This document shows, piece by piece, positions 1 to 64,000 of a stretch of 64,000 nucleotides of DNA. A model generated the notes under the pieces. That model was not told the DNA's origin and searched no databases. It was given only the letters and a program-made list of their open reading frames with translations. The stretch is from contig NZ_JABBFW010000018.1 in NCBI RefSeq assembly GCF_012927045.1, forward strand, positions 1 through 64,000, written 5' to 3'. Within the stretch, counting starts at the first letter, position 1; every line of letters begins with the position of its first letter. This stretch comes from Azohydromonas caseinilytica. Lineage in GTDB: Bacteria; Pseudomonadota; Gammaproteobacteria; Burkholderiales; Burkholderiaceae_C. The position numbers and the translations under genes are program-made.

Positions 1-105
1 GGAACATCTCGATCCTCCTGCGTCCCACCGGGCGTACCTCCTGGAGCAAAAGCTCGGAAGGTAGCCAAGGGGTCAGGTTCGAGACGCCCGCGGCGCCGGC
101 CGCGG

Positions 106-268
106 TGGCCGGTATATGCCGACGCTCAGCTGGCCGGATTACGCCGACTGCGCCGTGGCCGGTTTATGCCGCCTCTGGACTGGCCGGTTTATGCCGACTC
201 CGCCGCTCAGCGCCACCACCCGCAGAGTGGCCGGATTACGCCGCCTCTGAAGTGGTCGGTATATGCCG
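106..268 (+). repeat. Six-copy 16-bp repeat array (IS21-type end)
   Basis: Six near-identical 16-mers of the form TGGCCGGTATATGCCG (variants TTTATGCCG and ATTACGCCG) begin at 106, 131, 156, 181, 228 and 253. The spacing is 25, 25, 25, 47 and 25 bp. IS21-family elements carry multiple transposase-binding repeats at their ends, and the array lies directly before an istA remnant, so it is read as the left end of such an element. The 47-bp step could be a skipped or mutated copy. Confidence 0.7.
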
Positions 269-295
269 CTCGCTGACAGCGGCACGGCGTTGATG

Positions 296-738
296 ACGCT
301 AGCCAGGGGTCGCTCTGGCGGCAGCGGCCGCCACGGCCATGTCGTGGACTACCGCCACGTCATCCATGCCCTGCGCCGCAAGCCCATGGCGCTGCTCAAC
401 CTGGTCTACCGCGACCAGCTCTTCCCGCGCGAGGCCTACCGGCTGACGTTCGAGAGGCTGTGCGAGCAGCTGCCGCCGCGCGCGGCGTGCAAGACGATGG
501 GCGAGCTGCTGAGCCTGGCGCATGAGCGCACCTGCGAAGCGCACCTGGGCCAGCTGCTGCAGCGGTACCTGGCGGAGCACCGGCTGCCTGACCTCAACGA
601 GCTGAGGGCGCGCTTCGCGCCGGACCCGGCGAGCTTGCCGGAGGTCTGCGTGCAGCTTTGCCGGAGGTCTGCGTGCAGCTAACCTCGCTGACGGACTACG
701 AGGCCCTAGTCCAGCGCCACCAAGAGGTGCAAGCATGA
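296..738 (+). pseudogene. istA: IS21 transposase IstA, C-terminal remnant
   Basis: The frame from about 296 encodes only the C-terminal part of an IS21-family IstA transposase (VVDYRHVIHALRRKP, then LFPREAY and CKTMGELLSLAHER). The helix-turn-helix and DDE integrase core are absent, because the array of end repeats runs straight into this segment. This implies a deletion of most of the gene. A tandem duplication at 635-680 shifts the frame and gives a stop at 680-682. If one copy is removed, the frame continues through TSLTDYEALV to a TGA at 736-738 that overlaps the istB ATG, the usual IS21 arrangement. Confidence 0.8.
635..680 (+). repeat. 23-bp perfect tandem duplication inside istA
   Basis: Bases 635-657 and 658-680 are identical 23-mers. 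Because 23 is not a multiple of three, the duplication destroys the istA reading frame. The ancestral frame is recovered exactly by deleting one copy. Confidence 0.9.
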
Positions 739-1533
739 GCGGCGACTTCGACCCCACGCGGCTGACGTTGCTGCTCAACGAGCTGCGGCTGCCCGCACTC
801 AAGCAGATCTGGCCTGCCTTCGCCGAGCGCTCCGACAAGGAGGGCTGGCCCGCCGTTCGGCTGCTCACGGCGTTGGCGGAGCACGAGCTCGCCGAGCGCG
901 ACAGGCGTCGCATCGGGCGCCACCTGGGCGAGGCCAAGCTGCTGCCGGGCAAGACGCTGGAGAACTTCGACTTCGAGGCGGTACCGATGATCTCCAAGGC
1001 CCAGGTCGCGGCGCTGTGCGCCGGCGACGGTTGGCTGCGCCACGGCGCCAACCTGATCCTGATGGGACCACCGGGCGGCGGCAAGTCGCTTGGCCTAGGC
1101 CCTGGGCCACTGTGCGGTGCGCCAGGGCGTGGACGTGGCCTTCATGACCTGCAGCCAGCTCACCGCCTCGCTCAACGCCGCCCGCGCCACCGGCGGCTAC
1201 GAGCGCCGGCTGGCCAACCTGGCGTGCGTGCCACTGTTGATCTTGGACGAATTCGGTCTGAAACCACTGCGCCCGCCGGCCGACGAGGACCTGCACGAGC
1301 TCATGGCCGAGCGCTACGAGAGCGTGGCCACCATCGTCACCAGCAACCTCGACTTCCACGAATGGGACCAGGCCTTCCCGGCCAACAAGCTGCTGGCCAG
1401 CGCCACGCTGGACCGCATGCGCCACAACGCCTACTGCCTGGTGCTTGACGGCGCGAGCTACCGCATGCCGCGGCAACTCCCTACCGTCATCCACAACCGG
1501 CTTGCCAGCGGCTCCAAGGCCGCCCAAGCTTGA
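735..1533 (+). pseudogene. istB: IS21 helper ATPase IstB, frameshifted
   Basis: IstB is the AAA+ helper of IS21 transposition. The first part (735 to about 1090) encodes the usual N-terminal region and the Walker A motif LMGPPGGGKS. The second part, in another frame (about 1110-1533), carries FMTCSQLTASLNAAR, the Walker B-like LLILDEFGLKPL and the sensor region IVTSNLDFHEWDQAF. A frameshift in 1085-1115, just after Walker A, separates them. The start overlaps the ancestral istA stop as ATGA. The end near 1533 is the normal C-terminus, so the only visible defect is the frameshift. Confidence 0.85.
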
Positions 1534-1566
1534 GGCCGTCACCGGTGTCCTGAGAGCCCTTCGACG

Positions 1567-1606
1567 TGGCTCCTATATGCCGAAAAAGGCCGGCTCCTAT
1601 ATGCCG
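1567..1606 (+). repeat. Two-copy repeat after istB
   Basis: Two copies of GGCTCCTATATGCCG lie 24 bp apart at about 1568-1582 and 1592-1606. They share TATATGCCG with the left array but sit in the same orientation rather than inverted. They probably belong to the other end of this IS21 element or to a related one. Confidence 0.5.
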
Positions 1607-1610
1607 GAAA

Positions 1611-1996
1611 GTGACACGCCCAACGCCGAGCAGTTCCTGCACGACGCAGTGGCCTACTACGCCGCCCTGGGCATCACGGTGCGGCGGGTGCTCACGGGCA
1701 ACGGTTCGGCGTTCCGCTCGCACGCCTTCGCTACGGCGTGCCGCGCGCTGGGCATCTGACACAAGTTCACCTGGGTCTATCGGCCGCAGACCAATGGCAG
1801 GGCCGAAATCCAGTCGGCACTGCGCGAGTAGGCCTATGGCTGGACTTACCAAAGCTCCATCACCCGTACACAAGCCCTGGCAAGCTGGCAGCACCACTAC
1901 AACTGGCATCGTCCGCACGCCGGCAGCGGTGGCATTGCGCCTATGAGCCGACTTTCCGCAGCAGGAAACAACGTCTTGACGGTTCACAACTGCTGA
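1611..1996 (+). pseudogene. IS481-family transposase, C-terminal remnant
   Basis: One reading frame interrupted by stops (TGA at 1757-1759 and TAG at 1829-1831) encodes the C-terminal half of an IS481-like rve integrase: AEQFLHDAVAYYAALGITV, then YRPQTNGRAE, then WQHHYNWHRPH and NNVLTVHN. The catalytic Asp of the usual LTDNGS motif is Gly here (LTGNGS). Two residues normally present after the AE of the NG(K/R)AE motif are missing. With two stops, a lost catalytic residue and no N-terminus, this is a dead fragment. Confidence 0.8.
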
Positions 1997-2044
1997 TCGG
2001 CGCGTAGATTGCTCAACCCCGTCAGTCTCTCCAAGAGGGCCAAC

Positions 2045-2942
2045 ATGGGACAGTTGCTTTCGAGCCGTGCTGTCGACTGGCGCGAGGGTCGGCGACTGCA
2101 TGCCTAGGAACTGCACGAGGCAGGCTGGACACAGGCAGAGATTGGCGAAGCGCTAGGTGTCACGCCGGGTGCGGTTTCGCAGTGGATGCGCCGCGGGCGT
2201 GAAAGCGGCGGGATAGTAGCGTTGAACAAGCGCAGCGCTCCTGGGGCGGCGTGCAAGCTCTTAGCTGAGCAACGGGCTCAGATCCTGACCTGGCTCGACG
2301 AAGAAACCCCGGCGCACAGGTTCAGCGGTGAGTTGGGGACACGCAAACGCATTGTGGCACTCATCGAGCGAAAGCTCGGCGTGCACTACCACCCAGGGCA
2401 TGTCAGCAAGCTGCTGCAGGGGTGGAAGTGGAGTCCTCAAAAGCCTGGGTTGCGCGCAACGCAGCGTGATGAAGAGGCCATCGCGCAGTGGTATCAAGAG
2501 CACTGGCCGGCCATTAAAGAATCAGGCGCTACAGGAGGGCCGCAAGGTGGTGTTCGTCGATGAGAGCGGCCTCTACTTGCTGCCGGCCGTCGTGCAGACG
2601 TACGCGCCTGTTGCCCACACGCCGAGGTTGCACCGGCGCCTGACGCCTGACGCCTGACGCCTGACGCCTGACGCCTGACGCCTGATCATCTGTCTGTCAT
2701 CGGCGCTGTGGGTGAGGGGGTGTACCTCGAACGCTTCTCCGGTTACGCGCCCGAGATCGATTCCCAAAAGGAAATCTGGCGGCACCTGAAGCATGTCGAG
2801 TTGCGTAATGCCTGCTGCGCCAGCCTCGCTGAAAGCTAGAAAGCTGCGCGTCGCTTGCCAGCGACTTCGGCAGAAGCCGCGCATCATCCGGGCCTGCATT
2901 GCACATGCTGGCTTGGTTAGCTATCAACACGCCGATCAGTAG
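2045..2942 (+). pseudogene. IS630-family transposase, degraded
   Basis: An IS630-type transposase can be followed from ATG 2045 to a stop at 2940-2942. The N-terminal helix-turn-helix region (GWTQAEIGEALGVTPGAVS) is cut by TAG at 2105-2107. The middle (LGVHYHPGHVSKLL) is followed by a frameshift near 2516-2531, then VVFVDESGLYLLPAVV with the first catalytic Asp region. A heptamer repeat sits at 2637-2685. After HLSVIGAV the sequence jumps to RFSGYAPEIDSQKEIW, so about 40 residues with the middle Asp are deleted. A last frameshift near 2838 leads to KPRIIRACIAHAGL. Confidence 0.8.
2637..2685 (+). repeat. Seven tandem copies of CGCCTGA
   Basis: A perfect heptanucleotide microsatellite, seven units of CGCCTGA over 49 bp, lies inside the IS630 remnant. 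It is most likely a slippage expansion in a dead gene. Confidence 0.95.
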
Positions 2943-3007
2943 TGGGGCCTTGCGATTGAACGGCTTGGAGCAATATCCGCAGCAGATGCCAGCACACACC
3001 AAGTCGA

Positions 3008-3013
3008 TAGAAT
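3008..3013 (+). promoter_or_regulatory. Possible clpS -10 element, leaderless start
   Basis: TAGAAT ends 6 nt before the clpS ATG, so initiation from it would begin at or next to the ATG. No Shine-Dalgarno sequence precedes the ATG. No convincing -35 box is seen at 16-18 bp, so this is tentative. Confidence 0.3.
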
Positions 3014-3019
3014 GAGTTC

Positions 3020-3370
3020 ATGCCCTCGGATCCCCCTAAGCCCCCTTCGCGAGCTCCTGTCGTGCCTGGGCGCGACGAAGGTGCTGTTGTTGTGGAGCGC
3101 AAGACCGTTCGCACCCGGCCACCGCGCATGTATCAAGTTGTACTACTTAATGACGACTACACGCCAATGGAGTTCGTGGTGATGGTGTTGCAGGAATACT
3201 TCAAGCGTGACCTGGAGACAGCAACCCACATCATGTTGAAGATTCATCACGAAGGTCGGGGCGTCTGCGGTGTCTACACCAAAGACGTTGCGGCTACCAA
3301 AGTCGAACTCGTACTGGCAGCGGCTCGCCGCTCCGGTCATCCGCTGCAGTGCATTATGGAGGCCGCATGA
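3020..3370 (+). CDS. clpS: ClpS, ATP-dependent Clp protease adaptor
   Basis: ClpS binds the N-domain of ClpA and delivers N-degron substrates to the ClpAP protease in the cytoplasm. The 116-residue product has the expected disordered N-terminus followed by the compact ClpS fold. [17 protein letters not shown] holds the substrate-pocket region, and [16 protein letters not shown] and a C-terminal ClpA-contacting segment follow. Length is normal for the family. The stop overlaps the clpA ATG (ATGA at 3367-3370), so the two are translationally coupled. The gene is visibly less GC-rich than the DNA to the right, as is clpA. Confidence 0.97.
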
Positions 3371-5673
3371 TTGCGCAAGAACTGGAAGTCAGCCTGCACA
3401 TGGCGTTCGTTGAGGCACGCCAGCAGCGGCATGAATTCATTACCGTCGAGCATTTGCTCATGGCCCTGCTCGACAATCCGTCTGCAGCAGAGGTACTACG
3501 AGCATGCGCAGCGAACATTGATGATCTGCGTAAAAGCCTTTCCGCTTTTATCAAGGAGAATACGCCTACGGTGGGTGGTACTGATGAGGTGGATACGCAG
3601 CCCACGCTAGGTTTCCAACGCGTTATCCAACGCGCCATCATGCATGTGCAGAGCACAGGCAGCGGAAAGAAAGAAGTTACAGGCGCTAACGTGCTTGTGG
3701 CGATTTTTGGGGAAAAGGACTCGCACGCGGTCTATTATTTGCACCAGCAAGGTGTTACCAGGCTGGACGTGGTGAATTTTATTGCTCATGGCATTAAGAA
3801 ATCAGATCCGCCAGAGCCTACGAAGTCCAACGACAACAGCAGTAACAACGAAGGCGAGAAGGAAGAAGCGGGTGAAGGCAAAGGATCCCCGTTGGATCAA
3901 TTTACTCAAAACCTCAATGCTCTTGCCAATGCAGGCAAAATCGATCCGCTCATCGGCCGCGAGAGCGAAGTTGAGCGAGTCATCCAGGTGCTGTGCCGCC
4001 GCCGTAAGAATAATCCATTGTTGGTAGGCGAAGCTGGTGTAGGCAAGACTGCGATTGCTGAAGGTTTGGCATGGCGGATCACCCAAGGTGAAGTACCAGA
4101 AGTGTTGACTGGTTCTACAGTGTACGCACTCGATATGGGTGCGCTGTTGGCGGGAACCAAGTATCGCGGTGATTTTGAGCAACGCCTTAAAGGCGTGCTT
4201 AAACAGCTGAAGGACCAGCCCCACGCAATCTTGTTTATCGACGAAATCCATACGCTGATTGGTGCGGGTGCTGCCTCGGGCGGCACACTGGATGCCAGCA
4301 ATTTGCTTAAGCCAGCCTTAAGCTCAGGCGCCATGAAGTGCATTGGAGCTACAACCTTCAGCGAATATCGTGGCATCTTTGAGAAAGACGCAGCCCTGTC
4401 GCGTCGTTTTCAGAAAGTAGACGTTGTTGAACCTTCTGTAGAACAGACGGTAGAGATTTTGAAGGGCTTAAAGTCTCGTTTTGAAGAGCACCATAGCGTG
4501 AAGTACGCCCTTGGTGCACTTCAGGCAGCAGCTGAGCTTTCAGCCAAGTATATAAATGACCGACACCTGCCTGACAAGGCAATTGACGTGATTGACGAGG
4601 CTGGCGCGGCGCAACGCATCCTGCCAAAGAGCAAACAGAAGAAGACTATTACCCGCACCGAGGTGGAGGAAATTGTCTCCAAAATCGCCCGTATTCCACC
4701 TGCCTCAGTGTCGAGTGATGACCGCAATAAACTCAAGACACTGGATCGCGATCTTAAGAGCGTGGTGTTCGGGCAGGATCCTGCCATTGACGCCTTGGCG
4801 GCTGCTATCAAGATGGCACGATCTGGTCTAGGCAAACCTGATAAGCCGATCGGCTCGTTTCTGTTCAGTGGACCGACTGGCGTGGGTAAGACTGAGGTCG
4901 CCAAGCAGTTGGCATTCATCTTGGGCATAGAACTCATTCGCTTCGACATGTCGGAGTACATGGAGCGCCATGCGGTAAGCCGACTTATTGGTGCTCCTCC
5001 AGGCTATGTTGGTTTTGATCAAGGTGGCTTACTGACCGAGGCCATCACTAAGAAACCGCACGCAGTGCTGTTGCTTGACGAGATCGAAAAGGCACATCCG
5101 GACGTCTTCAATGTCCTGCTTCAGGTCATGGACCATGGCACCCTAACCGACAACAATGGGCGCAAGGCTGATTTCCGCAACGTCATCATTATCATGACGA
5201 CCAACGCGGGGGCAGAAACCATGAACAAGGCCACTATTGGCTTCACGACGCGGCGTGAGAGCGGCGACGAGATGGCCGACATCAAGCGCTTATTTACACC
5301 TGAATTTCGCAATCGGCTTGATGCCACCGTCAGCTTCCGAGCGCTGGACGAGGAGATCATCCTGCGCGTGGTGGACAAATTCCTGCTGCAACTGGAAAGT
5401 CAGTTGGCTGAAAAGAAGGTTGAGGTAACTTTCACTGATGCGCTGCGCAAGCACTTGGCGAAGAAGGGTTTCGATCCGCTCATGGGGGCCCGCCCGATGC
5501 AGCGCCTAATCCAAGACACTATCCGCCGTGCACTAGCAGACGAGTTGTTGTTTGGGCGTCTGGTTGACGGTGGCCGTTTGACAGTAGACCTTGACGACAA
5601 GGAAGAAGTGCAACTGCAAATTGAGCCGCGTAAGAGCGACCGGCCGCGTGCGGAGCCAGCCACGACGTCTTAA
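3367..5673 (+). CDS. clpA: ClpA, ATPase subunit of the ClpAP protease
   Basis: This AAA+ unfoldase threads substrates into ClpP. The 768-residue product starts at ATG 3367 ([14 protein letters not shown]), overlapping the clpS stop; an upstream in-frame ATG at 3349 would overlap clpS further and is not needed. The Clp N-domain repeats span about 1-145. The first AAA domain has Walker A GEAGVGKT and Walker [14 protein letters not shown]. The second has Walker A GPTGVGKT and Walker [14 protein letters not shown], followed by the small D2 domain ([11 protein letters not shown]). The acidic, polar linker after the N-domain (residues 145-175) is typical. No defects are seen. Confidence 0.98.
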
Positions 5674-5685
5674 CATTTACGTAAG

Positions 5686-5700
5686 CCCTCTTAGAGAGGG
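5686..5700 (+). terminator. Short hairpin after clpA
   Basis: CCCTCT-TAG-AGAGGG forms a 6-bp stem with a 3-nt loop 12 bases after the clpA stop, followed by TTGAATAAAT. The T-run is weak, so this is a possible rather than certain intrinsic terminator. Confidence 0.4.
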
Positions 5701-5721
5701 TTGAATAAATCAAACCTCATG

Positions 5722-5945
5722 TGCGGCTGATGTTCATACGCCGGTCGTGATGCACACCAAACGCCGCCAGTGCTCGTTCCAGGCGTGGGTGCGCTCGACG
5801 ATACAGCCTATGGGTAGGACGACGAAGGCCCTTGGGTACCACAGAGGACTCAGCCCGGGTGGCGTACACACTTCGACGTCCAGTCCATGGGCTGCGTGCT
5901 TCAACACTGGCGGCCGTCCCGCGGACCACTTGTGCTTCGCCCCTG
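5722..5945 (-). pseudogene. IS5-type transposase, C-terminal scrap
   Basis: On the minus strand one frame reads RAFVVLPIGCIVERTHAWNE. A neighbouring frame continues HHDRRMNIS. This is the C-terminal signature of IS5-like DDE transposases (a VVERTHAWNER...HHDR pattern), broken by a frameshift. The rest of the element is not present, and the 100 bp between it and mtfA holds nothing recognisable. Confidence 0.6.
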
Positions 5946-6047
5946 GCTGATCATTGCCCTATTGCATCTATGCCTGTCACCCCACAGCAAGGCCTGCGAT
6001 GAGGTGTCCGGCAAATGATTTATTTGTTCAATACCCTCATAGGCCCA

Positions 6048-6833
6048 TTAAATATTTTCCGCTGGATCTTGCAAATAGTACGAAGCTAGCAACCGGTACA
6101 TTGCTGGCTGTTGACCTTTCAACGCCAATGGCGTGACGAAGAATGCTTCGCTGGCTACGGCGAAAAATTCTTCCAGGCCTTCACAACCATAAGGGTCTAT
6201 GGCGGTACTCATGCCTTGATCCACCCACCGACACAGACGCTTAAATTCAGACTCGAGCACCTTCCGCCAGCGGTGCTGGGACTGCGGGTCTGGCAATAAC
6301 GGCAAGCCATCGGCCATACCGTCGCGCATATCCAGTACATGAGCAAACTCATGGATTACGACGTTGTACGCCGGTCCATTTTCCAACGCCCCGGCACTAT
6401 AGACATCGTTCCAGCTCAACATCACGGGACCGCCACTCATGGTTTCGCCGGCCAGGACCTCGTCATAGCGATGCAAGACGCCGACGTCGTCCAACTGCTC
6501 GCGTGGCGCGATCACCGCGTCAGCATGGAGCACGATGCCAACAAAGCGGTCATAGCAAGAAAGCCCCAGCTTCAATACAAGAAGGCAAGCCTGCGCCGCT
6601 ACGGCAACGACGACGTCATTCCGTAGCTCAAAGCCTCCGGCACCATGGAACTCCTTGCTGTCGAGAAAGACGCTGCACATCCGCCGCAGGGCTTGCAGAT
6701 CTGCCTCGCTGCGATAGCGCAGAAAAGGAAAGCGTCGCAGTGTCAGTTGCCACAGGGCTTCGGGAATTGGCCTCCGCTGCAGAGCGCGATTTTCGCGTCT
6801 CTGTTGCAAAGCTTGGCGCAACCAAGCCAGCAT
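6048..6833 (-). CDS. mtfA: MtfA-like zinc metallopeptidase (M90)
   Basis: MtfA family members are cytoplasmic zinc aminopeptidase-like proteins; in E. coli MtfA binds the repressor Mlc and so affects glucose uptake. The 261-residue product has the zinc motif HEFAH (161-165, within VIHEFAHVLD) and a downstream acidic region (EEFFAVASEAFF) that fits the third ligand. Length agrees with the family. It is the last gene of a minus-strand run ppiA-ppiB-lpxH-mtfA, one base after the lpxH stop. A link to Mlc here is not supported by the sequence. Confidence 0.9.
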   Translation of the reverse strand: MLAWLRQALQQRRENRALQRRPIPEALWQLTLRRFPFLRYRSEADLQALRRMCSVFLDSKEFHGAGGFELRNDVVVAVAAQACLLVLKLGLSCYDRFVGIVLHADAVIAPREQLDDVGVLHRYDEVLAGETMSGGPVMLSWNDVYSAGALENGPAYNVVIHEFAHVLDMRDGMADGLPLLPDPQSQHRWRKVLESEFKRLCRWVDQGMSTAIDPYGCEGLEEFFAVASEAFFVTPLALKGQQPAMYRLLASYYLQDPAENI

Positions 6834-6834
6834 G

Positions 6835-7620
6835 TTAGAAGCCTAGGTCCAGTCTCAAAAAGCCTTCGCCGGTAAGACGCAATACCTGAGCTCGATTTGG
6901 CCCCGGGCCGTCCAGCTCCCAGTCAGACAAGACATGACGCTCAAGTGCAGAAGGCCATGACTCACTGCCTGGGCGATGGGTGTGACCATGCACGAGCACT
7001 TTGCAACCAGCAGCGTTGAGCCATGATTGGGCCATGTGTACATCTATGTCAGCCCAGGCAGCTGGATTGTTTTGATGCTCGCGGCTGGCATCCCGCATCG
7101 CTTTTGCGAGCGCGCGCCGCTCCAGAAGAGGGCGCGCTAAAAAAGCTGTCTGCCAAATAGGATCACGTACTTGGCTACGGAAACGTTGGTAGTTGGCATC
7201 GTCAACGCATAGCAAATCACCGTGGGTCAATAAGAGTTGCTGTCCATAAGCTTGAAGTACCGTCGGATCGCTCAACAGTTGGATGCCGCAGGACTGCAGC
7301 AGATCCATGCCGAGAAGAAAGTCCCTGTTGCCGGGCATAAACCCAATCCAGCAGCGTTGGGCCGCTTCGCGCAGGACACGGATACCCTGGGCTTCAAAGC
7401 CCTCCTGCTGCGCTGTATCGTTTCCTATCCAGGCTTCAAACAAGTCCCCCAAGATGAAGACGGCATGGGCAGGGGTATTGAACAAATAGTTGGCCCAAGC
7501 GTGGAAAACCCGGGGACGCGCTGCGTCTAGATGCAAGTCGCTGATGAAGTCGATGCAGTCCCAATGCGCCAGAGCAATAAGACGCTCAGGCGCCGGTATA
7601 CCGGTCCTGTCACGGAACAC
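6835..7620 (-). CDS. lpxH: LpxH, UDP-2,3-diacylglucosamine hydrolase
   Basis: LpxH cleaves UDP-2,3-diacylglucosamine to lipid X and UMP in lipid A synthesis at the inner-membrane face. The metallophosphoesterase signature is complete: DFISDLHLD, FILGDLFEAW, MPGNRDFLL, LLTHGDLL and VHGHTHRPG. The open frame extends further upstream into ppiB, but GTG at 7620 gives 261 residues, starts 5 bases after the ppiB stop and matches the usual family length. TTG at 7623 is an alternative. Confidence 0.93.
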   Translation of the reverse strand: MFRDRTGIPAPERLIALAHWDCIDFISDLHLDAARPRVFHAWANYLFNTPAHAVFILGDLFEAWIGNDTAQQEGFEAQGIRVLREAAQRCWIGFMPGNRDFLLGMDLLQSCGIQLLSDPTVLQAYGQQLLLTHGDLLCVDDANYQRFRSQVRDPIWQTAFLARPLLERRALAKAMRDASREHQNNPAAWADIDVHMAQSWLNAAGCKVLVHGHTHRPGSESWPSALERHVLSDWELDGPGPNRAQVLRLTGEGFLRLDLGF

Positions 7621-7625
7621 CAAGG

Positions 7626-8126
7626 TCAAGCAATCTCGACTACACGCTCGATGATCACGTCCTGCAGCGGAACGTCGCCATGACCACCGCGGTTGCCGGT
7701 GGCTACACGCTCGATTGCATCTACGACTTCGGTACCAGCGACCACCTTGCCAAACACGGCATAGCCCCAACCGTCCTGCGAGCGATCCTTATCCAGAAAG
7801 CCATTGTTTTTGGTGTTAATAAAGAATTGGGCCGTGGCCGAGTGCGGTGCCATGGTACGGGCCATGGCGACGGTGTACTTTTCATTGCGCAAGCCGTTGG
7901 CACTCTCATTATTGATAGGCGTCCCGGTAGCCTTTTGTTTCATGCCGGGCTCGAAGCCGCCGCCTTGAATCATGAAGCCTTGGATGACACGATGAAAAAC
8001 AGTACCGTCATAGTGACCCGCACGCACGTAATTCAGGAAGTTTTCAACAGTAGTGGGCGCTTTGGCGTCGTCGAGCTCAATGCGGATTACGCCCGCGCTG
8101 GTGGTCATTTCAATGGTCTTGGTCAT
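7626..8126 (-). CDS. ppiB: PpiB, cytoplasmic cyclophilin
   Basis: This is a peptidyl-prolyl cis-trans isomerase of the cyclophilin family, 166 residues with no signal peptide. The active-site signature YDGTVFHRVIQGFMIQGG and the later SATAQFFIN block are intact. It lies 2 bp after ppiA; the pair looks like a cytoplasmic/periplasmic duplication, since their cores align residue by residue. Confidence 0.95.
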   Translation of the reverse strand: MTKTIEMTTSAGVIRIELDDAKAPTTVENFLNYVRAGHYDGTVFHRVIQGFMIQGGGFEPGMKQKATGTPINNESANGLRNEKYTVAMARTMAPHSATAQFFINTKNNGFLDKDRSQDGWGYAVFGKVVAGTEVVDAIERVATGNRGGHGDVPLQDVIIERVVEIA

Positions 8127-8128
8127 GG

Positions 8129-8698
8129 TTACTTCTCTAGAGTGACTTTGTTGATCAACACTGGCTGCAGCGGTACGTTCTGATGCGGTCCTTTGTTTCC
8201 AGTGGGCACTTTCCGGATTTTGTCCACGACATCCATTCCCAACACCACCTTGCCGAATACGGCATAGCCGTTACCGTCCCGAGCATTGGGCTGATCAAGG
8301 AAAGGGTTGTCTTTGACGTTGATAAAAAATTGGGCTGTGGCCGAGTCCGGCACCATGGTACGCGCCATGGACACACTACCACGCACATTGGACAAACCGT
8401 TGCGGCTCTCCAGCGGAATGGGAGCGCGGGTAGGCTTTTCCTTGAGGTCCGGCGTCATGCCGCCACCCTGAATCATGAAGTCCTCAATCACCCGGTGAAA
8501 GACCGTGCCGTCGTACTGACCTGCGCGCACGTACTGCACAAAGTTGTCTACCGTCTTAGGCGCCTTGTCCGATGCCAGCTCGATGACGATGTCGCCTTCC
8601 GAAGTTTGCAGCTTCACTTTTTGAGCCAGTGCTGATGAAGCAGAAGTGCACAGAGCAAAGGCTACGCTAAGAGTGGCGAGAGCAGCGAGTCGAGGCAT
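8129..8698 (-). CDS. ppiA: PpiA, periplasmic cyclophilin
   Basis: This is a 189-residue cyclophilin with an N-terminal signal peptide (hydrophobic LAALATLSVAFALC, likely cleavage after ALA near residue 25), so it should act on exported proteins. The catalytic core YDGTVFHRVIEDFMIQGG and SATAQFFINVK is intact. It is the first gene of the minus-strand run ending at mtfA and diverges from cysS. The 127-bp gap between them (8699-8825) must hold both promoters. Confidence 0.94.
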   Translation of the reverse strand: MPRLAALATLSVAFALCTSASSALAQKVKLQTSEGDIVIELASDKAPKTVDNFVQYVRAGQYDGTVFHRVIEDFMIQGGGMTPDLKEKPTRAPIPLESRNGLSNVRGSVSMARTMVPDSATAQFFINVKDNPFLDQPNARDGNGYAVFGKVVLGMDVVDKIRKVPTGNKGPHQNVPLQPVLINKVTLEK

Positions 8699-8825
8699 GG
8701 GCGAGGCGTCCTTGGCTATACTGATCCGATTCTACTGAAGCCCCCGGCGCCCGTTTCCCGGCCGGCGCCTGCCGGGCGGGTCGCGCCAGGGGCATTCTTT
8801 GGCGCCTGCTGTCGCCCTCCCGTCG

Positions 8826-10205
8826 ATGAGTCTTCGCATCTACAACACGCTCAGCCGTCAGGTTGAGTCTTTCTCCCCCATTGAGCCGAAGCACGTGCGC
8901 ATGTACGTGTGCGGCATGACGATCTACGACCTGTGCCATGTTGGGCACGCGCGCATGATGATGGCCTTCGACATCGTCAGCCGCTGGTTGCGGGCCAGTG
9001 GCTTCGAAGTCACCTATGTGCGCAACATCACCGACATCGACGACAAGATCATTCGTCGTGCGCTGGAGCGTGGCATTCCGATCCGACAACTCACCGACGA
9101 GATGATCGCAGCTATGCACAAGGACATTGCTGCCATCGGAATCGAGCCGCCAACGCACGAACCTCGCGCCACTGAGTACGTGCCACAGATGCTGCAGATG
9201 ATTCACCGCCTAGAAGACAAGGGCTTGGCCTACCGGGCCACAGGCGGCGATGTGAATTTTGCGGTGCGCAAGTTTCCTGGCTACGGCAAGCTTTCTGGCA
9301 AGTCACTCGATGAGCTGCGTGCCGGAGAGCGCGTGGCGGTGCTTGAAGGTAAGGAGGACCCGCTGGACTTCGTGCTGTGGAAGGCAGCCAAGCCGGAGGA
9401 GCCGGACGATGCCAAGTACGCCAGCGACTTTGGCCCAGGGCGCCCGGGCTGGCACATCGAGTGCTCAGCCATGAGTTGCGCTCTGCTGGGCGAGCATTTC
9501 GACATCCATGGCGGCGGCATGGATCTGCAGTTTCCTCACCACGAGAACGAGATCGCGCAAAGCGAAGGTGCCAGCGGCAGGACGTTTGTCAATGTGTGGA
9601 TGCACAACGGCTTTCTCAACGTGGATAACGAGAAGATGTCGAAGTCACTCGGCAACTTCTTCACAATCCGCGACGTCCTCAAGAGTTTCGATGGCGAGAC
9701 AGTGCGCTTCTTCATGTTGCGCACGCACTACCGCAGTCCGTTCAATTTCAGCGACGCTAATCTTGAAGACGCACGCCACGCGCTGCGCCGTCTCTATACG
9801 GCGCTTTCCAGCGTGGAGGGCGTGCCTGTACTCGCAACCATTGACTGGACGCAGCCCCAAGCTGCGGTTTTCCGGGCTGCGATGGACGACGATTTCAACA
9901 CGCCCGGTGCCGTGGCGGTGCTGTTTGAACTGGCGACTGAGGTGAACCGCAACCGCTCCGTGGAAGCCGCCACTCTACTCAAGGCTCTCGGTGCCACATT
10001 GGGTCTGCTGCAGCAGTCTCCGCGAGCCTTCCTTCAAGGCGGTGGCGTCTTGGATGAAGCCAAGGTTCAACAGTTGATCGAACGGCGTGCCGAAGCCAAG
10101 AAGGCTCGCGACTTTGCCACCGCCGACGCTATCCGGCGCGAGTTGACCGAGCAAGGCATCGTGCTGCAGGACTCAGCACAGGGCACAACTTGGGTGAAGG
10201 CCTGA
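8826..10205 (+). CDS. cysS: Cysteinyl-tRNA synthetase
   Basis: This class I aminoacyl-tRNA synthetase charges tRNA-Cys. The start at ATG 8826 ([12 protein letters not shown]) is preferred over an in-frame ATG at 8799 because the family begins there; this gives 459 residues. The HIGH-type motif is HVGHAR, the KMSKS motif is KMSKSLGN, and the zinc ligands fit [14 protein letters not shown] and HHENE. The C-terminal DALR-type region ends at 10205, directly against the next start codon. Confidence 0.98.
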
Positions 10206-10856
10206 ATGGTGCGTCCGGCCACAGTGGTCACGCCTGCTTATTGGGACGAGGCGTGCAAGCACCTCGCCAAGCGTGACCGAGTGATGCGCAAACTCATCCC
10301 GCAGTTTGGCGAGGCCCGGCTGCAATGTCGGGGTGACGCTTTCACGACGCTGGCACGCTCCATCGTCGGACAACAAATTTCGGTGCGTGCAGCGCAGTCG
10401 GTGTGGGAGCGCTTCATCACCCTTGCCGGCGGCCGTGCCACGAGGCTGCAGCCGGCAGCAGTGCTGGGTTTGGAGCTGCCGGCCATGCGGGAGGCGGGTT
10501 TGTCAGCGCGCAAAGTGGAGTATCTGCGCGACCTGGCGACGCACTTCAGTGACGGTACGGTACACGTGCGCCAGTGGCAGCAGATGGATGACGAGGCCAT
10601 CATTGAGGAACTTGTCGCCGTGCGTGGCATCGGTCGCTGGACGGCGGAGATGTTCCTGATCTTTCATCTGATGCGCCCCAACGTCCTGCCGCTGGACGAC
10701 GTGGGTTTGTTGCGGGGTATCAGCCTCAACTATTTCAGCGGCGAGCCGGTATCAAGGGCGGAAGCCCGCGAGGTGGGGGATGCCTGGGCGCCGTACCGTT
10801 CCGTGGCGACTTGGTACCTCTGGCGCAGCCTCGATCCGGTGCCCGTCGAATACTGA
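10206..10856 (+). CDS. DNA-3-methyladenine glycosylase (AlkA/HhH-GPD)
   Basis: This base-excision repair glycosylase removes alkylated purines. The 216-residue product has the helix-hairpin-helix [11 protein letters not shown] followed by the Gly-Pro-Asp loop with the catalytic Asp ([10 protein letters not shown]). QQISVRAA fits the base-flipping face. Length fits the short bacterial AlkA-type subfamily without the N-terminal domain of E. coli AlkA. The start follows the cysS stop with no gap, and accA begins 26 bp downstream, so cysS-alkA-accA-tilS are probably co-transcribed. Confidence 0.9.
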
Positions 10857-10882
10857 GCCGTCGCGGCAAGGAGCTTTTCTTC

Positions 10883-11854
10883 ATGAGCAAAAAACATTTC
10901 CTCGAATTCGAACAGTCCGTCGCCGAGTTGGAAGGCAAGATTGAGGAACTGCGCTATGTGCAGACCGAGTCTGCCGTGGACATCTCCGAGGAAATCGAGC
11001 GGTTGCAGAAGAAGAGCCTGCAGCTCACCAAGGACATCTACGCCAATCTGACACCGTGGCAGGTGACGCAGATTGCCCGTCATCCGCAGCGGCCTTATAC
11101 GCTGGACTACATCCAAGAGATCTTTACCGATTTCCAGGAACTGCACGGCGATCGCCACTATGCCGACGACCAGTCCATCGTTGGCGGTCTGGCTCGCTTC
11201 AATGGGCAGGCCTGCATGGTGCTGGGCCACCAGAAAGGCCGCGATACCAAGGAACGCGCGGCACGTAACTTCGGCATGAGCCGTCCCGAAGGCTATCGCA
11301 AGGCGCTGCGGCTGATGAAGCTGGCGGAAAAGTTCGGACTACCTGTGTTCACGTTTGTGGATACGCCGGGCGCTTACCCGGGTATCGGCGCCGAAGAACG
11401 CGGGCAATCCGAAGCCATTGGCCGCAACATCTATGAAATGGCGCAATTAGAAGTGCCCATCATCACCACGATCATCGGTGAGGGCGGCTCCGGCGGTGCA
11501 CTGGCCATCAGCGTGGCCGACCAGGTGCTGATGCTGCAGTTTTCCGTCTATTCCGTGATTTCACCCGAGGGCTGTGCGTCCATTCTCTGGAAAACGGCGG
11601 AGCGCGCCGCTGATGCCGCGGAAGCGTTAGGCATCACGGCCCACCGACTCAAGGCATTAGGCCTGATCGACAAGATTGTCAGCGAGCCTGTGGGTGGCGC
11701 GCACCGTGACTCTCGTCACATGGCCGCGACGCTCAAACGCGCGCTCAATGACGCGCTGCGCCAGGTGGTGGACCTCAAGCCGCGTGAGCTGCTGCAACGC
11801 CGCTACGAGCGGCTGCAGTCGTATGGCCGCTTCAGCGACACCACCGAGCGCTGA
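10883..11854 (+). CDS. accA: Acetyl-CoA carboxylase carboxyltransferase, alpha subunit
   Basis: AccA with AccD transfers carboxyl from biotin to acetyl-CoA, the committed step of fatty acid synthesis. ATG 10883 is preceded by GGCAAGGAGC, and 323 residues result. The N-terminal helical region ([18 protein letters not shown]), the core [18 protein letters not shown] and [10 protein letters not shown] motifs, and [10 protein letters not shown] are present. The tilS start lies inside the 3' end in another frame. Confidence 0.97.
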
Positions 11855-13154
11855 TTCCCTCTGCGTCGCCGTAGCCGCCAGCGGAGGGCGCGACTCCACT
11901 GCGCTGCTGTATGCCACCGCCCGTGCTGCTCAGGCGCTCGGGTTGCGTGTGCTCGCCCTGCATGTACACCATGGCCTGCTGCCCGAAGCCGATGCCTGGG
12001 TGGAGCACCTGCGGCGCCAGTGTGCCGACTGGAGCGGGCAGGGCCTTCCTGTAACACTGCGCTGGTGCCGGCTCGATGGCTCTCCCAAGCGGGGCGAAAG
12101 CATCGAAGCCTGGGCACGGCGCGGGCGCTATGCCGCGCTGGCGCGTATGGCTTGTGAGGAAGAGGCCAGTCTCGTTCTGCTGGCCCATCACCGGCGAGAC
12201 CAGGCCGAGACCTTCATGTTGCAGGCTCTGCGCGGCAGCGGCATGGCCGGGCTGGCGGCTATGCCGAAGCAGATCGTGCGCGATGGTGTGCTGTGGGCAC
12301 GACCCTGGTTGCAACAGCCCTCGGAGGCTGTGGAGGTCTATGTGCATTCACATGGCCTGTCGTTCGTCCAGGACCCGAGCAACGACGATTTGAGTTTTGC
12401 GCGCAACCGGCTACGCCACCACGTCATGCCCGCGCTGACGGCGGCATTTGCGCACACCGAGCAAGCGCTCTGCGCCGCAGCCCGGCAGGCCCAACAGGCC
12501 CGCGAGTGCCTGCAAGCGCTGGCGGAACTCGATCTGGCAAAGGTGGAGGAGGGCAGCGCACTGCGCTTGCCCGCCCTGGAGATGTTTCCGGTAGCCCGCC
12601 GGGTAAACGTGCTACGCCACTGGCTGGGTCAGCGTTGCGGCCGAGGACCCAGTGAGTCGTTGCTGCAGCGCCTTGTGCAGGAGCTTCCCGGGGACTCCCC
12701 GGCGCAGTGGACCGTCGGCGGGCATGTACTGCGACGCTACCGCGGTCTGCTGCGCTGCGAGCCAGCATGTTCAGCGTCAATTTTGCTCAATGCCAGCCGG
12801 CAGCAGGCCATCTCGGTAGCCGAGGCTGGCTGCTATCACTTGTCGGGCTGGGGCGGTTCGTTGCGAGTGAAACCTGTTGCCGAAGCAGGCGTGGCCTTGT
12901 CCCGGCTCCAAGACTGCTGCCTGCGCGAGCGCAGCGGCGGCGAACAGTTTCAGCGCAGCCCTCACAGCATCCCGCGTAGCCTAAAGAAGCAATACCAGGC
13001 AGAAGGCGTCCCGAGTTGGCAACGAGGCGGGCCGCTGCTATGGCACGGCGATGCGTTGTTGTTCGTGCCTGGACTCGGCATCGATGCCCGGCTGTGGGCA
13101 CCGCCGGGCACGCCGCAATTCGCACTCGAATGGGTGTCCGATACAGCGGGCTAG
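11823..13154 (+). CDS. tilS: tRNA(Ile)-lysidine synthase TilS
   Basis: TilS modifies the C34 wobble base of tRNA-Ile(CAU) to lysidine, so that it reads AUA. The PP-loop motif SGGRDS is at residues 20-25 from ATG 11823, and [10 protein letters not shown] and [10 protein letters not shown] are typical. This start overlaps accA by 32 bp; no better-placed start leaves the PP-loop with its usual short N-terminal strand. The product is 443 residues, the long form with C-terminal substrate-binding domains. Confidence 0.94.
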
Positions 13155-13214
13155 AATCGCGGGTTCGCGGGCCACTGGCGCCTCGCGGCAAACACCGGGC
13201 CTGTTTCACACACC

Positions 13215-14489
13215 ATGGCATTGATAGTTCACAAGTACGGCGGCACGTCGATGGGCTCAACCGAGCGCATCCGCAACGTCGCCAAGCGCGTGGCCAAGTG
13301 GGCACGTGCGGGCCACCAGATGGTGGTCGTTCCCTCCGCGATGAGCGGCGAAACCAATCGGCTGCTGGGGCTGGCTAAGGAGCTCTCGCCCAAACAGAGC
13401 TCTCCGGCGCTGATGCGCGAACTCGACATGATCGCCGCCACCGGCGAGCAGGTGTCGGTGGGCCTGCTGGCCATCGCGCTGCAGGCCGAGGGCGCGGAGG
13501 CTATCAGCTACACAGGCTGGCAGGTGCCGGTGCAGACGGATTCGGCCTACACCAAGGCGCGCATTCAAAGCATCGATGATGCTCGCGTACGTGCCGATCT
13601 GGCCGCAGGCCGTGTGGTGATCATCACCGGTTTCCAGGGCATCGACGCCGAAGGCCACATCACGACGCTGGGCCGTGGCGGTTCCGACACCTCGGCGGTC
13701 GCGGTGGCGGCGGCGATGAGGGCCGACGAGTGCCTGATCTACACGGACGTCGACGGTGTCTACACCACCGACCCGCGCATCGTGCCCGAAGCGCGCCGGC
13801 TCTCGACCATCAGCTTCGAAGAGATGCTGGAGATGGCGAGTCTGGGCTCCAAGGTGCTGCAGATCCGCTCGGTGGAGTTTGCGGGCAAGTACCGTGTGCC
13901 GCTGCGCGTGCTCTCCAGCTTTACGCCCTGGGACATTGATATCGAAGAGGAAGCCCGCTCCGGCACCCTGATCACCTTCGAGGAAGACGAAAAGATGGAA
14001 CAAGCCGTTGTCTCCGGCATCGCGTTCAACCGCGACGAGGCCAAGATCACTGTCATGGGTGTGCCCGACAAGCCCGGTATCGCTTACCAGATTCTGGGCG
14101 CCGTAGCCGAGGCCAACATCGACGTCGACGTGATCATCCAGAACGTGTCGCACGACGGGAAGACCGACTTTTCGTTCACGGTGCATCGCAACGACTACCA
14201 GCGCACCATGGAGTTGCTGCAGAGCCAGGTCGCCCCGGCCACGGGTGCCGCGCAGGTGCTGGGCGATACCAAGATTTGCAAGGTCAGCATCGTGGGCATC
14301 GGCATGCGTAGCCACGCCGGCGTCGCCAGCAAGATGTTCCGTGCCCTGAGTGACGAGGGCATCAATATTCAGATGATCACGACCAGCGAGATCAAGACCA
14401 GCGTCGTGATCGACGAGAAGTACATGGAACTGGCCGTGCGCGCACTGCACAAGGTCTTCGACCTCGACCAGGAACCGGCCGCATCCTGA
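13215..14489 (+). CDS. lysC: Aspartate kinase
   Basis: Aspartokinase phosphorylates aspartate, the first step to lysine, threonine and methionine. The 424-residue product begins MALIVHKYGGTSMG (kinase motif KYGGTS). ITTLGRGGSDTSA and YTDVDGVYTTDPR follow, and two ACT domains lie in the last 160 residues, so feedback control by Lys/Thr is expected. The 60-bp gap after tilS has no room for a lysine riboswitch and none is seen. Confidence 0.96.
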   Translation: MALIVHKYGGTSMGSTERIRNVAKRVAKWARAGHQMVVVPSAMSGETNRLLGLAKELSPKQSSPALMRELDMIAATGEQVSVGLLAIALQAEGAEAISYTGWQVPVQTDSAYTKARIQSIDDARVRADLAAGRVVIITGFQGIDAEGHITTLGRGGSDTSAVAVAAAMRADECLIYTDVDGVYTTDPRIVPEARRLSTISFEEMLEMASLGSKVLQIRSVEFAGKYRVPLRVLSSFTPWDIDIEEEARSGTLITFEEDEKMEQAVVSGIAFNRDEAKITVMGVPDKPGIAYQILGAVAEANIDVDVIIQNVSHDGKTDFSFTVHRNDYQRTMELLQSQVAPATGAAQVLGDTKICKVSIVGIGMRSHAGVASKMFRALSDEGINIQMITTSEIKTSVVIDEKYMELAVRALHKVFDLDQEPAAS

Positions 14490-14515
14490 TAAAAATGAAA
14501 AAACAGCAGGGTAGC

Positions 14516-14544
14516 TGCACAGATCGCAAAAACCCTGTTAGAAT
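14516..14544 (+). promoter_or_regulatory. Promoter of tRNA-Ser(GCT)
   Basis: TGCACA (14516-14521) and TAGAAT (14539-14544) are separated by 17 bp and lie just upstream of the tRNA. The GTTAGAAT stretch recurs before the second tRNA-Ser of the window. Confidence 0.6.
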
Positions 14545-14556
14545 CTAAGCTTCGCT

Positions 14557-14649
14557 GGAGTCGTGACCGAGAGGCCGAAGGTGCTCCCCTGCTAAGGGAG
14601 TATGCGGGCAAAACCTGCATCGAGGGTTCGAATCCCTCCGACTCCGCCA
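14557..14649 (+). tRNA. tRNA-Ser(GCT)
   Basis: A 93-nt class II tRNA. The acceptor stem GGAGTCG pairs with CGACTCC, followed by discriminator G and an encoded CCA at 14647-14649. The anticodon GCT is at 14591-14593 in the loop CTGCTAA. The long variable arm (TATGCGGGCAAAACCTGCAT) is typical of serine tRNAs, and the T loop is GGTTCGAATCC. It reads AGC and AGU codons. Confidence 0.97.
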
Positions 14650-14659
14650 AGACCGCATG

Positions 14660-14693
14660 AGACCGAAGATTCGCAAGAACCTTCGGTCTTTTT
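14660..14693 (+). terminator. Intrinsic terminator of tRNA-Ser(GCT)
   Basis: AGACCGAAG (14660-14668) pairs perfectly with CTTCGGTCT (14681-14689) across a 12-nt loop and runs into five T. It lies 10 bp after the tRNA. Confidence 0.88.
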
Positions 14694-14725
14694 GCTTTTG
14701 GGCTCGACGATCGATGAGCTGCGGC

Positions 14726-15739
14726 TCAGGCCGACATCCCGGCGAGTGCGCGTGCCAATTCCAGGACAGAGCAGGGCGCGCAGCCCTCAGCCTTGTTGTT
14801 GATGGTGACGTAGACGCTGCGGCCGGCCGACAAGGTGCCCCCAATCACGCGCGCCAAGCCTTGACGGGTAGAGAGGTCCGGCGCACACAACTTGTCGAAG
14901 GGTGCCCAGCGATCCTTGGCACTGGCGTAACTCTGGCCTCGCTGCAGGTTCCAGCGGCACACCAGATCTCCTGGCCAAGTTGCGCGCAGCAAAGGCAGCT
15001 GCTGGTCGAGACCCGGCATGCGGTCATGCAGACCCAGGCAATAGCGCACGCCATGGGCTTTCAAATGCGCCGCAAGCCAGGGCTGCAACAGTTCCGGGTC
15101 GCGCAGCTCCAGAGCGAGCCGGCTGCCTGATGGAACCTCGGGCAGCAAGGCCTGCCAAAGGCGATCCAGTTGCGCCTCCAGCCGCACCGGGTCGTGCAGC
15201 CAAGCCGGCGGCAACGGTGACAGCTGGAACACGAGCACGCCGAGCTTTTCACCCAGGCCTTGAACGGCCGGCCGCAGGCATTGCTCCAGTGCCATCTGGG
15301 CATCCAGGAACGACGGGTTGCTGCGCTCGGCACGTCCGCCCGCATCGCGCCGAACGGCGTCGCTGACCAGCGCCGCCGCCTTGACGACGAATCGGAATCC
15401 CGCCGGTACCTGGGCTGCCAGGGTGGCATAGGCGGCGGCCTCCAATGGGCGGTAGAAGGCCCGGTCCAGACTCACGGTGCGCAACAGCGGATGCGCGGCA
15501 TAGGCCTGCAGGCCTTCACGCGACAAGCGTGCCTCTGGATAAGCCTGTGCCCAAACCAGGCCGGCCCAGCCGCTGAAATTCCAGGACGACGTTCCCAGAT
15601 GCAGCCGTCCGTCCCAACGCTCGTTCAGCCGGTGTGCCAGTTCCTGCAGCTCAACATCGATTGGCGCGGGCTGAACGGTGGCGACTTCCAGCGGCGGCTC
15701 ATTGAACAGCGTTGACTGAAGGAAAGAGGAGTTCGTCAT
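14726..15739 (-). CDS. DUF72 family protein
   Basis: DUF72 proteins are TIM-barrel-like proteins of unsettled function. The 337-residue product carries family hallmarks: LHLGTSSWNFSGW, FYRPL, FRFVVKA, LGVLVFQLSP, LALELRDPE and the C-terminal VYVTINNKAEGCAP. A roughly 45-residue N-terminal extension precedes the core. A small ORF ends on the start codon of this gene, and a good promoter lies upstream at 15843-15871. Confidence 0.88.
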   Translation of the reverse strand: MTNSSFLQSTLFNEPPLEVATVQPAPIDVELQELAHRLNERWDGRLHLGTSSWNFSGWAGLVWAQAYPEARLSREGLQAYAAHPLLRTVSLDRAFYRPLEAAAYATLAAQVPAGFRFVVKAAALVSDAVRRDAGGRAERSNPSFLDAQMALEQCLRPAVQGLGEKLGVLVFQLSPLPPAWLHDPVRLEAQLDRLWQALLPEVPSGSRLALELRDPELLQPWLAAHLKAHGVRYCLGLHDRMPGLDQQLPLLRATWPGDLVCRWNLQRGQSYASAKDRWAPFDKLCAPDLSTRQGLARVIGGTLSAGRSVYVTINNKAEGCAPCSVLELARALAGMSA

Positions 15740-15831
15740 CGGGCAGAGACAACGCGCAAAGAACTACGCAGCCCTGGCAGGCGGCAAGCCTGGATGCCGT
15801 CAGCCTCGACACACAAACATGGAACCACCAT
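15736..15831 (-). CDS. Possible 31-codon leader ORF before DUF72
   Basis: An ATG at 15831 opens a 31-codon ORF (begins MVVPCLCVEADG, ends LRVVSAR) whose TGA overlaps the DUF72 ATG as ATGA. Transcription from the promoter at 15843-15871 would start about 5 nt before this ATG, so the ORF would be first on the message. It could couple translation to DUF72, or be chance. No homolog is recognised. Confidence 0.35.
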   Translation of the reverse strand: MVVPCLCVEADGIQACRLPGLRSSLRVVSAR

Positions 15832-15842
15832 TGCAATTTCAC

Positions 15843-15871
15843 ATAATACGCATTGCAGCGTCAGTATACAA
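15843..15871 (-). promoter_or_regulatory. Promoter for the DUF72 unit
   Basis: On the minus strand TTGTAT (15871-15866) and TATTAT (15848-15843) are separated by exactly 17 bp, in the AT-rich part of the gap between the ankyrin gene and DUF72. Confidence 0.6.
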
Positions 15872-15919
15872 TTGTGGCATGGCGTCCTCCCTAATCCCAT
15901 GGCCGCATCGGGCCGGCAT

Positions 15920-16594
15920 CTAACGGCGTGCCGCCGCCTCCAGTTCGTCCGCCAGCGCATCGCGGCTCACGCCTCGTGCAAAGTCAGCTGCGCTCAATCC
16001 GCGCTGATTGCGTGCCTTGGCATCAGCGCCGCGCTGCACAAGCAGCCTGGCGGCATCGATAGCCCCATAGCCGGCCGCCATCATCAGCGGCGTGCTGCCA
16101 TTGGGACTGACCGCGTTCACCGGCGCCCCCGCCTTGAGCATCTCCACCACCGGCCCAAGCTCCGGGCACGACGCCGCGTAATGGATGGGCGCCCAGCCCT
16201 CGCGATGGACGCGTGCACCGCGCTGGATCAGGCGCTGCATCCACGCCACATGGCCACGCAGCGCCGCGATCATCAATGGCGTCTCGCCGGCGGCATTGGA
16301 CGCTTCCAGATCCAGTTGCGAATGCGCCCACAGCGCCTCTGCGGCGGCCAGCGCATCTTCCTTGAACGCGAAGCTCAGCGCCGGCTCGCCACGCTCGTTG
16401 CGCGAGTTGGGATCAAAACCGCGCCGCAACAGTGCCGCCACGCTGCGCCCATCGTCGCGCTCGACGGCCTTGAAGAAATCCTCGTAACTGCCGGCCCAGG
16501 CAGGGCCCACGCCCAGCAATGCAGCCAGGCCCCCCATCAGCACCGAGCGCCTGACAGCGCCTCGCCGCTGTTCCCCTCCAAGGCCACTGCTCAT
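15920..16594 (-). CDS. Exported ankyrin-repeat protein
   Basis: The 224-residue product has an Arg-rich N-terminus and hydrophobic segment (LMGGLAALLGVGPAWA), read as a signal peptide cleaved after AWA near residue 34. About five ankyrin repeats follow, for example ETPLMIAALRGHVAWMQRLI and STPLMMAAGYGAIDAARLLV. It should be a periplasmic protein-binding scaffold. Its start overlaps the tatD stop by 4 bp, an arrangement common in this bacterial group. The binding partner is unknown. Confidence 0.9.
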   Translation of the reverse strand: MSSGLGGEQRRGAVRRSVLMGGLAALLGVGPAWAGSYEDFFKAVERDDGRSVAALLRRGFDPNSRNERGEPALSFAFKEDALAAAEALWAHSQLDLEASNAAGETPLMIAALRGHVAWMQRLIQRGARVHREGWAPIHYAASCPELGPVVEMLKAGAPVNAVSPNGSTPLMMAAGYGAIDAARLLVQRGADAKARNQRGLSAADFARGVSRDALADELEAAARR

Positions 16595-17382
16595 GCGGCC
16601 CCCAGTGACGGCACCTTGAACAGCCTTTCGAAATTGGCGCTGGTGGCACGGCCGATGTCCTCGGCGCTGCAGCCCTTGAGCTCGGCCAGCTGGGCCGCGA
16701 CATGCGGCACGTAGGCCGGCTGGTTGACCTTGCCGCGGTACGGCACCGGAGCCAGGTACGGGCTGTCGGTTTCGATCAGCATCCGGTCCATCGGCACGAA
16801 CCTGGCAACCTCGCGCAGGTCCTGCGCATTGCGGAACGTGAGGATGCCGGAGAAGGAAATGTGGAAGCCCAGGTCCAGCGCGGCACGCGCCACGGCCTCG
16901 GTCTCGGTGAAGCAGTGAAAGACGCCGCCCGCCTGCTCACCGCCCTCCTCGCGCAGGATCGCCAGCGTGTCGTCGCTGGAGCTTCGGGTATGGATGATCA
17001 GCGGCTTGCCCGTGGCACGGGCGGCACGGATGTGCACGCGAAAGCGCTCGCGCTGCCACTCCATGTCTTCGAGGCTGCGGCCGTTGAGGCGGTAGTAGTC
17101 CAGCCCCGTCTCCCCGATGCCGACCACGCGCGGCCGCGCCGCCAGCTCGCACAAGTAGCCCACCGAGGGCTCCAGCACATCCTCGTTGTCGGGATGCACG
17201 CCCACGCTGGCCCAGAAGTTGTCATGCGCCATCGCCAACGCATGCACGCTCTCGAACTCTTCCAGCGTGGTGCAGATGCACAACGCGCGGTCCACATCCG
17301 CGGCAGCCATCGCGGCGCGGATCTCGTCCAGGCGCGCCTGCAGTTCGGGAAAGCTCAAATGGCAATGGGAATCGACGTACAT
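16591..17382 (-). CDS. tatD: TatD family metal-dependent DNase
   Basis: TatD-type proteins are TIM-barrel metallohydrolases with 3'-5' exonuclease activity. The 263-residue product has the metal motif DSHCHL at residues 4-9, VGIGETGLDYY, PLIIHTR, VFHCFTE and LIETDSPYLAP. It sits in the mltG-tmk-holB-pilZ-tatD order, as in many proteobacteria. Confidence 0.94.
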   Translation of the reverse strand: MYVDSHCHLSFPELQARLDEIRAAMAAADVDRALCICTTLEEFESVHALAMAHDNFWASVGVHPDNEDVLEPSVGYLCELAARPRVVGIGETGLDYYRLNGRSLEDMEWQRERFRVHIRAARATGKPLIIHTRSSSDDTLAILREEGGEQAGGVFHCFTETEAVARAALDLGFHISFSGILTFRNAQDLREVARFVPMDRMLIETDSPYLAPVPYRGKVNQPAYVPHVAAQLAELKGCSAEDIGRATSANFERLFKVPSLGAA

Positions 17383-17436
17383 CGGAAATCAGTCCAACAG
17401 GTCCCGCGACCACGCGCGAAACGAAAGATTTAGAAC

Positions 17437-17808
17437 TCAGAACACCTGGGTCGGCCGTACCGAGGCCAGCTCGGCGCCCAGGATCTCTTCGATGCGGGCC
17501 TTGAGCGCACGCGACTCCGCATCGCCGGCAAAGACCACGCCCACGCCCTGCGCACGGCCGCCCGTGGCGTTGACCGGCGTGATCCAGGCCACCTTGCCGG
17601 CCACCGTCCGACGCTCGGTTTCGCCCGGCAAGGTCAAAACGACCTCGTACAGGTCGCCCAGCCGATGCTCTCGCGCCGTGGCAATGAACAGCCCGCCTTC
17701 GGCAAACAGCGGGATGTAGGCCGCGTACAGCGCCGCCCTGTCGGTTAGCGCGAGTGGCACCAGCGTCGGCTGCGCCGGGATCGGTTCGATGGGCAGGCTG
17801 TCGTTCAT
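17437..17808 (-). CDS. pilZ: PilZ domain protein, type IV pilus-type
   Basis: The 123-residue product resembles the small PilZ protein encoded next to holB, needed for type IV pilus formation in Pseudomonas. The open frame is longer, but ATG 17808 overlaps the holB stop by one base (TGATG) and gives the normal family length. The beta-barrel strands are visible (GLFIATA, LYEVVLTLPG, VAGKVAWITPV, GVGVVF). The canonical RxxxR c-di-GMP motif is not evident near the N-terminus, as in the holB-linked PilZ class. Confidence 0.88.
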   Translation of the reverse strand: MNDSLPIEPIPAQPTLVPLALTDRAALYAAYIPLFAEGGLFIATAREHRLGDLYEVVLTLPGETERRTVAGKVAWITPVNATGGRAQGVGVVFAGDAESRALKARIEEILGAELASVRPTQVF

Positions 17809-18827
17809 CAGCGCCCCAGTGTAGTGAGACGCCCACGCCCGGCCGACGCGGGCTTGCCCGGCCACAGTGCCGCGGCCTGGGCCACCAGCGATTCGGCCAG
17901 CAGCGGCGCGTTCCAGGGATGCTCGTCGTGGCGCGACAGCTGCGTCAGCTCCCGCGACCACGCCGCCAGCGCCGGCAGTGCGGCACCCGGCGGCAGCGCC
18001 TCGGCCGGGAAATAGCGTGGCGCACCGCCGGCGGCCACCGCCATCAGGTCGTGACAGAGCTTGAGCAGCGTCTCCAGCAGCCGCGGCAGCGGCCACTGCG
18101 CCACCGCGCCGGCATCGCCCTGGCGCAGGCGCTGCGGCAGCGCGCTCCAGCTGTCGGCATCGATGCCCTCACTGGCCAGCGCCTGGGCTTCCAGCGGGCG
18201 GCCGCCCGCGGCATCGAGCAGCACCGCCGGCTGCGCGATGCCCCGCTCCTGCAGCCAGGCCAGTGCCGCCTCGCGCGTCGGCAACGGCAAGGCCAGGCGC
18301 TGGCAACGGCTGCGGATGGTGGGCAGCAACAGCTCCGGGTCGGTGGTGGTCAGCAGCAGCCGCACCTGCGGCGCGGGCTCCTCCAGCGTCTTGAGCAGCG
18401 CGTTGGCGCTGGCCTCCTGCATGGCCGTGGCCGGATGGATCAGCAGCACCTTGGCCACGCCGCGCGACAGGCTCTGGTGCGTCCAGTCGATGGCCTGGCG
18501 CACCTCCTCGATGCGAATCCACTTGCTGGGCTTGGCGTCCTTCTTGCGCCCCTCCTCGTCGGGCCAGCCCAGGGGCTCGCGCAGCGCCTCGGGCAACAGC
18601 AGCCTGAAATCCGGATGGCCATGCGTGTCCATCAGGTGGCAGGCCGTGCAGCGCCCGCAGGGTCGCTGGACGCCCTCGCCCGTCGCCTCGCACAGCAGCG
18701 CCCGCGCCAGCTCGAAACCGAACTCGTACTGCCCGACACCGGCCGGGCCGTGGATCAGCAACGCGTGCGAGCGCTGCCGCAGCGCCTGCTGCAGCGGCCC
18801 ATTCAGCCAGGGCAGCGGCGCGCTCAC
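17808..18827 (-). CDS. holB: DNA polymerase III subunit delta'
   Basis: Delta' is part of the clamp loader. The start is GTG 18827, overlapping the tmk stop as GTGA (339 residues); a longer in-frame ATG at 18866 lies inside tmk. [20 protein letters not shown] is a P-loop variant lacking the Walker A Lys, usual for delta', which does not hydrolyse ATP. The zinc module [17 protein letters not shown] and LLKTLEEP are present. Confidence 0.93.
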
Positions 18828-19435
18828 CAGCCGCGCTCCTGCAGCTCCCGCTCGATCTGCGCCCACACCGCCTCACGCGGCTGCTCAGCGTCGATGCGGA
18901 TGAAACGCTCCGGTGCCGCCGTGGCGCGTGCCGCATAGCCCTCGCGCACGCGGGTGAAGAAGATCTCGTCCTCGCTCTCGAAGCGGTCCGCCGCCCGCGC
19001 CGCCGCCCGGCGCCGCGCGGCCACGGTGGGAGGCAGATCGAACCACAGCGTCAGGTCCGGCTGACGGCCCTGCTGCACCCAGCCTTCCAGCTGGCCCAGC
19101 ACGGCCAGGTCGAAGCCGCGGCCGCCGCCCTGGTAGGCGAAAGTGGCATCCGTGAAGCGGTCGCACAGCACGGTGGCGCCACGCGCCAGGGCCGGCTCGA
19201 TGCGCTGGCGCAGGTGGTCGCGCCGCGCGGCGAACACCAGCAGGCTTTCGGTGAGCGCGTCCATGGGCTCGTGCAGCAGCAGCTCGCGCAGCCGCTCGGC
19301 CAGGGCTGTGCCACCGGGCTCGCGCGTGAGCAGCACCTCGCGCCCGCGCACGCGCAGCCACTGGGCCAGCGCCTCGATGTGCGAGCTCTTGCCCGCGCCG
19401 TCTATGCCTTCGAAGGTGATGAAGCCGTGGTTCAC
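18824..19435 (-). CDS. tmk: Thymidylate kinase
   Basis: Tmk makes dTDP from dTMP. The 203-residue product has the P-loop [14 protein letters not shown] (residues 8-21), LTREPGGT, and the DRF motif in [18 protein letters not shown]. It lies between mltG and holB with an 18-bp gap to mltG and a 4-bp overlap with holB. Confidence 0.97.
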
Positions 19436-19453
19436 GAATGGAGGAAGTTGAAG

Positions 19454-20464
19454 TCAGGGCGCGTTGCCGCGGGGCGCGCGCTGGTACTGGTTGACCGCCC
19501 GGTTGTGGTCGGCGAGGTTGTCGCTGAAGACGCTGCTGCCGTCGCCCCGAGAGACGAAATACAGCGCCTGCGTCGGCGCTGGCTTGACGCTGGCGCGCAG
19601 CGAGTCCATGCCCGGCAGGGCAATGGGCGTGGGCGGCAGGCCCTGGCGGATGTAGGTGTTGTAGGGGGTGTCGGCCTGCAGGTCGCGCTTGCGCAGGTTG
19701 CCGTCGAAGCGCTCGCCCAGGCCGTAGATCACGGTGGGGTCGGTCTGCAGCGGCATGCCCACGCGCAGCCGGTTGAGAAACACCGCCGCCACCTTGGGCC
19801 GGTCCGTCGCCTGGCCGGTTTCCTTCTCGACGATGGAGGCCAGCACGAGCAGCTCGTCCATGCTGCGCAGCGGCGTGTCGGCCGGGCGCTCGGCCCAGAC
19901 CTGCTCCAGCCGGCGTTGCATCGCCGCATGCGCGCGCTTGAGCACCGTGAGATCGCTCACGCCGCGGCTGTAGGCATAGGTGTCCGGGAAGAAGCGCCCT
20001 TCCGGCGCCACACCCGGCGCGCCCAGCGCGGCCATCAGCTCCGTGTCGCTGAGTGTGACGGTGACGGGCTTCAGGGCCGGCGAGCGCGCGAGCTCGGCGC
20101 GCAACTGCTTGAACGTCCAACCTTCGATGAAGCGCACGCTCTCCAGCACCTCGTCGCCGCGCACCATCTTGTCCAGCAGCTGACGCGGCGTCACGCCGCG
20201 GTGGATCTCGTAGCTGCCGGCGCGGATCTGGCGGGCTTGGCCGGACCAGCGAAACCACTGGTACAGGAAATCCGGCGAGGTCTGCACGCCGGCCTGCACC
20301 CAGGCCTGGGCCACGCCGCGAGGCGCCGTGCCGGCTTCGATGGACAGCTCCACCGAGTCCGCCGCCAGGGGCAGCGGCCGCTGCAGCCACCACCAGGCAG
20401 CGCCCGCGGCGGCCAGCACACTCGTGGCCAACAGCAGCGCGAGCGCCAGCAAGATCCGCCTCAT
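19454..20464 (-). CDS. mltG: MltG, endolytic murein transglycosylase
   Basis: MltG (YceG) cuts nascent glycan strands at the inner membrane and may set strand length. ATG 20464 gives 336 residues with one N-terminal membrane anchor (ILLALALLLATSVLAAAGA), a LysM-like region, and the catalytic domain with the conserved Glu in SIVEKETGQATDRPKVAAVF and the motif LRVGMPLQTDPTVIYG. The frame stays open far upstream, but that is antisense to ygfZ. The start is 48 bp from the divergent ygfZ. Confidence 0.95.
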   Translation of the reverse strand: MRRILLALALLLATSVLAAAGAAWWWLQRPLPLAADSVELSIEAGTAPRGVAQAWVQAGVQTSPDFLYQWFRWSGQARQIRAGSYEIHRGVTPRQLLDKMVRGDEVLESVRFIEGWTFKQLRAELARSPALKPVTVTLSDTELMAALGAPGVAPEGRFFPDTYAYSRGVSDLTVLKRAHAAMQRRLEQVWAERPADTPLRSMDELLVLASIVEKETGQATDRPKVAAVFLNRLRVGMPLQTDPTVIYGLGERFDGNLRKRDLQADTPYNTYIRQGLPPTPIALPGMDSLRASVKPAPTQALYFVSRGDGSSVFSDNLADHNRAVNQYQRAPRGNAP

Positions 20465-20512
20465 CACCACACCAACACCGCCCCGGGCAAAGCCGCTGAT
20501 GATAATGGCCGG

Positions 20513-21454
20513 ATGACCGACACCCTCATTCCGGCAGGTACCTTCGACGGTGCCGTGCCTTTGACGCACTGGGGCCTGGTGCGCGCCCGCGGCGAGGATG
20601 CCGCGTCCTTCCTCCACGGCCAGCTCACGCAGGACATCCAGTCTCTGGATGCCGCCTCGGCCCGCCTGGCGGGCTACTGCTCGGCCAAGGGCCGGCTGCT
20701 GGCCAGCTTCATCACCTGGCGTCCCGCACCGGACGAGGTGCTGCTGGCCTGCAGCGCCGACGTGCTGGCCGCCAGCCTCAAGCGCCTGTCGATGTTCGTG
20801 CTGCGCGCCAAGTGCAAGCTCAGCGAGGCCACCGACCTGCGCCTCTACGGCCTGGCCGGCCCCAGTGCCGCAGCCTGGCTGGGTGACGCCGCGCCGCAGC
20901 AGCCCTGGCAGCGCGTGCGCCACGGCGAGGCCGACGTGATCCGCCTCCCCGACGCCGACGGCATCCCGCGCTGGCTGCTGGCCGCCGCGGCCGAGGCGCC
21001 GGCCCCCGCGCTGCCGGCACTGAGCCAAGAGGCCTGGCGCTGGCTGGAAGTGCGCAGCGCCCTGCCGCGCGTCGTGGGCCCGACTGTCGAGCAGTTCGTG
21101 CCCCAGATGGTGAACCTGGAGCTGGTGGGCGGCGTGAACTTCAAGAAGGGCTGCTACCCGGGCCAGGAAGTGGTGGCGCGCAGCCAGTACCGCGGCACGC
21201 TCAAGCGCCGTGCCTTCCTGTTCGATGCCGAGGCCGACGCCGCGCCGGGCCAGGAGGTGTTCGCCGCCGGCGACGACCCGACGCAGCCGTCGGGCATGGT
21301 GGTCGATGCCGCCTCGCTGCAGGGCCGCCACGCCGCGCTGGTGGAGCTGAAGATCGCCGCGCTGCAGGCGCCCTCGCTGCACCTGCGCAGCCCCGACGGC
21401 CCGGCGCTGCGCCAGGCGCCCTTGCCTTACGACCTGCCGCTGGATGCCGCCTGA
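20513..21454 (+). CDS. ygfZ: YgfZ/GcvT-type folate-binding protein
   Basis: YgfZ is a tetrahydrofolate-binding protein that supports assembly of some Fe-S enzymes. The 313-residue product has the diagnostic motif GCYPGQEVVAR, with the conserved Cys, near residue 220, and the N-terminal GcvT-like region (LTHWGLVRARGEDAASFLHG). ATG 20513 is the first start after the divergent mltG. The last 11 bases overlap the next gene. Confidence 0.93.
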   Translation: MTDTLIPAGTFDGAVPLTHWGLVRARGEDAASFLHGQLTQDIQSLDAASARLAGYCSAKGRLLASFITWRPAPDEVLLACSADVLAASLKRLSMFVLRAKCKLSEATDLRLYGLAGPSAAAWLGDAAPQQPWQRVRHGEADVIRLPDADGIPRWLLAAAAEAPAPALPALSQEAWRWLEVRSALPRVVGPTVEQFVPQMVNLELVGGVNFKKGCYPGQEVVARSQYRGTLKRRAFLFDAEADAAPGQEVFAAGDDPTQPSGMVVDAASLQGRHAALVELKIAALQAPSLHLRSPDGPALRQAPLPYDLPLDAA

Positions 21455-21770
21455 CTTGACGAGCGCCCCGGGCGGGCGCCAGCTGTTCGTGTACTACCGC
21501 GTGGCCCTGCCCGACCTGGGCGCCTGCGTGCAGGCCGTGCGCGGGCTGCAGGCCGGGTTGCAGCGCACGCATCCGGACCTGCAGTGCGCGCTGCTGCAGC
21601 GTCCGGAGAGCGAGGATGCCGACGGCCAGCGCACGCTCATGGAGTGCTACGCGCGCCCGGGCGGCATCGACGCGGTACTGCAGGCGCACATTGCCCATGC
21701 CGCGACGGCGGCGCTGGCGCTGCTGGTGCTGGGCCCGCGCCACGTGGAGATATTCGAGCCATGTGCCTGA
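21444..21770 (+). CDS. DUF4936 family protein
   Basis: A 108-residue protein starting LFVYYRVALPDL after a short lead and ending HVEIFEPCA. It resembles the small DUF4936 proteins that lie between ygfZ and an NRDE gene in Burkholderiales. It overlaps ygfZ by 11 bp and the next start by 10 bp, so expression is tightly coupled. No catalytic motif is visible and the function is unknown. Confidence 0.75.
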   Translation: MPPDLTSAPGGRQLFVYYRVALPDLGACVQAVRGLQAGLQRTHPDLQCALLQRPESEDADGQRTLMECYARPGGIDAVLQAHIAHAATAALALLVLGPRHVEIFEPCA

Positions 21771-22573
21771 TCGCTCTGGCCTGGGATGCCGATCCCCGCT
21801 TCGACCTGGTGGTGGCCGCCAACCGGGACGAGTTCCTGGACCGCCCCACCGCGCCGCTGCACCGCTGGCCGGACGGCACGCTCGCCGGCCGGGACCTGAG
21901 GGCCGGTGGCACCTGGATGGGCCTCACCGTCACTGGCCGGCTGGCCATGCTCACCAACGTGCGCCGGCCCGGCGCGGTTCGCCCCGACGCGCCCTCGCGC
22001 GGCGAGATCGTGACGCAGTGGCTGCATGGCGCTGCCGAACCGGCCGGCTTCTGCGCCGAGCTGGCGGCTGCCGGCCATAACCCGTTCAACCTGATCGCGG
22101 GCGACATCGCAGGCGGCGAGCTGTTCTGGACCGGCAGCGACCATCCGACGCCGCATCCGCTGGCACCCGGCCTGCATGCTGTTTCCAACGCCGTGCTGGA
22201 CACGCCCTGGCCCAAGCTGCGCCGGCTCAAGGCCGGCTTGGCGCAGGCGCTGCGGGAGAGCGACAGCGCCGAGGCGCTGGTCGAGACGCTGCTGCATGCG
22301 CTGTCGCACCGTGAGCGCGTGCCCGATGCGGAGCTGCCCAGCACCGGGGTGCCGTTGGAGCTGGAGCGCGGCCTGTCCTCCGTGTTCATCGACATGCCGC
22401 ACTACGGCACGCGCAGCTCCACGGTGCTGGTGCGCGAGCGCGAGAGCCGGCGCCTCGTCGTGGTGGAGCTGAGCCATGGCCCGCAGCCGCAACGCCGGCG
22501 CGTGGAGCTGCCGCAGTGGCCTGCAACGATGCCGACCACACCATCTGCCGAGGCGGTCAGCGTCGCCTCCTGA
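21761..22573 (+). CDS. NRDE family protein (TANGO2-like)
   Basis: The NRDE family begins at Cys2, and here ATG 21761 gives MCLIALAWD followed by the family motif AANRDEFLDRPT. The 270-residue length fits. TANGO2, the human member, affects lipid and haem handling, but the bacterial role is not settled. The longer open frame upstream is a frame overlap with DUF4936. Third gene of the ygfZ unit. Confidence 0.9.
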   Translation: MCLIALAWDADPRFDLVVAANRDEFLDRPTAPLHRWPDGTLAGRDLRAGGTWMGLTVTGRLAMLTNVRRPGAVRPDAPSRGEIVTQWLHGAAEPAGFCAELAAAGHNPFNLIAGDIAGGELFWTGSDHPTPHPLAPGLHAVSNAVLDTPWPKLRRLKAGLAQALRESDSAEALVETLLHALSHRERVPDAELPSTGVPLELERGLSSVFIDMPHYGTRSSTVLVRERESRRLVVVELSHGPQPQRRRVELPQWPATMPTTPSAEAVSVAS

Positions 22574-22599
22574 AAAACCATCTTGGAAGGCGCCGGGCT

Positions 22600-23079
22600 T
22601 CAGCTCTGGTCCTGGTCCAACACCAGGACCATTTCCACATGCGGAAGCCCCGCCTCGATGAACTCGTCGCCGCGCACCGTGAAGCCGGCCGGCAAGTAAA
22701 AACTGGCAGCTGACTGCTGCGCGTGCAGCATCACCTCGCGAGCGCCCTGCGCATGGGCTGCGTCCAATAGAGCCTGCAGCAAGACCTGGCCCACGCCCTG
22801 GCCGCGCTGCGAACGCAGCACCGCCAGGCGGCCCAGCTTCATCACGCCATCGGGCAGCGGCAGCAGCCGGCCGGTGCCCACAGCTTGGCCCGCAGCATCG
22901 AAAGCCACGGCATGCAGGCAGCCGGTGTCGGCCGGGTCGCGTTCCAACTGGGCTGGAATGCCCTGCTCCTCCACGAAGACCGCTTGGCGAATGGCTTGAG
23001 CCGCAGACCCCAGTTGCTGCCAGCTTCCTGTACGGACTGTGGTGTCGCAGTGAGGTGGATGAATGTTTGAGTTAATCAT
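22600..23079 (-). CDS. GNAT family N-acetyltransferase
   Basis: A 159-residue acetyltransferase with the acetyl-CoA motif A (LRSQRGQGVGQVLL), an N-terminal VFVEEQGIP and a C-terminal FYLPAGFTVRGDEFIEAGLP. This matches the ElaA/YjcF-like GNAT subgroup. The substrate is unknown. Its ATG is the third copy of a CAACGTACATG element repeated at 102-103 bp intervals upstream. Confidence 0.85.
   Translation of the reverse strand: MINSNIHPPHCDTTVRTGSWQQLGSAAQAIRQAVFVEEQGIPAQLERDPADTGCLHAVAFDAAGQAVGTGRLLPLPDGVMKLGRLAVLRSQRGQGVGQVLLQALLDAAHAQGAREVMLHAQQSAASFYLPAGFTVRGDEFIEAGLPHVEMVLVLDQDQS
22607..22631 (+). terminator. Perfect 10-bp hairpin between converging genes
   Basis: TGGTCCTGGT (22607-22616) pairs perfectly with ACCAGGACCA (22622-22631) across a 5-nt loop and is followed by TTT on the plus strand. 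It lies 33 bp after the NRDE stop and inside the last codons of the converging GNAT gene. It may terminate the ygfZ unit, but the T-tract is short. Confidence 0.4.
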
Positions 23080-23089
23080 GTACGTTGTT

Positions 23090-23182
23090 TCAGCTTGCTA
23101 AACAGAGCGCCATGTTCCTGCGTCGAAGGCCGGGCCGTACTCCTCTTCGCTTTCTGGCACGACCATCGCGCAGGAATGTCAT
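23090..23182 (-). CDS. Possible 30-codon small ORF 2
   Basis: ATG 23182 to TGA 23090 encodes 30 residues, basic in the middle (MTFLRDGRARKRRG, ending MALCLAS). It starts 9 nt after the stop of small ORF 1 and ends 10 nt before the GNAT ATG, with the same CAACGTAC before each start. No clear Shine-Dalgarno is seen. It may be a leader peptide or non-coding repeat DNA. Confidence 0.3.
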   Translation of the reverse strand: MTFLRDGRARKRRGVRPGLRRRNMALCLAS

Positions 23183-23191
23183 GTACGTTGC

Positions 23192-23284
23192 TCAGGTAAC
23201 CTGGACACCCGCTCCGCCCATGAGCCGGCCCAGCCGCGCAGATTGTCTACACCGCACCTCGCAGGCATGCCGCAGGACAACCAT
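23192..23284 (-). CDS. Possible 30-codon small ORF 1
   Basis: ATG 23284 to TGA 23192 encodes 30 residues (MVVLRHACEVRCRQ, ending GGAGVQVT), the same length as the next small ORF. It lies 38 bp after the stop of the esterase gene. Product similarity between the two small ORFs is confined to the first five codons (M..LR). Confidence 0.3.
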   Translation of the reverse strand: MVVLRHACEVRCRQSARLGRLMGGAGVQVT

Positions 23285-23322
23285 GTACGTTGTTCTGACA
23301 ACGCAGCGCCAAGGCCCTGCCC

Positions 23323-24258
23323 TCAGGATTCCCAGGCCTGGCGCAGCGCCTCGGCCGCAACCTGCTGGGCCAGCTTCGCTTCGGGAATGGCACGGCCCAT
23401 CTTGATGAAGTCGTGCGTCAGGCCCCGATACAGCTCCAGCTCGACTGGCACGCCCGCGGCGCGCAGCTGGTCGGCATAGGCCACGCCCTCGTCCACCAGC
23501 GGATCGCACTCGGCCAGGATCACGCAGGCCGGCGCCACGCCGTCCACGTCGGCCTCCAGCGGCGCGAAGCGCCAGTCGCGCCGGTGGTGGTGCTCGATGT
23601 AGTGATCGAAGAACCAGGCGATGGCGGCCGCGTCCAGCACGAAGCCGTTGGCGAAGAGCTTGTGGCTGGCCGTGTCGGCATGCGCGGTGGTGCCGGGCGT
23701 GATCAGCAGTTGCAGCGCCAGCGCTAGCCCGCGGTCGCGCGCATGCAGGGCACACACCGCCGCCAGGGTGCCGCCAGCGCTGTCGCCGCCCACGGCCAGG
23801 CGGGAGGCGTCCAGCCCGAGCATGTGCGCCTGGGCCGCCAGCCAGTGCATCGCGGCCCAGGCGTCGTCCACCGCGGTCGGGAAGCGGTGCTCGGGCGCGA
23901 GCCGATAGTCCAGCGCCACCACCGCCCCGCCGCTGCGCAGCGCCAGCTGCCGGCACAGGCTGTCGTGCGTCCCCAGGTTGCCGATGACGAAGCCGCCACC
24001 GTGCAGGTACAGCAGCAGCGGCAGCCGCTCGTGCGAGGGTGCGTACAGCCGCGCCGGCAACGGCGTGCCGTCGGCGGCGGGAATGGTGAAGTCTTCGACC
24101 CGCGCCAGCGGCGCGCGCGGCGGGTCCAGCACCTCGGCGCGCAGCGTGTAGGCCGCGCGCGCCTCGGCCGGGGTCATGGCGTGCAGCGGCGGCGTCTTCA
24201 CGCGCGCCATGCGCGCGAGCAAGCCGGCCATCTGCGGCGTGAGAAAGTGGGTGCTCAA
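23323..24258 (-). CDS. Alpha/beta hydrolase, HSL-type esterase
   Basis: The 311-residue product belongs to the hormone-sensitive-lipase esterase family. The oxyanion motif HGGGFVIG, the nucleophile elbow GDSAGG, the Asp in ECDPLVDEG and the His in GLTHDFI form a full catalytic set. It has no signal peptide, so it is probably a cytoplasmic carboxylesterase for short acyl or aryl esters. The natural substrate is unknown. Confidence 0.93.
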   Translation of the reverse strand: MSTHFLTPQMAGLLARMARVKTPPLHAMTPAEARAAYTLRAEVLDPPRAPLARVEDFTIPAADGTPLPARLYAPSHERLPLLLYLHGGGFVIGNLGTHDSLCRQLALRSGGAVVALDYRLAPEHRFPTAVDDAWAAMHWLAAQAHMLGLDASRLAVGGDSAGGTLAAVCALHARDRGLALALQLLITPGTTAHADTASHKLFANGFVLDAAAIAWFFDHYIEHHHRRDWRFAPLEADVDGVAPACVILAECDPLVDEGVAYADQLRAAGVPVELELYRGLTHDFIKMGRAIPEAKLAQQVAAEALRQAWES

Positions 24259-24324
24259 GCGACGAGGTCCTGAATGCGACGGGCGGCGAGTATGCCCGCG
24301 CGCCCTGCCTTGGCGCCCTCAAGG

Positions 24325-24356
24325 AAAAAGCCCGCTGGCCTGGTGGACCAGCGGGC
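24325..24356 (-). terminator. Intrinsic terminator of aceA
   Basis: On the minus strand GCCCGCTGG and CCAGCGGGC form a 9-bp perfect stem with a 9-nt loop, followed by TTTTT. It lies about 110 bp after the aceA stop and before the esterase gene. Confidence 0.85.
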
Positions 24357-24465
24357 CACGTGCGCCGAGGTTCGCCCGGCGCACGAATTCACTGAAAAGC
24401 CGGCATCGTGTCGCCGGCAGCCCGCACCCCACGCACAGGCTCAGTGGATCAGTGAATGCTTGAGA

Positions 24466-25782
24466 TCAGTGGAACTGCTCTTCCTCGGTGGAACCGGCCA
24501 GCGCCTTGACGCTGGAGGAACCGCCCTGGATCACCGTGGTCACGTCGTCGAAGTAACCGGCGCCCACTTCCTGCTGGTGCGACACGAAGGTGTAGCCCTT
24601 CTCGCGAGCGGCGAACTCCGGCTCCTGGACCATATTGACGTAGTGCTTCATGCCTTCGCCGCGGGCGTAAGCGTGCGCGAACTGGAAGGTGTTGAACCAG
24701 TTAATGTGGATGCCGGCCAGCGTGATGAACTGGTACTTGTAGCCCAGCGCCGACAGCTCTTCCTGGAACGAGGCGATCTGCTTGTCGTCCAGGTTCTTCT
24801 TCCAGTTGAACGAGGGCGAGCAGTTGTAGCTCAGCAGCTTGCCGGGGCAGGCGGCGTGCACGGCCTGGGCGAACTCGCGGGCGAAGCCGATGTCGGGCAC
24901 GCCGGTCTCGCACCACACCAGGTCGGCGTAGGGCGCATAGGCCACGCCGCGGCTGATGGCCTGCTCCAGGCCGTTCTTGACGCGGTAGAAGCCTTCCTGC
25001 GTGCGCTCGCCGGTCAGGAAGGGCTTGTCGTTGGCGTCGTGGTCGCTCGTGATCAGGTTGGCGGCCTCGGCGTCGGTGCGGGCCAGCACGATGGTGGGCA
25101 CGCCCATCACGTCGGCGGCAAAGCGCGCGGCGATCAGCTTCTCGATGGCTTCCTGGGTCGGCACCAGCACCTTGCCGCCCATGTGGCCGCACTTCTTCAC
25201 GGCGGCCAGCTGGTCTTCGAAGTGCACGCCGGCGGCGCCCGCGGCGATCATGTTCTTCATCAGCTCGAAGGCGTTGAGCACGCCGCCGAAGCCGGCTTCA
25301 GCATCCGCCACGATGGGCAGGAAGTAGTCGACGAAGCCTTCGTCGCCGGGGTTGATGCCGCGCGACCACTGGATCTCGTCGGCACGCTTGAAGGTGTTGT
25401 TGATGCGGCGAACCATGGTCGGCACCGAGTCGTACGCGTACAGCGACTGGTCGGGGTACATGGTTTCGGAGGTGTTGCCGTCGGCGGCGACCTGCCAGCC
25501 CGACAGGTACACGGCTTCCAGGCCGGCCTTGGCCTGCTGCATCGCCTGGCCCGCGCTGATCGCGCCGAAGGCGTTCACGTAGCCCTTCTTGGCGCCGCCA
25601 TTGACCTTCTCCCACAGCTTCTCGGCACCGCGCTGGGCCAGCGTGTACTCGGGCTGCAGGCTGCCGCGCAGACGCACCACGTCGGCGGCGCTGTAGCCGC
25701 GCTTCACGAGCTTCCAACGGGGGTTCTCGGCCCAATCCTTCTCCAGGGCGGCGATCTGCTGTTCGCGGGTCAGTTGGCTCAT
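24466..25782 (-). CDS. aceA: Isocitrate lyase
   Basis: Isocitrate lyase splits isocitrate to glyoxylate and succinate, the first step of the glyoxylate shunt. The 438-residue product has the signature KKCGHMGGK (196-204) with catalytic Cys198, and [19 protein letters not shown] and [14 protein letters not shown]. The start follows AGAAGGAGTC. Length matches the short bacterial (E. coli-like) class. Three palindromes upstream suggest regulated expression. Malate synthase is not in the window. Confidence 0.97.
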
Positions 25783-25867
25783 CGGGAGACTCCTTCTGCG
25801 GTGAGAGATGAAACAGGTGAATCGATGGCTAAAGCCTAAAGGCAGAAGCGGTCAGTCAGTAGACTTA

Positions 25868-25883
25868 TGTCTTATATAAGACA
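25868..25883. promoter_or_regulatory. 16-bp perfect palindrome before aceA
   Basis: TGTCTTATATAAGACA is fully self-complementary and centred 93 bp upstream of the aceA ATG. It contains TATAAG/TATATAAG, so it may overlap the aceA -10 region, as a repressor operator would. Confidence 0.6.
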
Positions 25884-25964
25884 GAAAATTTTTCCTAAAT
25901 AAATCAATAACTTAATCATAATATTCCACAATGCGGCATAACATTTCCTGTCATGGGAAAAATT

Positions 25965-26001
25965 GCTGCGTCGCAGCACCCGTGAATTTCGCAATGCGAA
26001 A
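25965..26001. promoter_or_regulatory. Two further palindromes before aceA
   Basis: GCTGCG-T-CGCAGC (25965-25977) and TTTCGCA-A-TGCGAAA (25987-26001) are perfect odd-length palindromes with centres 23 bp apart. The second resembles IclR-type operators (TTCGCnnTGCGAA), which is an inference. The 25783-26094 gap holds no gene. TCCCTTAAGGGA (26032-26043) is another palindrome, closer to the upstream gene's end. Confidence 0.45.
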
Positions 26002-26094
26002 CAGCGTTTTTCAGCGTGCGAAGAAGGGTCTTCCCTTAAGGGACTTCCTGAGGGTGCGCGCCGGTGCCAAGCCCCTCGGACAGCACTCGCGGGC

Positions 26095-27105
26095 TCACCG
26101 TGATCGGCCGTGCCGCCCTGCCGGCCGTCGAAACGGCCCCAGATGGCGGGCCACCAGCAGCGCCAGCGCGGCCAAGGCCAGCCACGGACGCAGCGACACC
26201 CGCTCCCGCTGCCGCCGCGCGTGGGCCGGGTCCTGCAGCAGCGACAGCAGTTGCGAGGCAGACTGCAGCCGCGCATAGCGCAACCCGGCCTCCTGGGACA
26301 GCCGCCGCAGATAGGGCTCGCGCAGCGCCGACAGGTGCTCGCGCCCCGGGGTGGCGCCCAGGTCCGGCGGGGCCGGGCCGGCCTCCTCCACCATGCGCTC
26401 GCCCTCGACGCTGCCGCCGCGCCCGCGGCTGAACGGCTCCACCTGCAGCACCTCGCTCGCATTCCAGAAGCCCAGCGGCCGGCCTTGCGGGTCGCTGCGT
26501 GGAATGGGCGAGAGCTGCAGCCCACCGACGCCGAGCAGCCAGCCGGCCTCGCGCCCGGACTCGGTGTCCAGCGGCGGCCGGTAGCGTGGATTGAGCGGCG
26601 GCGCCTCATGCCCGTCGGTGACGAAGACCAGCGCCGGCTGCTCCGGCAGCGCCCGCGCCAGGCGCAGCGCGCTGTTGAGCCCCTTGGCCACCTCGCTGTT
26701 GCCGCTCCAGGCCATGCGCCCATCGATGCGCGCCAGCGCCTCGCGCAGCTCCCGCAGGTGCTCGCATACCTCCAGCGGCGTGAGCAGCAGCACGCTGCGG
26801 TGCTCGGTGAACAGGCCCAGGCCGATGCGCGAGCCGCAAGGCAGCCGCCCCAGCGCGTCGTGCAGCGCCGCGCGCGCCAACGCCAGGCGCGACACCGTGC
26901 GCCCATCGAGCGGCACGTCCGCCACGTCCATGCTCTGCGTGACGTCCAGCACCACCACGGCTTCCGGCCGGGCCAGCTCCAGCGGCACCGTCACATCGAG
27001 CACTGCCAGCGCCAGCAGCAGCACCGCCGCCGGCAGCGCGCGCCGGCCGGGGCCGGGCCACCAGCGCCGGGCCTTGTCGAACCATGAGACGGCATCACCG
27101 CTCAC
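26095..27105 (-). CDS. VWA-domain membrane protein, MxaL-like
   Basis: A 336-residue protein with an N-terminal membrane segment (ALPAAVLLLALAVLDVTVPL), a von Willebrand A domain with the metal site start VVVLDVTQSMD and LVFVTDGHE, and a C-terminal membrane segment (LALAALALLVARHLG). By position it is the last gene of a six-gene block in the order of methylotroph mxaR-S-A-C-K-L, so MxaL-like is the best label. MxaL acts in calcium loading of methanol dehydrogenase in methylotrophs. It overlaps the previous gene by 4 bp. Confidence 0.75.
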   Translation of the reverse strand: MSGDAVSWFDKARRWWPGPGRRALPAAVLLLALAVLDVTVPLELARPEAVVVLDVTQSMDVADVPLDGRTVSRLALARAALHDALGRLPCGSRIGLGLFTEHRSVLLLTPLEVCEHLRELREALARIDGRMAWSGNSEVAKGLNSALRLARALPEQPALVFVTDGHEAPPLNPRYRPPLDTESGREAGWLLGVGGLQLSPIPRSDPQGRPLGFWNASEVLQVEPFSRGRGGSVEGERMVEEAGPAPPDLGATPGREHLSALREPYLRRLSQEAGLRYARLQSASQLLSLLQDPAHARRQRERVSLRPWLALAALALLVARHLGPFRRPAGRHGRSR

Positions 27106-27692
27106 GGCAGCCCCTGCGCCACGCCGCGCATCGTGGTGGCGGCGCGCTCGGCGTTCTGCGGCGCCGCCGCCGGGGCGATGTCCGCCGGGTCGGCATCGGG
27201 CTGCAGCCGCTGCGCGCGCTCCAGGTTGTAGCGGGCGGCCCAGTGGCCCGGGTCCTGGCGCAGCAGCTCGCGCAAGTTCTCCTTGGCCAGCTCGACCAGG
27301 GCGATGGCCTGCCCCGGCTGCTGACCGGCGCGCAGCCGCTCGGCCTCGCGCAGCAAGGCGTTGGCGGCGTTGAAGCGCGCGGCGCGGCCCAATGCGCTGT
27401 CTTCCGACTGCAGCGCGCGCCAGCCGTCCAGCGCCGCCTCGCCCTGGCCGCGGGCCGCCTGCTCGCCGGCGATGGCGAAACGCAGCGCCGCCGGCAGTTC
27501 CTGCGGAACCCGGGCCGCCTCAGGGCCCAGCACCGCCAGGACGCGCCCTTCCCGGATCAGCCCGTTCCAGCGCGACGCGCGCCACAGCGTCGAGGCGTCC
27601 AGCACCAGCGCCAGCAGCAAGACCGCCAGCAGGCCCAGCAGCCCCCGCCGGCGCGCGCGGCGGCTCAGGCCCAACGTGCGCGCTGCAGGCAT
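27102..27692 (-). CDS. MxaK-like membrane-anchored protein
   Basis: About 196 residues with a basic N-terminus and one membrane segment (GLLGLLAVLLLALVLDAS), then a helical region resembling tetratricopeptide repeats (AARFNAANALLREAERLRAG and HWAARYNLERAQRL). Its place between two VWA genes matches mxaK. The start at ATG 27692 overlaps the upstream gene by 28 bp; ATG 27704 is an alternative. The sequence is weakly conserved, so the name rests mainly on position. Confidence 0.6.
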   Translation of the reverse strand: MPAARTLGLSRRARRRGLLGLLAVLLLALVLDASTLWRASRWNGLIREGRVLAVLGPEAARVPQELPAALRFAIAGEQAARGQGEAALDGWRALQSEDSALGRAARFNAANALLREAERLRAGQQPGQAIALVELAKENLRELLRQDPGHWAARYNLERAQRLQPDADPADIAPAAAPQNAERAATTMRGVAQGLP

Positions 27693-28678
27693 TGCGCCCC
27701 CCACAACAACAGGCCCGCCCCCAGCGCCAGCGCCAGGCAGAGACCGTCCAGCCGGCGCGGCGGCAGGGTTTCGTCGAAGCTGCTGGGCAGGTCGGCCTGC
27801 CGGGCCACGTCCGCCACCGCGCGCTGCAGCGCCGCCGGATCGCCCACCTCGTAGGCCCGGTACTGCGGCCCCAGCGTGCTGAAGAAGCGATGCAGGAACA
27901 CCTCCGGCACATTCGAGGCCGCCTCGGCATCGCCGCCCTCGGCCACCAGCCCCGGGCTGCCGGTGGAGCGCAGGTACAGCCAGTACAGCGACACCCGGTT
28001 GCGCCGCATGCGCTGCGTGATGCGCTCGCGCACGGCCGGCTCCAGGTGGTCGCCGCCGTCGGAGACCAGCAGCACGATGCGCGCCCCGCCAAAGCGGCGT
28101 TCGTCGAAATAGTCCAGCGCCGCCTGCACCGCCTGCCCGATGTCGGTCTCACCCAGCCCGCGCCCCACGCCGCCGGCGGCAATGGCGGCCTGCACGGCTG
28201 CGGTCCGGCCGGTGAAATCCAGCACCGGCATGGGCACCGAGCTGAAAGCCACCAGGCCGAAACGATCACCGGAACGCTGCGCCACGAATTCGGACAGCAC
28301 CTCGCGCGCCACGCGGCTCTTGGCGCGTCCGCGCCCGCCGCCCTCGGCGCTGAGGCCACCGCTGCCGCCGGCGGCCCGGCTGTTGAAACCCTGGTCCATG
28401 CTGGCGCTGCGGTCCAGCAGCAGCACGATCTCGGCGCCGCGCCCCACGCGCTGCACCACCCGCTCCGGCTGCCGCAAGCCGGCCAGCGCCAGCACCAGCG
28501 CCGCGATCGCCACCGAGCCCAGCACCCGCAGTCCCAGCGCAATGGCTTGCCCCACCGGATCGGGCGGCAGCAGCGCCAGCGCGCCGTGGATCACCGGCAG
28601 CCCGCCCGGCCGCCGCCAGGGCAGCAGCGCCAGCGGCAACAGCAGCAGCCACAGCGGCTGATCCAGCGACAGGCTCAC
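27665..28678 (-). CDS. VWA-domain membrane protein, MxaC-like
   Basis: Start GTG 28678 overlaps the upstream stop as GTGA; the frame is open further but that part lies inside the previous gene. The 337-residue product has an N-terminal membrane segment (LWLLLLPLALLPW), a second (VAIAALVLALAGL), a VWA domain with MIDAS start LLLDRSASMD and LLVSDGGDH, and a C-terminal membrane segment. This is BatA/MxaC architecture. A Gly/Arg-rich insertion (RAAGGSGGLSAEGGGRGR) lies near the start of the VWA domain. Confidence 0.75.
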   Translation of the reverse strand: MSLSLDQPLWLLLLPLALLPWRRPGGLPVIHGALALLPPDPVGQAIALGLRVLGSVAIAALVLALAGLRQPERVVQRVGRGAEIVLLLDRSASMDQGFNSRAAGGSGGLSAEGGGRGRAKSRVAREVLSEFVAQRSGDRFGLVAFSSVPMPVLDFTGRTAAVQAAIAAGGVGRGLGETDIGQAVQAALDYFDERRFGGARIVLLVSDGGDHLEPAVRERITQRMRRNRVSLYWLYLRSTGSPGLVAEGGDAEAASNVPEVFLHRFFSTLGPQYRAYEVGDPAALQRAVADVARQADLPSSFDETLPPRRLDGLCLALALGAGLLLWGAQCLQRARWA

Positions 28679-29595
28679 CGGACCTCCCGCTCCAGCGCGC
28701 GCGCCCGCCGGCACAGCCCCTTGAGCCAGCCCGGGTCGGGGATGTCCTCGCTCCCCGGCGCGAAGAAGCTGCGGCGCGACAGCGCGAAGAAGCGTTCCAG
28801 CTCCGGCCGCAGCGGCGCGAAGGCCGGCTTGCGGGCCAGGAATTCGTCCAGACCGGGCGCGAACAGCACTTCGCCGGCGCTGCGATTCAAGGCCTGGTGC
28901 AAGACCGCCAGCGCCTGCCGCCACTGCGCCGCGCTGGTCTCATCGGGCAGCCGGCGCAGCGTGCGCCAGGCCTGATCGAAAGGACGTTCCACCCGGCGCC
29001 CCGGCCAGCCCCAGGTTTCAAGCGCCAGCCCGCCCAGCAGCAGCACGGCGATCAGGCCTTCAGCGGCCAGCCGCGCCTTCAGAGGCTGGACCGGGATGAG
29101 CGGCGCCGGCAGGTCCGGTTGCAGGGCACCGAAGCCGCGGCGCTCGGGCGCCGGCTCCGGCACCAGCGGCGACACCATCACCGGCACACCATCCAGCCGC
29201 ACGCCCTGGGGCCGCTTGCCTTCGAAGCGCAGCAGCACCGGCGGCAGCTCCAGCAGCTGCGGCGCCGGCGGCGAGCCCAGCACCTGGTAGCGCAGCGTGA
29301 GCCGGAACGTGCCACCGGGACGCCACCACGGCGGCTTTTCCCAGCGCGCCTCGCGCAGCTCGATGGCGAAGCCGGGCTTGGGCACGGGCAGCGAGGCCTC
29401 ATCCAGCCGCCACCCGGCCGGGACGCTGACTTCGGCATGGCGCTCAATGAGGTCGCCGAGCTGGTAGCCGAAGGTGCGCGGCTCGATCTCGTGCAGCTGG
29501 ACTGTCTGCGCCAGCGCCGGCGCCGGCGCGGTGGCCAGCAGGCCGGCGGCTACCAGTTCAACCCTGAAGGAAGTGACGCGTGACGGCATCGGCAT
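28675..29595 (-). CDS. MxaA-like exported protein
   Basis: A 306-residue product with a signal peptide (VELVAAGLLATAPAPALAQ), an extracytoplasmic beta-rich region, one later membrane segment (LIAVLLLGGLAL) and a C-terminal cytoplasmic helical part. The order after a DUF58 gene and before a VWA gene equals that of MxaA. ATG 29595 (or 29589) overlaps the DUF58 gene. The sequence itself has no catalytic motif, so the label depends on context. Confidence 0.6.
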   Translation of the reverse strand: MPMPSRVTSFRVELVAAGLLATAPAPALAQTVQLHEIEPRTFGYQLGDLIERHAEVSVPAGWRLDEASLPVPKPGFAIELREARWEKPPWWRPGGTFRLTLRYQVLGSPPAPQLLELPPVLLRFEGKRPQGVRLDGVPVMVSPLVPEPAPERRGFGALQPDLPAPLIPVQPLKARLAAEGLIAVLLLGGLALETWGWPGRRVERPFDQAWRTLRRLPDETSAAQWRQALAVLHQALNRSAGEVLFAPGLDEFLARKPAFAPLRPELERFFALSRRSFFAPGSEDIPDPGWLKGLCRRARALEREVR

Positions 29596-30406
29596 CGAAG
29601 GCCCCCTCGATGAACAGCGGCCGCAGCCGCGCCTGGGCGAAGCAGCGCTGCAGCGCCTCGCGCCGCTCGCACCCGGCCTGCGCCCAGCGCTCGCGCAGCC
29701 CCGGCCGCCACCACAGCAGTCGCCGCGCGCCGCTTTCGGCATCCACCAGCGGCAGCAGCCCGGCCGGGCCGCGCGGCTCGAACTCGTAGCGGTCCCACAG
29801 CACCACCGGCACCACCCAGTGGCTCACGAAGGCGTCCAGCCAGCGCCTCACTTCCTCCAGCGGCACATGGAAGTCCGACACCAGGAACAGCAGCCCCCGC
29901 GAGGCACCGAGCACCGCCGCCGCCTGCGCCAGCGCCCGGCTGCCCTGGCGTTCGGGCCGCAGCGCGCGCAACTGGCTCCCCAGCGCCTCGGCCCGGCCGG
30001 CCTGGCGCGCAGGCGGCCACAGCAGCTCCTCGCGCAGGCGGTCGTCGCAGGCCACGCAGCCGAAGGGATCGCCCGTACGCCAGGCGGACCAGGCCAGGCT
30101 CCGCGCGAAGTCCGCCAGCACGTCCAGGCGCCGCGGCGCGCCGAAGGCCATGGAGGCGGAGACATCGGCGATCAGCCACACCGTCTGCGCCCGGGGCGGG
30201 CTGTGCAGCCGCACCTGCCAGCGCTGGAACGGGTCCCGCAGCGTGGCGCGCACATCCAGCCGCCGCGCGTCCGGCGCGCGCAGCCAGTCGGCATGGCCAC
30301 GGAACTCCAGCCCACCCTCGCCGCCCAAGCTGCGGTGCGCGCCCGCCCGCAGGCCCTGCGCCGGCCCGGGCAGGCGGTAATGGAATTCAGGCGGCGGCTG
30401 GATCAC
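29558..30406 (-). CDS. DUF58 protein, MxaS-like
   Basis: A 282-residue DUF58 protein with a degenerate VWA-like fold (VWLIADVSASMAFG, then LLFLVSDFH). DUF58 genes are regular partners of MoxR ATPases. Overlap with the upstream ATPase gene is ATGA. It corresponds to mxaS in the mxaRSACKL order. No membrane segment is evident, unlike many DUF58 proteins that have two N-terminal ones. Confidence 0.75.
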   Translation of the reverse strand: MIQPPPEFHYRLPGPAQGLRAGAHRSLGGEGGLEFRGHADWLRAPDARRLDVRATLRDPFQRWQVRLHSPPRAQTVWLIADVSASMAFGAPRRLDVLADFARSLAWSAWRTGDPFGCVACDDRLREELLWPPARQAGRAEALGSQLRALRPERQGSRALAQAAAVLGASRGLLFLVSDFHVPLEEVRRWLDAFVSHWVVPVVLWDRYEFEPRGPAGLLPLVDAESGARRLLWWRPGLRERWAQAGCERREALQRCFAQARLRPLFIEGAFDADAVTRHFLQG

Positions 30407-31431
30407 GGCGCCGGCACCGCTTGCAGGATGGCGCGGGTGAGTTCCGGCACCAGGGTCGCGCGGCGCAGCTCGTACACCGGCTGCAGCACCAGCCGGTGCG
30501 CCATCACTTCATGGAACACCGCGCGCAGGTCCTCGGGCACCAGGTGATCGCGCCCGTCCAGCCAAGCCGCCACGCGCGCGGCGCGCAGCAGCATGCTCAT
30601 GCCGCGCGGACTGGCGCCGGCCATCAGCAGCGCCGACGGGTCCACGGCCTCCTGCGCCAGCCGCACCCCGTGCCGGCCTGGTTGCTCACTCGCCCGCCAC
30701 AACGCCAAGGCGTAGCGGCGCAATGTCGGAGAAGCCTGTATGTGGCCTTGGATGGCGGCAGCCAGAGCGCCCAGCTCGCGGTGCCGCACCAGGCCCGAGG
30801 GCAGCGTTTCGACCAGTGCGTCGGTGTCGTGGAAGCGCGGGTCGAACACCAGCGCCTCGCGCTCGAGCTCGTCGGCAGGCGTGTCGATGGTGATTTCCAT
30901 CAAAAACCTGTCCCGCGCCGCCACGGCCAGTTCAAAGGTTTCCTCGCGCTCGACGCGGTTGCGGTCCGCGAAGACCAGCAAGTGGGGCAGCTGAAACTCG
31001 CGATTGAAGGCCGAGACGCTGCGCTCGGCCATGGCGCGCAGCAGCAGCGAGTGCACCTGCGGGCGGGCGCGGTTGATCTCGTTGAAGAAGAAGATCGCCA
31101 GTTCGCCGCCCTGCGCGATGAGCGGGCCCGGGTCCACGGCCGGACGCCCGTCGGCGCCGATATGGGTGTGGTAGACCAGATCGGCGGGCATCAGGTCGAT
31201 GGTGCCTTCCACCCGCGCGAAGGCGCCGCCCACCGCGCGCGCGAAGGCGCGCAGCAGCGTGGTCTTGCCCACGCCCACGTCGCCCTGCAGCAGCACGTGG
31301 CCGCGCGCGAAGACGGCGATGTTCACCAGGCGGATGGCGCGCGCCTGGCCCACCACCACGCGGGCCACTTCGCGCTCCAGCGCCAGCGCCTGCTCACGCT
31401 GCGCCGCCAGCCAGCCCAGGTCCAGCGCCAT
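30403..31431 (-). CDS. MoxR-family AAA+ ATPase, MxaR-like
   Basis: A MoxR ATPase of 342 residues from ATG 31431, with Walker A GDVGVGKTTLL, Walker B AIFFFNEINRARPQ, the sensor region and the C-terminal lid (SPRGMSMLLRAARVAAWLDG). MoxR ATPases act as chaperones with VWA and DUF58 partners; the mxaR member is needed to mature methanol dehydrogenase. First gene of the minus-strand block, divergent from bauA. The 212-bp gap (31432-31643) must hold both promoters. Confidence 0.85.
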   Translation of the reverse strand: MALDLGWLAAQREQALALEREVARVVVGQARAIRLVNIAVFARGHVLLQGDVGVGKTTLLRAFARAVGGAFARVEGTIDLMPADLVYHTHIGADGRPAVDPGPLIAQGGELAIFFFNEINRARPQVHSLLLRAMAERSVSAFNREFQLPHLLVFADRNRVEREETFELAVAARDRFLMEITIDTPADELEREALVFDPRFHDTDALVETLPSGLVRHRELGALAAAIQGHIQASPTLRRYALALWRASEQPGRHGVRLAQEAVDPSALLMAGASPRGMSMLLRAARVAAWLDGRDHLVPEDLRAVFHEVMAHRLVLQPVYELRRATLVPELTRAILQAVPAP

Positions 31432-31643
31432 GCCTGCTCCTTGCGCGGTTTTCGCAAGCACGAGGATGCCCGCGCAACCGTCGTGGCGATCCCCCATCGG
31501 GGCGATGACCCGGGCCGGCGCAGGGTCGCGCCCGCGCCCCTGGTTGCGTCAAGCCCGAGCGCCGGACCGGCTGCGGCATCCCCCTTTCGAGGAATAGACT
31601 GGTATGGCCCGCGGCTGCAGGCGCCGCGCTTCTTGAAGAGCTC

Positions 31644-32972
31644 ATGACCACTGACCGCACCACCGACACTTCTTCCCTCGACGCCCACTGGATGCCCTTC
31701 ACTGCCAACCGGCAGTTCAAGCAGGCGCCGCGCATGCTGGCCCGCGCTGAAGGCATGCATTACTGGACGCCCGAAGGACGGCAGGTGCTCGATGGGGTGG
31801 CCGGGTTGTGGTGCGTCAACGCCGGGCATGCGCGACCACGGATCGTGCAGGCCATCGCCCAGCAGGCGGCCACGCTGGACTACGCGCCGCCGTTCCAGAT
31901 GGGCCATCCGCAGGCCTTCGAGCTGGCCGAGGAACTGGTCAAGCTCACGCCGCCCGGGCTGGACCGCGTGTTCTTCACCAACTCCGGCTCCGAGTCGGTG
32001 GAGACGGCGCTGAAGATGGCACTGGCCTACCACCGCGTGCGCGGCGAGGGCAGCCGCACCCGGCTCATCGGCCGCGAGCGCGGCTACCACGGCGTGAACT
32101 TCGGCGGCATCTCGGTGGGCGGCATCGTTGGCAACCGCAAGCTGTTCGGCACGCTGCTCGCCGGCGTGGACCACCTGCGCCACACCCACGACCCGGCGCG
32201 CAACGCCTTCAGCTTCGGCCAGCCCGCGCATGGCGCCGAGCTGGCCGACGACCTGGAGCGGCTGTGCGCGCTGCACGACCCCAGCACCATCGCCGCAGTG
32301 ATCGTCGAGCCCGTGGCCGGCTCCACCGGCGTGCTGCTGCCGCCGGTGGGCTACCTGCAGCGGCTGCGTGAGATCTGCGACCGCCACGGCATCCTGCTCA
32401 TCTTCGACGAGGTCATCACCGGCTTCGGCCGCACTGGCCAGCCTTTCGCGGCGCAGACCTTCGGCGTCACGCCCGATCTGATGACGGTGGCCAAGGGCCT
32501 GAGCAATGGCTGCGTGCCCATGGGCGCCGTGCTGGCCAAGCGCGAGATCCACGACGCCTTCATGCACGGCCCGGAACAGCTCATCGAGTTCCCGCACGGC
32601 TACACCTACTCGGCGCACCCGCTGGCGTGCGCGGCGGCGCTGGCCACGCTGCAGACCTACGAGGAGGAAAACCTGCTCACCCGCGCCAGCGAACTGCACG
32701 ACTACTTCGGCCAGGCGCTGCACTCGCTCCGGGACCTGCCGCTGGTGGTGGACGTGCGCCACATCGGCCTGGTCGGCGGCATCGAGCTCACGCCCATCCC
32801 CGACGCGCCGGCCAAGCGCGCCTTCAACGTGTTCCTGGACTGCTGGGAGCAAGGCGTGCTGATCCGCACCACCGGCGACACCATCGCGCTGTCGCCACCC
32901 CTGATCATCGAGAAGAGCCACATCGACCGCATCGTGGACACGCTGGCCGGCGCCCTGCGCCGCGCGGCATGA
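31644..32972 (+). CDS. bauA: Omega-amino acid:pyruvate aminotransferase
   Basis: A class III PLP transaminase of 442 residues. The N-terminal HWMPFTANRQFK and ERGYHGVNFGGISVGG are characteristic of beta-alanine:pyruvate transaminases (BauA/OapT). Asp255 (FDEVITGFGRTG) and the Schiff-base Lys284 (TVAKGLSNG) are visible. It would move the amino group of beta-alanine, GABA-like acids or diamines to pyruvate. First gene of a six-gene plus-strand cluster; its stop overlaps puuD (ATGA). Confidence 0.9.
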   Translation: MTTDRTTDTSSLDAHWMPFTANRQFKQAPRMLARAEGMHYWTPEGRQVLDGVAGLWCVNAGHARPRIVQAIAQQAATLDYAPPFQMGHPQAFELAEELVKLTPPGLDRVFFTNSGSESVETALKMALAYHRVRGEGSRTRLIGRERGYHGVNFGGISVGGIVGNRKLFGTLLAGVDHLRHTHDPARNAFSFGQPAHGAELADDLERLCALHDPSTIAAVIVEPVAGSTGVLLPPVGYLQRLREICDRHGILLIFDEVITGFGRTGQPFAAQTFGVTPDLMTVAKGLSNGCVPMGAVLAKREIHDAFMHGPEQLIEFPHGYTYSAHPLACAAALATLQTYEEENLLTRASELHDYFGQALHSLRDLPLVVDVRHIGLVGGIELTPIPDAPAKRAFNVFLDCWEQGVLIRTTGDTIALSPPLIIEKSHIDRIVDTLAGALRRAA

Positions 32973-33748
32973 GCTGCGCCGGCGACAGAAGCTCCTCCCC
33001 GCCGGTCGTGCTCGTGCCGGCGTGCAACCGGGTGCTGGGCCAGCACCCCTTCCATGTCGCCGGCGCCAAGTACGTGGCCGCCGTGCGGCTGGCTGGGGCG
33101 CTGCCGCTGGTGGTGCCCGACGCGGCGCCGGAGGAGCTCGACGCCCTGCTCGACCTGGCCGACGGCGTGCTGCTCACGGGCTCGCCGTCCAACGTGCATC
33201 CCCGCCATTTCGGCGAGCCGGTGCACGACACCACGCTGCCGCTGGACCCCCGGCGCGACGCCTGGACCCTGCCCTTCATCCTCAAGCTGATCGAGCGTCG
33301 CCTGCCGCTGCTGGCCATCTGCCGCGGCGCGCAGGAGCTCAACGTGGCGCTGGGCGGCAGCCTGCACCAGGCGGTGCACTCGCTCCCGGGCTACGCCGAC
33401 CACCGCGGCCAGGGCGAGACGGCCGAGGCGCAGTACGCGCTGGCGCATGAGGTGCACGTGGAGCCCGGCGGGCTGCTGCAGGCGGTGGTGCAGGAGGAGG
33501 CCTTCCGCGTCAACTCGGTGCACGGCCAGGCGGTGAACCGCCTCGCTTCCGGGCTGCGCGTGGAGGCGCGCGCGCCGGACGGCCTGGTCGAGGCCTTCTC
33601 GGTGCATGGCATGGATTTCGCGCTGGCGGTGCAGTGGCACCCGGAGTGGCAGGCCCCGAACAACCCGATCTCGATGCGGCTGCTGCAGGCCTTCGGCCAC
33701 GCATGCCGGCAACAAGCGGCCCGACGCCGCGACCAGCAGGAGGGATGA
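32969..33748 (+). CDS. puuD: Gamma-glutamyl-GABA hydrolase, PuuD-like
   Basis: A class I glutamine amidotransferase-like hydrolase of 259 residues with nucleophile Cys118 (LLAICRGAQELNVALGG), the His/Glu pair in VQWHPEW, and LLTGSPSNVHP. PuuD releases GABA from gamma-glutamyl-GABA in the glutamylated putrescine route. It overlaps bauA by 4 bp, and puuA follows at once. Start ATG 32969 is chosen over the upstream open frame that lies inside bauA. Confidence 0.88.
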   Translation: MSCAGDRSSSPPVVLVPACNRVLGQHPFHVAGAKYVAAVRLAGALPLVVPDAAPEELDALLDLADGVLLTGSPSNVHPRHFGEPVHDTTLPLDPRRDAWTLPFILKLIERRLPLLAICRGAQELNVALGGSLHQAVHSLPGYADHRGQGETAEAQYALAHEVHVEPGGLLQAVVQEEAFRVNSVHGQAVNRLASGLRVEARAPDGLVEAFSVHGMDFALAVQWHPEWQAPNNPISMRLLQAFGHACRQQAARRRDQQEG

Positions 33749-33751
33749 GTG

Positions 33752-35119
33752 ATGTCAGGACGCGACAACTTCACCTACAGCGACCTGGAGCAGTGGCTGG
33801 ACCAGCAGCGCGTCACGGAGATCGAGTGCCTGGTGCCCGATCTCACCGGCGTGGCGCGCGGCAAGATCCTGCCGCGCCAGAAGTTCACCGAGGATCGCGG
33901 CATGCGGCTGCCGGAGGTCGTGGTGGCCATGGGCGTGACGGGCGAGTTCCCTGAAGAGGGGCCCTATTACGACGTCATCACGCCCACCGACCGCGACATG
34001 CACCTGCGCCCCGACCCGGCCACGGTGCGCATCGTGCCCTGGGCCACGGACCCGACGGCGCAGGTCATCCACGACTGCTTTGACCGCGACGGCCGCCTCG
34101 TGCCCTTCGCGCCGCGCTCGGTGCTGCGCCGGGTGTGCGAGCTGTTCAAGGCCGAGGGCCTGGAGCCGGTGGTGGCGCCGGAACTGGAGTTCTACCTGGT
34201 GGCGCGCAACACCGACCCGGACATGCCACTGAAGCCGCCGATCGGGCGCAGCGGCCGGGCCGAGACCTCGCGGCAGGCCTACTCCATCGACGCGGTCAAC
34301 GAGTTCGACCCGCTGTTCGAGGACGTCTACGACTACTGCGAAAAAATGGAGCTGAACGTGGACACGCTGATCCACGAGATCGGCGCGGGCCAGATGGAGA
34401 TCAACTTCTTCCACGGCTACCCGCTGGCGCTGGCCGACGAGGTGTTCTTCTTCAAGCGCACGGTGCGCGAGGCGGCGATGCGGCACGACATGTTCGCCAC
34501 CTTCATGGCCAAGCCCATCGCCGGCGAGCCCGGCAGCGCCATGCACGTGCACCAGAGCATCCTGCGCCAGGACACGCGGCAGAACCTGTTCAGCAACCCC
34601 GACGGCAGCCCCAGCCGCGAGTTCTACTGGTACATCGGCGGGCTGCAGAAGTACGTGCCGGCGGCCATGGCGCTGTTCGCGCCCTACGTCAACAGCTACC
34701 GGCGCCTGGCGCGCTTCACGGCCGCGCCCATCAACATCCAGTGGGGCACCGACAACCGCACCGTGGGCATCCGCTCGCCGGTGGCGCCGCCGGCGGCGCG
34801 GCGCGTGGAAAACCGCGTCATCGGCGCCGATGCCAACCCGTATGTGGCGCTGGCGGCCACGCTGGCCTGCGGCTACCTGGGCATCAAGAACCGCATCGAG
34901 CCCACGCCCGAGTGCAAGGGCGACGCCTACCTAGGCGACTACGCGCTGCCGCGCAGCCTGGGCGAGGCGCTGGAGAAGCTGCGCGCCGAAGAGGCGCTGG
35001 CCGAGGTGCTGGGCAGTGACTTCATCACCGTCTACGCCGAGGTCAAGGAAACCGAATTCGCCGAGTTCATGAAGGTGATCTCGCCCTGGGAGCGCGAGCA
35101 CCTGCTGCTGCACGTCTAA
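33752..35119 (+). CDS. puuA: Gamma-glutamylpolyamine synthetase, PuuA-like
   Basis: A glutamine-synthetase-fold ligase of 455 residues. IECLVPDLTGVARGK, PELEFYLV, HEIGAGQMEINF, GSAMHVHQSI and NRTVGIRSP mark the GS core. This subgroup joins glutamate to putrescine or another amine. ATG 33752 sits 8 bases after AGGAGG; GTG 33749 is 5 bases after it and less likely. Context with puuD, puuC and an aminotransferase supports polyamine use. Confidence 0.88.
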   Translation: MSGRDNFTYSDLEQWLDQQRVTEIECLVPDLTGVARGKILPRQKFTEDRGMRLPEVVVAMGVTGEFPEEGPYYDVITPTDRDMHLRPDPATVRIVPWATDPTAQVIHDCFDRDGRLVPFAPRSVLRRVCELFKAEGLEPVVAPELEFYLVARNTDPDMPLKPPIGRSGRAETSRQAYSIDAVNEFDPLFEDVYDYCEKMELNVDTLIHEIGAGQMEINFFHGYPLALADEVFFFKRTVREAAMRHDMFATFMAKPIAGEPGSAMHVHQSILRQDTRQNLFSNPDGSPSREFYWYIGGLQKYVPAAMALFAPYVNSYRRLARFTAAPINIQWGTDNRTVGIRSPVAPPAARRVENRVIGADANPYVALAATLACGYLGIKNRIEPTPECKGDAYLGDYALPRSLGEALEKLRAEEALAEVLGSDFITVYAEVKETEFAEFMKVISPWEREHLLLHV

Positions 35120-35138
35120 GAAACGAGGAGGAACGCCC

Positions 35139-36536
35139 ATGACCGAATCGCTCTACCGCGGACGCACCACCCGGGATTGGCAGGCCGCCGACGCCGCCCA
35201 CTTCCTGCACCCCTTCACCGACTTCAAGGCGCTGGCCGCGCGCGGCGCGCGCATCGTCACGCGCGGCGAAGGCATTTATCTCTGGGACAGTGAGGGCCAG
35301 CGCATCTTCGACGCCATGTCGGGCCTGTGGTGCGTGAACGTGGGCTACCGGCAACAGCCGCTGATCGACGCGGCCACGCGCCAGATGCAGGAGCTGCCCT
35401 TCTACAACGCCTTCTTCCAGACCAGCACGCCGCCGGCCATCGAGCTGGCCGAGCTGCTGGCCGAGCTGGCGCCGCCGCAGTTCCAGCATGTCTTCTTCGC
35501 CGGCTCGGGCTCGGAGAGCAACGACACCATCGTGCGCATGGTGCGCCGCTACTGGGCGCTGATGGGCCAGCCGCAGCGCCAGGTGATCATCAGCCGCTGG
35601 AACGGCTACCACGGCTCGACCATGGCCGGCGCCTCGCTGGGCGGCATGCCGGGCATGCACGAACAGGGCGGGCTGCCCATTCCCGGCATCGTCCACATCC
35701 ACCAGCCGCACTGGTGGGAGCATGGCCGGCGCCTGGGGCTGTCGCGCGAGCAGTTCGGCTTGCAGGCCGCGCAGTGGCTGGAGGACAAGATCCTGGAAGT
35801 CGGCCCGGAGAACGTGGCCGCCTTCATCGGCGAGCCGGTGCAGGGCGCGGGCGGCGTGATCGTGCCGCCCGAGAGCTACTGGCCGGAGATCCAGCGCATC
35901 TGCGACCGCTACGGCATCCTGCTGGTCAGCGACGAGGTCATCACCGGCTTCGGCCGCACCGGCCAGTGGTTCGGCTGCGAGCGCTTCGGCACCCGGCCCG
36001 ACCTCATCACCTTCGCCAAGGGCGTGACCAGCGGCTACGTGCCGCTGGGCGGCGTGATGGTGGGGCAGCGCGTGGCACAGGTGCTGATCGAGAAAGGCGG
36101 CGAGTTCACCCACGGCTACACCTACTCCGGCCACCCCGTGGCCTGCGCCGTGGGCGTGGCCAACCTCAGGCTGATCCGGGAGCTGAAGCTGGTCGAGCGC
36201 GTGCGCGACGAGACCGGCCCCTACATGGCCGAGCTGTACCGGCAGTTGCAGGAGCACCCGCTGGTGGGCGAGGTGCAGAGCTGTGGGCTGATGGGCGCGC
36301 TGACGCTGGTGCGCGACAAGGGCACCAATGAGCCCTTCGCGCCGGAGATCGACATCGCCATGGTCTGCCGCGGCCATTGCTTTGGCAACGGCCTGATCAT
36401 GCGTGCCGTGGGCGACCGCATGATCGTCGCGCCGCCGCTGGTGGTGACGCGGGCGCAGCTCGACGAGATGGCGGCGCTGATCCAGCGCTGCCTGGACCTG
36501 ACCCTGGCCGACGCCACGCGCAACGGCTGGCTCTGA
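35139..36536 (+). CDS. Putrescine-type class III aminotransferase, SpuC-like
   Basis: A 465-residue PLP transaminase. HPFTDFKALAARGARIVTRG, MSGLWCVNVGY, SRWNGYHGSTMAGASLGGM, Asp265 in SDEVITGFGRTG and Lys294 in FAKGVTSG match the SpuC/polyamine:pyruvate group. It starts after GAGGAGGA. Together with bauA, the cluster has two pyruvate-linked transaminases and no PuuB-type oxidase. An exact amine substrate cannot be read from sequence. Confidence 0.85.
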   Translation: MTESLYRGRTTRDWQAADAAHFLHPFTDFKALAARGARIVTRGEGIYLWDSEGQRIFDAMSGLWCVNVGYRQQPLIDAATRQMQELPFYNAFFQTSTPPAIELAELLAELAPPQFQHVFFAGSGSESNDTIVRMVRRYWALMGQPQRQVIISRWNGYHGSTMAGASLGGMPGMHEQGGLPIPGIVHIHQPHWWEHGRRLGLSREQFGLQAAQWLEDKILEVGPENVAAFIGEPVQGAGGVIVPPESYWPEIQRICDRYGILLVSDEVITGFGRTGQWFGCERFGTRPDLITFAKGVTSGYVPLGGVMVGQRVAQVLIEKGGEFTHGYTYSGHPVACAVGVANLRLIRELKLVERVRDETGPYMAELYRQLQEHPLVGEVQSCGLMGALTLVRDKGTNEPFAPEIDIAMVCRGHCFGNGLIMRAVGDRMIVAPPLVVTRAQLDEMAALIQRCLDLTLADATRNGWL

Positions 36537-36562
36537 AGGCCTGCATCGGGAAAGGAACGCGC

Positions 36563-38068
<1,506 letters not shown>

Positions 38069-38080
38069 CGGAGCACACCC

Positions 38081-39427
38081 ATGCGGGACCTGCGCGAGCG
38101 CTTGAAGAAGCAGGGCATCCACACCCTGCTGGTGCAGTTCACCGACCTGCACGGGGCCGCGCGCGGCCGCTTCGTGCCGCTGGCGCACCTGGACGACGTG
38201 CTCACCGACGGCGCCGGTTTTGCCGGCCCGGCCATCTGGGGCAGCGCCCTGCCGCGCACCGGCGAGCGCGCCCGCTACCACGCGCGCGGGCAGGCCAGCT
38301 CCATCGTTGCCCTGCCCTGGCTGCCCGGCGTGGCGCGCATCGTGGCCGACGGCTTCGTCGCCGGTGAGCCCTTCGACGCCGATCCGCGCCAGGTGCTGCG
38401 CCGCGCGCTGGCGCCGCTGGAGGAGCAGGGCTGGATGCTGCGCGTGGGACTGGAGCCGGAGTTCTTCCTGCTGCGCCGCGAGGGCGAGTCCTTCGTCCCG
38501 GCGGACGCGCGCGAACGGCTGGACAAACCCTGCTACGACCTGAAGACGCTGCCGCGCCAGGCCGGCTACCTGCACGAGCTGCGCGAGGCGCTGGAGCGCT
38601 GCGGGCTGGACGTGATGCAGCTGGAGCATGCCGAGGCGCCGGGGCAGTACGAGGTCAATTTCGGCCACACCGACGCTCTCGCCTGCGCCGACCAGCTGAT
38701 GCTGTTCAAGCAGGCGGCGCATGCCATCGCGCAGCAGCACGACATGCTGTTCTCGCTGATGCCAAAACCGTTTGCCGACCAGGCGGGCAGCGACATGCAC
38801 GTGCATGTCTCGCTGTGGGAAGGCGAAGGCGTGGATGCGCGCAGCCTGTTCACGCCGCACCTGCCCGATGGCGCGGTGGACCGCACCCGCACGCTGTCCA
38901 CACTGGGCCGGCATTTCGTGGCCGGCGTGCTGGCGCACAGCGCCGCGCTGTGCGCGCTGGCCGCGCCGACGGTGAACTCGTACAAGCGATTGCGCCCCAC
39001 GCTCAACGGCCCGGGCTACGCGCCCAAGTACGTCGCCCAGGGTCCGGACAACCGCACGGCGCTGGTGCGGACGCTGCATGGACGCTTCGAGTGGCGGCTG
39101 CCGGACGCCAGCGCCAACCCCTACCTGATGCTGGCCGGGATGGTGGCGGCGGGCCTCGACGGCATCGAGCGCCGGCTCGACCCGGGCCCGGACGTGGACA
39201 TCGACCTGCTGGAAGCCTCGCCTCAAACCCTGGCCGAACTGGGCCTGCGCACGCTGCCCCACAGCCTGGCGCAGGCGCTGGACGCGCTGGAGGGGGACGA
39301 GGTGCTGGTCAATGCGCTGTCGTCCTCACTGGTGCGCGAGTTCGTGCGGCTCAAGCGGCAGGAATGGGCCGAATATGCGCGGCATGTCAGCGCTTGGGAA
39401 TTGTTGAGGTATGTGGATGCGTTTTGA
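38081..39427 (+). CDS. Second glutamine-synthetase-like ligase
   Basis: A 448-residue GS-fold protein that starts HTLLVQFTDLHGAARGRFVP and contains EPEFFLLR, QYEVNFGHTDALACADQ, GSDMHVHVSLWEG and a C-terminal SWELLRYVDAF. It differs from puuA and looks like the GlnT/gamma-glutamylmethylamide-synthetase side of the family, so it may glutamylate another amine. Last gene of the cluster, 12 bp after puuC. Confidence 0.82.
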   Translation: MRDLRERLKKQGIHTLLVQFTDLHGAARGRFVPLAHLDDVLTDGAGFAGPAIWGSALPRTGERARYHARGQASSIVALPWLPGVARIVADGFVAGEPFDADPRQVLRRALAPLEEQGWMLRVGLEPEFFLLRREGESFVPADARERLDKPCYDLKTLPRQAGYLHELREALERCGLDVMQLEHAEAPGQYEVNFGHTDALACADQLMLFKQAAHAIAQQHDMLFSLMPKPFADQAGSDMHVHVSLWEGEGVDARSLFTPHLPDGAVDRTRTLSTLGRHFVAGVLAHSAALCALAAPTVNSYKRLRPTLNGPGYAPKYVAQGPDNRTALVRTLHGRFEWRLPDASANPYLMLAGMVAAGLDGIERRLDPGPDVDIDLLEASPQTLAELGLRTLPHSLAQALDALEGDEVLVNALSSSLVREFVRLKRQEWAEYARHVSAWELLRYVDAF

Positions 39428-39526
39428 TTTTGACGCAATGAGGTATTTGCAGGAATATCAATTTATTTCACCGGATTTTGAAAGCGGCGACGAGCTTGAA
39501 TTCATTTCCCACGCTTGACCCATTAC

Positions 39527-40171
39527 TCACTCGGCAGCCCATGATTTCACATACTCCGGCACGGTTCCACATGGACTGTGGTCAGCGCGGATCGGCATTC
39601 CCCGCCGGGTCATGAGAGGCAATATGCCAGCCCACACGGGAAGATCGATATCCTCTTCCTTGTCCGCTGGCTCTGAATCGCTGACCTTGACCGCCGTTTC
39701 CGTGAGCGGCATCCGCATCAGGCTGGTGGCGGCAAGCTCCTTGAAATTACCCCGGCGGGCTTCGTCCTTGCGGCCGGTGGCGATTTTTTCCATGAACATA
39801 TCCAGCGCCTCCAGCTTCTCATCCTGGCCATGGATTTCCTGGAAGTGTCCATAAGCCACCGCCGACCGATAATTCATCGAATGGCTGAAGGCCGATTTGG
39901 CCAGCACCAGCCCATCAAGCAGCGTGATGGCCACCGACACCTGCACGCCGGATTTCAGCGCCTTGATCAGCCGGCTGCCGTTGGAGCCGTGGATGTAGAG
40001 ATATTCGCCCTGCCGCCAGTGCGCCGTCGGAATGCAATGGGTGCCATCCTCCACTGAAAACGCGATATGGCAGACGTAGGATTCATCGACGATGGCGTGC
40101 AGCATGCTCCGCTCATGGTTGGCAAGCTCGGGCAGGCGGCGAACCCGGGTTCGGGCGGAGGTGGTTGGCAT
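39527..40171 (-). CDS. FMN-binding pyridoxamine-oxidase-like protein
   Basis: A 214-residue split-barrel flavin protein of the pyridoxamine 5'-phosphate oxidase-like family: RRLPELANHERSMLHAIVDE, CHIAFSVEDG, CIPTAHWRQGEYLYIHGS, SVAITLLDGLVLAKSAFSHS and NYRSAVAYGHFQEI. ATG 40171 follows from family length; the frame is open to 40417. The substrate is unknown. Base composition is less GC-rich than the flanks, which hints at separate acquisition. Convergent with the puu cluster. Confidence 0.82.
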   Translation of the reverse strand: MPTTSARTRVRRLPELANHERSMLHAIVDESYVCHIAFSVEDGTHCIPTAHWRQGEYLYIHGSNGSRLIKALKSGVQVSVAITLLDGLVLAKSAFSHSMNYRSAVAYGHFQEIHGQDEKLEALDMFMEKIATGRKDEARRGNFKELAATSLMRMPLTETAVKVSDSEPADKEEDIDLPVWAGILPLMTRRGMPIRADHSPCGTVPEYVKSWAAE

Positions 40172-40633
40172 GGTGGGTCCGTTATTGGAGTTTTGGAATA
40201 TTTTGACTTCAGCGGTCACGGGCGCGTCAAGAGACAAAAAACCCGACCGGGCGCCACTTTCAGTGGTGGACCTCCGCAGCCAACGGCAAATCGTATGCGC
40301 TGGCGCGGCCGGCTCTGAGTTATCCACCGCTTCCGCAATGCACTGCGTGACGCAGTTCACAATCCCATTAATGCACACCCAATTGATCCTGTTGCAGGAT
40401 CGACTCCCCATTCTCATTTATTGCCATTTCCGGCCGGAATTTTGTTGAGCCTCGAAACCGCCTTGCCAGCAGGCGCACAGGCCTTTTCAAAGGAAGCGGT
40501 TTTTCACAGCCAACTCGTTGACCGGGCAGCCCGCTGCCCTGGAGCATTGCCGGGGTCACTGGCGCTGCGGGCAAAGCCGTCCCGCCCCTGAGGCACACTC
40601 CCCCGCCTACCCGCTGTTCCCCAGGCCGCCGTC
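40172..40633. other. Gene-free 460-bp stretch with palindromes
   Basis: Between the divergent FMN-binding protein and the first EamA transporter no gene is supported. Two perfect inverted repeats are seen: ACTGCGT-G-ACGCAGT (40342-40356) and GATCCTG-TTG-CAGGATC (40385-40401). They could be operators for the divergent genes. Confidence 0.45.
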
Positions 40634-41593
40634 TTGAAGTCCTCGCCTCCCTCCTCGCGCCCCGCCACCCACCTGCCCCTCATCTCCTGCCTCTCGCTGG
40701 CCGCCAGCATGGCCCTGGTCGGCAGCTATGTGGGGCTGTCGAAGCTGCTGGTGGCGGTGTTCCCGGTGTTCCTGCTGGCGTGGCTGCGCTTCGGCATCGC
40801 GGCGGTGGCGATGGCGGGATGGGTCAGGCGGCCGGTGGATGAGCCCACGTTGGGCCCGGCCGAGAAACGCCTGCTGTTCCTGCAGAGCTTCTTCGGCAAT
40901 TTCATGTTCTCCATCTGCATGCTCTTCGGCGTGCAGGCCACCTCGGCGCTGGCCGCGGGCGTGACCATGGCCGGCATCCCAGCGGCGGTTGCGCTGCTGT
41001 CCTGGGCGCTGCTCAAGGAGCGCATCACGCCGCGCTCGGCGCTGGGCATCGCCTGCGCCGTGGGCGGCATTGCGCTGCTGGCCTTCGCGCGCAATGCGCC
41101 GGGCACGGCGTCCGCCCCCTGGTGGGGCTATGCCCTGCTGCTGGCAGCGGTGCTGTGCGAGGCCAGCTACGTGGTGATCGGCAAGCGGCTCACGGCCAGC
41201 CTGTCGCCGCGGCGCATCAGCGCGCTCATCAACGTCTGGGGCCTGCTGCTGGTGACGCCCTTCGGGCTGTGGCAGGCGCTGTCCTTCGACTTCGCCCAGG
41301 TCACGCCCGCCTCCTGGGCGCTGCTGGTGTTCTACGCGCTGGCGGCCAGCATGGTCAGCGTCTGGCTCTGGATGCAGGGCCTCAAGGGCGTGCCGGCGCA
41401 GCAGGCCGGGGTGTTCACGGTGATGCTGCCGCTCTCGGCCGCCGCCATCGGCGTGCTGCTGCTGGGCGAGCACATGACGGCGGGGCACGCCGTGGCCTGC
41501 GCACTGGCCCTGGCCGGGCTGCTGCTGGCGACCTGGCCGGCGCGCGCCACGCCTACAGCTGCGCCCGCATCAGCGCGGCCGCGTGCTCGATGA
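40634..41593 (+). CDS. EamA/DMT-family transporter
   Basis: About ten membrane segments in two EamA repeats (for example MALVGSYVGLSKLLVAVFPVF and GVQATSALAAGVTMAGIPAAV; ALLKERITP marks the end of repeat one). The 319-residue length fits drug/metabolite exporters. The best start is TTG 40634, since no ATG or GTG precedes the first membrane segment in this frame. The substrate is unknown. The 3' end overlaps the converging cls gene by 41 bp. Confidence 0.85.
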   Translation: MKSSPPSSRPATHLPLISCLSLAASMALVGSYVGLSKLLVAVFPVFLLAWLRFGIAAVAMAGWVRRPVDEPTLGPAEKRLLFLQSFFGNFMFSICMLFGVQATSALAAGVTMAGIPAAVALLSWALLKERITPRSALGIACAVGGIALLAFARNAPGTASAPWWGYALLLAAVLCEASYVVIGKRLTASLSPRRISALINVWGLLLVTPFGLWQALSFDFAQVTPASWALLVFYALAASMVSVWLWMQGLKGVPAQQAGVFTVMLPLSAAAIGVLLLGEHMTAGHAVACALALAGLLLATWPARATPTAAPASARPRAR

Positions 41594-42824
41594 GCTTCTC
41601 GCGCGCCGGCCGGTGCCGCCAGGCCTGCAGCGTCACCGGGCGGGCGCGCTGCCAGTCGCGCTCGAAGACCTCGATCAGCCGCTGCGCGAAGGCCGCGTCC
41701 ATCACGTTCAGGTTGGCCTCGTCGTTGAGCTTGAAGCTGCGGTTGTCGAAGTTGGTGGAGCCCACCGACACCAGCAGCCCGTCCACCACCAGCACCTTGC
41801 AATGGAACATCGTCGGCTGGAACTCGGCGATCTCCACGCCCGCCTCCAGCAGCGGGCCCCAGCGCGCCCGTGACGCGCGCCGCACGGTGGCGGTGTCGAT
41901 GAAGCGCCCCGGCGTGATGATGCGCACCCGCACGCCGCGCTTGCGGGCGTCCACCAGCGCCTGCACCGCGAGGTGGTCCGGCACGAAGTAGCTGCTGGAG
42001 AGGTGGATGGTGTGGCGCGCCGCCGTGATGGACATCAGGTACATCAGGTGCATGCTCTCGCTGCCGCCCGTGGGCGAGCTGCTGAACATCTGCGCCGGCT
42101 GGTCGCCGTTGGGGTACAGCGCCGGAAAGTAGGCCTCGCCGTGCAGCACGCGGCCGGTGGCCTTGATCCAGTTGTCGGTGAACACCGCCTGCATCTGCGC
42201 CACCACGGGGCCCTTGACGCAGAAATGCGTGTCGCGCCAGTGGTGCTCGTCCTGGGCGTGGCCCTGCCACTCGTCGGCGATGCCCACGCCGCCGGTGAAG
42301 CCGATGCGCCCGTCCACCACCAGCACCTTGCGGTGCGTGCGCTGGTTCAGCCGCGCCAGGTGCGACCAGTGCGGCTTGTGGTAGCGCTCGACCTCGACGC
42401 CGGCTTCCTTCATCTGTTCGAGGTAGCGGTCCTCCATCTTGAAGCTGCCCACCCAGTCCAGCAGCACATGGACCTTGACGCCGGCCCGGGCCCGCTCGGA
42501 CAGGACCTCGGCGAATTGGTCGCCGATCTGGCCGGACCAGTAGATGAAGGTTTCAAACGTCAGGCTGCGCTGCGCGCCGCGCATGGCCTCCAGCATGGCC
42601 GGGAAGATCTGATCGCCGTTGACCAGCTCCCGCACATGGTTGCCTTCGAGCATCGGCGGGCCCAGCAGCACGCTCATGGAGCGGCGGAACTGCGGGTCGT
42701 CGGTGTCGTAGAGCCGCTCCAGCTGCTCCTGGATGCGCCGCTCGCCCGACATCAGGTTCATGGCCACGAAGGACACGGCCAACGTGCCCAGCACGCTCAG
42801 CAGCACCACGGTCCAGGTCGCCAT
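41553..42824 (-). CDS. Phospholipase D-family cardiolipin synthase
   Basis: A 423-residue protein with an N-terminal membrane segment (VVLLSVLGTLAVSFVAM) and two HKD motifs, HRKVLVVDGRIGFTGG and HCKVLVVDGLLVSVGSTN. It is of the ClsB/Cls type that joins phosphatidylglycerol or related lipids at the inner membrane. The first HKD domain is followed by EWQGHAQDEHHWRDTH. The 235-bp gap upstream (42825-43059) shows nothing. Confidence 0.88.
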   Translation of the reverse strand: MATWTVVLLSVLGTLAVSFVAMNLMSGERRIQEQLERLYDTDDPQFRRSMSVLLGPPMLEGNHVRELVNGDQIFPAMLEAMRGAQRSLTFETFIYWSGQIGDQFAEVLSERARAGVKVHVLLDWVGSFKMEDRYLEQMKEAGVEVERYHKPHWSHLARLNQRTHRKVLVVDGRIGFTGGVGIADEWQGHAQDEHHWRDTHFCVKGPVVAQMQAVFTDNWIKATGRVLHGEAYFPALYPNGDQPAQMFSSSPTGGSESMHLMYLMSITAARHTIHLSSSYFVPDHLAVQALVDARKRGVRVRIITPGRFIDTATVRRASRARWGPLLEAGVEIAEFQPTMFHCKVLVVDGLLVSVGSTNFDNRSFKLNDEANLNVMDAAFAQRLIEVFERDWQRARPVTLQAWRHRPAREKLIEHAAALMRAQL

Positions 42825-43059
42825 GGCTCAGCCGCTCCGTGACGGGGAAAGGGGCCACTGGGCTGTTCTTTTCACTGCACCTCCGCTGTCCAGCGGCCGC
42901 CCCCGTGGCGGCCAGCGCGGAGTGTGTCAGCGCGCGCCGTGCCCGGCCATGCGGCGCGTCCCGGCTCTGGAGGGGCGATTGAAAGGCTCAGGCCCTCCCC
43001 GTGTGCGGGTCGGTGCGCGGAGCCGCGTCCGGCGCCGGGGCCCGCCCCAGGCGGCGCTG

Positions 43060-44067
<1,008 letters not shown>

Positions 44068-44255
44068 TTGAATGGCTGGCCCAGGCCGGCTCCAAGAGGC
44101 GGGCCGGATTGTATTGAGCGAGCCCAGAACCTTCCCGAGCGAGGCCATGGCCAGGAGACGGACACTGCCGCGGCCCATGGCACACGGGCATCACACCGCG
44201 CTTCCGGTACCCAACAGGGGCGCTGGTCAACAATGCTTGCGGCCCGAAGCCCCGC

Positions 44256-45893
44256 TCAATGGATGACTCGGGCATCCAGCCGCTTGCGCTCGGACAGCTT
44301 GCCCCGGCTGGCGTCGTTGATCCTGGCCACCTGGCGGCCCCTGGGAAGCTCGATCGTCACGCTGGAGTCGATGTCGACATACTGATAGGTCATCACGCCG
44401 GCTCCGTCCCTGTTTTCAATATCGAAAACCGGCTCGTCCAAATCTGGACGCCTTATCTTGATCGTGGCTCCCCCTGTGATTTCAAAACCACGCCCAGAAC
44501 CGGCGCTGGCCCCACCTCAACCTTTTGACTTGAATATCTGGTTGTCAATTTCGTAATAACCACCAACTATTTTCAAGCCGCCATAGCAGGCTCGGTTATT
44601 CCAGGAAAGGTATTTTGCCCCCCGCACGTCGCATTCAGTCAGCTCGACCGTGATGAGGCTGGACACTTTCATGTTGGCCACGACCGTGGGTTGCGACAGC
44701 TCGGCACTGCCCCACAGCGAGGGCGATGGCGAGAAGGTGGCGCGGCAACGCTGGTAGCTCACCGCCGACTTGCCGAACGCGGCGGGGCCATTGATATGCA
44801 GTGCGGTGCGTAGACCACGCGCCATCACCTTGTTGCACTCCAGTACCGCTGTTCCTGTCCCGGAATGGTGGGTCAGGCCGACCGAGGCACAGTTCTCCAC
44901 CTGGGTGTCATTGACATAGACATGGGAACTCATGCTGCTGAACGCAGAGCCCAGGAAATTGGCGCTCCCGTTGGCGTAAGCGTCCTTGTAGACGCCGCCG
45001 TTGACGCGAATGATGACATCGGCGTCATCGGCGGCAACACAGCTCTTGCTGCCATAAGCGGCCCCTCCTTTGTCGGAGCGGCAATCGTTCAGAACCAGCT
45101 CGTGTTTCGAAAAACCTGAAACGCTGGCATTGCCGCACCAGGAATCGGCGGCGAATGCGGCATATCCAAGGGACTATGGAGATGAATAACAGGCCGTCAG
45201 CTGGACGTCGTCCGAGCTGCAGACATAGAAGGAAGCGCATGAGCCGCAAAGCTCGAATCTGCAGTTGGTGCCACGGATATTTTCCGAGCGGATGACGACC
45301 AGGGCATGGCCACCGTTTTGCGCCAGGAACACCCGGCGTGCCTCCGGGCCAAGCTTGGCCGAGGCGTCCGCGTCGCCCCACGACTCGCCCTTGCTGCGCA
45401 GAGTCACGTCGGTGAGGCTGATGCGCTTGCAGCCATCAATGGTGAGCGTGGAAGGGAAACGGCGCTTGGCCGCCGAGCGGCCGGGATTCGCGGCGAAGAT
45501 CGTGCCGTTGCGGATGGCGATGTCGCTCTTGCCGATCAGGCGCAGCGTAGACGAAAGCGGCACCGCGTCGCCCTCCCTGGCGCCCTCGACACTGCCGTAC
45601 ACGGCGTAGCTCTTGGCGCCCAGGTCGATCACGCTGCCGGAAGGCGCCGCCGTGAACATGTCGACCAAGGCGGCGGTGTCGTCACTGCGGCCATCACCCA
45701 GGGCACCGAAATCGGCCGGTCGGATCACCGAGCGTGCCTTGTCGGCAACGGAGATCACCCCAGCCGTTCCAGCCCGGGCTCCCCAGCCCAGCAGCGTGCC
45801 ACCGGCTGCAGCCATGAGTGCAATAACCCGTCGCCGCAGCGGCGACCTAAGGGGCTTGTCCGGAGAAGGCAAGTCGTGCTGATTGAGTTGCAT
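44256..45893 (-). pseudogene. Exported parallel beta-helix protein, interrupted
   Basis: The N-terminus (ATG 45893) has an Arg-rich signal (LRRRVIALMAAAGGTLLGW), then ADFGALGDGRSDDTAALVDM, the start of a pectate-lyase-like beta-helix. The frame stops at TAG 45176-45174. A frameshift of one or two bases there continues through GYAAFAADSWCGNASVSGFS to TGA 44519-44517. In the same frame, past the TGA, ITGGATIKIRRPDLDE runs on to TGA 44256. Restoring both would give about 545 residues. The substrate is unknown; beta-helix proteins usually act on or bind polysaccharides. Confidence 0.7.
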
Positions 45894-45928
45894 GGCTGGT
45901 GTCCTGCGTCGATGAACAGGCCTGGGCA

Positions 45929-46438
45929 TCAAGGTCGTGGTGTCATGCCTGTCGGTCCGGGCATTCTTGCAGGGTCTTGCAGTGCCCTGAACCATGCCCG
46001 GGCATGCCGTTCAACCGGCCGCCGATCCGCCGGCTGTCGCTCCAACAGCCGGTTGGCGGTGGCACCCAGCAACGGGTCCGCGGCGCGGTGGTATTTGCCG
46101 CCCCAGTAGTTCACCACCCGCTCGTCAGGCACCTCGAACCGCTCGCCGCCGGAGTTTGCAGAATCGCTCTGGCCAAAAACAAAAGCCACCATGGTTTTTT
46201 CCGTGATGGCGGGGCGCTGAATTTCTATCTTGCCTGGATAGGCCGTGAGCTGATGGAAATGGTTCCATCGGACCGGATTTTGCGCATCGTTGCTTTTGAA
46301 TCGATGCCAAGTGTTCCACACGAAAAGGAACAGCTCGTCCTGCCGCACCGCCGAGCGCATGCCCAGCAGCAAGGCCAGCAGGGCGAGCAGCAGGCCCAGT
46401 GCGGCGACCAGGAGACAGGTGGACCAGGCGCCTTTCAT
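45929..46438 (-). CDS. Truncated SGNH/GDSL-type hydrolase
   Basis: A 169-residue product with one N-terminal membrane segment (TCLLVAALGLLLALLALLLG) and then VAFVFGQSDSANSGGERF, the nucleophile block of SGNH hydrolases, and YHRAADPLLGATAN. After that it drops into Arg/Pro-rich sequence and ends, without the later Asp-His of the active site. It looks like a decayed O-acetyl-esterase-type gene. It lies beside the interrupted beta-helix gene. Confidence 0.6.
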   Translation of the reverse strand: MKGAWSTCLLVAALGLLLALLALLLGMRSAVRQDELFLFVWNTWHRFKSNDAQNPVRWNHFHQLTAYPGKIEIQRPAITEKTMVAFVFGQSDSANSGGERFEVPDERVVNYWGGKYHRAADPLLGATANRLLERQPADRRPVERHARAWFRALQDPARMPGPTGMTPRP

Positions 46439-46493
46439 GGCCAGCGAGCGCAGTGGAGGTCAACCGATGCGGGCGTGGTGGCAGCCGTGCGCC

Positions 46494-47429
46494 TCAGGCC
46501 CGGGAATGCAGCTTGGCGTCCGGCGCGGGTGTGGGAGCCCCACCCTGCCTCAACCCCAGCGCCGCATCCAGCGCCAGCGCGCCCAGCACCAGCGTGCCGC
46601 CGGCCAGCACGGAAGGTGCCGGCGTCTCGTCCGCGCCGAGCCAGGCCCACAGCACGCCGAACAGCACTTCCAGCAGGCCCAGCAGCGACATCTCGGGCGC
46701 GTGCAGCACGCGCGACACCGCCACGCACAGCAGGCAGGGCACGGCCAGTTGCAGCGCACCCAGCAGCGCCAGCCAGGCCAGATCGGAGCCGGTGGCCTGG
46801 AAGGGAGCGGCCAGCGGCAGCGTGGCGGCGGACGAGAGCAGCGCGCCGATCAGCACCGCCGGCAGCATGTCCCCACCGCCGCCCTCCTGCGCGGCGCCGC
46901 GGCGGCGGCTGTACTGCAGCACCGTCCAATTGGTGGCCGCGGCCAGCGGCACCGCCAGCGCCACGCCGATGCCCAGCAGCGCGCGCGCGTCGCTGCGCAG
47001 CAGCTCATTGCCGTACATCCAGGCGATGCCCACGCCCGCCAGGACGATGGCGATCCAGGTGCGGGCAGCGAGCCGGTGCTGCAGCACGACCCGTGACAGC
47101 AGCGCCGTGAACAGCGGCCCCAGCGCCATGGTCACCAGCACGTTGGCGACGGTGGTGAGGGTGAGCGCCACCATGAAGGCGGTGAACATCACGCTCCAGC
47201 ACAGCCCCGAGAGCCACAGCGTGCGCCCGCCGCTGCGCAGCGTTGCCCACACCGCCCGCGGCCCGCGCAGCGCCGCCAGCAGCACGCCCAGCGCCAGCGC
47301 GTTGAAGGCGCTGCGCCAGAAGGTCACCTCGAAGCTGGCCGCGCTGTCCAGCTGCCGCGTCACCACCCCCGCGATGCTCCACAGCAGGGTGACCAGGACC
47401 ATGGTGACGATGCCTTGGCGGTGGGTCAT
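46494..47429 (-). CDS. EamA/DMT-family transporter
   Basis: A 311-residue protein with about ten membrane segments (MVLVTLLWSIAGVVTRQL, LCWSVMFTAFMVALTLT, VANVLVTMALGPLFTALLS and so on) in two EamA repeats. It is unrelated in detail to the EamA protein at 40634. The substrate is unknown. The Gly-rich loop QEGGGGDM lies between the halves. Confidence 0.85.
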   Translation of the reverse strand: MTHRQGIVTMVLVTLLWSIAGVVTRQLDSAASFEVTFWRSAFNALALGVLLAALRGPRAVWATLRSGGRTLWLSGLCWSVMFTAFMVALTLTTVANVLVTMALGPLFTALLSRVVLQHRLAARTWIAIVLAGVGIAWMYGNELLRSDARALLGIGVALAVPLAAATNWTVLQYSRRRGAAQEGGGGDMLPAVLIGALLSSAATLPLAAPFQATGSDLAWLALLGALQLAVPCLLCVAVSRVLHAPEMSLLGLLEVLFGVLWAWLGADETPAPSVLAGGTLVLGALALDAALGLRQGGAPTPAPDAKLHSRA

Positions 47430-47524
47430 AGCAGGGGCAGCTCCGAAAGACGAGATGGTGAAAGGTCGTTGAGCAGCGAGAAGAACGGCGGGAGGCGTTT
47501 CGTCGCAGCAGAGGTGCAGCTCAA

Positions 47525-47550
47525 TGAAAGAGGGCCGCTGGAGGCGGCCC
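47525..47550 (-). terminator. Hairpin after typA
   Basis: On the minus strand GGGCCGC-CTCCA-GCGGCCC (47550-47532) forms a 7-bp stem and is followed by TCTTTCATTG. It lies about 85 bp after the typA stop. The uridine tract is imperfect, so termination is likely but not sure. Confidence 0.5.
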
Positions 47551-47635
47551 GGGCGTCATTCAAGCTGGAGCCCCCGCTTGGCGGGGGGCGGGGGGTGCCC
47601 CATCCTGCACGCCGCGTGCGCGGCGGGAAGGTGCG

Positions 47636-49465
<1,830 letters not shown>

Positions 49466-49477
49466 AAAGAACGTCTT

Positions 49478-50461
49478 TCAGAAATTCAGGGCGGCCTCGT
49501 GGGCCTGCGGCGCCAGGGCGCCATGGGGAACTTGGAGCAGTGCCTGCACCTCGGGAGGGCTCAGCAGGCGTTGGGCAATCAGTTCGCCGGCGCGAACCTG
49601 GGCGGTGCCCAGGAAGGCGCGCGGCTCGGGGCCGTAGACACGAACGCCGGCGGCATCGGCATGGCTGACACGGCGGCGCAGCCCGGTGAGAAAACGCGCG
49701 GCCTCGTCGGCCGGCAGGCGGACGGCCGGCCAGTCGGCCACCAGCGCGTCGGGCGGCTGCAGCAGCGCCACGCGCGCGGCCTCGTCCAGGGCCTCCAGCG
49801 CCTCCAGGCTGATGGCGCGGCTCACCGTGAGCGCGCCGCTGCCGGTGCGCCGCAGCGCCGAGAGGTGCGCGCCGCAGCCCAGCAGCTCGCCCAGGTCTTG
49901 GGCCAGCGTGCGGACGTAAGTGCCCTTGCTGCAGCGCACATCCAACACCAGCGCGTCACCTTGCCACTTGAGGATGTCAAGCGCGTGAATCGTGACCTGG
50001 CGCGCGGCGCGCTCGACCTCGATGCCGGCGCGCGCGTACTCGTACAGCGCCTTGCCGTCTTTCTTGAGCGCGGAGTGCATCGGCGGCACCTGCTCGATGG
50101 CACCGGTCAGGCGCGCGCAGGCGGCTTCGATGGTGGCTTGGGTCACGGCCACCGGGCGCTCGCTAGTCACCTCGCCCTCGGCGTCGCCGGTGGTGGTGAC
50201 CTGGCCGAGCTTCAGCGTGGCGGTGTAGCGCTTGTCGGCATCCAGGCTGACCTGGGAGAACTTGGTGGCCGCGCCGAAGCACAGCGGCAGCAGCCCGGTG
50301 GCCAGCGGGTCCAGCGTGCCGGTGTGGCCGGCCTTCTCGGCCCGCAGCAGCCACTTCACCTTCTGCAGCGCGTCGTTGCTGGACCAGCCCAGCGGCTTGT
50401 CCAGCAGCAGCACGCCATGCAGCGCACGGCGCGGGAGTCGGGTGCGCACGGCGCCGCTCAT
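49478..50461 (-). CDS. truB: tRNA pseudouridine-55 synthase TruB
   Basis: TruB makes pseudouridine 55 in the T arm of tRNAs. The 327-residue product has [17 protein letters not shown], the catalytic Asp51 in [14 protein letters not shown], and [15 protein letters not shown]-terminal PUA-like region follows (about 240 onward). It is 4 bp after rbfA. Confidence 0.96.
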
Positions 50462-50465
50462 CGCG

Positions 50466-50831
50466 TCAGTCCTCCTTGGCGCGCGTGGCGTTGGCCTGCG
50501 CGATCAAGGCACCGAGCTCGGCCGCGCGCTCGGTGGTGCGGTCGAACTGGAAGTGCAGCGTCGGCACGGTGTGGATCTGCAGCCGCTTGAACAGGCTGTT
50601 GCGCAGGAAACCGGCGGCCTCGTTGAGGGCCAGCTGGGTTTCCTGCGGGTCGCCCACCAGCAGCGAGAAGAACACCTTGGCGTGCGCGTAGTCGGGCGTC
50701 ACCTCGACGGCATTGATCGTGACCATGCCGACACGCGGGTCCTTGAGCTCGCGCACGAGCTCGGCCACGTCGCGCTGGATCTGGTCGGCGATGCGGAAGC
50801 TGCGGTTGGGGATGTTTCTCTTGTGTCGCAT
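50466..50831 (-). CDS. rbfA: RbfA, ribosome-binding factor A
   Basis: RbfA helps mature the 16S rRNA 5' end in the 30S subunit. The 121-residue product has [52 protein letters not shown] and [10 protein letters not shown], the usual KH-type fold. The Shine-Dalgarno CAGGAGC lies 15 bases past a terminator hairpin in the infB-rbfA gap. Confidence 0.96.
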
Positions 50832-50848
50832 GCGGCGCTCCTGAAGTA

Positions 50849-50873
50849 CAAAACCCCGCCCATCGGGGCGGGG
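50849..50873 (-). terminator. Terminator-like hairpin between infB and rbfA
   Basis: On the minus strand CCCCGCCC and GGGCGGGG form an 8-bp stem with loop CGAT, followed by TTTTG. It lies about 30 bp after the infB stop and just before the rbfA Shine-Dalgarno, inside an otherwise compact operon. Confidence 0.7.
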
Positions 50874-50900
50874 CTTGGCAGGAAGGGACGGCAGGCTGGG

Positions 50901-53900
50901 TTACAGCGTGCGCGCCACTTCCTTGACCTCGAACACTTCGATCTGGTCGCCCTCGGCGATGTCGTTGTAGTTCTTGAGCTTGATGCCGCACTCGAAGCCT
51001 TCCTTGACCTCGCGCACGTCGTCCTTCAAGCGGCGCACCGACTCGATCTCGCCGGTGTAGATGACCACGTTGTCGCGCAGCAGGCGGAAGCGCGCGTTGC
51101 GGCGCACCAGGCCCGAGGTGACCATGCAGCCCGCCACGGTGCCGATCTTGGAGGCCACGAACACGGTGCGGATCTCCGCCGTGCCCAGCGCCTCTTCCCT
51201 CTGCTCCGGCGCCAGCATCCCCGACATCGCCGCGCGGATCTCGTCGACGGCGTCGTAGATGATGTTGTAGTAGCGCAGGTCCACGCCGTTGTTGTCGGCG
51301 AGCTTGCGCGCACCGGCGTCGGCACGGACGTTGAAGCCCACGATCACCGCCTTGGAGGCGATGGCCAGGTTGACGTCGCTCTCGCTAATGCCACCCACGG
51401 CCGCGTGCACGATCTGCACCTTGACCTCGTCGGTGGAGAGTTTCAGAAGCGAGGACGCCAGGGCCTCCTGCGAACCTTGGACGTCGGCCTTGATGATCAA
51501 GGGCAGCGTCTGCACGTCGCCGGCGCCCATCTGGTCGAACATGTTCTCCAGCTTGGCGGCCTGCTGCTTGGCCAGCTTGACGTCGCGGTACTTGCCCTGG
51601 CGGAAGGTGGCGATCTCGCGGGCGCGGCGCTCGTCGGCCAGCACCATGAACTCGTCACCAGCCTGCGGCACCTCGGTCAGGCCCTGGATCTCCACGGGGA
51701 TGGACGGGCCCGCAGCCTCGGTGGCCTTGCCGTCCTCATCCAGCATGGCGCGCACGCGGCCATAGCTGGAGCCGGCCAGCACCACGTCGCCCTTCTTCAG
51801 GGTGCCGCTCTGCACCAGCACGGTTGCCACGGGGCCGCGGCCCTTGTCCAGGCGCGCTTCGATCACCAGGCCCTTGGCCAGGGTGTCCTCGGCCGCCTTG
51901 AGCTCCAGCACTTCGGCCTGCAGCAGCACTTGCTCCAGCAGGTCGTCGATGCCCTGGCCGGTACGGGCGGACACGGACACGAAGGGGGAATCGCCGCCGA
52001 ACTCTTCCGGCACGACCTGCTCCGCGACCAGCTCGCTGCGCACGCGCTCCAGGTTGGAATCGGGCTTGTCGATCTTGTTGATCGCCACCACCAGCGGCAC
52101 GCCGGCCGCCTTGGCGTGGTGGATGGCTTCCTTGGTCTGGGGCATCACGCCATCGTCAGCCGCCACCACCAGGATCACGATGTCCGTGGCCTTGGCGCCG
52201 CGGGCACGCATGGCCGTGAAGGCCTCGTGGCCCGGGGTGTCGAGGAAGGTGATGACGCCGCGGGGCGTTTCGACGTGGTAGGCGCCGATGTGCTGCGTGA
52301 TACCGCCGGCCTCGCCAGCCGCCACGCGCGAGCGGCGGATGTAGTCCAGCAGCGAAGTCTTGCCGTGGTCGACGTGGCCCATCACCGTCACCACCGGGGC
52401 ACGCGGCTTTTGCTCCGCGCTGCTGGCGGCGGCTTCCTCTTCCAGGAAGGCTTCCGGATCATCCAGCTTGGCCGCGAAGGCCTTGTGGCCCATCTCCTCG
52501 ACCAGGATCATCGCGGTCTCCTGGTCCAGCTGCTGGTTGATGGTGACCATCTGGCCCAGCTTCATCAACTGCTTGATGACCTCGGAGGCCTTGACGCTCA
52601 TCTTGTGCGCCAGATCCGCGACGCTGATGGTCTCCGGCACGTGCACTTCCTGCACCTGCGGCTCGTTCGGTGCCACGAAGTTGGAGCTGCTGCGCTCGTC
52701 ACGGTCGCCACCACGGCGGCCGCCGCGCGGCGAACGCCAGCCCGCGCGCGCACCGCCACCGGCGTCGCTGCGGCCCTTGAGCGCGGCGCGCTTCTTGGCG
52801 GCGTCGTCGGCCCAGCTGGAAGACAGCTTCTCGGACTTGACGGACTTCTTGTCGCCGGGCTTAGCGCCGGCCGGAGCCGGTGCGGCGGCCGCAGCAGCGC
52901 CGGCGGCCGTCTTGGCCGCGGGCTTGTGGATCGTGCCCTTGATCGGGGCGGGCGCCGGCTTGGGCTCCTCCTTCTTGGCCACGAGCACCTTCTTGGGCGC
53001 GTTCATCATGGCGCGGATGGCGGCGGCCTCGGCCTCGGCGGCCTTACGGCGACGCTCCAGGTCAGCCAGGCGCTGCTTCTCGGCGTCGGCCACCTCGGCG
53101 GCCTTCACCACGCGCAGCACGGGCTTGGGCGGCTCGACGGCCGGGGCCGCGGGCGCCGGCGCGGCGACACCGCGCGCGGGCACGGGAGTCGGTACGGGGG
53201 CGGGCGCGGGTGCCGGAGCAGCAGCCGCAGGAGCGGGCGCCGGAGCAGCGGCCACCGGCGCGGGTGCCGGTGCTCCGCCACGGGCCGCGGGCTGCTGGCG
53301 CGGCGCATGGCGTACACCCTGGTGCTGGCGGCGCGAGGCGGCCTGCAGCGCCGCGGCCTCCGCTGCGGCACGGGCCGCAGCCTGCTCACGGGCGCTGCTC
53401 TTGGCAGCCTGCGCGGCTTGGGCAGCCTGCGCTTCTTGGGCTTCTTGGGCAGCAGCGGCTTCGCGCTCGCGCGCCGCAGCCTCCTCGGCCTCACGGGCAC
53501 GGCGGGCGGCCTCGGCCTCCTCGCGCTGGCGCTTTTCCTCGGCTTCGCGCTGGCGCTGGCGCTCCGCCAGCTCCTCTTCCTGGCGGCGCAGGGCCTCGGC
53601 CTGGGCGCGCGCCTCTTCCTCGCGGCGGCGCAGTTCCTCGGGATCGACCTGCGGCGCCTCATCGGGGCGGCTGGCGACGCGCTCGAAGACGCGCTTCTTG
53701 CGCACTTCGACCTGGATGGTGCGGGCCTTGCCGGAGGCGTCGGCTTGCTTGATCTCGCTGGTGCTCTTGCGCGTCAGCGTGATCTTCTTGCGATCGCCCG
53801 CCGCAGTGCCATGGCTGCTGCGCAGGTAGTCCAGCAGTCGCTCCTTGTCGGCATCGGTGAGCGCGTCGTCGGTGGAGCGCTTGCTGACGCCGGCGGACTG

Positions 53901-53972
53901 CAGTTGCTCGAGCAGTGCGGACGCCGGGCGATTGAGCTCGGCGGCGAACTGGGCGACGGTGGTCACGGCCAT
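50901..53972 (-). CDS. infB: Translation initiation factor IF-2
   Basis: IF-2 places initiator tRNA on the 30S subunit and promotes subunit joining. The 1023-residue product has an N-terminal IF2_N module and a long charged and Ala/Pro-rich linker (about 70-430) with ARREAE-type repeats. The G domain has [15 protein letters not shown] near residue 530, [15 protein letters not shown] and NKIDKPDSN. Domains II-IV follow. It starts with ATG 53972, 57 bp after nusA. Confidence 0.97.
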
Positions 53973-54029
53973 TATGGGAATCCTTGCTTACTGGGCGGTG
54001 CGGTCTTACGGGCGTGGTCAGGATGATGC

Positions 54030-55508
54030 TCAGGCGTTGAACCAGTGTTCACGCGCCTTCATGATCAGAGCCTTGGCCGCCACGTCGTCCAGGCCAGTCA
54101 TTTCGGTCAGTTCATCGACGGCCAGGTCGGCCAGGTCGTCACGGGTGTGGACGCCGCCGTCGGCCAGTTTGGCGATCACCTCGGGCGTGAGGCCGTCGAG
54201 GTCGCGCAGGTCCTGCGACACCTCCTCCACGGCCTCCTCGCGGGCAATCTCCATGGTCAGCAGCGCATCCTTGGCGCGCTTGCGCAGCTCACCGACGGTG
54301 TCCTCGTCGAAGGCTTCGATCTCCAGCATTTCATGCATGGGGACGTAGGCCACTTCTTCAAGGCTGGTGAAGCCTTCGCCGATGAGGATGTCGGCGACCT
54401 CCTCGTCCACGTCAAGCTTCTCCACGAACAGACGGCGCAGCTTCTCGGTCTCGGTGGCCTGCTTGGCCTGCGATTCCTCGGCCGTCATGATGTTGATGCG
54501 CCAGCCGGTGAGATCGGAAGCCAGGCGCACGTTCTGGCCGCCGCGGCCGATGGCGATGGCGAGGTTTTCCTCGTCCACCACCACGTCCATGGCGTGGCGC
54601 TCCTCGTCCACCACGATGGACTGGACGTTCGCCGGCGCCAGGGCACCAATCACAAATTGGGCCGGGTCCTCGGACCACAAGACGATGTCCACGCGCTCGC
54701 CGGCCAGCTCATTGGTCACGGCGTTCACGCGCGAACCGCGCACGCCGACGCAGGTGCCGATCGGGTCCACGCGCTTGTCATGCGAGAGCACGGCGATCTT
54801 GGCGCGCGAGCCGGGATCGCGGGCGCAGCTCTTGATCTCCAGCAGCCCTTGCTCGATCTCGGGCACCTCCTGGGCGAACAGCTCGATCATGAAACCCGGC
54901 GCAGCGCGCGAGAGCATGATCTGCGGCCCGCGCACGGTCGGGTCGATGCCGGCGATGAAGGCCCGCACGCGGTCGCCCGTGCGCAGGTTCTCCTTGGGGA
55001 TCATCTCGCTGCGCTTGAGCCGGCCTTCAACACGGCCGCTCTCGACGATGATGTCGCCCTTGTCCAGGCGCTTGACGGTACCGACCATGATCTTCTCGCC
55101 GCGGGCAAGGAAGTCATTGAGCAGCTGCTCGCGCTCGGCGTCGCGGATCTTCTGCAGGATCACCTGCTTGGCGGCCTGCGCGCCGATGCGCCCGATGGTG
55201 ACGGACTCGATGGGCTCCTCGATGTAGTCGCCCTCCTCGATGTCGGCAATCCGGTCGCGCGCATCCGACAGCAGCTCTTCGGCATCGGGGTTTTGCAGCC
55301 CGGCGCTGTCAGGCACCACCAGCCAGCGCCGGAAAGTCTCGTACTCGCCGGTGTCGCGATCGATGGCCACGCGGATGTCCACCTCGCCACCGTGCAGCTT
55401 CTTGGTGGCCGAGGCCAGGGCCGCTTCCACGGCACCGAACACGACGTCGCGCTCGACGCTCTTCTCGCGCGAGATGGCGTCCACCAGCATCAACATTTCG
55501 CGGTTCAT
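54030..55508 (-). CDS. nusA: Transcription factor NusA
   Basis: NusA binds RNA polymerase and affects pausing, termination and antitermination. The 492-residue product has the N-terminal RNAP-binding domain ([16 protein letters not shown]), an S1 domain ([16 protein letters not shown]), two KH domains ([15 protein letters not shown] and [15 protein letters not shown]) and two C-terminal acidic repeats. Its start overlaps the rimP stop by 4 bp. An upstream leader terminator may respond to NusA level. Confidence 0.97.
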
Positions 55509-56179
55509 TCTGTGCGTCCTCCGTCCTGCTGCGGCTCCTGCGGCTGCGCAGCCTGGGCCCGCCGGCCCTTGAAATCCACCACCGGCACCAACCGGGCCTC
55601 ACGCACTTCATCGAAGGCGAAGTCCAGCACCTGCACCGGCGCCTCCTCGTCACTGGCCTTGGCACGCGCTTTGGCGTTGGAGCGTGCGGCCTTGTTGCCG
55701 CCGCCCTTGCGCGCCGTCGCCGCCTCGTCCTGCAGCACCAGCCGCCAGCCACCAGCCGCCTGAGGCACGGCATCGGCAGCCTTGCCTTCCACCAGCGACT
55801 GCGGCACCTCAGCCGGACGCGGCTGCAATACACCGCGGTACTTGCGCCGCCCCTGGAACGGCAACTTCAAAGTGATTTCGACCAGTTCGCCGGCGAAGCG
55901 CGCATAGTCGGCCTCGCGCTTGAGCGGGCGATCCAACCCCGGCGATGAGACTTCCAGTCGCGCATAGTCGGCGCCCTCAACCTCCAGCACGTACTGCAAC
56001 TGCCGCGTCACGGCCTCGCAGTCGTCCACCGTCACCGACTCCGACGCGGCCCCGGGGTAGCTGTGCCCAGGCACCCGGTCGATAGTCACCCGCAGCAGGC
56101 CGCGCGCCGCGCGCTCCACCTCCACGAGTTCGTAACCCAAACCCGTGACGGTACGCTCAATGGCTGCCTGCCAGTTCAT
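55505..56179 (-). CDS. rimP: RimP, 30S maturation factor
   Basis: RimP is needed for 30S subunit assembly. ATG 56179 gives 224 residues: an N-terminal domain ([19 protein letters not shown]), [19 protein letters not shown] and a C-terminal SH3-like part. The C-terminal part carries an extra Ala/Lys-rich insertion ([15 protein letters not shown]), so the protein is longer than the 150 residues of E. coli RimP. It overlaps nusA by 4 bp. Confidence 0.93.
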
Positions 56180-56255
56180 GCCTTCCCGCGCGCGGCCGTG
56201 GCCGTCTGCGGTCTCCTGTGGTTGCAACGGTGAGGGAAGCGAGATTCGATCAAGC

Positions 56256-56282
56256 AAAAAAAAAGGGCTGGAAGATCCGCCC
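56256..56282 (-). terminator. Intrinsic terminator in the rimP leader
   Basis: On the minus strand GGGC-GGA-TCT-TCC-A-GCCC (a stem with one bulged A) runs into nine T (56264-56256). It lies 77 nt before the rimP ATG and about 20-45 nt after the predicted transcription start. No other minus-strand gene is upstream (fabI diverges at 56414), so it is read as an attenuator. Confidence 0.65.
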
Positions 56283-56306
56283 ATTCAGGTATTCAGCGAG
56301 AAGCGG

Positions 56307-56335
56307 ATTGTACCCTGCAAGAGCTGTACCGGCAA
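56307..56335 (-). promoter_or_regulatory. Promoter of the rimP-nusA operon
   Basis: On the minus strand TTGCCG (56335-56330) and TACAAT (56312-56307) are separated by exactly 17 bp. The predicted transcription start is near 56300. Confidence 0.65.
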
Positions 56336-56413
56336 GTGATCGGCTTCTCCGACCGGTGTAGAGCAAGCCGCGTGCGAGAATCCCGGCCAATTTTTTGACC
56401 TCTCGGAGCCACT

Positions 56414-57202
56414 ATGGGATTTCTCGCCGGCAAGCGACTGTTGATCACGGGATTGCTGTCCAACCGCTCGATTGCCTACGGCATCGCCCGCGCCTGCCGG
56501 CGCGAAGGCGCGGAACTCGCTTTCAGCTATGTCGGCGAGCGCTTCAAGGACCGGATTACCGAGTTCGCGCAAGAGTTCGACTCCGACTTGGTCTTCGACT
56601 GCGACGTGGCTGACGACGCGCAGATCGCCAAGCTCTTTGCGGATCTTTCCGAGCACTGGCCGCAGTTCGACGGCTTCGTGCACTCCATCGGCTTTGCCCC
56701 GCGCGAAGCCATCGCAGGTGACTTCCTCGACGGCTTCTCGCGTGAGGCCTTCCGCATCGCGCACGACATCTCCTCCTACAGCTTCCCCGCCATGGCCAAG
56801 GCCGCCGCACCGATGCTGCGTCCCAACAGCGCACTGCTGACCCTGAGCTACTTGGGCGCGGTGCGCTACGTGCCTTCGTACAACACCATGGGCCTGGCCA
56901 AGGCTTCCCTGGAAGCCAGCGTGCGCTACCTGGCCGCCAGCCTGGGCCCCCGTGGCGTGCGCGTCAACGGCATCTCCGCCGGTCCGATCAAGACGCTCGC
57001 AGCCTCGGGCATCAAGGGTTTCGGCAAGATTTTGGACATCGTTGAAACCAACGCGCCGTTGCGCCGCAACATCACCATCGACGACGTGGGCAATGCCGCA
57101 GCCTTCCTGCTGTCGGACCTGGCCTCGGGCATCAGCGCCGAAATCACGTATGTCGACGGCGGCTTCAGCCAAGTGATGGGCGGCGAGCGCTCGCCCCAGT
57201 AA
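56414..57202 (+). CDS. fabI: Enoyl-ACP reductase FabI
   Basis: FabI does the last reduction of each fatty-acid elongation cycle. The 262-residue product has the NAD fold [19 protein letters not shown], the Tyr-(x)6-Lys active site in [13 protein letters not shown] and a C-terminal [16 protein letters not shown] follows GGAG by 6 bases. It diverges from the rimP operon. Confidence 0.97.
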
Positions 57203-57255
57203 GCCTCTTTCCATGGAGCGCACCGCCCGGATGTGGCCGGTGCAGACGACAAAGA

Positions 57256-57277
57256 AACGGCGCCCTCGGGCGCCGTT
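57256..57277. terminator. Bidirectional terminator fabI / decarboxylase
   Basis: AACGGCGCC (57256-57264) and GGCGCCGTT (57269-57277) form a 9-bp stem with a 4-nt loop between convergent genes. The minus strand is followed by TCTTTG and the plus strand by CTTC. Confidence 0.7.
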
Positions 57278-57308
57278 CTTCATGGGTCAATTGGTGGGCC
57301 CGGGCGCG

Positions 57309-59570
57309 TCAGGCACGCACACAGTCCACGTAGTAGCGCCGCTGGCCGTCGACTTCCTCTTCCACCAAGCCGTGCACGTCGGTGGCAAAGCCCGGGAATT
57401 TCTCGTTGAAGGCACGCACGAAGCGCAGGTAATCCACGATCTTGCGGTTGAAGCGCTCGCCCGGGATCAGCAGCGGAATACCCGGCGGGTACGGCGTCAC
57501 CAGCGAGGTAGTGATGCGTCCTTCCAGCGCGTCCACCTCGACCCGCTCGGTGTCGCGATGCGCGATGCGCGCATAGGCATCGGCGGGTTTCATCGCCGGC
57601 TGCAGGTCCGACAGGTACATCTCCGTGGTCAGCCGCGCGACGTCGTGCTGGCGGTACTCCTTGTGGATGGCCTGGCACAGGTCGCGCAGCCCCATGCGCT
57701 CGTAGCGCGGATGCGCCGCACAGAACTCGGGCAGGATGCGCCAGAGTGGCTGGTTGCGGTCGTAATCGTCCTTGAACTGCTGCAGCGCCGTCAGCAGTGT
57801 GTTCCAGCGGCCCTTGGTGATGCCGATGGTGAACATGATGAAGAACGAGTACAGGCCCGTCTTTTCCACCACCACGCCATGCTCGGCCAGGAACTTGGTC
57901 ACGATTGAGGCCGGGATGCCGGTGGTGTCGAACTCGCCGCTGACATCCAGCCCCGGCGTGATGACCGTGCTCTTGATCGGGTCGAGCATGTTGAAGCCCG
58001 GCGCCAGGTTGCCAAAGCCATGCCAGTCCTCGTTGGCGTGGAGCATCCAGTCCGCACTCTGGCCGATGCCGTCGGCGGCCAGCTCGAGCTCCGGCCCCCA
58101 GACCTTGAACCACCAGTCGTGGCCAAAGTCCTTGTCCACCTTGCGCATGGCACGGCGGAAGTCCAGCGCCTCGCGCAGGCTCTCCTCCACCAGCGCCGTG
58201 CCTCCCGGCGGCTCCATCATGGCGGCCGCCACGTCGCACGACGCGATGATCGCGTACTGCGGCGAGGTCGAGGTATGCATCAGGTAAGCCTCGTTGAAGA
58301 GGTGGCGGTCGAGCTTCTGGGTCTGCGAGTCCTGCACCAGCACCTGCGAGGCTTGCGACAAGCCGGCCAACAGCTTGTGCGTGCTCTGGGTGGCGTAAAC
58401 CATCGAGCTCTTCGGGCGCCCGCGCTTCTTGCCCATGGCGTGGTAGGAGCCGTAGAAGCCATGGAAGGCCGCGTGCGGCAGCCAAGCCTCGTCGAAGTGG
58501 ATGGTGTCGATCCAGCCGTCGAGCATCCCCTTGATGGTTTCGGTGTTGTAGAGGACGCCGTCGTAGGTGCTCTGCGTCAGCGTGAGGATGCGCGGGCGCA
58601 CGCTCGCAGGGTCGATGCCCTCGAGCAGCGGGTTGGCGGCAATCTTTTTCTGGATCGACTCGCGGCTGAACTCGCTTTGCGGGATCGGACCGATGATCCC
58701 GTAATGGTTGCGCGTGGGCGTCAGGAACACCGGCACCGCGCCCGTCATGATGATCGAGTGCAGGATGCTCTTGTGGCAGTTGCGGTCCACAACGACCACG
58801 TCGCCCGGCGCCACCGTGTGGTGCCACACCATCTTGTTGGAGGTGCTGGTGCCGTTGGTGACGAAGAAGCAGTGGTCGGCGTTGAAGATGCGCGCCGCAT
58901 TGCGCTCGCTGGCCGCCACGGGGCCGGTGTGGTCCAGCAGCTGGCCCAGCTCATCCACGGCGTTGCACACATCCGCGCGCAGCATGTTCTCGCCAAAGAA
59001 CTGGTGGAACATCTGCCCCACCGGGCTCTTGAGGAACGCCACGCCGCCCGAGTGACCCGGACAGTGCCAGGAGTAGGAGCCATCCTGGGCGTAATCCACC
59101 AGCGCGCGGAAGAACGGCGGCGCCAGCGAGTCGAGATAGCTCTTGGCCTCGCGGATGATGTGGCGGGCCACGAACTCCGGCGTGTCCTCGAACATGTGGA
59201 TGAAGCCGTGGAGCTCGCGCAGGATGTCGTTGGGAATGTGCTGCGAGGTGCGCGTCTCGCCGTACAGGTAGATCGGGATGTCGGTGTTGCGGAAGCGGAT
59301 CTCGGCGATGAACTTGCGCAGGTTTTGCACCGCCGCGTCTTCCTCGTCCTCGGCGGCGGTGAATTCCTCATCGTCGATGGACAGGATGAAGGCGCTGGCG
59401 CGGCTTTGCTGCTGCGCGAACTGGCTCAGGTCACCATAGCTGGTGACGCCCAGCACTTCGAAGCCTTCCTTCTCGATCGCCTGCGCCAGCGCCCGGATGC
59501 CCAGGCCGGACGTGTTCTCCGAGCGGAAGTCCTCGTCGATGATGAAAATGGGGAAACGGTAACGCAGCAT
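57309..59570 (-). CDS. Large PLP lysine/ornithine/arginine decarboxylase
   Basis: A fold type I Orn/Lys/Arg decarboxylase of 753 residues (E. coli LdcI/AdiA/SpeC class). The N-terminal receiver-like wing domain (FPIFIIDEDFRSENTSGLG) is followed by the PLP core: HCPGHSGGVAFLKSP, FFVTNGTSTSNKMVW, the Schiff-base Lys in ATQSTHKLLAGLSQ, and PYPPGIPLLIPGE. ATG 59570 is chosen because the family starts there. Which amino acid it uses cannot be told. Its amine product could feed the puu cluster. Confidence 0.9.
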   Translation of the reverse strand: MLRYRFPIFIIDEDFRSENTSGLGIRALAQAIEKEGFEVLGVTSYGDLSQFAQQQSRASAFILSIDDEEFTAAEDEEDAAVQNLRKFIAEIRFRNTDIPIYLYGETRTSQHIPNDILRELHGFIHMFEDTPEFVARHIIREAKSYLDSLAPPFFRALVDYAQDGSYSWHCPGHSGGVAFLKSPVGQMFHQFFGENMLRADVCNAVDELGQLLDHTGPVAASERNAARIFNADHCFFVTNGTSTSNKMVWHHTVAPGDVVVVDRNCHKSILHSIIMTGAVPVFLTPTRNHYGIIGPIPQSEFSRESIQKKIAANPLLEGIDPASVRPRILTLTQSTYDGVLYNTETIKGMLDGWIDTIHFDEAWLPHAAFHGFYGSYHAMGKKRGRPKSSMVYATQSTHKLLAGLSQASQVLVQDSQTQKLDRHLFNEAYLMHTSTSPQYAIIASCDVAAAMMEPPGGTALVEESLREALDFRRAMRKVDKDFGHDWWFKVWGPELELAADGIGQSADWMLHANEDWHGFGNLAPGFNMLDPIKSTVITPGLDVSGEFDTTGIPASIVTKFLAEHGVVVEKTGLYSFFIMFTIGITKGRWNTLLTALQQFKDDYDRNQPLWRILPEFCAAHPRYERMGLRDLCQAIHKEYRQHDVARLTTEMYLSDLQPAMKPADAYARIAHRDTERVEVDALEGRITTSLVTPYPPGIPLLIPGERFNRKIVDYLRFVRAFNEKFPGFATDVHGLVEEEVDGQRRYYVDCVRA

Positions 59571-59900
59571 GCGGGCAGCCCTCCCGGGCGTTGGTCCTTC
59601 AAGAAAACCGCGAAGTGTAGGCGCTGGTGACGACAGTGCCGTCCATGCGATATCCCCACTGACATCGGAGCAAGGCATGGACCTGCGCGACGCGGTCCCG
59701 TGGTGATTGGCTGCCAGCGCGCTGGTGCTGTCCGAGCTGGCCAGGAGGCCCTGGACGCCATGGCTGGCGCATGGGCCGCGCATGCTGAGCCCGAAGTCCG
59801 TGCCCCAACTGATGGCCACCGCGCTGGTGGGCGCTGCCACGGTGAGCTGTGGCACTTGCTCCGGACAGGCGGTGGCTCCCAACAAAATCAGTTCGCACTG
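59571..59900. other. 330-bp intergenic stretch
   Basis: Upstream of the decarboxylase no conserved gene is seen. Short open frames here are not family-like. The right end becomes AT-rich and leads into the tRNA promoter. Confidence 0.4.
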
Positions 59901-59929
59901 TTCAAAGTGGCAAATTTGTGAGTTAGAAT
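59901..59929 (+). promoter_or_regulatory. Promoter of tRNA-Ser(GGA)
   Basis: TTCAAA (59901-59906) and TAGAAT (59924-59929) are separated by 17 bp, and the tRNA starts 35 bp further. The -10 context GTTAGAAT equals that of tRNA-Ser(GCT). Confidence 0.65.
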
Positions 59930-59964
59930 AAGCGGCTTCGGTGCTCACAACCGAAACCATCCGC

Positions 59965-60055
59965 GGAGGGATGGATGAGTGGTTTAAGTCGCACGCCTGG
60001 AAAGCGTGTGTGGGTTAATAGCCCACCGCGGGTTCGAATCCCGCTCCCTCCGCCA
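59965..60055 (+). tRNA. tRNA-Ser(GGA)
   Basis: A 91-nt class II tRNA. The acceptor GGAGGGA pairs with TCCCTCC, followed by G and an encoded CCA at 60053-60055. The anticodon GGA is at 59999-60001 in CTGGAAA. A long variable arm (GTGGGTTAATAGCCCAC) and T loop GGTTCGAATCC are present. Its 3' end is followed by an integrase remnant, so it probably served as an attachment site. Confidence 0.97.
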
Positions 60056-60218
60056 CCTTGGGCTCCCGAGGTGTTTCACGGCCTCCTGCAAGTCCCTGTC
60101 CCGCAGGAAAAAGGTCGAAGTCCCCACCCACGACGTGCCACCACGGCGCACCCAATCGCTCCAGATTTGATGGGTAGCATGACGGGTCGCAAGACCGTCA
60201 GGCATCCGGAGGTTCGGC

Positions 60219-60864
60219 ATGGGTCGGGTCGCAGTCGAACTCAGCGCGCTCGCGGTTTCCCGCCTCGTCGAGCCGGGCTCCACTTCGTCGGCGGCGTGGC
60301 CGGCCTGGCCTTGCAGGTCAAGCCCACGGGCGCGCGGCCGTGGACCCCATCGAGGAGAGCCTCGCTGCCCGATCGCGGCTGCAGGCCGAGCGTGCCACGG
60401 CCCTGACCTTCCGGGACTGCGCGGCCCGGTTCATCAGGTCGCATGCCCCGGGCTGGCGCAACGCCAAGCACGCCCAGCAATGGGCGAACTCCCTGGAGAC
60501 CTAGGCGCATCCGGTCATGGGCACGCTGCTGGTGCGCGACGTGCAGCTGCAGCATGTCCTGGCCGTGCTGGAGCCGATCTGGCAGGCCAAGACCGAGACG
60601 GCGAGCCGGGTGCGCGGCCACATCGAGCAGGTGCTGGACTGGGCCGCGGCGCACGGCTTCCGCTCCACCTTCCGCGACTGGGCTGCCGAGCGCACGCAGT
60701 TCCCGCGCGAGGTGGCCGAGATGGCGCTGGCGCATGCCATCGGCGACAAGGTGGAGGCGGCCTACCGGCGCGGCGACCTGTTCGAGAAGCGGCGCCGGCT
60801 CATGGACGACTGGGCCGCCTTCCTGGACCGGCCGGCCGCAGCCGGCAACCTGTCCGCCACCTGA
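60219..60864 (+). pseudogene. Collapsed tyrosine integrase next to tRNA-Ser
   Basis: The pieces are those of a P4-type tyrosine recombinase. They include an N-terminal SALAVSRLVEPG, LHFVGGVAGLALQVKPTG in another frame (a one-base loss near 60280), DPIEESLAARSRLQAERATA after a deletion near 60345, and TAG at 60502-60504. Then MGTLLVRDVQLQHVLAVLEP leads to HGFRSTFRDWAAERT and AYRRGDLFEKRR. The middle of the catalytic domain with the first Arg is missing; box II His-x-x-Arg and the final Tyr remain. It points away from the tRNA as in integrated islands. Confidence 0.8.
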
Positions 60865-60919
60865 GCCGCCGGCCACCCGGGGCGGATCCGTTGCCTGCCC
60901 TCTCGGCAGCCCCACACCC

Positions 60920-61120
60920 TCACTCCTGCAGCGGTGGGCTGTCCTTGGCGATGACGCGCAGGATGTCGCTCACGCCGCGCGACACCGAGTCGCTGGTCTT
61001 GAGCACGAGCCGCATGCCCCGCGCCACGAGCCAGTCGAAGATGCGGGCGCCGGGGTCGATGATCAGGCTCTGCTCGTGCGCGATCGTGCCCATGCGGCCG
61101 TGCGTGGCCGCGTAGTACAG
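60920..61120 (-). pseudogene. Unidentified gene fragment
   Basis: The minus-strand frame has ordered, protein-like sequence for about 60 codons (GTIAHEQSLIIDPGARIFDW, then VLKTSDSVSRGVSDILRVIA) that ends at 60920. Upstream the frame loses protein character. The family is not recognised. It is probably a C-terminal scrap of a longer gene. Confidence 0.3.
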
Positions 61121-61404
61121 CAGCGCGCCCTGCGGGCCACGGCGAGGCCCGCGGCGGGAGCCCTTATCGACCGGCGCGGAACCAGAGGCCGCCGGCCGGG
61201 TCGTCAACCCGAGGGAAAAACCGCCTCGAACGGTCCTTGTGCGAATAAACGCGCAGCGCTGGCCGGCCTCGAATCGCCCCCGCAAGGCTCCCCTAGGCGC
61301 CAGGGTCGTCTCTTTCCGCCGTGAAAGCCCCAGCCGGCGCTGTCCGGAACATCCCTTGCCGACACGCATGGTGCCGGGCATGGGGCTCGGCCAAGGAACC
61401 CACC

Positions 61405-61620
61405 ATGATCACGCTCCATGGCTTCGCTCACCGCCTGCCCGAGCTGGCAATGGGCCACACCCGCGATCTGCGCGTGCAGTGGGCGCTGGAGGAAGTTGAT
61501 TTGCCCTACCGGGTGCGCGGCTTGGACCTGCTCGCGGGCGAACTCAAGCGCGAAGAATTCGGCCGCCTCAGCCCGTTCCAGCAAGTGCCGGTGATCGAGG
61601 ATGACGATGTGGTGCTGAGC
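61405..61620 (+). pseudogene. Glutathione S-transferase N-terminal fragment
   Basis: ATG 61405 opens a thioredoxin-fold GST N-domain: RDLRVQWALEEVDLPYRVRG, then FGRLSPFQQVPVIEDDDVVLS. At about 61620, where the family continues with an S-(G/A)-AI block, the sequence breaks off and the helical C-domain is absent. It is a truncated gene. Confidence 0.75.
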
Positions 61621-61663
61621 GCGGGTGCTGAGCTGTCGGCGCCGACGGGTTCCGCGCCGGGAT

Positions 61664-62126
61664 TCAGTGAGTTGCCGCGGATTGGTCCAGGACCTCGTTG
61701 AGATCCCATGCGGTCACTGCGTCCGCCGGTGGCGTATCGGTCACCGCGACGCCGATCCTGGCGACCCTGGTCATCAGCTTGAGCTCGCCGATGCCCAGGC
61801 CCAGCACCAGCTGCGAGGCCAGCGACCCCGGAATGCCGTGATAAGCGCGAGCCGTCCTTGCGGATGAGCTGCTTCTCGTGGGGCACCGTCCCGCCGCGCT
61901 GCGCCAGCTCCGAGGCCGCCTGGGCCGTCACGTCCCAGAACTCCGGCGGGGTCAGGGCGTTCCAGTGCGAGCCGCTCCTGAGCTCCCTCACGGCATAGCC
62001 GGTCATGCGTTCGGATGCGGCGTTGGCGTCGTGGACGCGGCCGTCGAGCCCGAAGAAAAGCACGCCCACGGTCTGGATCGAAAGCACCCGGTGCAAGGTG
62101 CCGGCGTTTCGCTGTGCAAGCTGCAA
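61664..62126 (-). pseudogene. PAS-domain and second fragment, fused by frameshift
   Basis: The minus strand from about 62126 reads GVLFFGLDGRVHDANAASER, then MTGYAVRELRSG and QLIRKDGSR, a PAS sensor domain. Near 61845 the frame shifts to GIPGSLASQLVLGLGIGELK and ends TAWDLNEVLDQSAATH at the stop 61664-61666. The second piece is not identified. The block looks like two gene ends joined by deletion. Confidence 0.5.
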
Positions 62127-62152
62127 AGCATCCAGCGGGGAACAGCGCTTGC

Positions 62153-62290
62153 CATGCCAACGCCCCGGTCTGCACTGAAGGAGCGCGTCAGAACACAGGC
62201 TTTCCAGGCCATGACCCGGGGTGTGCGCACCGCCTTGCCCAGCGACACGCTCACGAAGGCGGCCCGGCTCATGGAAACCTGGCGTACTAC
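62153..62290 (+). pseudogene. CBS-domain N-terminal fragment
   Basis: The frame from ATG 62153 holds AFQAMTRGVRTALPSDTLTK and AARLMET, the opening of a CBS domain (a VMTR..V...P..T...A..LM pattern). The rest of the domain is lost, and Arg-rich frame-shifted sequence follows. Confidence 0.4.
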
Positions 62291-62455
62291 CGTCGTTGTT
62301 CCAACCTGCGTGCCGAGCCGCCAGCGCATGAGAGTCTGGCCGGGGCGGTTACCCCCCGCCACGGCGTGCAGCGGTAGCGCTGCCGACGCCGCGAGGGACC
62401 CCGAGGACGCCCGGTAGGCCCTGGGTTTGCCGGCGCCGTGCAAAGGGGTCCAGCG

Positions 62456-62701
62456 GTGGAACAAACAATCTCGTACCAGATCTGGCTCGCGGGCTTTGAG
62501 ACCGGGCAGCGGATGCTGAACTGCCGGTGCCCGTTCGTTCATCACTCGCCTCAGGCAGACGCTTGGGAGGACGGCTGGACGCAGGGCATGCTCAAGCGTG
62601 AAGGCTTGCCCCACCGGGATCACCCGCTGTCACAGGACGCCAAGGTACGGGATCGAGCGGTTGCCAAGCTGCGCCAGTGGCGCGTTTGGAAGCTGAAATG
62701 A
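62456..62701 (+). CDS. Small protein resembling ribosome modulation factor
   Basis: From GTG 62456 an 81-residue product runs to 62701: ISYQIWLAGFETGQRMLNC, then CPFVHHSPQADAWEDGWTQG. The spacing of G..tG....CPF.......W.dGW.qG is like Rmf, the small protein that dimerises ribosomes in stationary phase, but it has a C-terminal extension. An ATG at 62438 is an alternative start. The match is by eye only. Confidence 0.45.
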   Translation: MEQTISYQIWLAGFETGQRMLNCRCPFVHHSPQADAWEDGWTQGMLKREGLPHRDHPLSQDAKVRDRAVAKLRQWRVWKLK

Positions 62702-62874
62702 AGCAACCCGCCAGCGGTAGTGGCCGCATGACGGGCTGCCAGTCACCCTCAAGGTTGAGGCGGGAGCGGTACTTGGCTGGCCTTTGGGCGTCCCGTTCGG
62801 GCTCGGCGCCGCTTCTCGGATGACGTTTTCAATCTACGCCTGTGCCAGCAAGCTGCAAGAGCACTTGTGAAGGC

Positions 62875-63210
62875 GACGGGGATTTGATCGGACTGGTGCT
62901 CGACGCGGTGATTCACCCAGCGATCGCTGGTGATGTAGTGGTTGACGCCGATGACGTCGGGCAGGCAGGCCTGGTGCTGGAACCAGCTCAGGTCCTGGGG
63001 CTGTGCGCCGTTGTCCAGCAGGTAGCTCCACAGCGGGTGCGAGCGGTCCACCATGCCGCACAGCAAGGTCCCAGCCCAGCCAGCGGCGATGGTTGTAGAA
63101 CTCCACCAGTTCCTGCACCGGCGGCGTGCCGCGCGCAATGCCCAGGTCGTCGGTCTGCATCAGGCGCGCTGCCGGGTTGACGCTGCGCAGCGGGCCCAGC
63201 GAGAAGGTGA
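62875..63210 (-). pseudogene. Glycoside-hydrolase-like (family 1 type) fragment
   Basis: The minus strand reads LRSVNPAARLMQTDDLGIAR, then FYNHRRWLGWDL. After a frameshift near 63060 it reads LCGMVDRSHPLWSYLLDNG and PDVIGVNHYITSDRWVNHR. This is the middle of a family-1-like glycosidase module, of the kind found in some bifunctional sugar-reductase proteins. Both ends are missing. Confidence 0.55.
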
Positions 63211-63426
63211 AGTACGCCGTCTCCCGGGCACCACCGCGCTGGCGAGGGCTTCGGGCATGGGTTGTTCCTTCATGCCCAAACTCCCGTCGAACAGGCGAAG
63301 GACGGGGCTCGCATGGTACGGGAGGGGTCCTCCGGAACACCGGTACCAGAAGCAGGCACCTTGCCCTGCAGGACGCCATGCCGCCCGCGAGGTGCCTGGG
63401 CCGCAACTGGTGGCGTTGCTGTAAGG

Positions 63427-64000
63427 CTACGCAGTGACGGCTGTGCGCAGCAGGCGCTGTAATTCGTCGATGCTGACCGGCTTGGTCAGATGCGCCTGGA
63501 AACCCGCCTGCGCGGTGCGCCGCCGGTCCGCCTCCTGGCCGTAGCCCGTCATCGCTGCCACGAACACCGTCCCGTGCCCGGTCTCACGCAGCCGCTGCAG
63601 CACCGAGAAGCCGTCGCCGTCGGGCATGTTGAGGTCCAGCAGCACCACTTGAGGCTGGAAGCGCCGGGCGGCACCTGTTGCGTCCCGCGCCCCGTACACG
63701 GCGTGCGCCTCGTGGCCCAGCAGCTGCAGCAGCGACACCATGGTGTCGGCCGAGTCGCGGTTGTCGTCCACCACCAGCACGCGGCAGCTCGCGGTCGGGC
63801 TGGCGCCTTCAGGCCGCTGGCGGGGCGGTGGCTGGAGCGCGTCGCGCGGCTCCAGCGGCAACAGCATGGTGAAAATGCTGCCCTGCCCAGGCCCCTGGCT
63901 GGACGCGTACAGCGTTCCGCCATGCAGCTCCACGAGCTTGCGCGCCAGGGACAGTCCGATGCCCAGCCCGCCTTCGGCGTGCTGCTGCGGCGTGTCTGCC
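63427..64000 (-). CDS. Hybrid sensor histidine kinase, C-terminal part
   Basis: The gene runs off the right edge. The visible 190 residues start in the ATPase G-box (EGGLGIGLSLARKLVELHGG), then a receiver domain with RVLVVDDNRDSADTMVSLLQ, phospho-acceptor Asp in VVLLDLNMPDGDG and Lys in HLTKPVSIDELQ. A kinase whose receiver is fused at the C-terminus is typical of hybrid two-component sensors. The sensor input lies outside the window. Confidence 0.88.
   Translation of the reverse strand, partial: ADTPQQHAEGGLGIGLSLARKLVELHGGTLYASSQGPGQGSIFTMLLPLEPRDALQPPPRQRPEGASPTASCRVLVVDDNRDSADTMVSLLQLLGHEAHAVYGARDATGAARRFQPQVVLLDLNMPDGDGFSVLQRLRETGHGTVFVAAMTGYGQEADRRRTAQAGFQAHLTKPVSIDELQRLLRTAVTA

Follow-up and report, generated by a model that had tools for sequence, protein, structure and literature searches.

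Genes of the mxaRSACKL type are thought to aid calcium loading of bacterial methanol dehydrogenase. The window analyzed here, a 64-kb stretch of an Azohydromonas caseinilytica contig (NZ_JABBFW010000018.1, positions 1 to 64,000), carries such a block at 26095-31431 with no methanol dehydrogenase gene in view, raising the question of which enzyme, if any, the block serves. Our reading, to which we give a probability of roughly 0.7, is that it is a genuine mxaRSACKL operon whose lineage has been retained to serve XoxF5, the lanthanide-dependent methanol dehydrogenase.

Gene content and order of the block

The block is made up of six minus-strand open reading frames, all open, whose neighbors overlap by 4, 38, 4, 10, and 4 bp from the MoxR gene to the last VWA gene; the 38-bp overlap, between the DUF58 gene and the third gene, hinges on the start chosen for the latter. 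The six genes are as follows.

30403..31431, minus strand: mxaR-type MoxR AAA+ ATPase, 342 aa; Pfam AAA_3 and AAA_lid_2 over cut-offs
29558..30406, minus strand: mxaS-type DUF58 protein, 282 aa; DxSxS motif DVSAS; Pfam DUF58 over cut-off
28675..29595, minus strand: mxaA-type signal-peptide/TM protein, Ig-like, 306 aa; start codon uncertain
27665..28678, minus strand: mxaC-type VWA protein, 337 aa; DxSxS motif DRSAS; Pfam VWA_2 over cut-off
27102..27674, minus strand: mxaK-type protein, putatively TM-TPR-like, 190 aa; other possible start GTG at 27704
26095..27105, minus strand: mxaL-type VWA protein, 336 aa; DxTxS motif DVTQS; Pfam VWA_2 over cut-off

Neither the mxaA-type nor the mxaK-type protein matched a Pfam family over cut-off, and no NCBIfam model named any of the six. 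Clear hydrophobic segments were present in four of the six products, lying close to both the N- and C-terminal ends of the mxaC-type protein and at the N-terminal end of the mxaL-type protein. The order MoxR, DUF58, MxaA, VWA, MxaK, VWA on one strand, which defines an mxaRSACKL block, is that of the annotated mxa clusters of Paracoccus, Methylobacterium, and Methylocystis. When Paracoccus and Methylobacterium nodulans queries were run against the window by tblastn, the five proteins other than MoxR proved homologous to their Mxa counterparts, with identities of 32% to Paracoccus MxaS and 35%, 34%, and 43% to M. nodulans MxaA, MxaC, and MxaL, respectively; Paracoccus MxaK gave 48% identity in a short match of 46 residues only (E of 1e-5). 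The initial annotation of six overlapping minus-strand genes in mxaRSACKL order is thus matched by both the annotated clusters and sequence homology. Its remark that the 64 kb hold no mxaF, xoxF, cytochrome cL, or pqq gene was likewise borne out, as tblastn (E ≤ 1e-3) with MxaF/J/G/I/D, XoxF/G/J, further PQQ dehydrogenases, and PqqB/C/E, a query set without PqqA and PqqD, matched only the block.

Affiliation of the MoxR protein with MxaR

The block MoxR was 57-65% identical to the MoxR proteins of four opened mxaF clusters (Methylocystis, Paracoccus, Methylobacterium, and Azospirillum) and at most 38% identical to other MoxR proteins among the matches listed (40 of 275 plasmid records). The host's two other MoxR proteins over the Pfam cut-off, encoded away from the block and different at the diagnostic residues, were 34-35% identical to it. 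Its Walker A motif reads GDVGVGKT, its Walker B motif FFFNEINRA, with Asn replacing Asp, and its post-sensor region VFADRNRVEREETFEL; the Walker B and post-sensor motifs are MxaR-specific and intact. On account of these identities and motifs, the block MoxR, judged by its sequence, is a true MxaR and not a member of another MoxR group.

In a tree of 63 hand-picked MxaR rows, from which the outgroup and the long mxaF row L031 were left out, the mxaF-linked and all other MxaR proteins stood on opposite sides of one branch (support of 98/94). A quick tree of 127 rows also grouped the non-mxaF rows (SH-aLRT of 92), and in this tree L031 met the outgroup. The MxaR lineage of the non-mxaF rows stood apart from all 21 mxaF-linked rows in the test, with rows L105, L110, and L117 labeled mxaF-linked because MxaF lies about 2-4 kb away, and the two lineages stayed separate even within one genome holding both kinds (G750). 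Stand-alone mxaR copies of Methylophilaceae fell on the same side as the Burkholderiales non-mxaF rows. Six class-specific positions separated xoxF-linked from mxaF-linked MxaR at the thresholds used, a result that is not interpretable.

The block could be a relic, left after loss of an ancestral MxaFI methanol dehydrogenase and now clientless, as mxa fragments in Sphaerotilus have been read (PMC13300288). Its genes follow the order seen in the cluster of the calcium enzyme, and in Azohydromonas its genes evolve faster than aceA (dN/dS of 0.20-0.57 versus 0.08-0.10). However, these ratios are below 1, the motifs are intact, and three other Azohydromonas carry the block between the same flanks with all six frames open in each, a single site conserved in four Azohydromonas. 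The separate MxaR lineage and the retention of XoxF5 in every block genome, with linkage in 15 (see below), also argue against decay, and we consider a relic very unlikely.

The Bat operon, too, lines up a MoxR gene, a DUF58 gene, and a pair of VWA genes, and by this shared logic the block might encode a Bat-like chaperone for general stress in the periplasm or membrane, without a PQQ client. The first VWA protein does match the Leptospira BatA and BatB models, but weakly: its 23 and 22 bits lie far under the cut-offs of 380 and 350, the models are Leptospira-only, and no Bat assignment follows from such scores. The block differs from the Bat operon in its MoxR class and VWA models, and its A-C-K-L order is that of mxa. 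Given as well the distinct residues and remote location of the host's other MoxR proteins and a block occurrence that tracks XoxF5, a Bat-kind chaperone is highly improbable.

XoxF5 in the host and its relatives

The host genome encodes a XoxF5 (931 bits to PDB 6dam, with the Asp-x-Asp signature) accompanied by a c-type cytochrome gene and a XoxJ-like gene, and three further Asp-x-Asp PQQ dehydrogenases (C1, C34, and C3). PqqE scored over its cut-off, and pqqB, pqqC, and pqqD lie beside pqqE by reading; MxaF was not found in this genome. Neither of the two observations named beforehand as speaking against an mxa block, a MoxR of a non-mxa group and a genome without a PQQ enzyme, was therefore made.

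Among 399 genomes of the family, MxaR of the block type was found in 35 and XoxF5 in 42. Both were present in 34, and the 35th MxaR genome has its XoxF5 in pieces on two contigs, so that the block occurred only with XoxF5 (35/35). Co-occurrence by genus was 18/18, and Fisher tests gave 2e-40 by genome and 3e-19 by genus, with kinship beyond genus uncorrected. The reverse did not hold, XoxF5 occurring without the block in 8 of the 399; the DUF58 protein, used to confirm the lack, had a match in none of these 8 at E ≤ 1e-5, versus 3/3 controls. There was no association with mxaF or mxaI: neither matched in the window, and MxaF was found in 0/399 genomes, the host included, while the MxaF query did find its matches in the three plasmid records in which mxaF is known to be present. 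Only the first five candidates (MxaR) or three (XoxF5 and MxaF) were scored per genome, and misses are therefore possible.

Linkage pointed to the same enzyme. In 14 of the 35 genomes the block and xoxF5 lay no more than 15 kb apart, several Rhizobacter and Variovorax relatives being among those with the genes close together, and one more genome has both on a 5.2-kb contig (15/35); the linkage P value was computed on 14/35 with an assumed chance rate of 1%. No such linkage was seen in the other 20, including the host and the three other Azohydromonas. None of 40 fetched block stretches held MxaF, and among the PQQ references used, only XoxF-type matches adjoined non-mxaF blocks.

The block might instead mature one of the host's other PQQ alcohol dehydrogenases, whether PedH-like, XoxF-like (C1), or of the Mdh2 type, since C1, C34, and C3 all carry Asp-x-Asp. 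In Methylibium, which carries the block, Mdh2 is the enzyme reported to act on methanol (PMC2474590), and several genomes have a block, 60-62% identical, with no PQQ gene of the reference set nearby. However, only 24 of the 35 block genomes yielded a PedH-like dehydrogenase and the other 11 none (C1 and C3 lie outside this count), whereas XoxF5 was found in all, and the matches to the PQQ references that adjoined non-mxaF blocks were XoxF-type; we consider such a client unlikely. Of the three clients initially proposed, namely an alcohol dehydrogenase encoded far away, an enzyme that uses lanthanide, and a different periplasmic protein, the lanthanide enzyme XoxF5 is the best supported because of co-occurrence and linkage in relatives, and the other two are less so. 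These genomic patterns suggest that in the family of Azohydromonas mxaRSACKL serves the lanthanide enzyme, not the calcium enzyme.

Known systems, proposed action, and predicted structures

The mxaRSACKL genes of MxaFI clusters (Methylobacterium, Paracoccus, and Methylocystis) resemble the block in their six orthologues, order, MxaR identity, and Walker B and post-sensor motifs. The block differs from them in having no mxaFJGI upstream and no mxaD match in the window, and in belonging to a separate MxaR lineage (98/94) found with XoxF5. XoxF alongside mxaRSACKL has already been reported for Methylophilaceae, where extra copies occur with XoxF, including in the mxaF-less strains JLW8 and 301, as stand-alone blocks where XoxF is the methanol dehydrogenase (PMC4109929). 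Those hosts differ in being methylotrophs with two to four copies whose location is not strictly conserved, although in strain 13 one of the extra clusters is found close to a foreign xoxFJG (PMC4109929), whereas the Burkholderiales blocks studied here are often near xoxF5.

We infer the membrane topology, a physical action of the block on XoxF5, and metal insertion as its activity. In this scheme, the cytosolic MxaR ATPase with its DUF58/VWA partners would spend ATP pulling on the proteins anchored in the membrane (VWA, MxaA, and TPR-like), and these would remodel the periplasmic apo-enzyme, leading to insertion of the metal and perhaps PQQ. A mechanistic precedent is NorQ/NorD of cytochrome-c nitric oxide reductase (NOR), likewise a MoxR AAA+ protein with a VWA partner that inserts metal into an apo-enzyme (PMC13036017, PMC9976466). 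That system differs in comprising two proteins with a non-haem iron client in NOR, the block having six genes, four of whose products carry clear hydrophobic segments. The block's proposed client is, presumably, a soluble periplasmic enzyme, unlike NOR. More tentatively, and with the odds somewhat against it, the block may represent an AAA+ machine dedicated to loading lanthanide (or Ln-PQQ), its mxaRSACKL lineage being old, found mainly in Betaproteobacteria, and acting on XoxF. The prevailing opinion that XoxF does without machinery of this sort would then be confined to other lineages, e.g., Alphaproteobacteria.

A separate mxaRSACKL lineage devoted to XoxF, if Burkholderiales and Methylophilaceae do maintain one, would make lanthanide insertion accessible to genetics in a concrete way; mxa blocks that stand alone would then be better read as XoxF machinery, neither as relics nor as evidence for a calcium methanol dehydrogenase. 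Several reports count against the XoxF5 reading. A 2024 review states that XoxF does not require mxaACKLD or mxaRSEH (PMC11845868), and Roseobacter La 6 is described, in an account silent on mxa accessory genes, as growing on methanol with XoxF5 as its sole predicted methanol dehydrogenase (PMC5934484). In addition, mxa products are reported to fall as XoxF rises in M. extorquens, M. silvestris, and M. trichosporium, and Methylibium xoxF mutants are said, in a review comment, to retain methanol dehydrogenase activity owing to Mdh2 (PMC2474590). In the literature we found no experiments on this mxaRSACKL lineage, and among the papers listed for Azohydromonas and methanol, to judge by titles and abstract openings, none concerned methanol oxidation by Azohydromonas.

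The mxaA-type protein is predicted to comprise an Ig-like beta domain (residues 33-141), one TM helix (170-195), and a helical domain (205-305). Its fold gave generic Ig-like matches only (best Foldseek E of 4e-3; best VIA match Z of 8.1, 2.5 Å over 99 residues) and therefore shows no function; no metallochaperone was recognized among the matches listed, and no NCBIfam model named any of 39 MxaA homologues scanned at E ≤ 0.01. The mxaK-type protein is predicted to have an N-terminal TM helix followed by TPR-like helices. TPR_16 was matched at E ≤ 1 by 15 of 35 aligned mxaK-type homologues, the window member matching nothing, and TPR proteins head the Foldseek list of the mxaK-type structure model (pLDDT of 90; best E of 0.02), which together lend moderate support to a TPR-like product of the fifth gene.

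Identity of the six-gene block

The initial annotation had described six genes in the mxaRSACKL order with no methanol dehydrogenase, cytochrome or pqq gene nearby, and both points were confirmed.

26095-31431, minus strand: mxaRSACKL block, six genes, neighbours overlapping by 4-38 bp

Pfam domains above cut-offs fit this order, with one MoxR-type AAA+ ATPase, one DUF58 protein, and two VWA proteins, and DxSxS-like motifs are present in the DUF58 and VWA proteins. No Pfam family exceeded its cut-off in the third and fifth proteins; the third is predicted to have a single membrane helix flanked by an Ig-like and a helical domain (model pLDDT 88), and the fifth, according to a structure model and fold search, a membrane helix plus TPR-like helices. 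Queries with MxaF/XoxF, MxaJGI/XoxGJ, and PqqB/C/E had no match within the 64-kb window outside the block.

We then compared the window MoxR with MxaR and other MoxR groups. Among 72,556 plasmid records, 11 matched it at 56-65% identity, the next matches being at 38% or less among the 40 of 275 matching records listed. Six of the 11 were opened for gene context. In four, from Paracoccus methylovorus, Methylobacterium nodulans, Methylocystis iwaonis, and Azospirillum lipoferum (the last without annotation, its mxa gene context resting on tblastn), mxaFJGI lies directly upstream of the MoxR gene and S-A-C-K-L downstream; the other two, both Caballeronia plasmids, carry a stand-alone block. MxaR proteins from mxaF-linked and xoxF-linked blocks alike have the Walker B motif FFFNEINRA, with asparagine for aspartate, and a post-sensor region of VFADRNRVEREETFEL or near it. 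The host's two other MoxR proteins over the Pfam cut-off, 34-35% identical to the window MoxR, have ADEINRA and ATQNP at these two sites. Because of the plasmid identities and of MxaR motifs that differ from those of the host's other MoxR proteins, we assign the block by sequence to mxaRSACKL, with the window MoxR as its MxaR, and reject a Bat-type block.

The Caballeronia stand-alone blocks lie at L029:13941-19144 and L034:11971-17048, and PQQ genes of the reference set were not found within these two fetched stretches. One of these blocks is flanked by heavy-metal efflux and arsenic genes. The same clade is also present in several genomes of the family, i.e., the 399 genomes surveyed around the host (loci L095 and L101-L103).

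PQQ dehydrogenases of the host and co-occurrence with XoxF5

The host genome is 6.65 Mb in size, the window being C10:1-64000, and its closest named relatives by MoxR are Azohydromonas australica, lata, and aeria (83-87% identity, among the best 80 of at least 535). The search for xoxF, mxaF, exaA, and pqq genes elsewhere in the genome, proposed at the outset, revealed XoxF5, three further PQQ dehydrogenases, and pqq genes; MxaF was not found in the host genome. The XoxF5 gene, whose clade number we take from the nearest structures, is followed by genes for a c-type cytochrome and a XoxJ-like protein, named from position and reading. The further enzymes are a second XoxF-like enzyme (nearest structure 4mae), a PedH-like enzyme, so named because we take 6zcv/6zcw to be PedH, and a type-II-like enzyme. 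All four contain Asp-x-Asp, the signature of lanthanide use, whereas two MxaF proteins have Asp-x-Ala. PqqE exceeded its cut-off, with pqqB, C, and D adjoining and assigned by reading.

At L024:8570-11209 (host C13:28569-31208), an 880-aa open frame combines an N-terminal part of ~310 residues, which contains hydrophobic stretches, with a XoxF5-like PQQ domain that shares 64% identity with host XoxF5. Its active-site stretch reads NNNWGFSAATE versus YDEWDFDGINE in XoxF5, the catalytic Asp being absent, and the protein is perhaps a pseudo-enzyme or sensor. The host xoxF5 cluster extends into L022:12318-14083, with genes for a trypsin-like/TPR protein and for a second protein lacking Pfam matches; in many relatives, one or both have homologues close to xoxF5.

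Of the 399 family genomes, 35 encode an MxaR-type MoxR and 42 encode XoxF5, 34 having both. In the sole apparent exception, G373, XoxF5 is split into two pieces on two contigs, so XoxF5 is present in 35/35 block genomes. At genus level, all 18 block genera fall among the 22 XoxF5 genera (141 genera total); the association gives a Fisher p of 2e-40 by genome and 3e-19 by genus, with kinship beyond genus uncorrected. The family holds 42 MxaR places, of which 40 stretches were fetched, leaving out G250:C110 and the window's own locus, already in hand; a DUF58 gene follows MxaR in all 40, later genes being absent only at contig ends. Eight genomes (G013, G058, G092, G170, G248, G296, G314, and G321) have XoxF5 without the block, and a DUF58 search gave no match in any of them, with 3/3 controls matched. 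MxaF was found in 0/399 family genomes and 0/40 fetched stretches; as a control, the MxaF query matched all three known mxaF plasmid records and neither Caballeronia plasmid. The PedH-like enzyme, also a control, occurred in 24/35 block genomes, 6/8 XoxF5-only genomes, and 3/37 with neither.

The MxaR start lies 15 kb or less from the xoxF5 start in 14/35 block genomes, and in one more the 5.2-kb block contig also holds a piece of xoxF5; linkage was not seen in the remaining 20, host and three other Azohydromonas included, some assemblies being fragmented. At three family loci (L079, L087, and L091) xoxF5 is the divergent neighbour ~0.5 kb from the block, and at two (L088 and L092) pqqB-C-E lies between xoxF5-G-J and the block.

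Block context beyond the family and proposed role

A scan of named genomes confirmed at least 535 relatives, the best 80 of which were examined with flanks up to 10 kb. MxaF lies near MxaR in 31 of these and MxaJGI at a contig edge in one more, all Alphaproteobacteria or Methylococcaceae as judged from titles; xoxF5 is near MxaR in 14 (13 Burkholderiales and 1 Rhodocyclaceae), XoxF at 68% in one gammaproteobacterium, and neither MxaF nor XoxF in 33, some of them cut by contig ends. A phylum-wide draw of 398 genomes contained 13 with MxaR, 11 of them outside the family. Identity values assign MxaF to ten of these 11, at 72-80% in nine and at 64% in the tenth; the remaining genome, G640, is of the same order and has no more than a XoxF-type enzyme at 49%.

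We consider the block to be probably a XoxF5 maturation block, with a probability of roughly 70%. The model is NorQ/NorD of nitric oxide reductase, described as a MoxR/VWA pair inserting metal (PMC13036017). By this analogy, MxaR/MxaS in the cytosol would power MxaA, C, K, and L, anchored in the membrane, and these in turn would open XoxF5 for metal or PQQ. That the block may load lanthanide is plausible, if tentative.

The literature assigns mxa genes a role in inserting calcium into MxaFI and in maturing the enzyme (PMC6028718, PMC11845868), and the maturation genes are stated not to be required for XoxF (PMC11845868). A Methylophilaceae study places MxaRSACKL together with XoxF in the core genome, and reports two MxaF-less strains with two MxaRSACKL copies and, in strain 13, one extra cluster near a xoxFJG cluster (PMC4109929). 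Other reports note mxa accessory genes without mxaI in Methylibium (PMC2474590) and interpret Sphaerotilus mxa fragments as MxaFI remnants (PMC13300288). We found no description of a xoxF-linked mxaRSACKL lineage in Burkholderiales in the open-access literature, as far as its text was available.

Divergence and retention of the block

In an MxaR tree of 63 rows, a chosen subset of a 127-row quick tree, 21 mxaF-linked rows and 42 others, window included, form two sides of one branch (98/94), with 98% recovery over 200 bootstrap trees; being unrooted, the tree is silent on which kind came first. The quick tree gave an SH-aLRT of 92 for the corresponding 79-row non-mxaF group. G750 carries three MxaR copies: one lies near MxaF and groups with the mxaF-linked rows, and the remaining two are placed across the branch from it. 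The two-sided tree and the split of these copies indicate that the non-mxaF block is not a recent leftover of the mxaF clusters sampled.

As in the host, the block of three other Azohydromonas lies between the isocitrate lyase gene and that for a class-III aminotransferase, and all six frames are open in each. By a simple method on GC-rich DNA, dN/dS was 0.20-0.57 versus 0.08-0.10 for aceA; the block is under constraint, weaker than aceA and strongest for mxaR.

In the divergent gene run at window 31644-39427, Pfam identifies a class-III aminotransferase along with two glutamine-synthetase-like proteins. Another aminotransferase, a class-I amidotransferase, and an aldehyde dehydrogenase were assigned there by reading, and the run resembles a polyamine-use cluster. 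At window 59965-60864, a short ORF encoding a phage integrase central domain comes after a tRNA-Ser (gga), likely an integration site.
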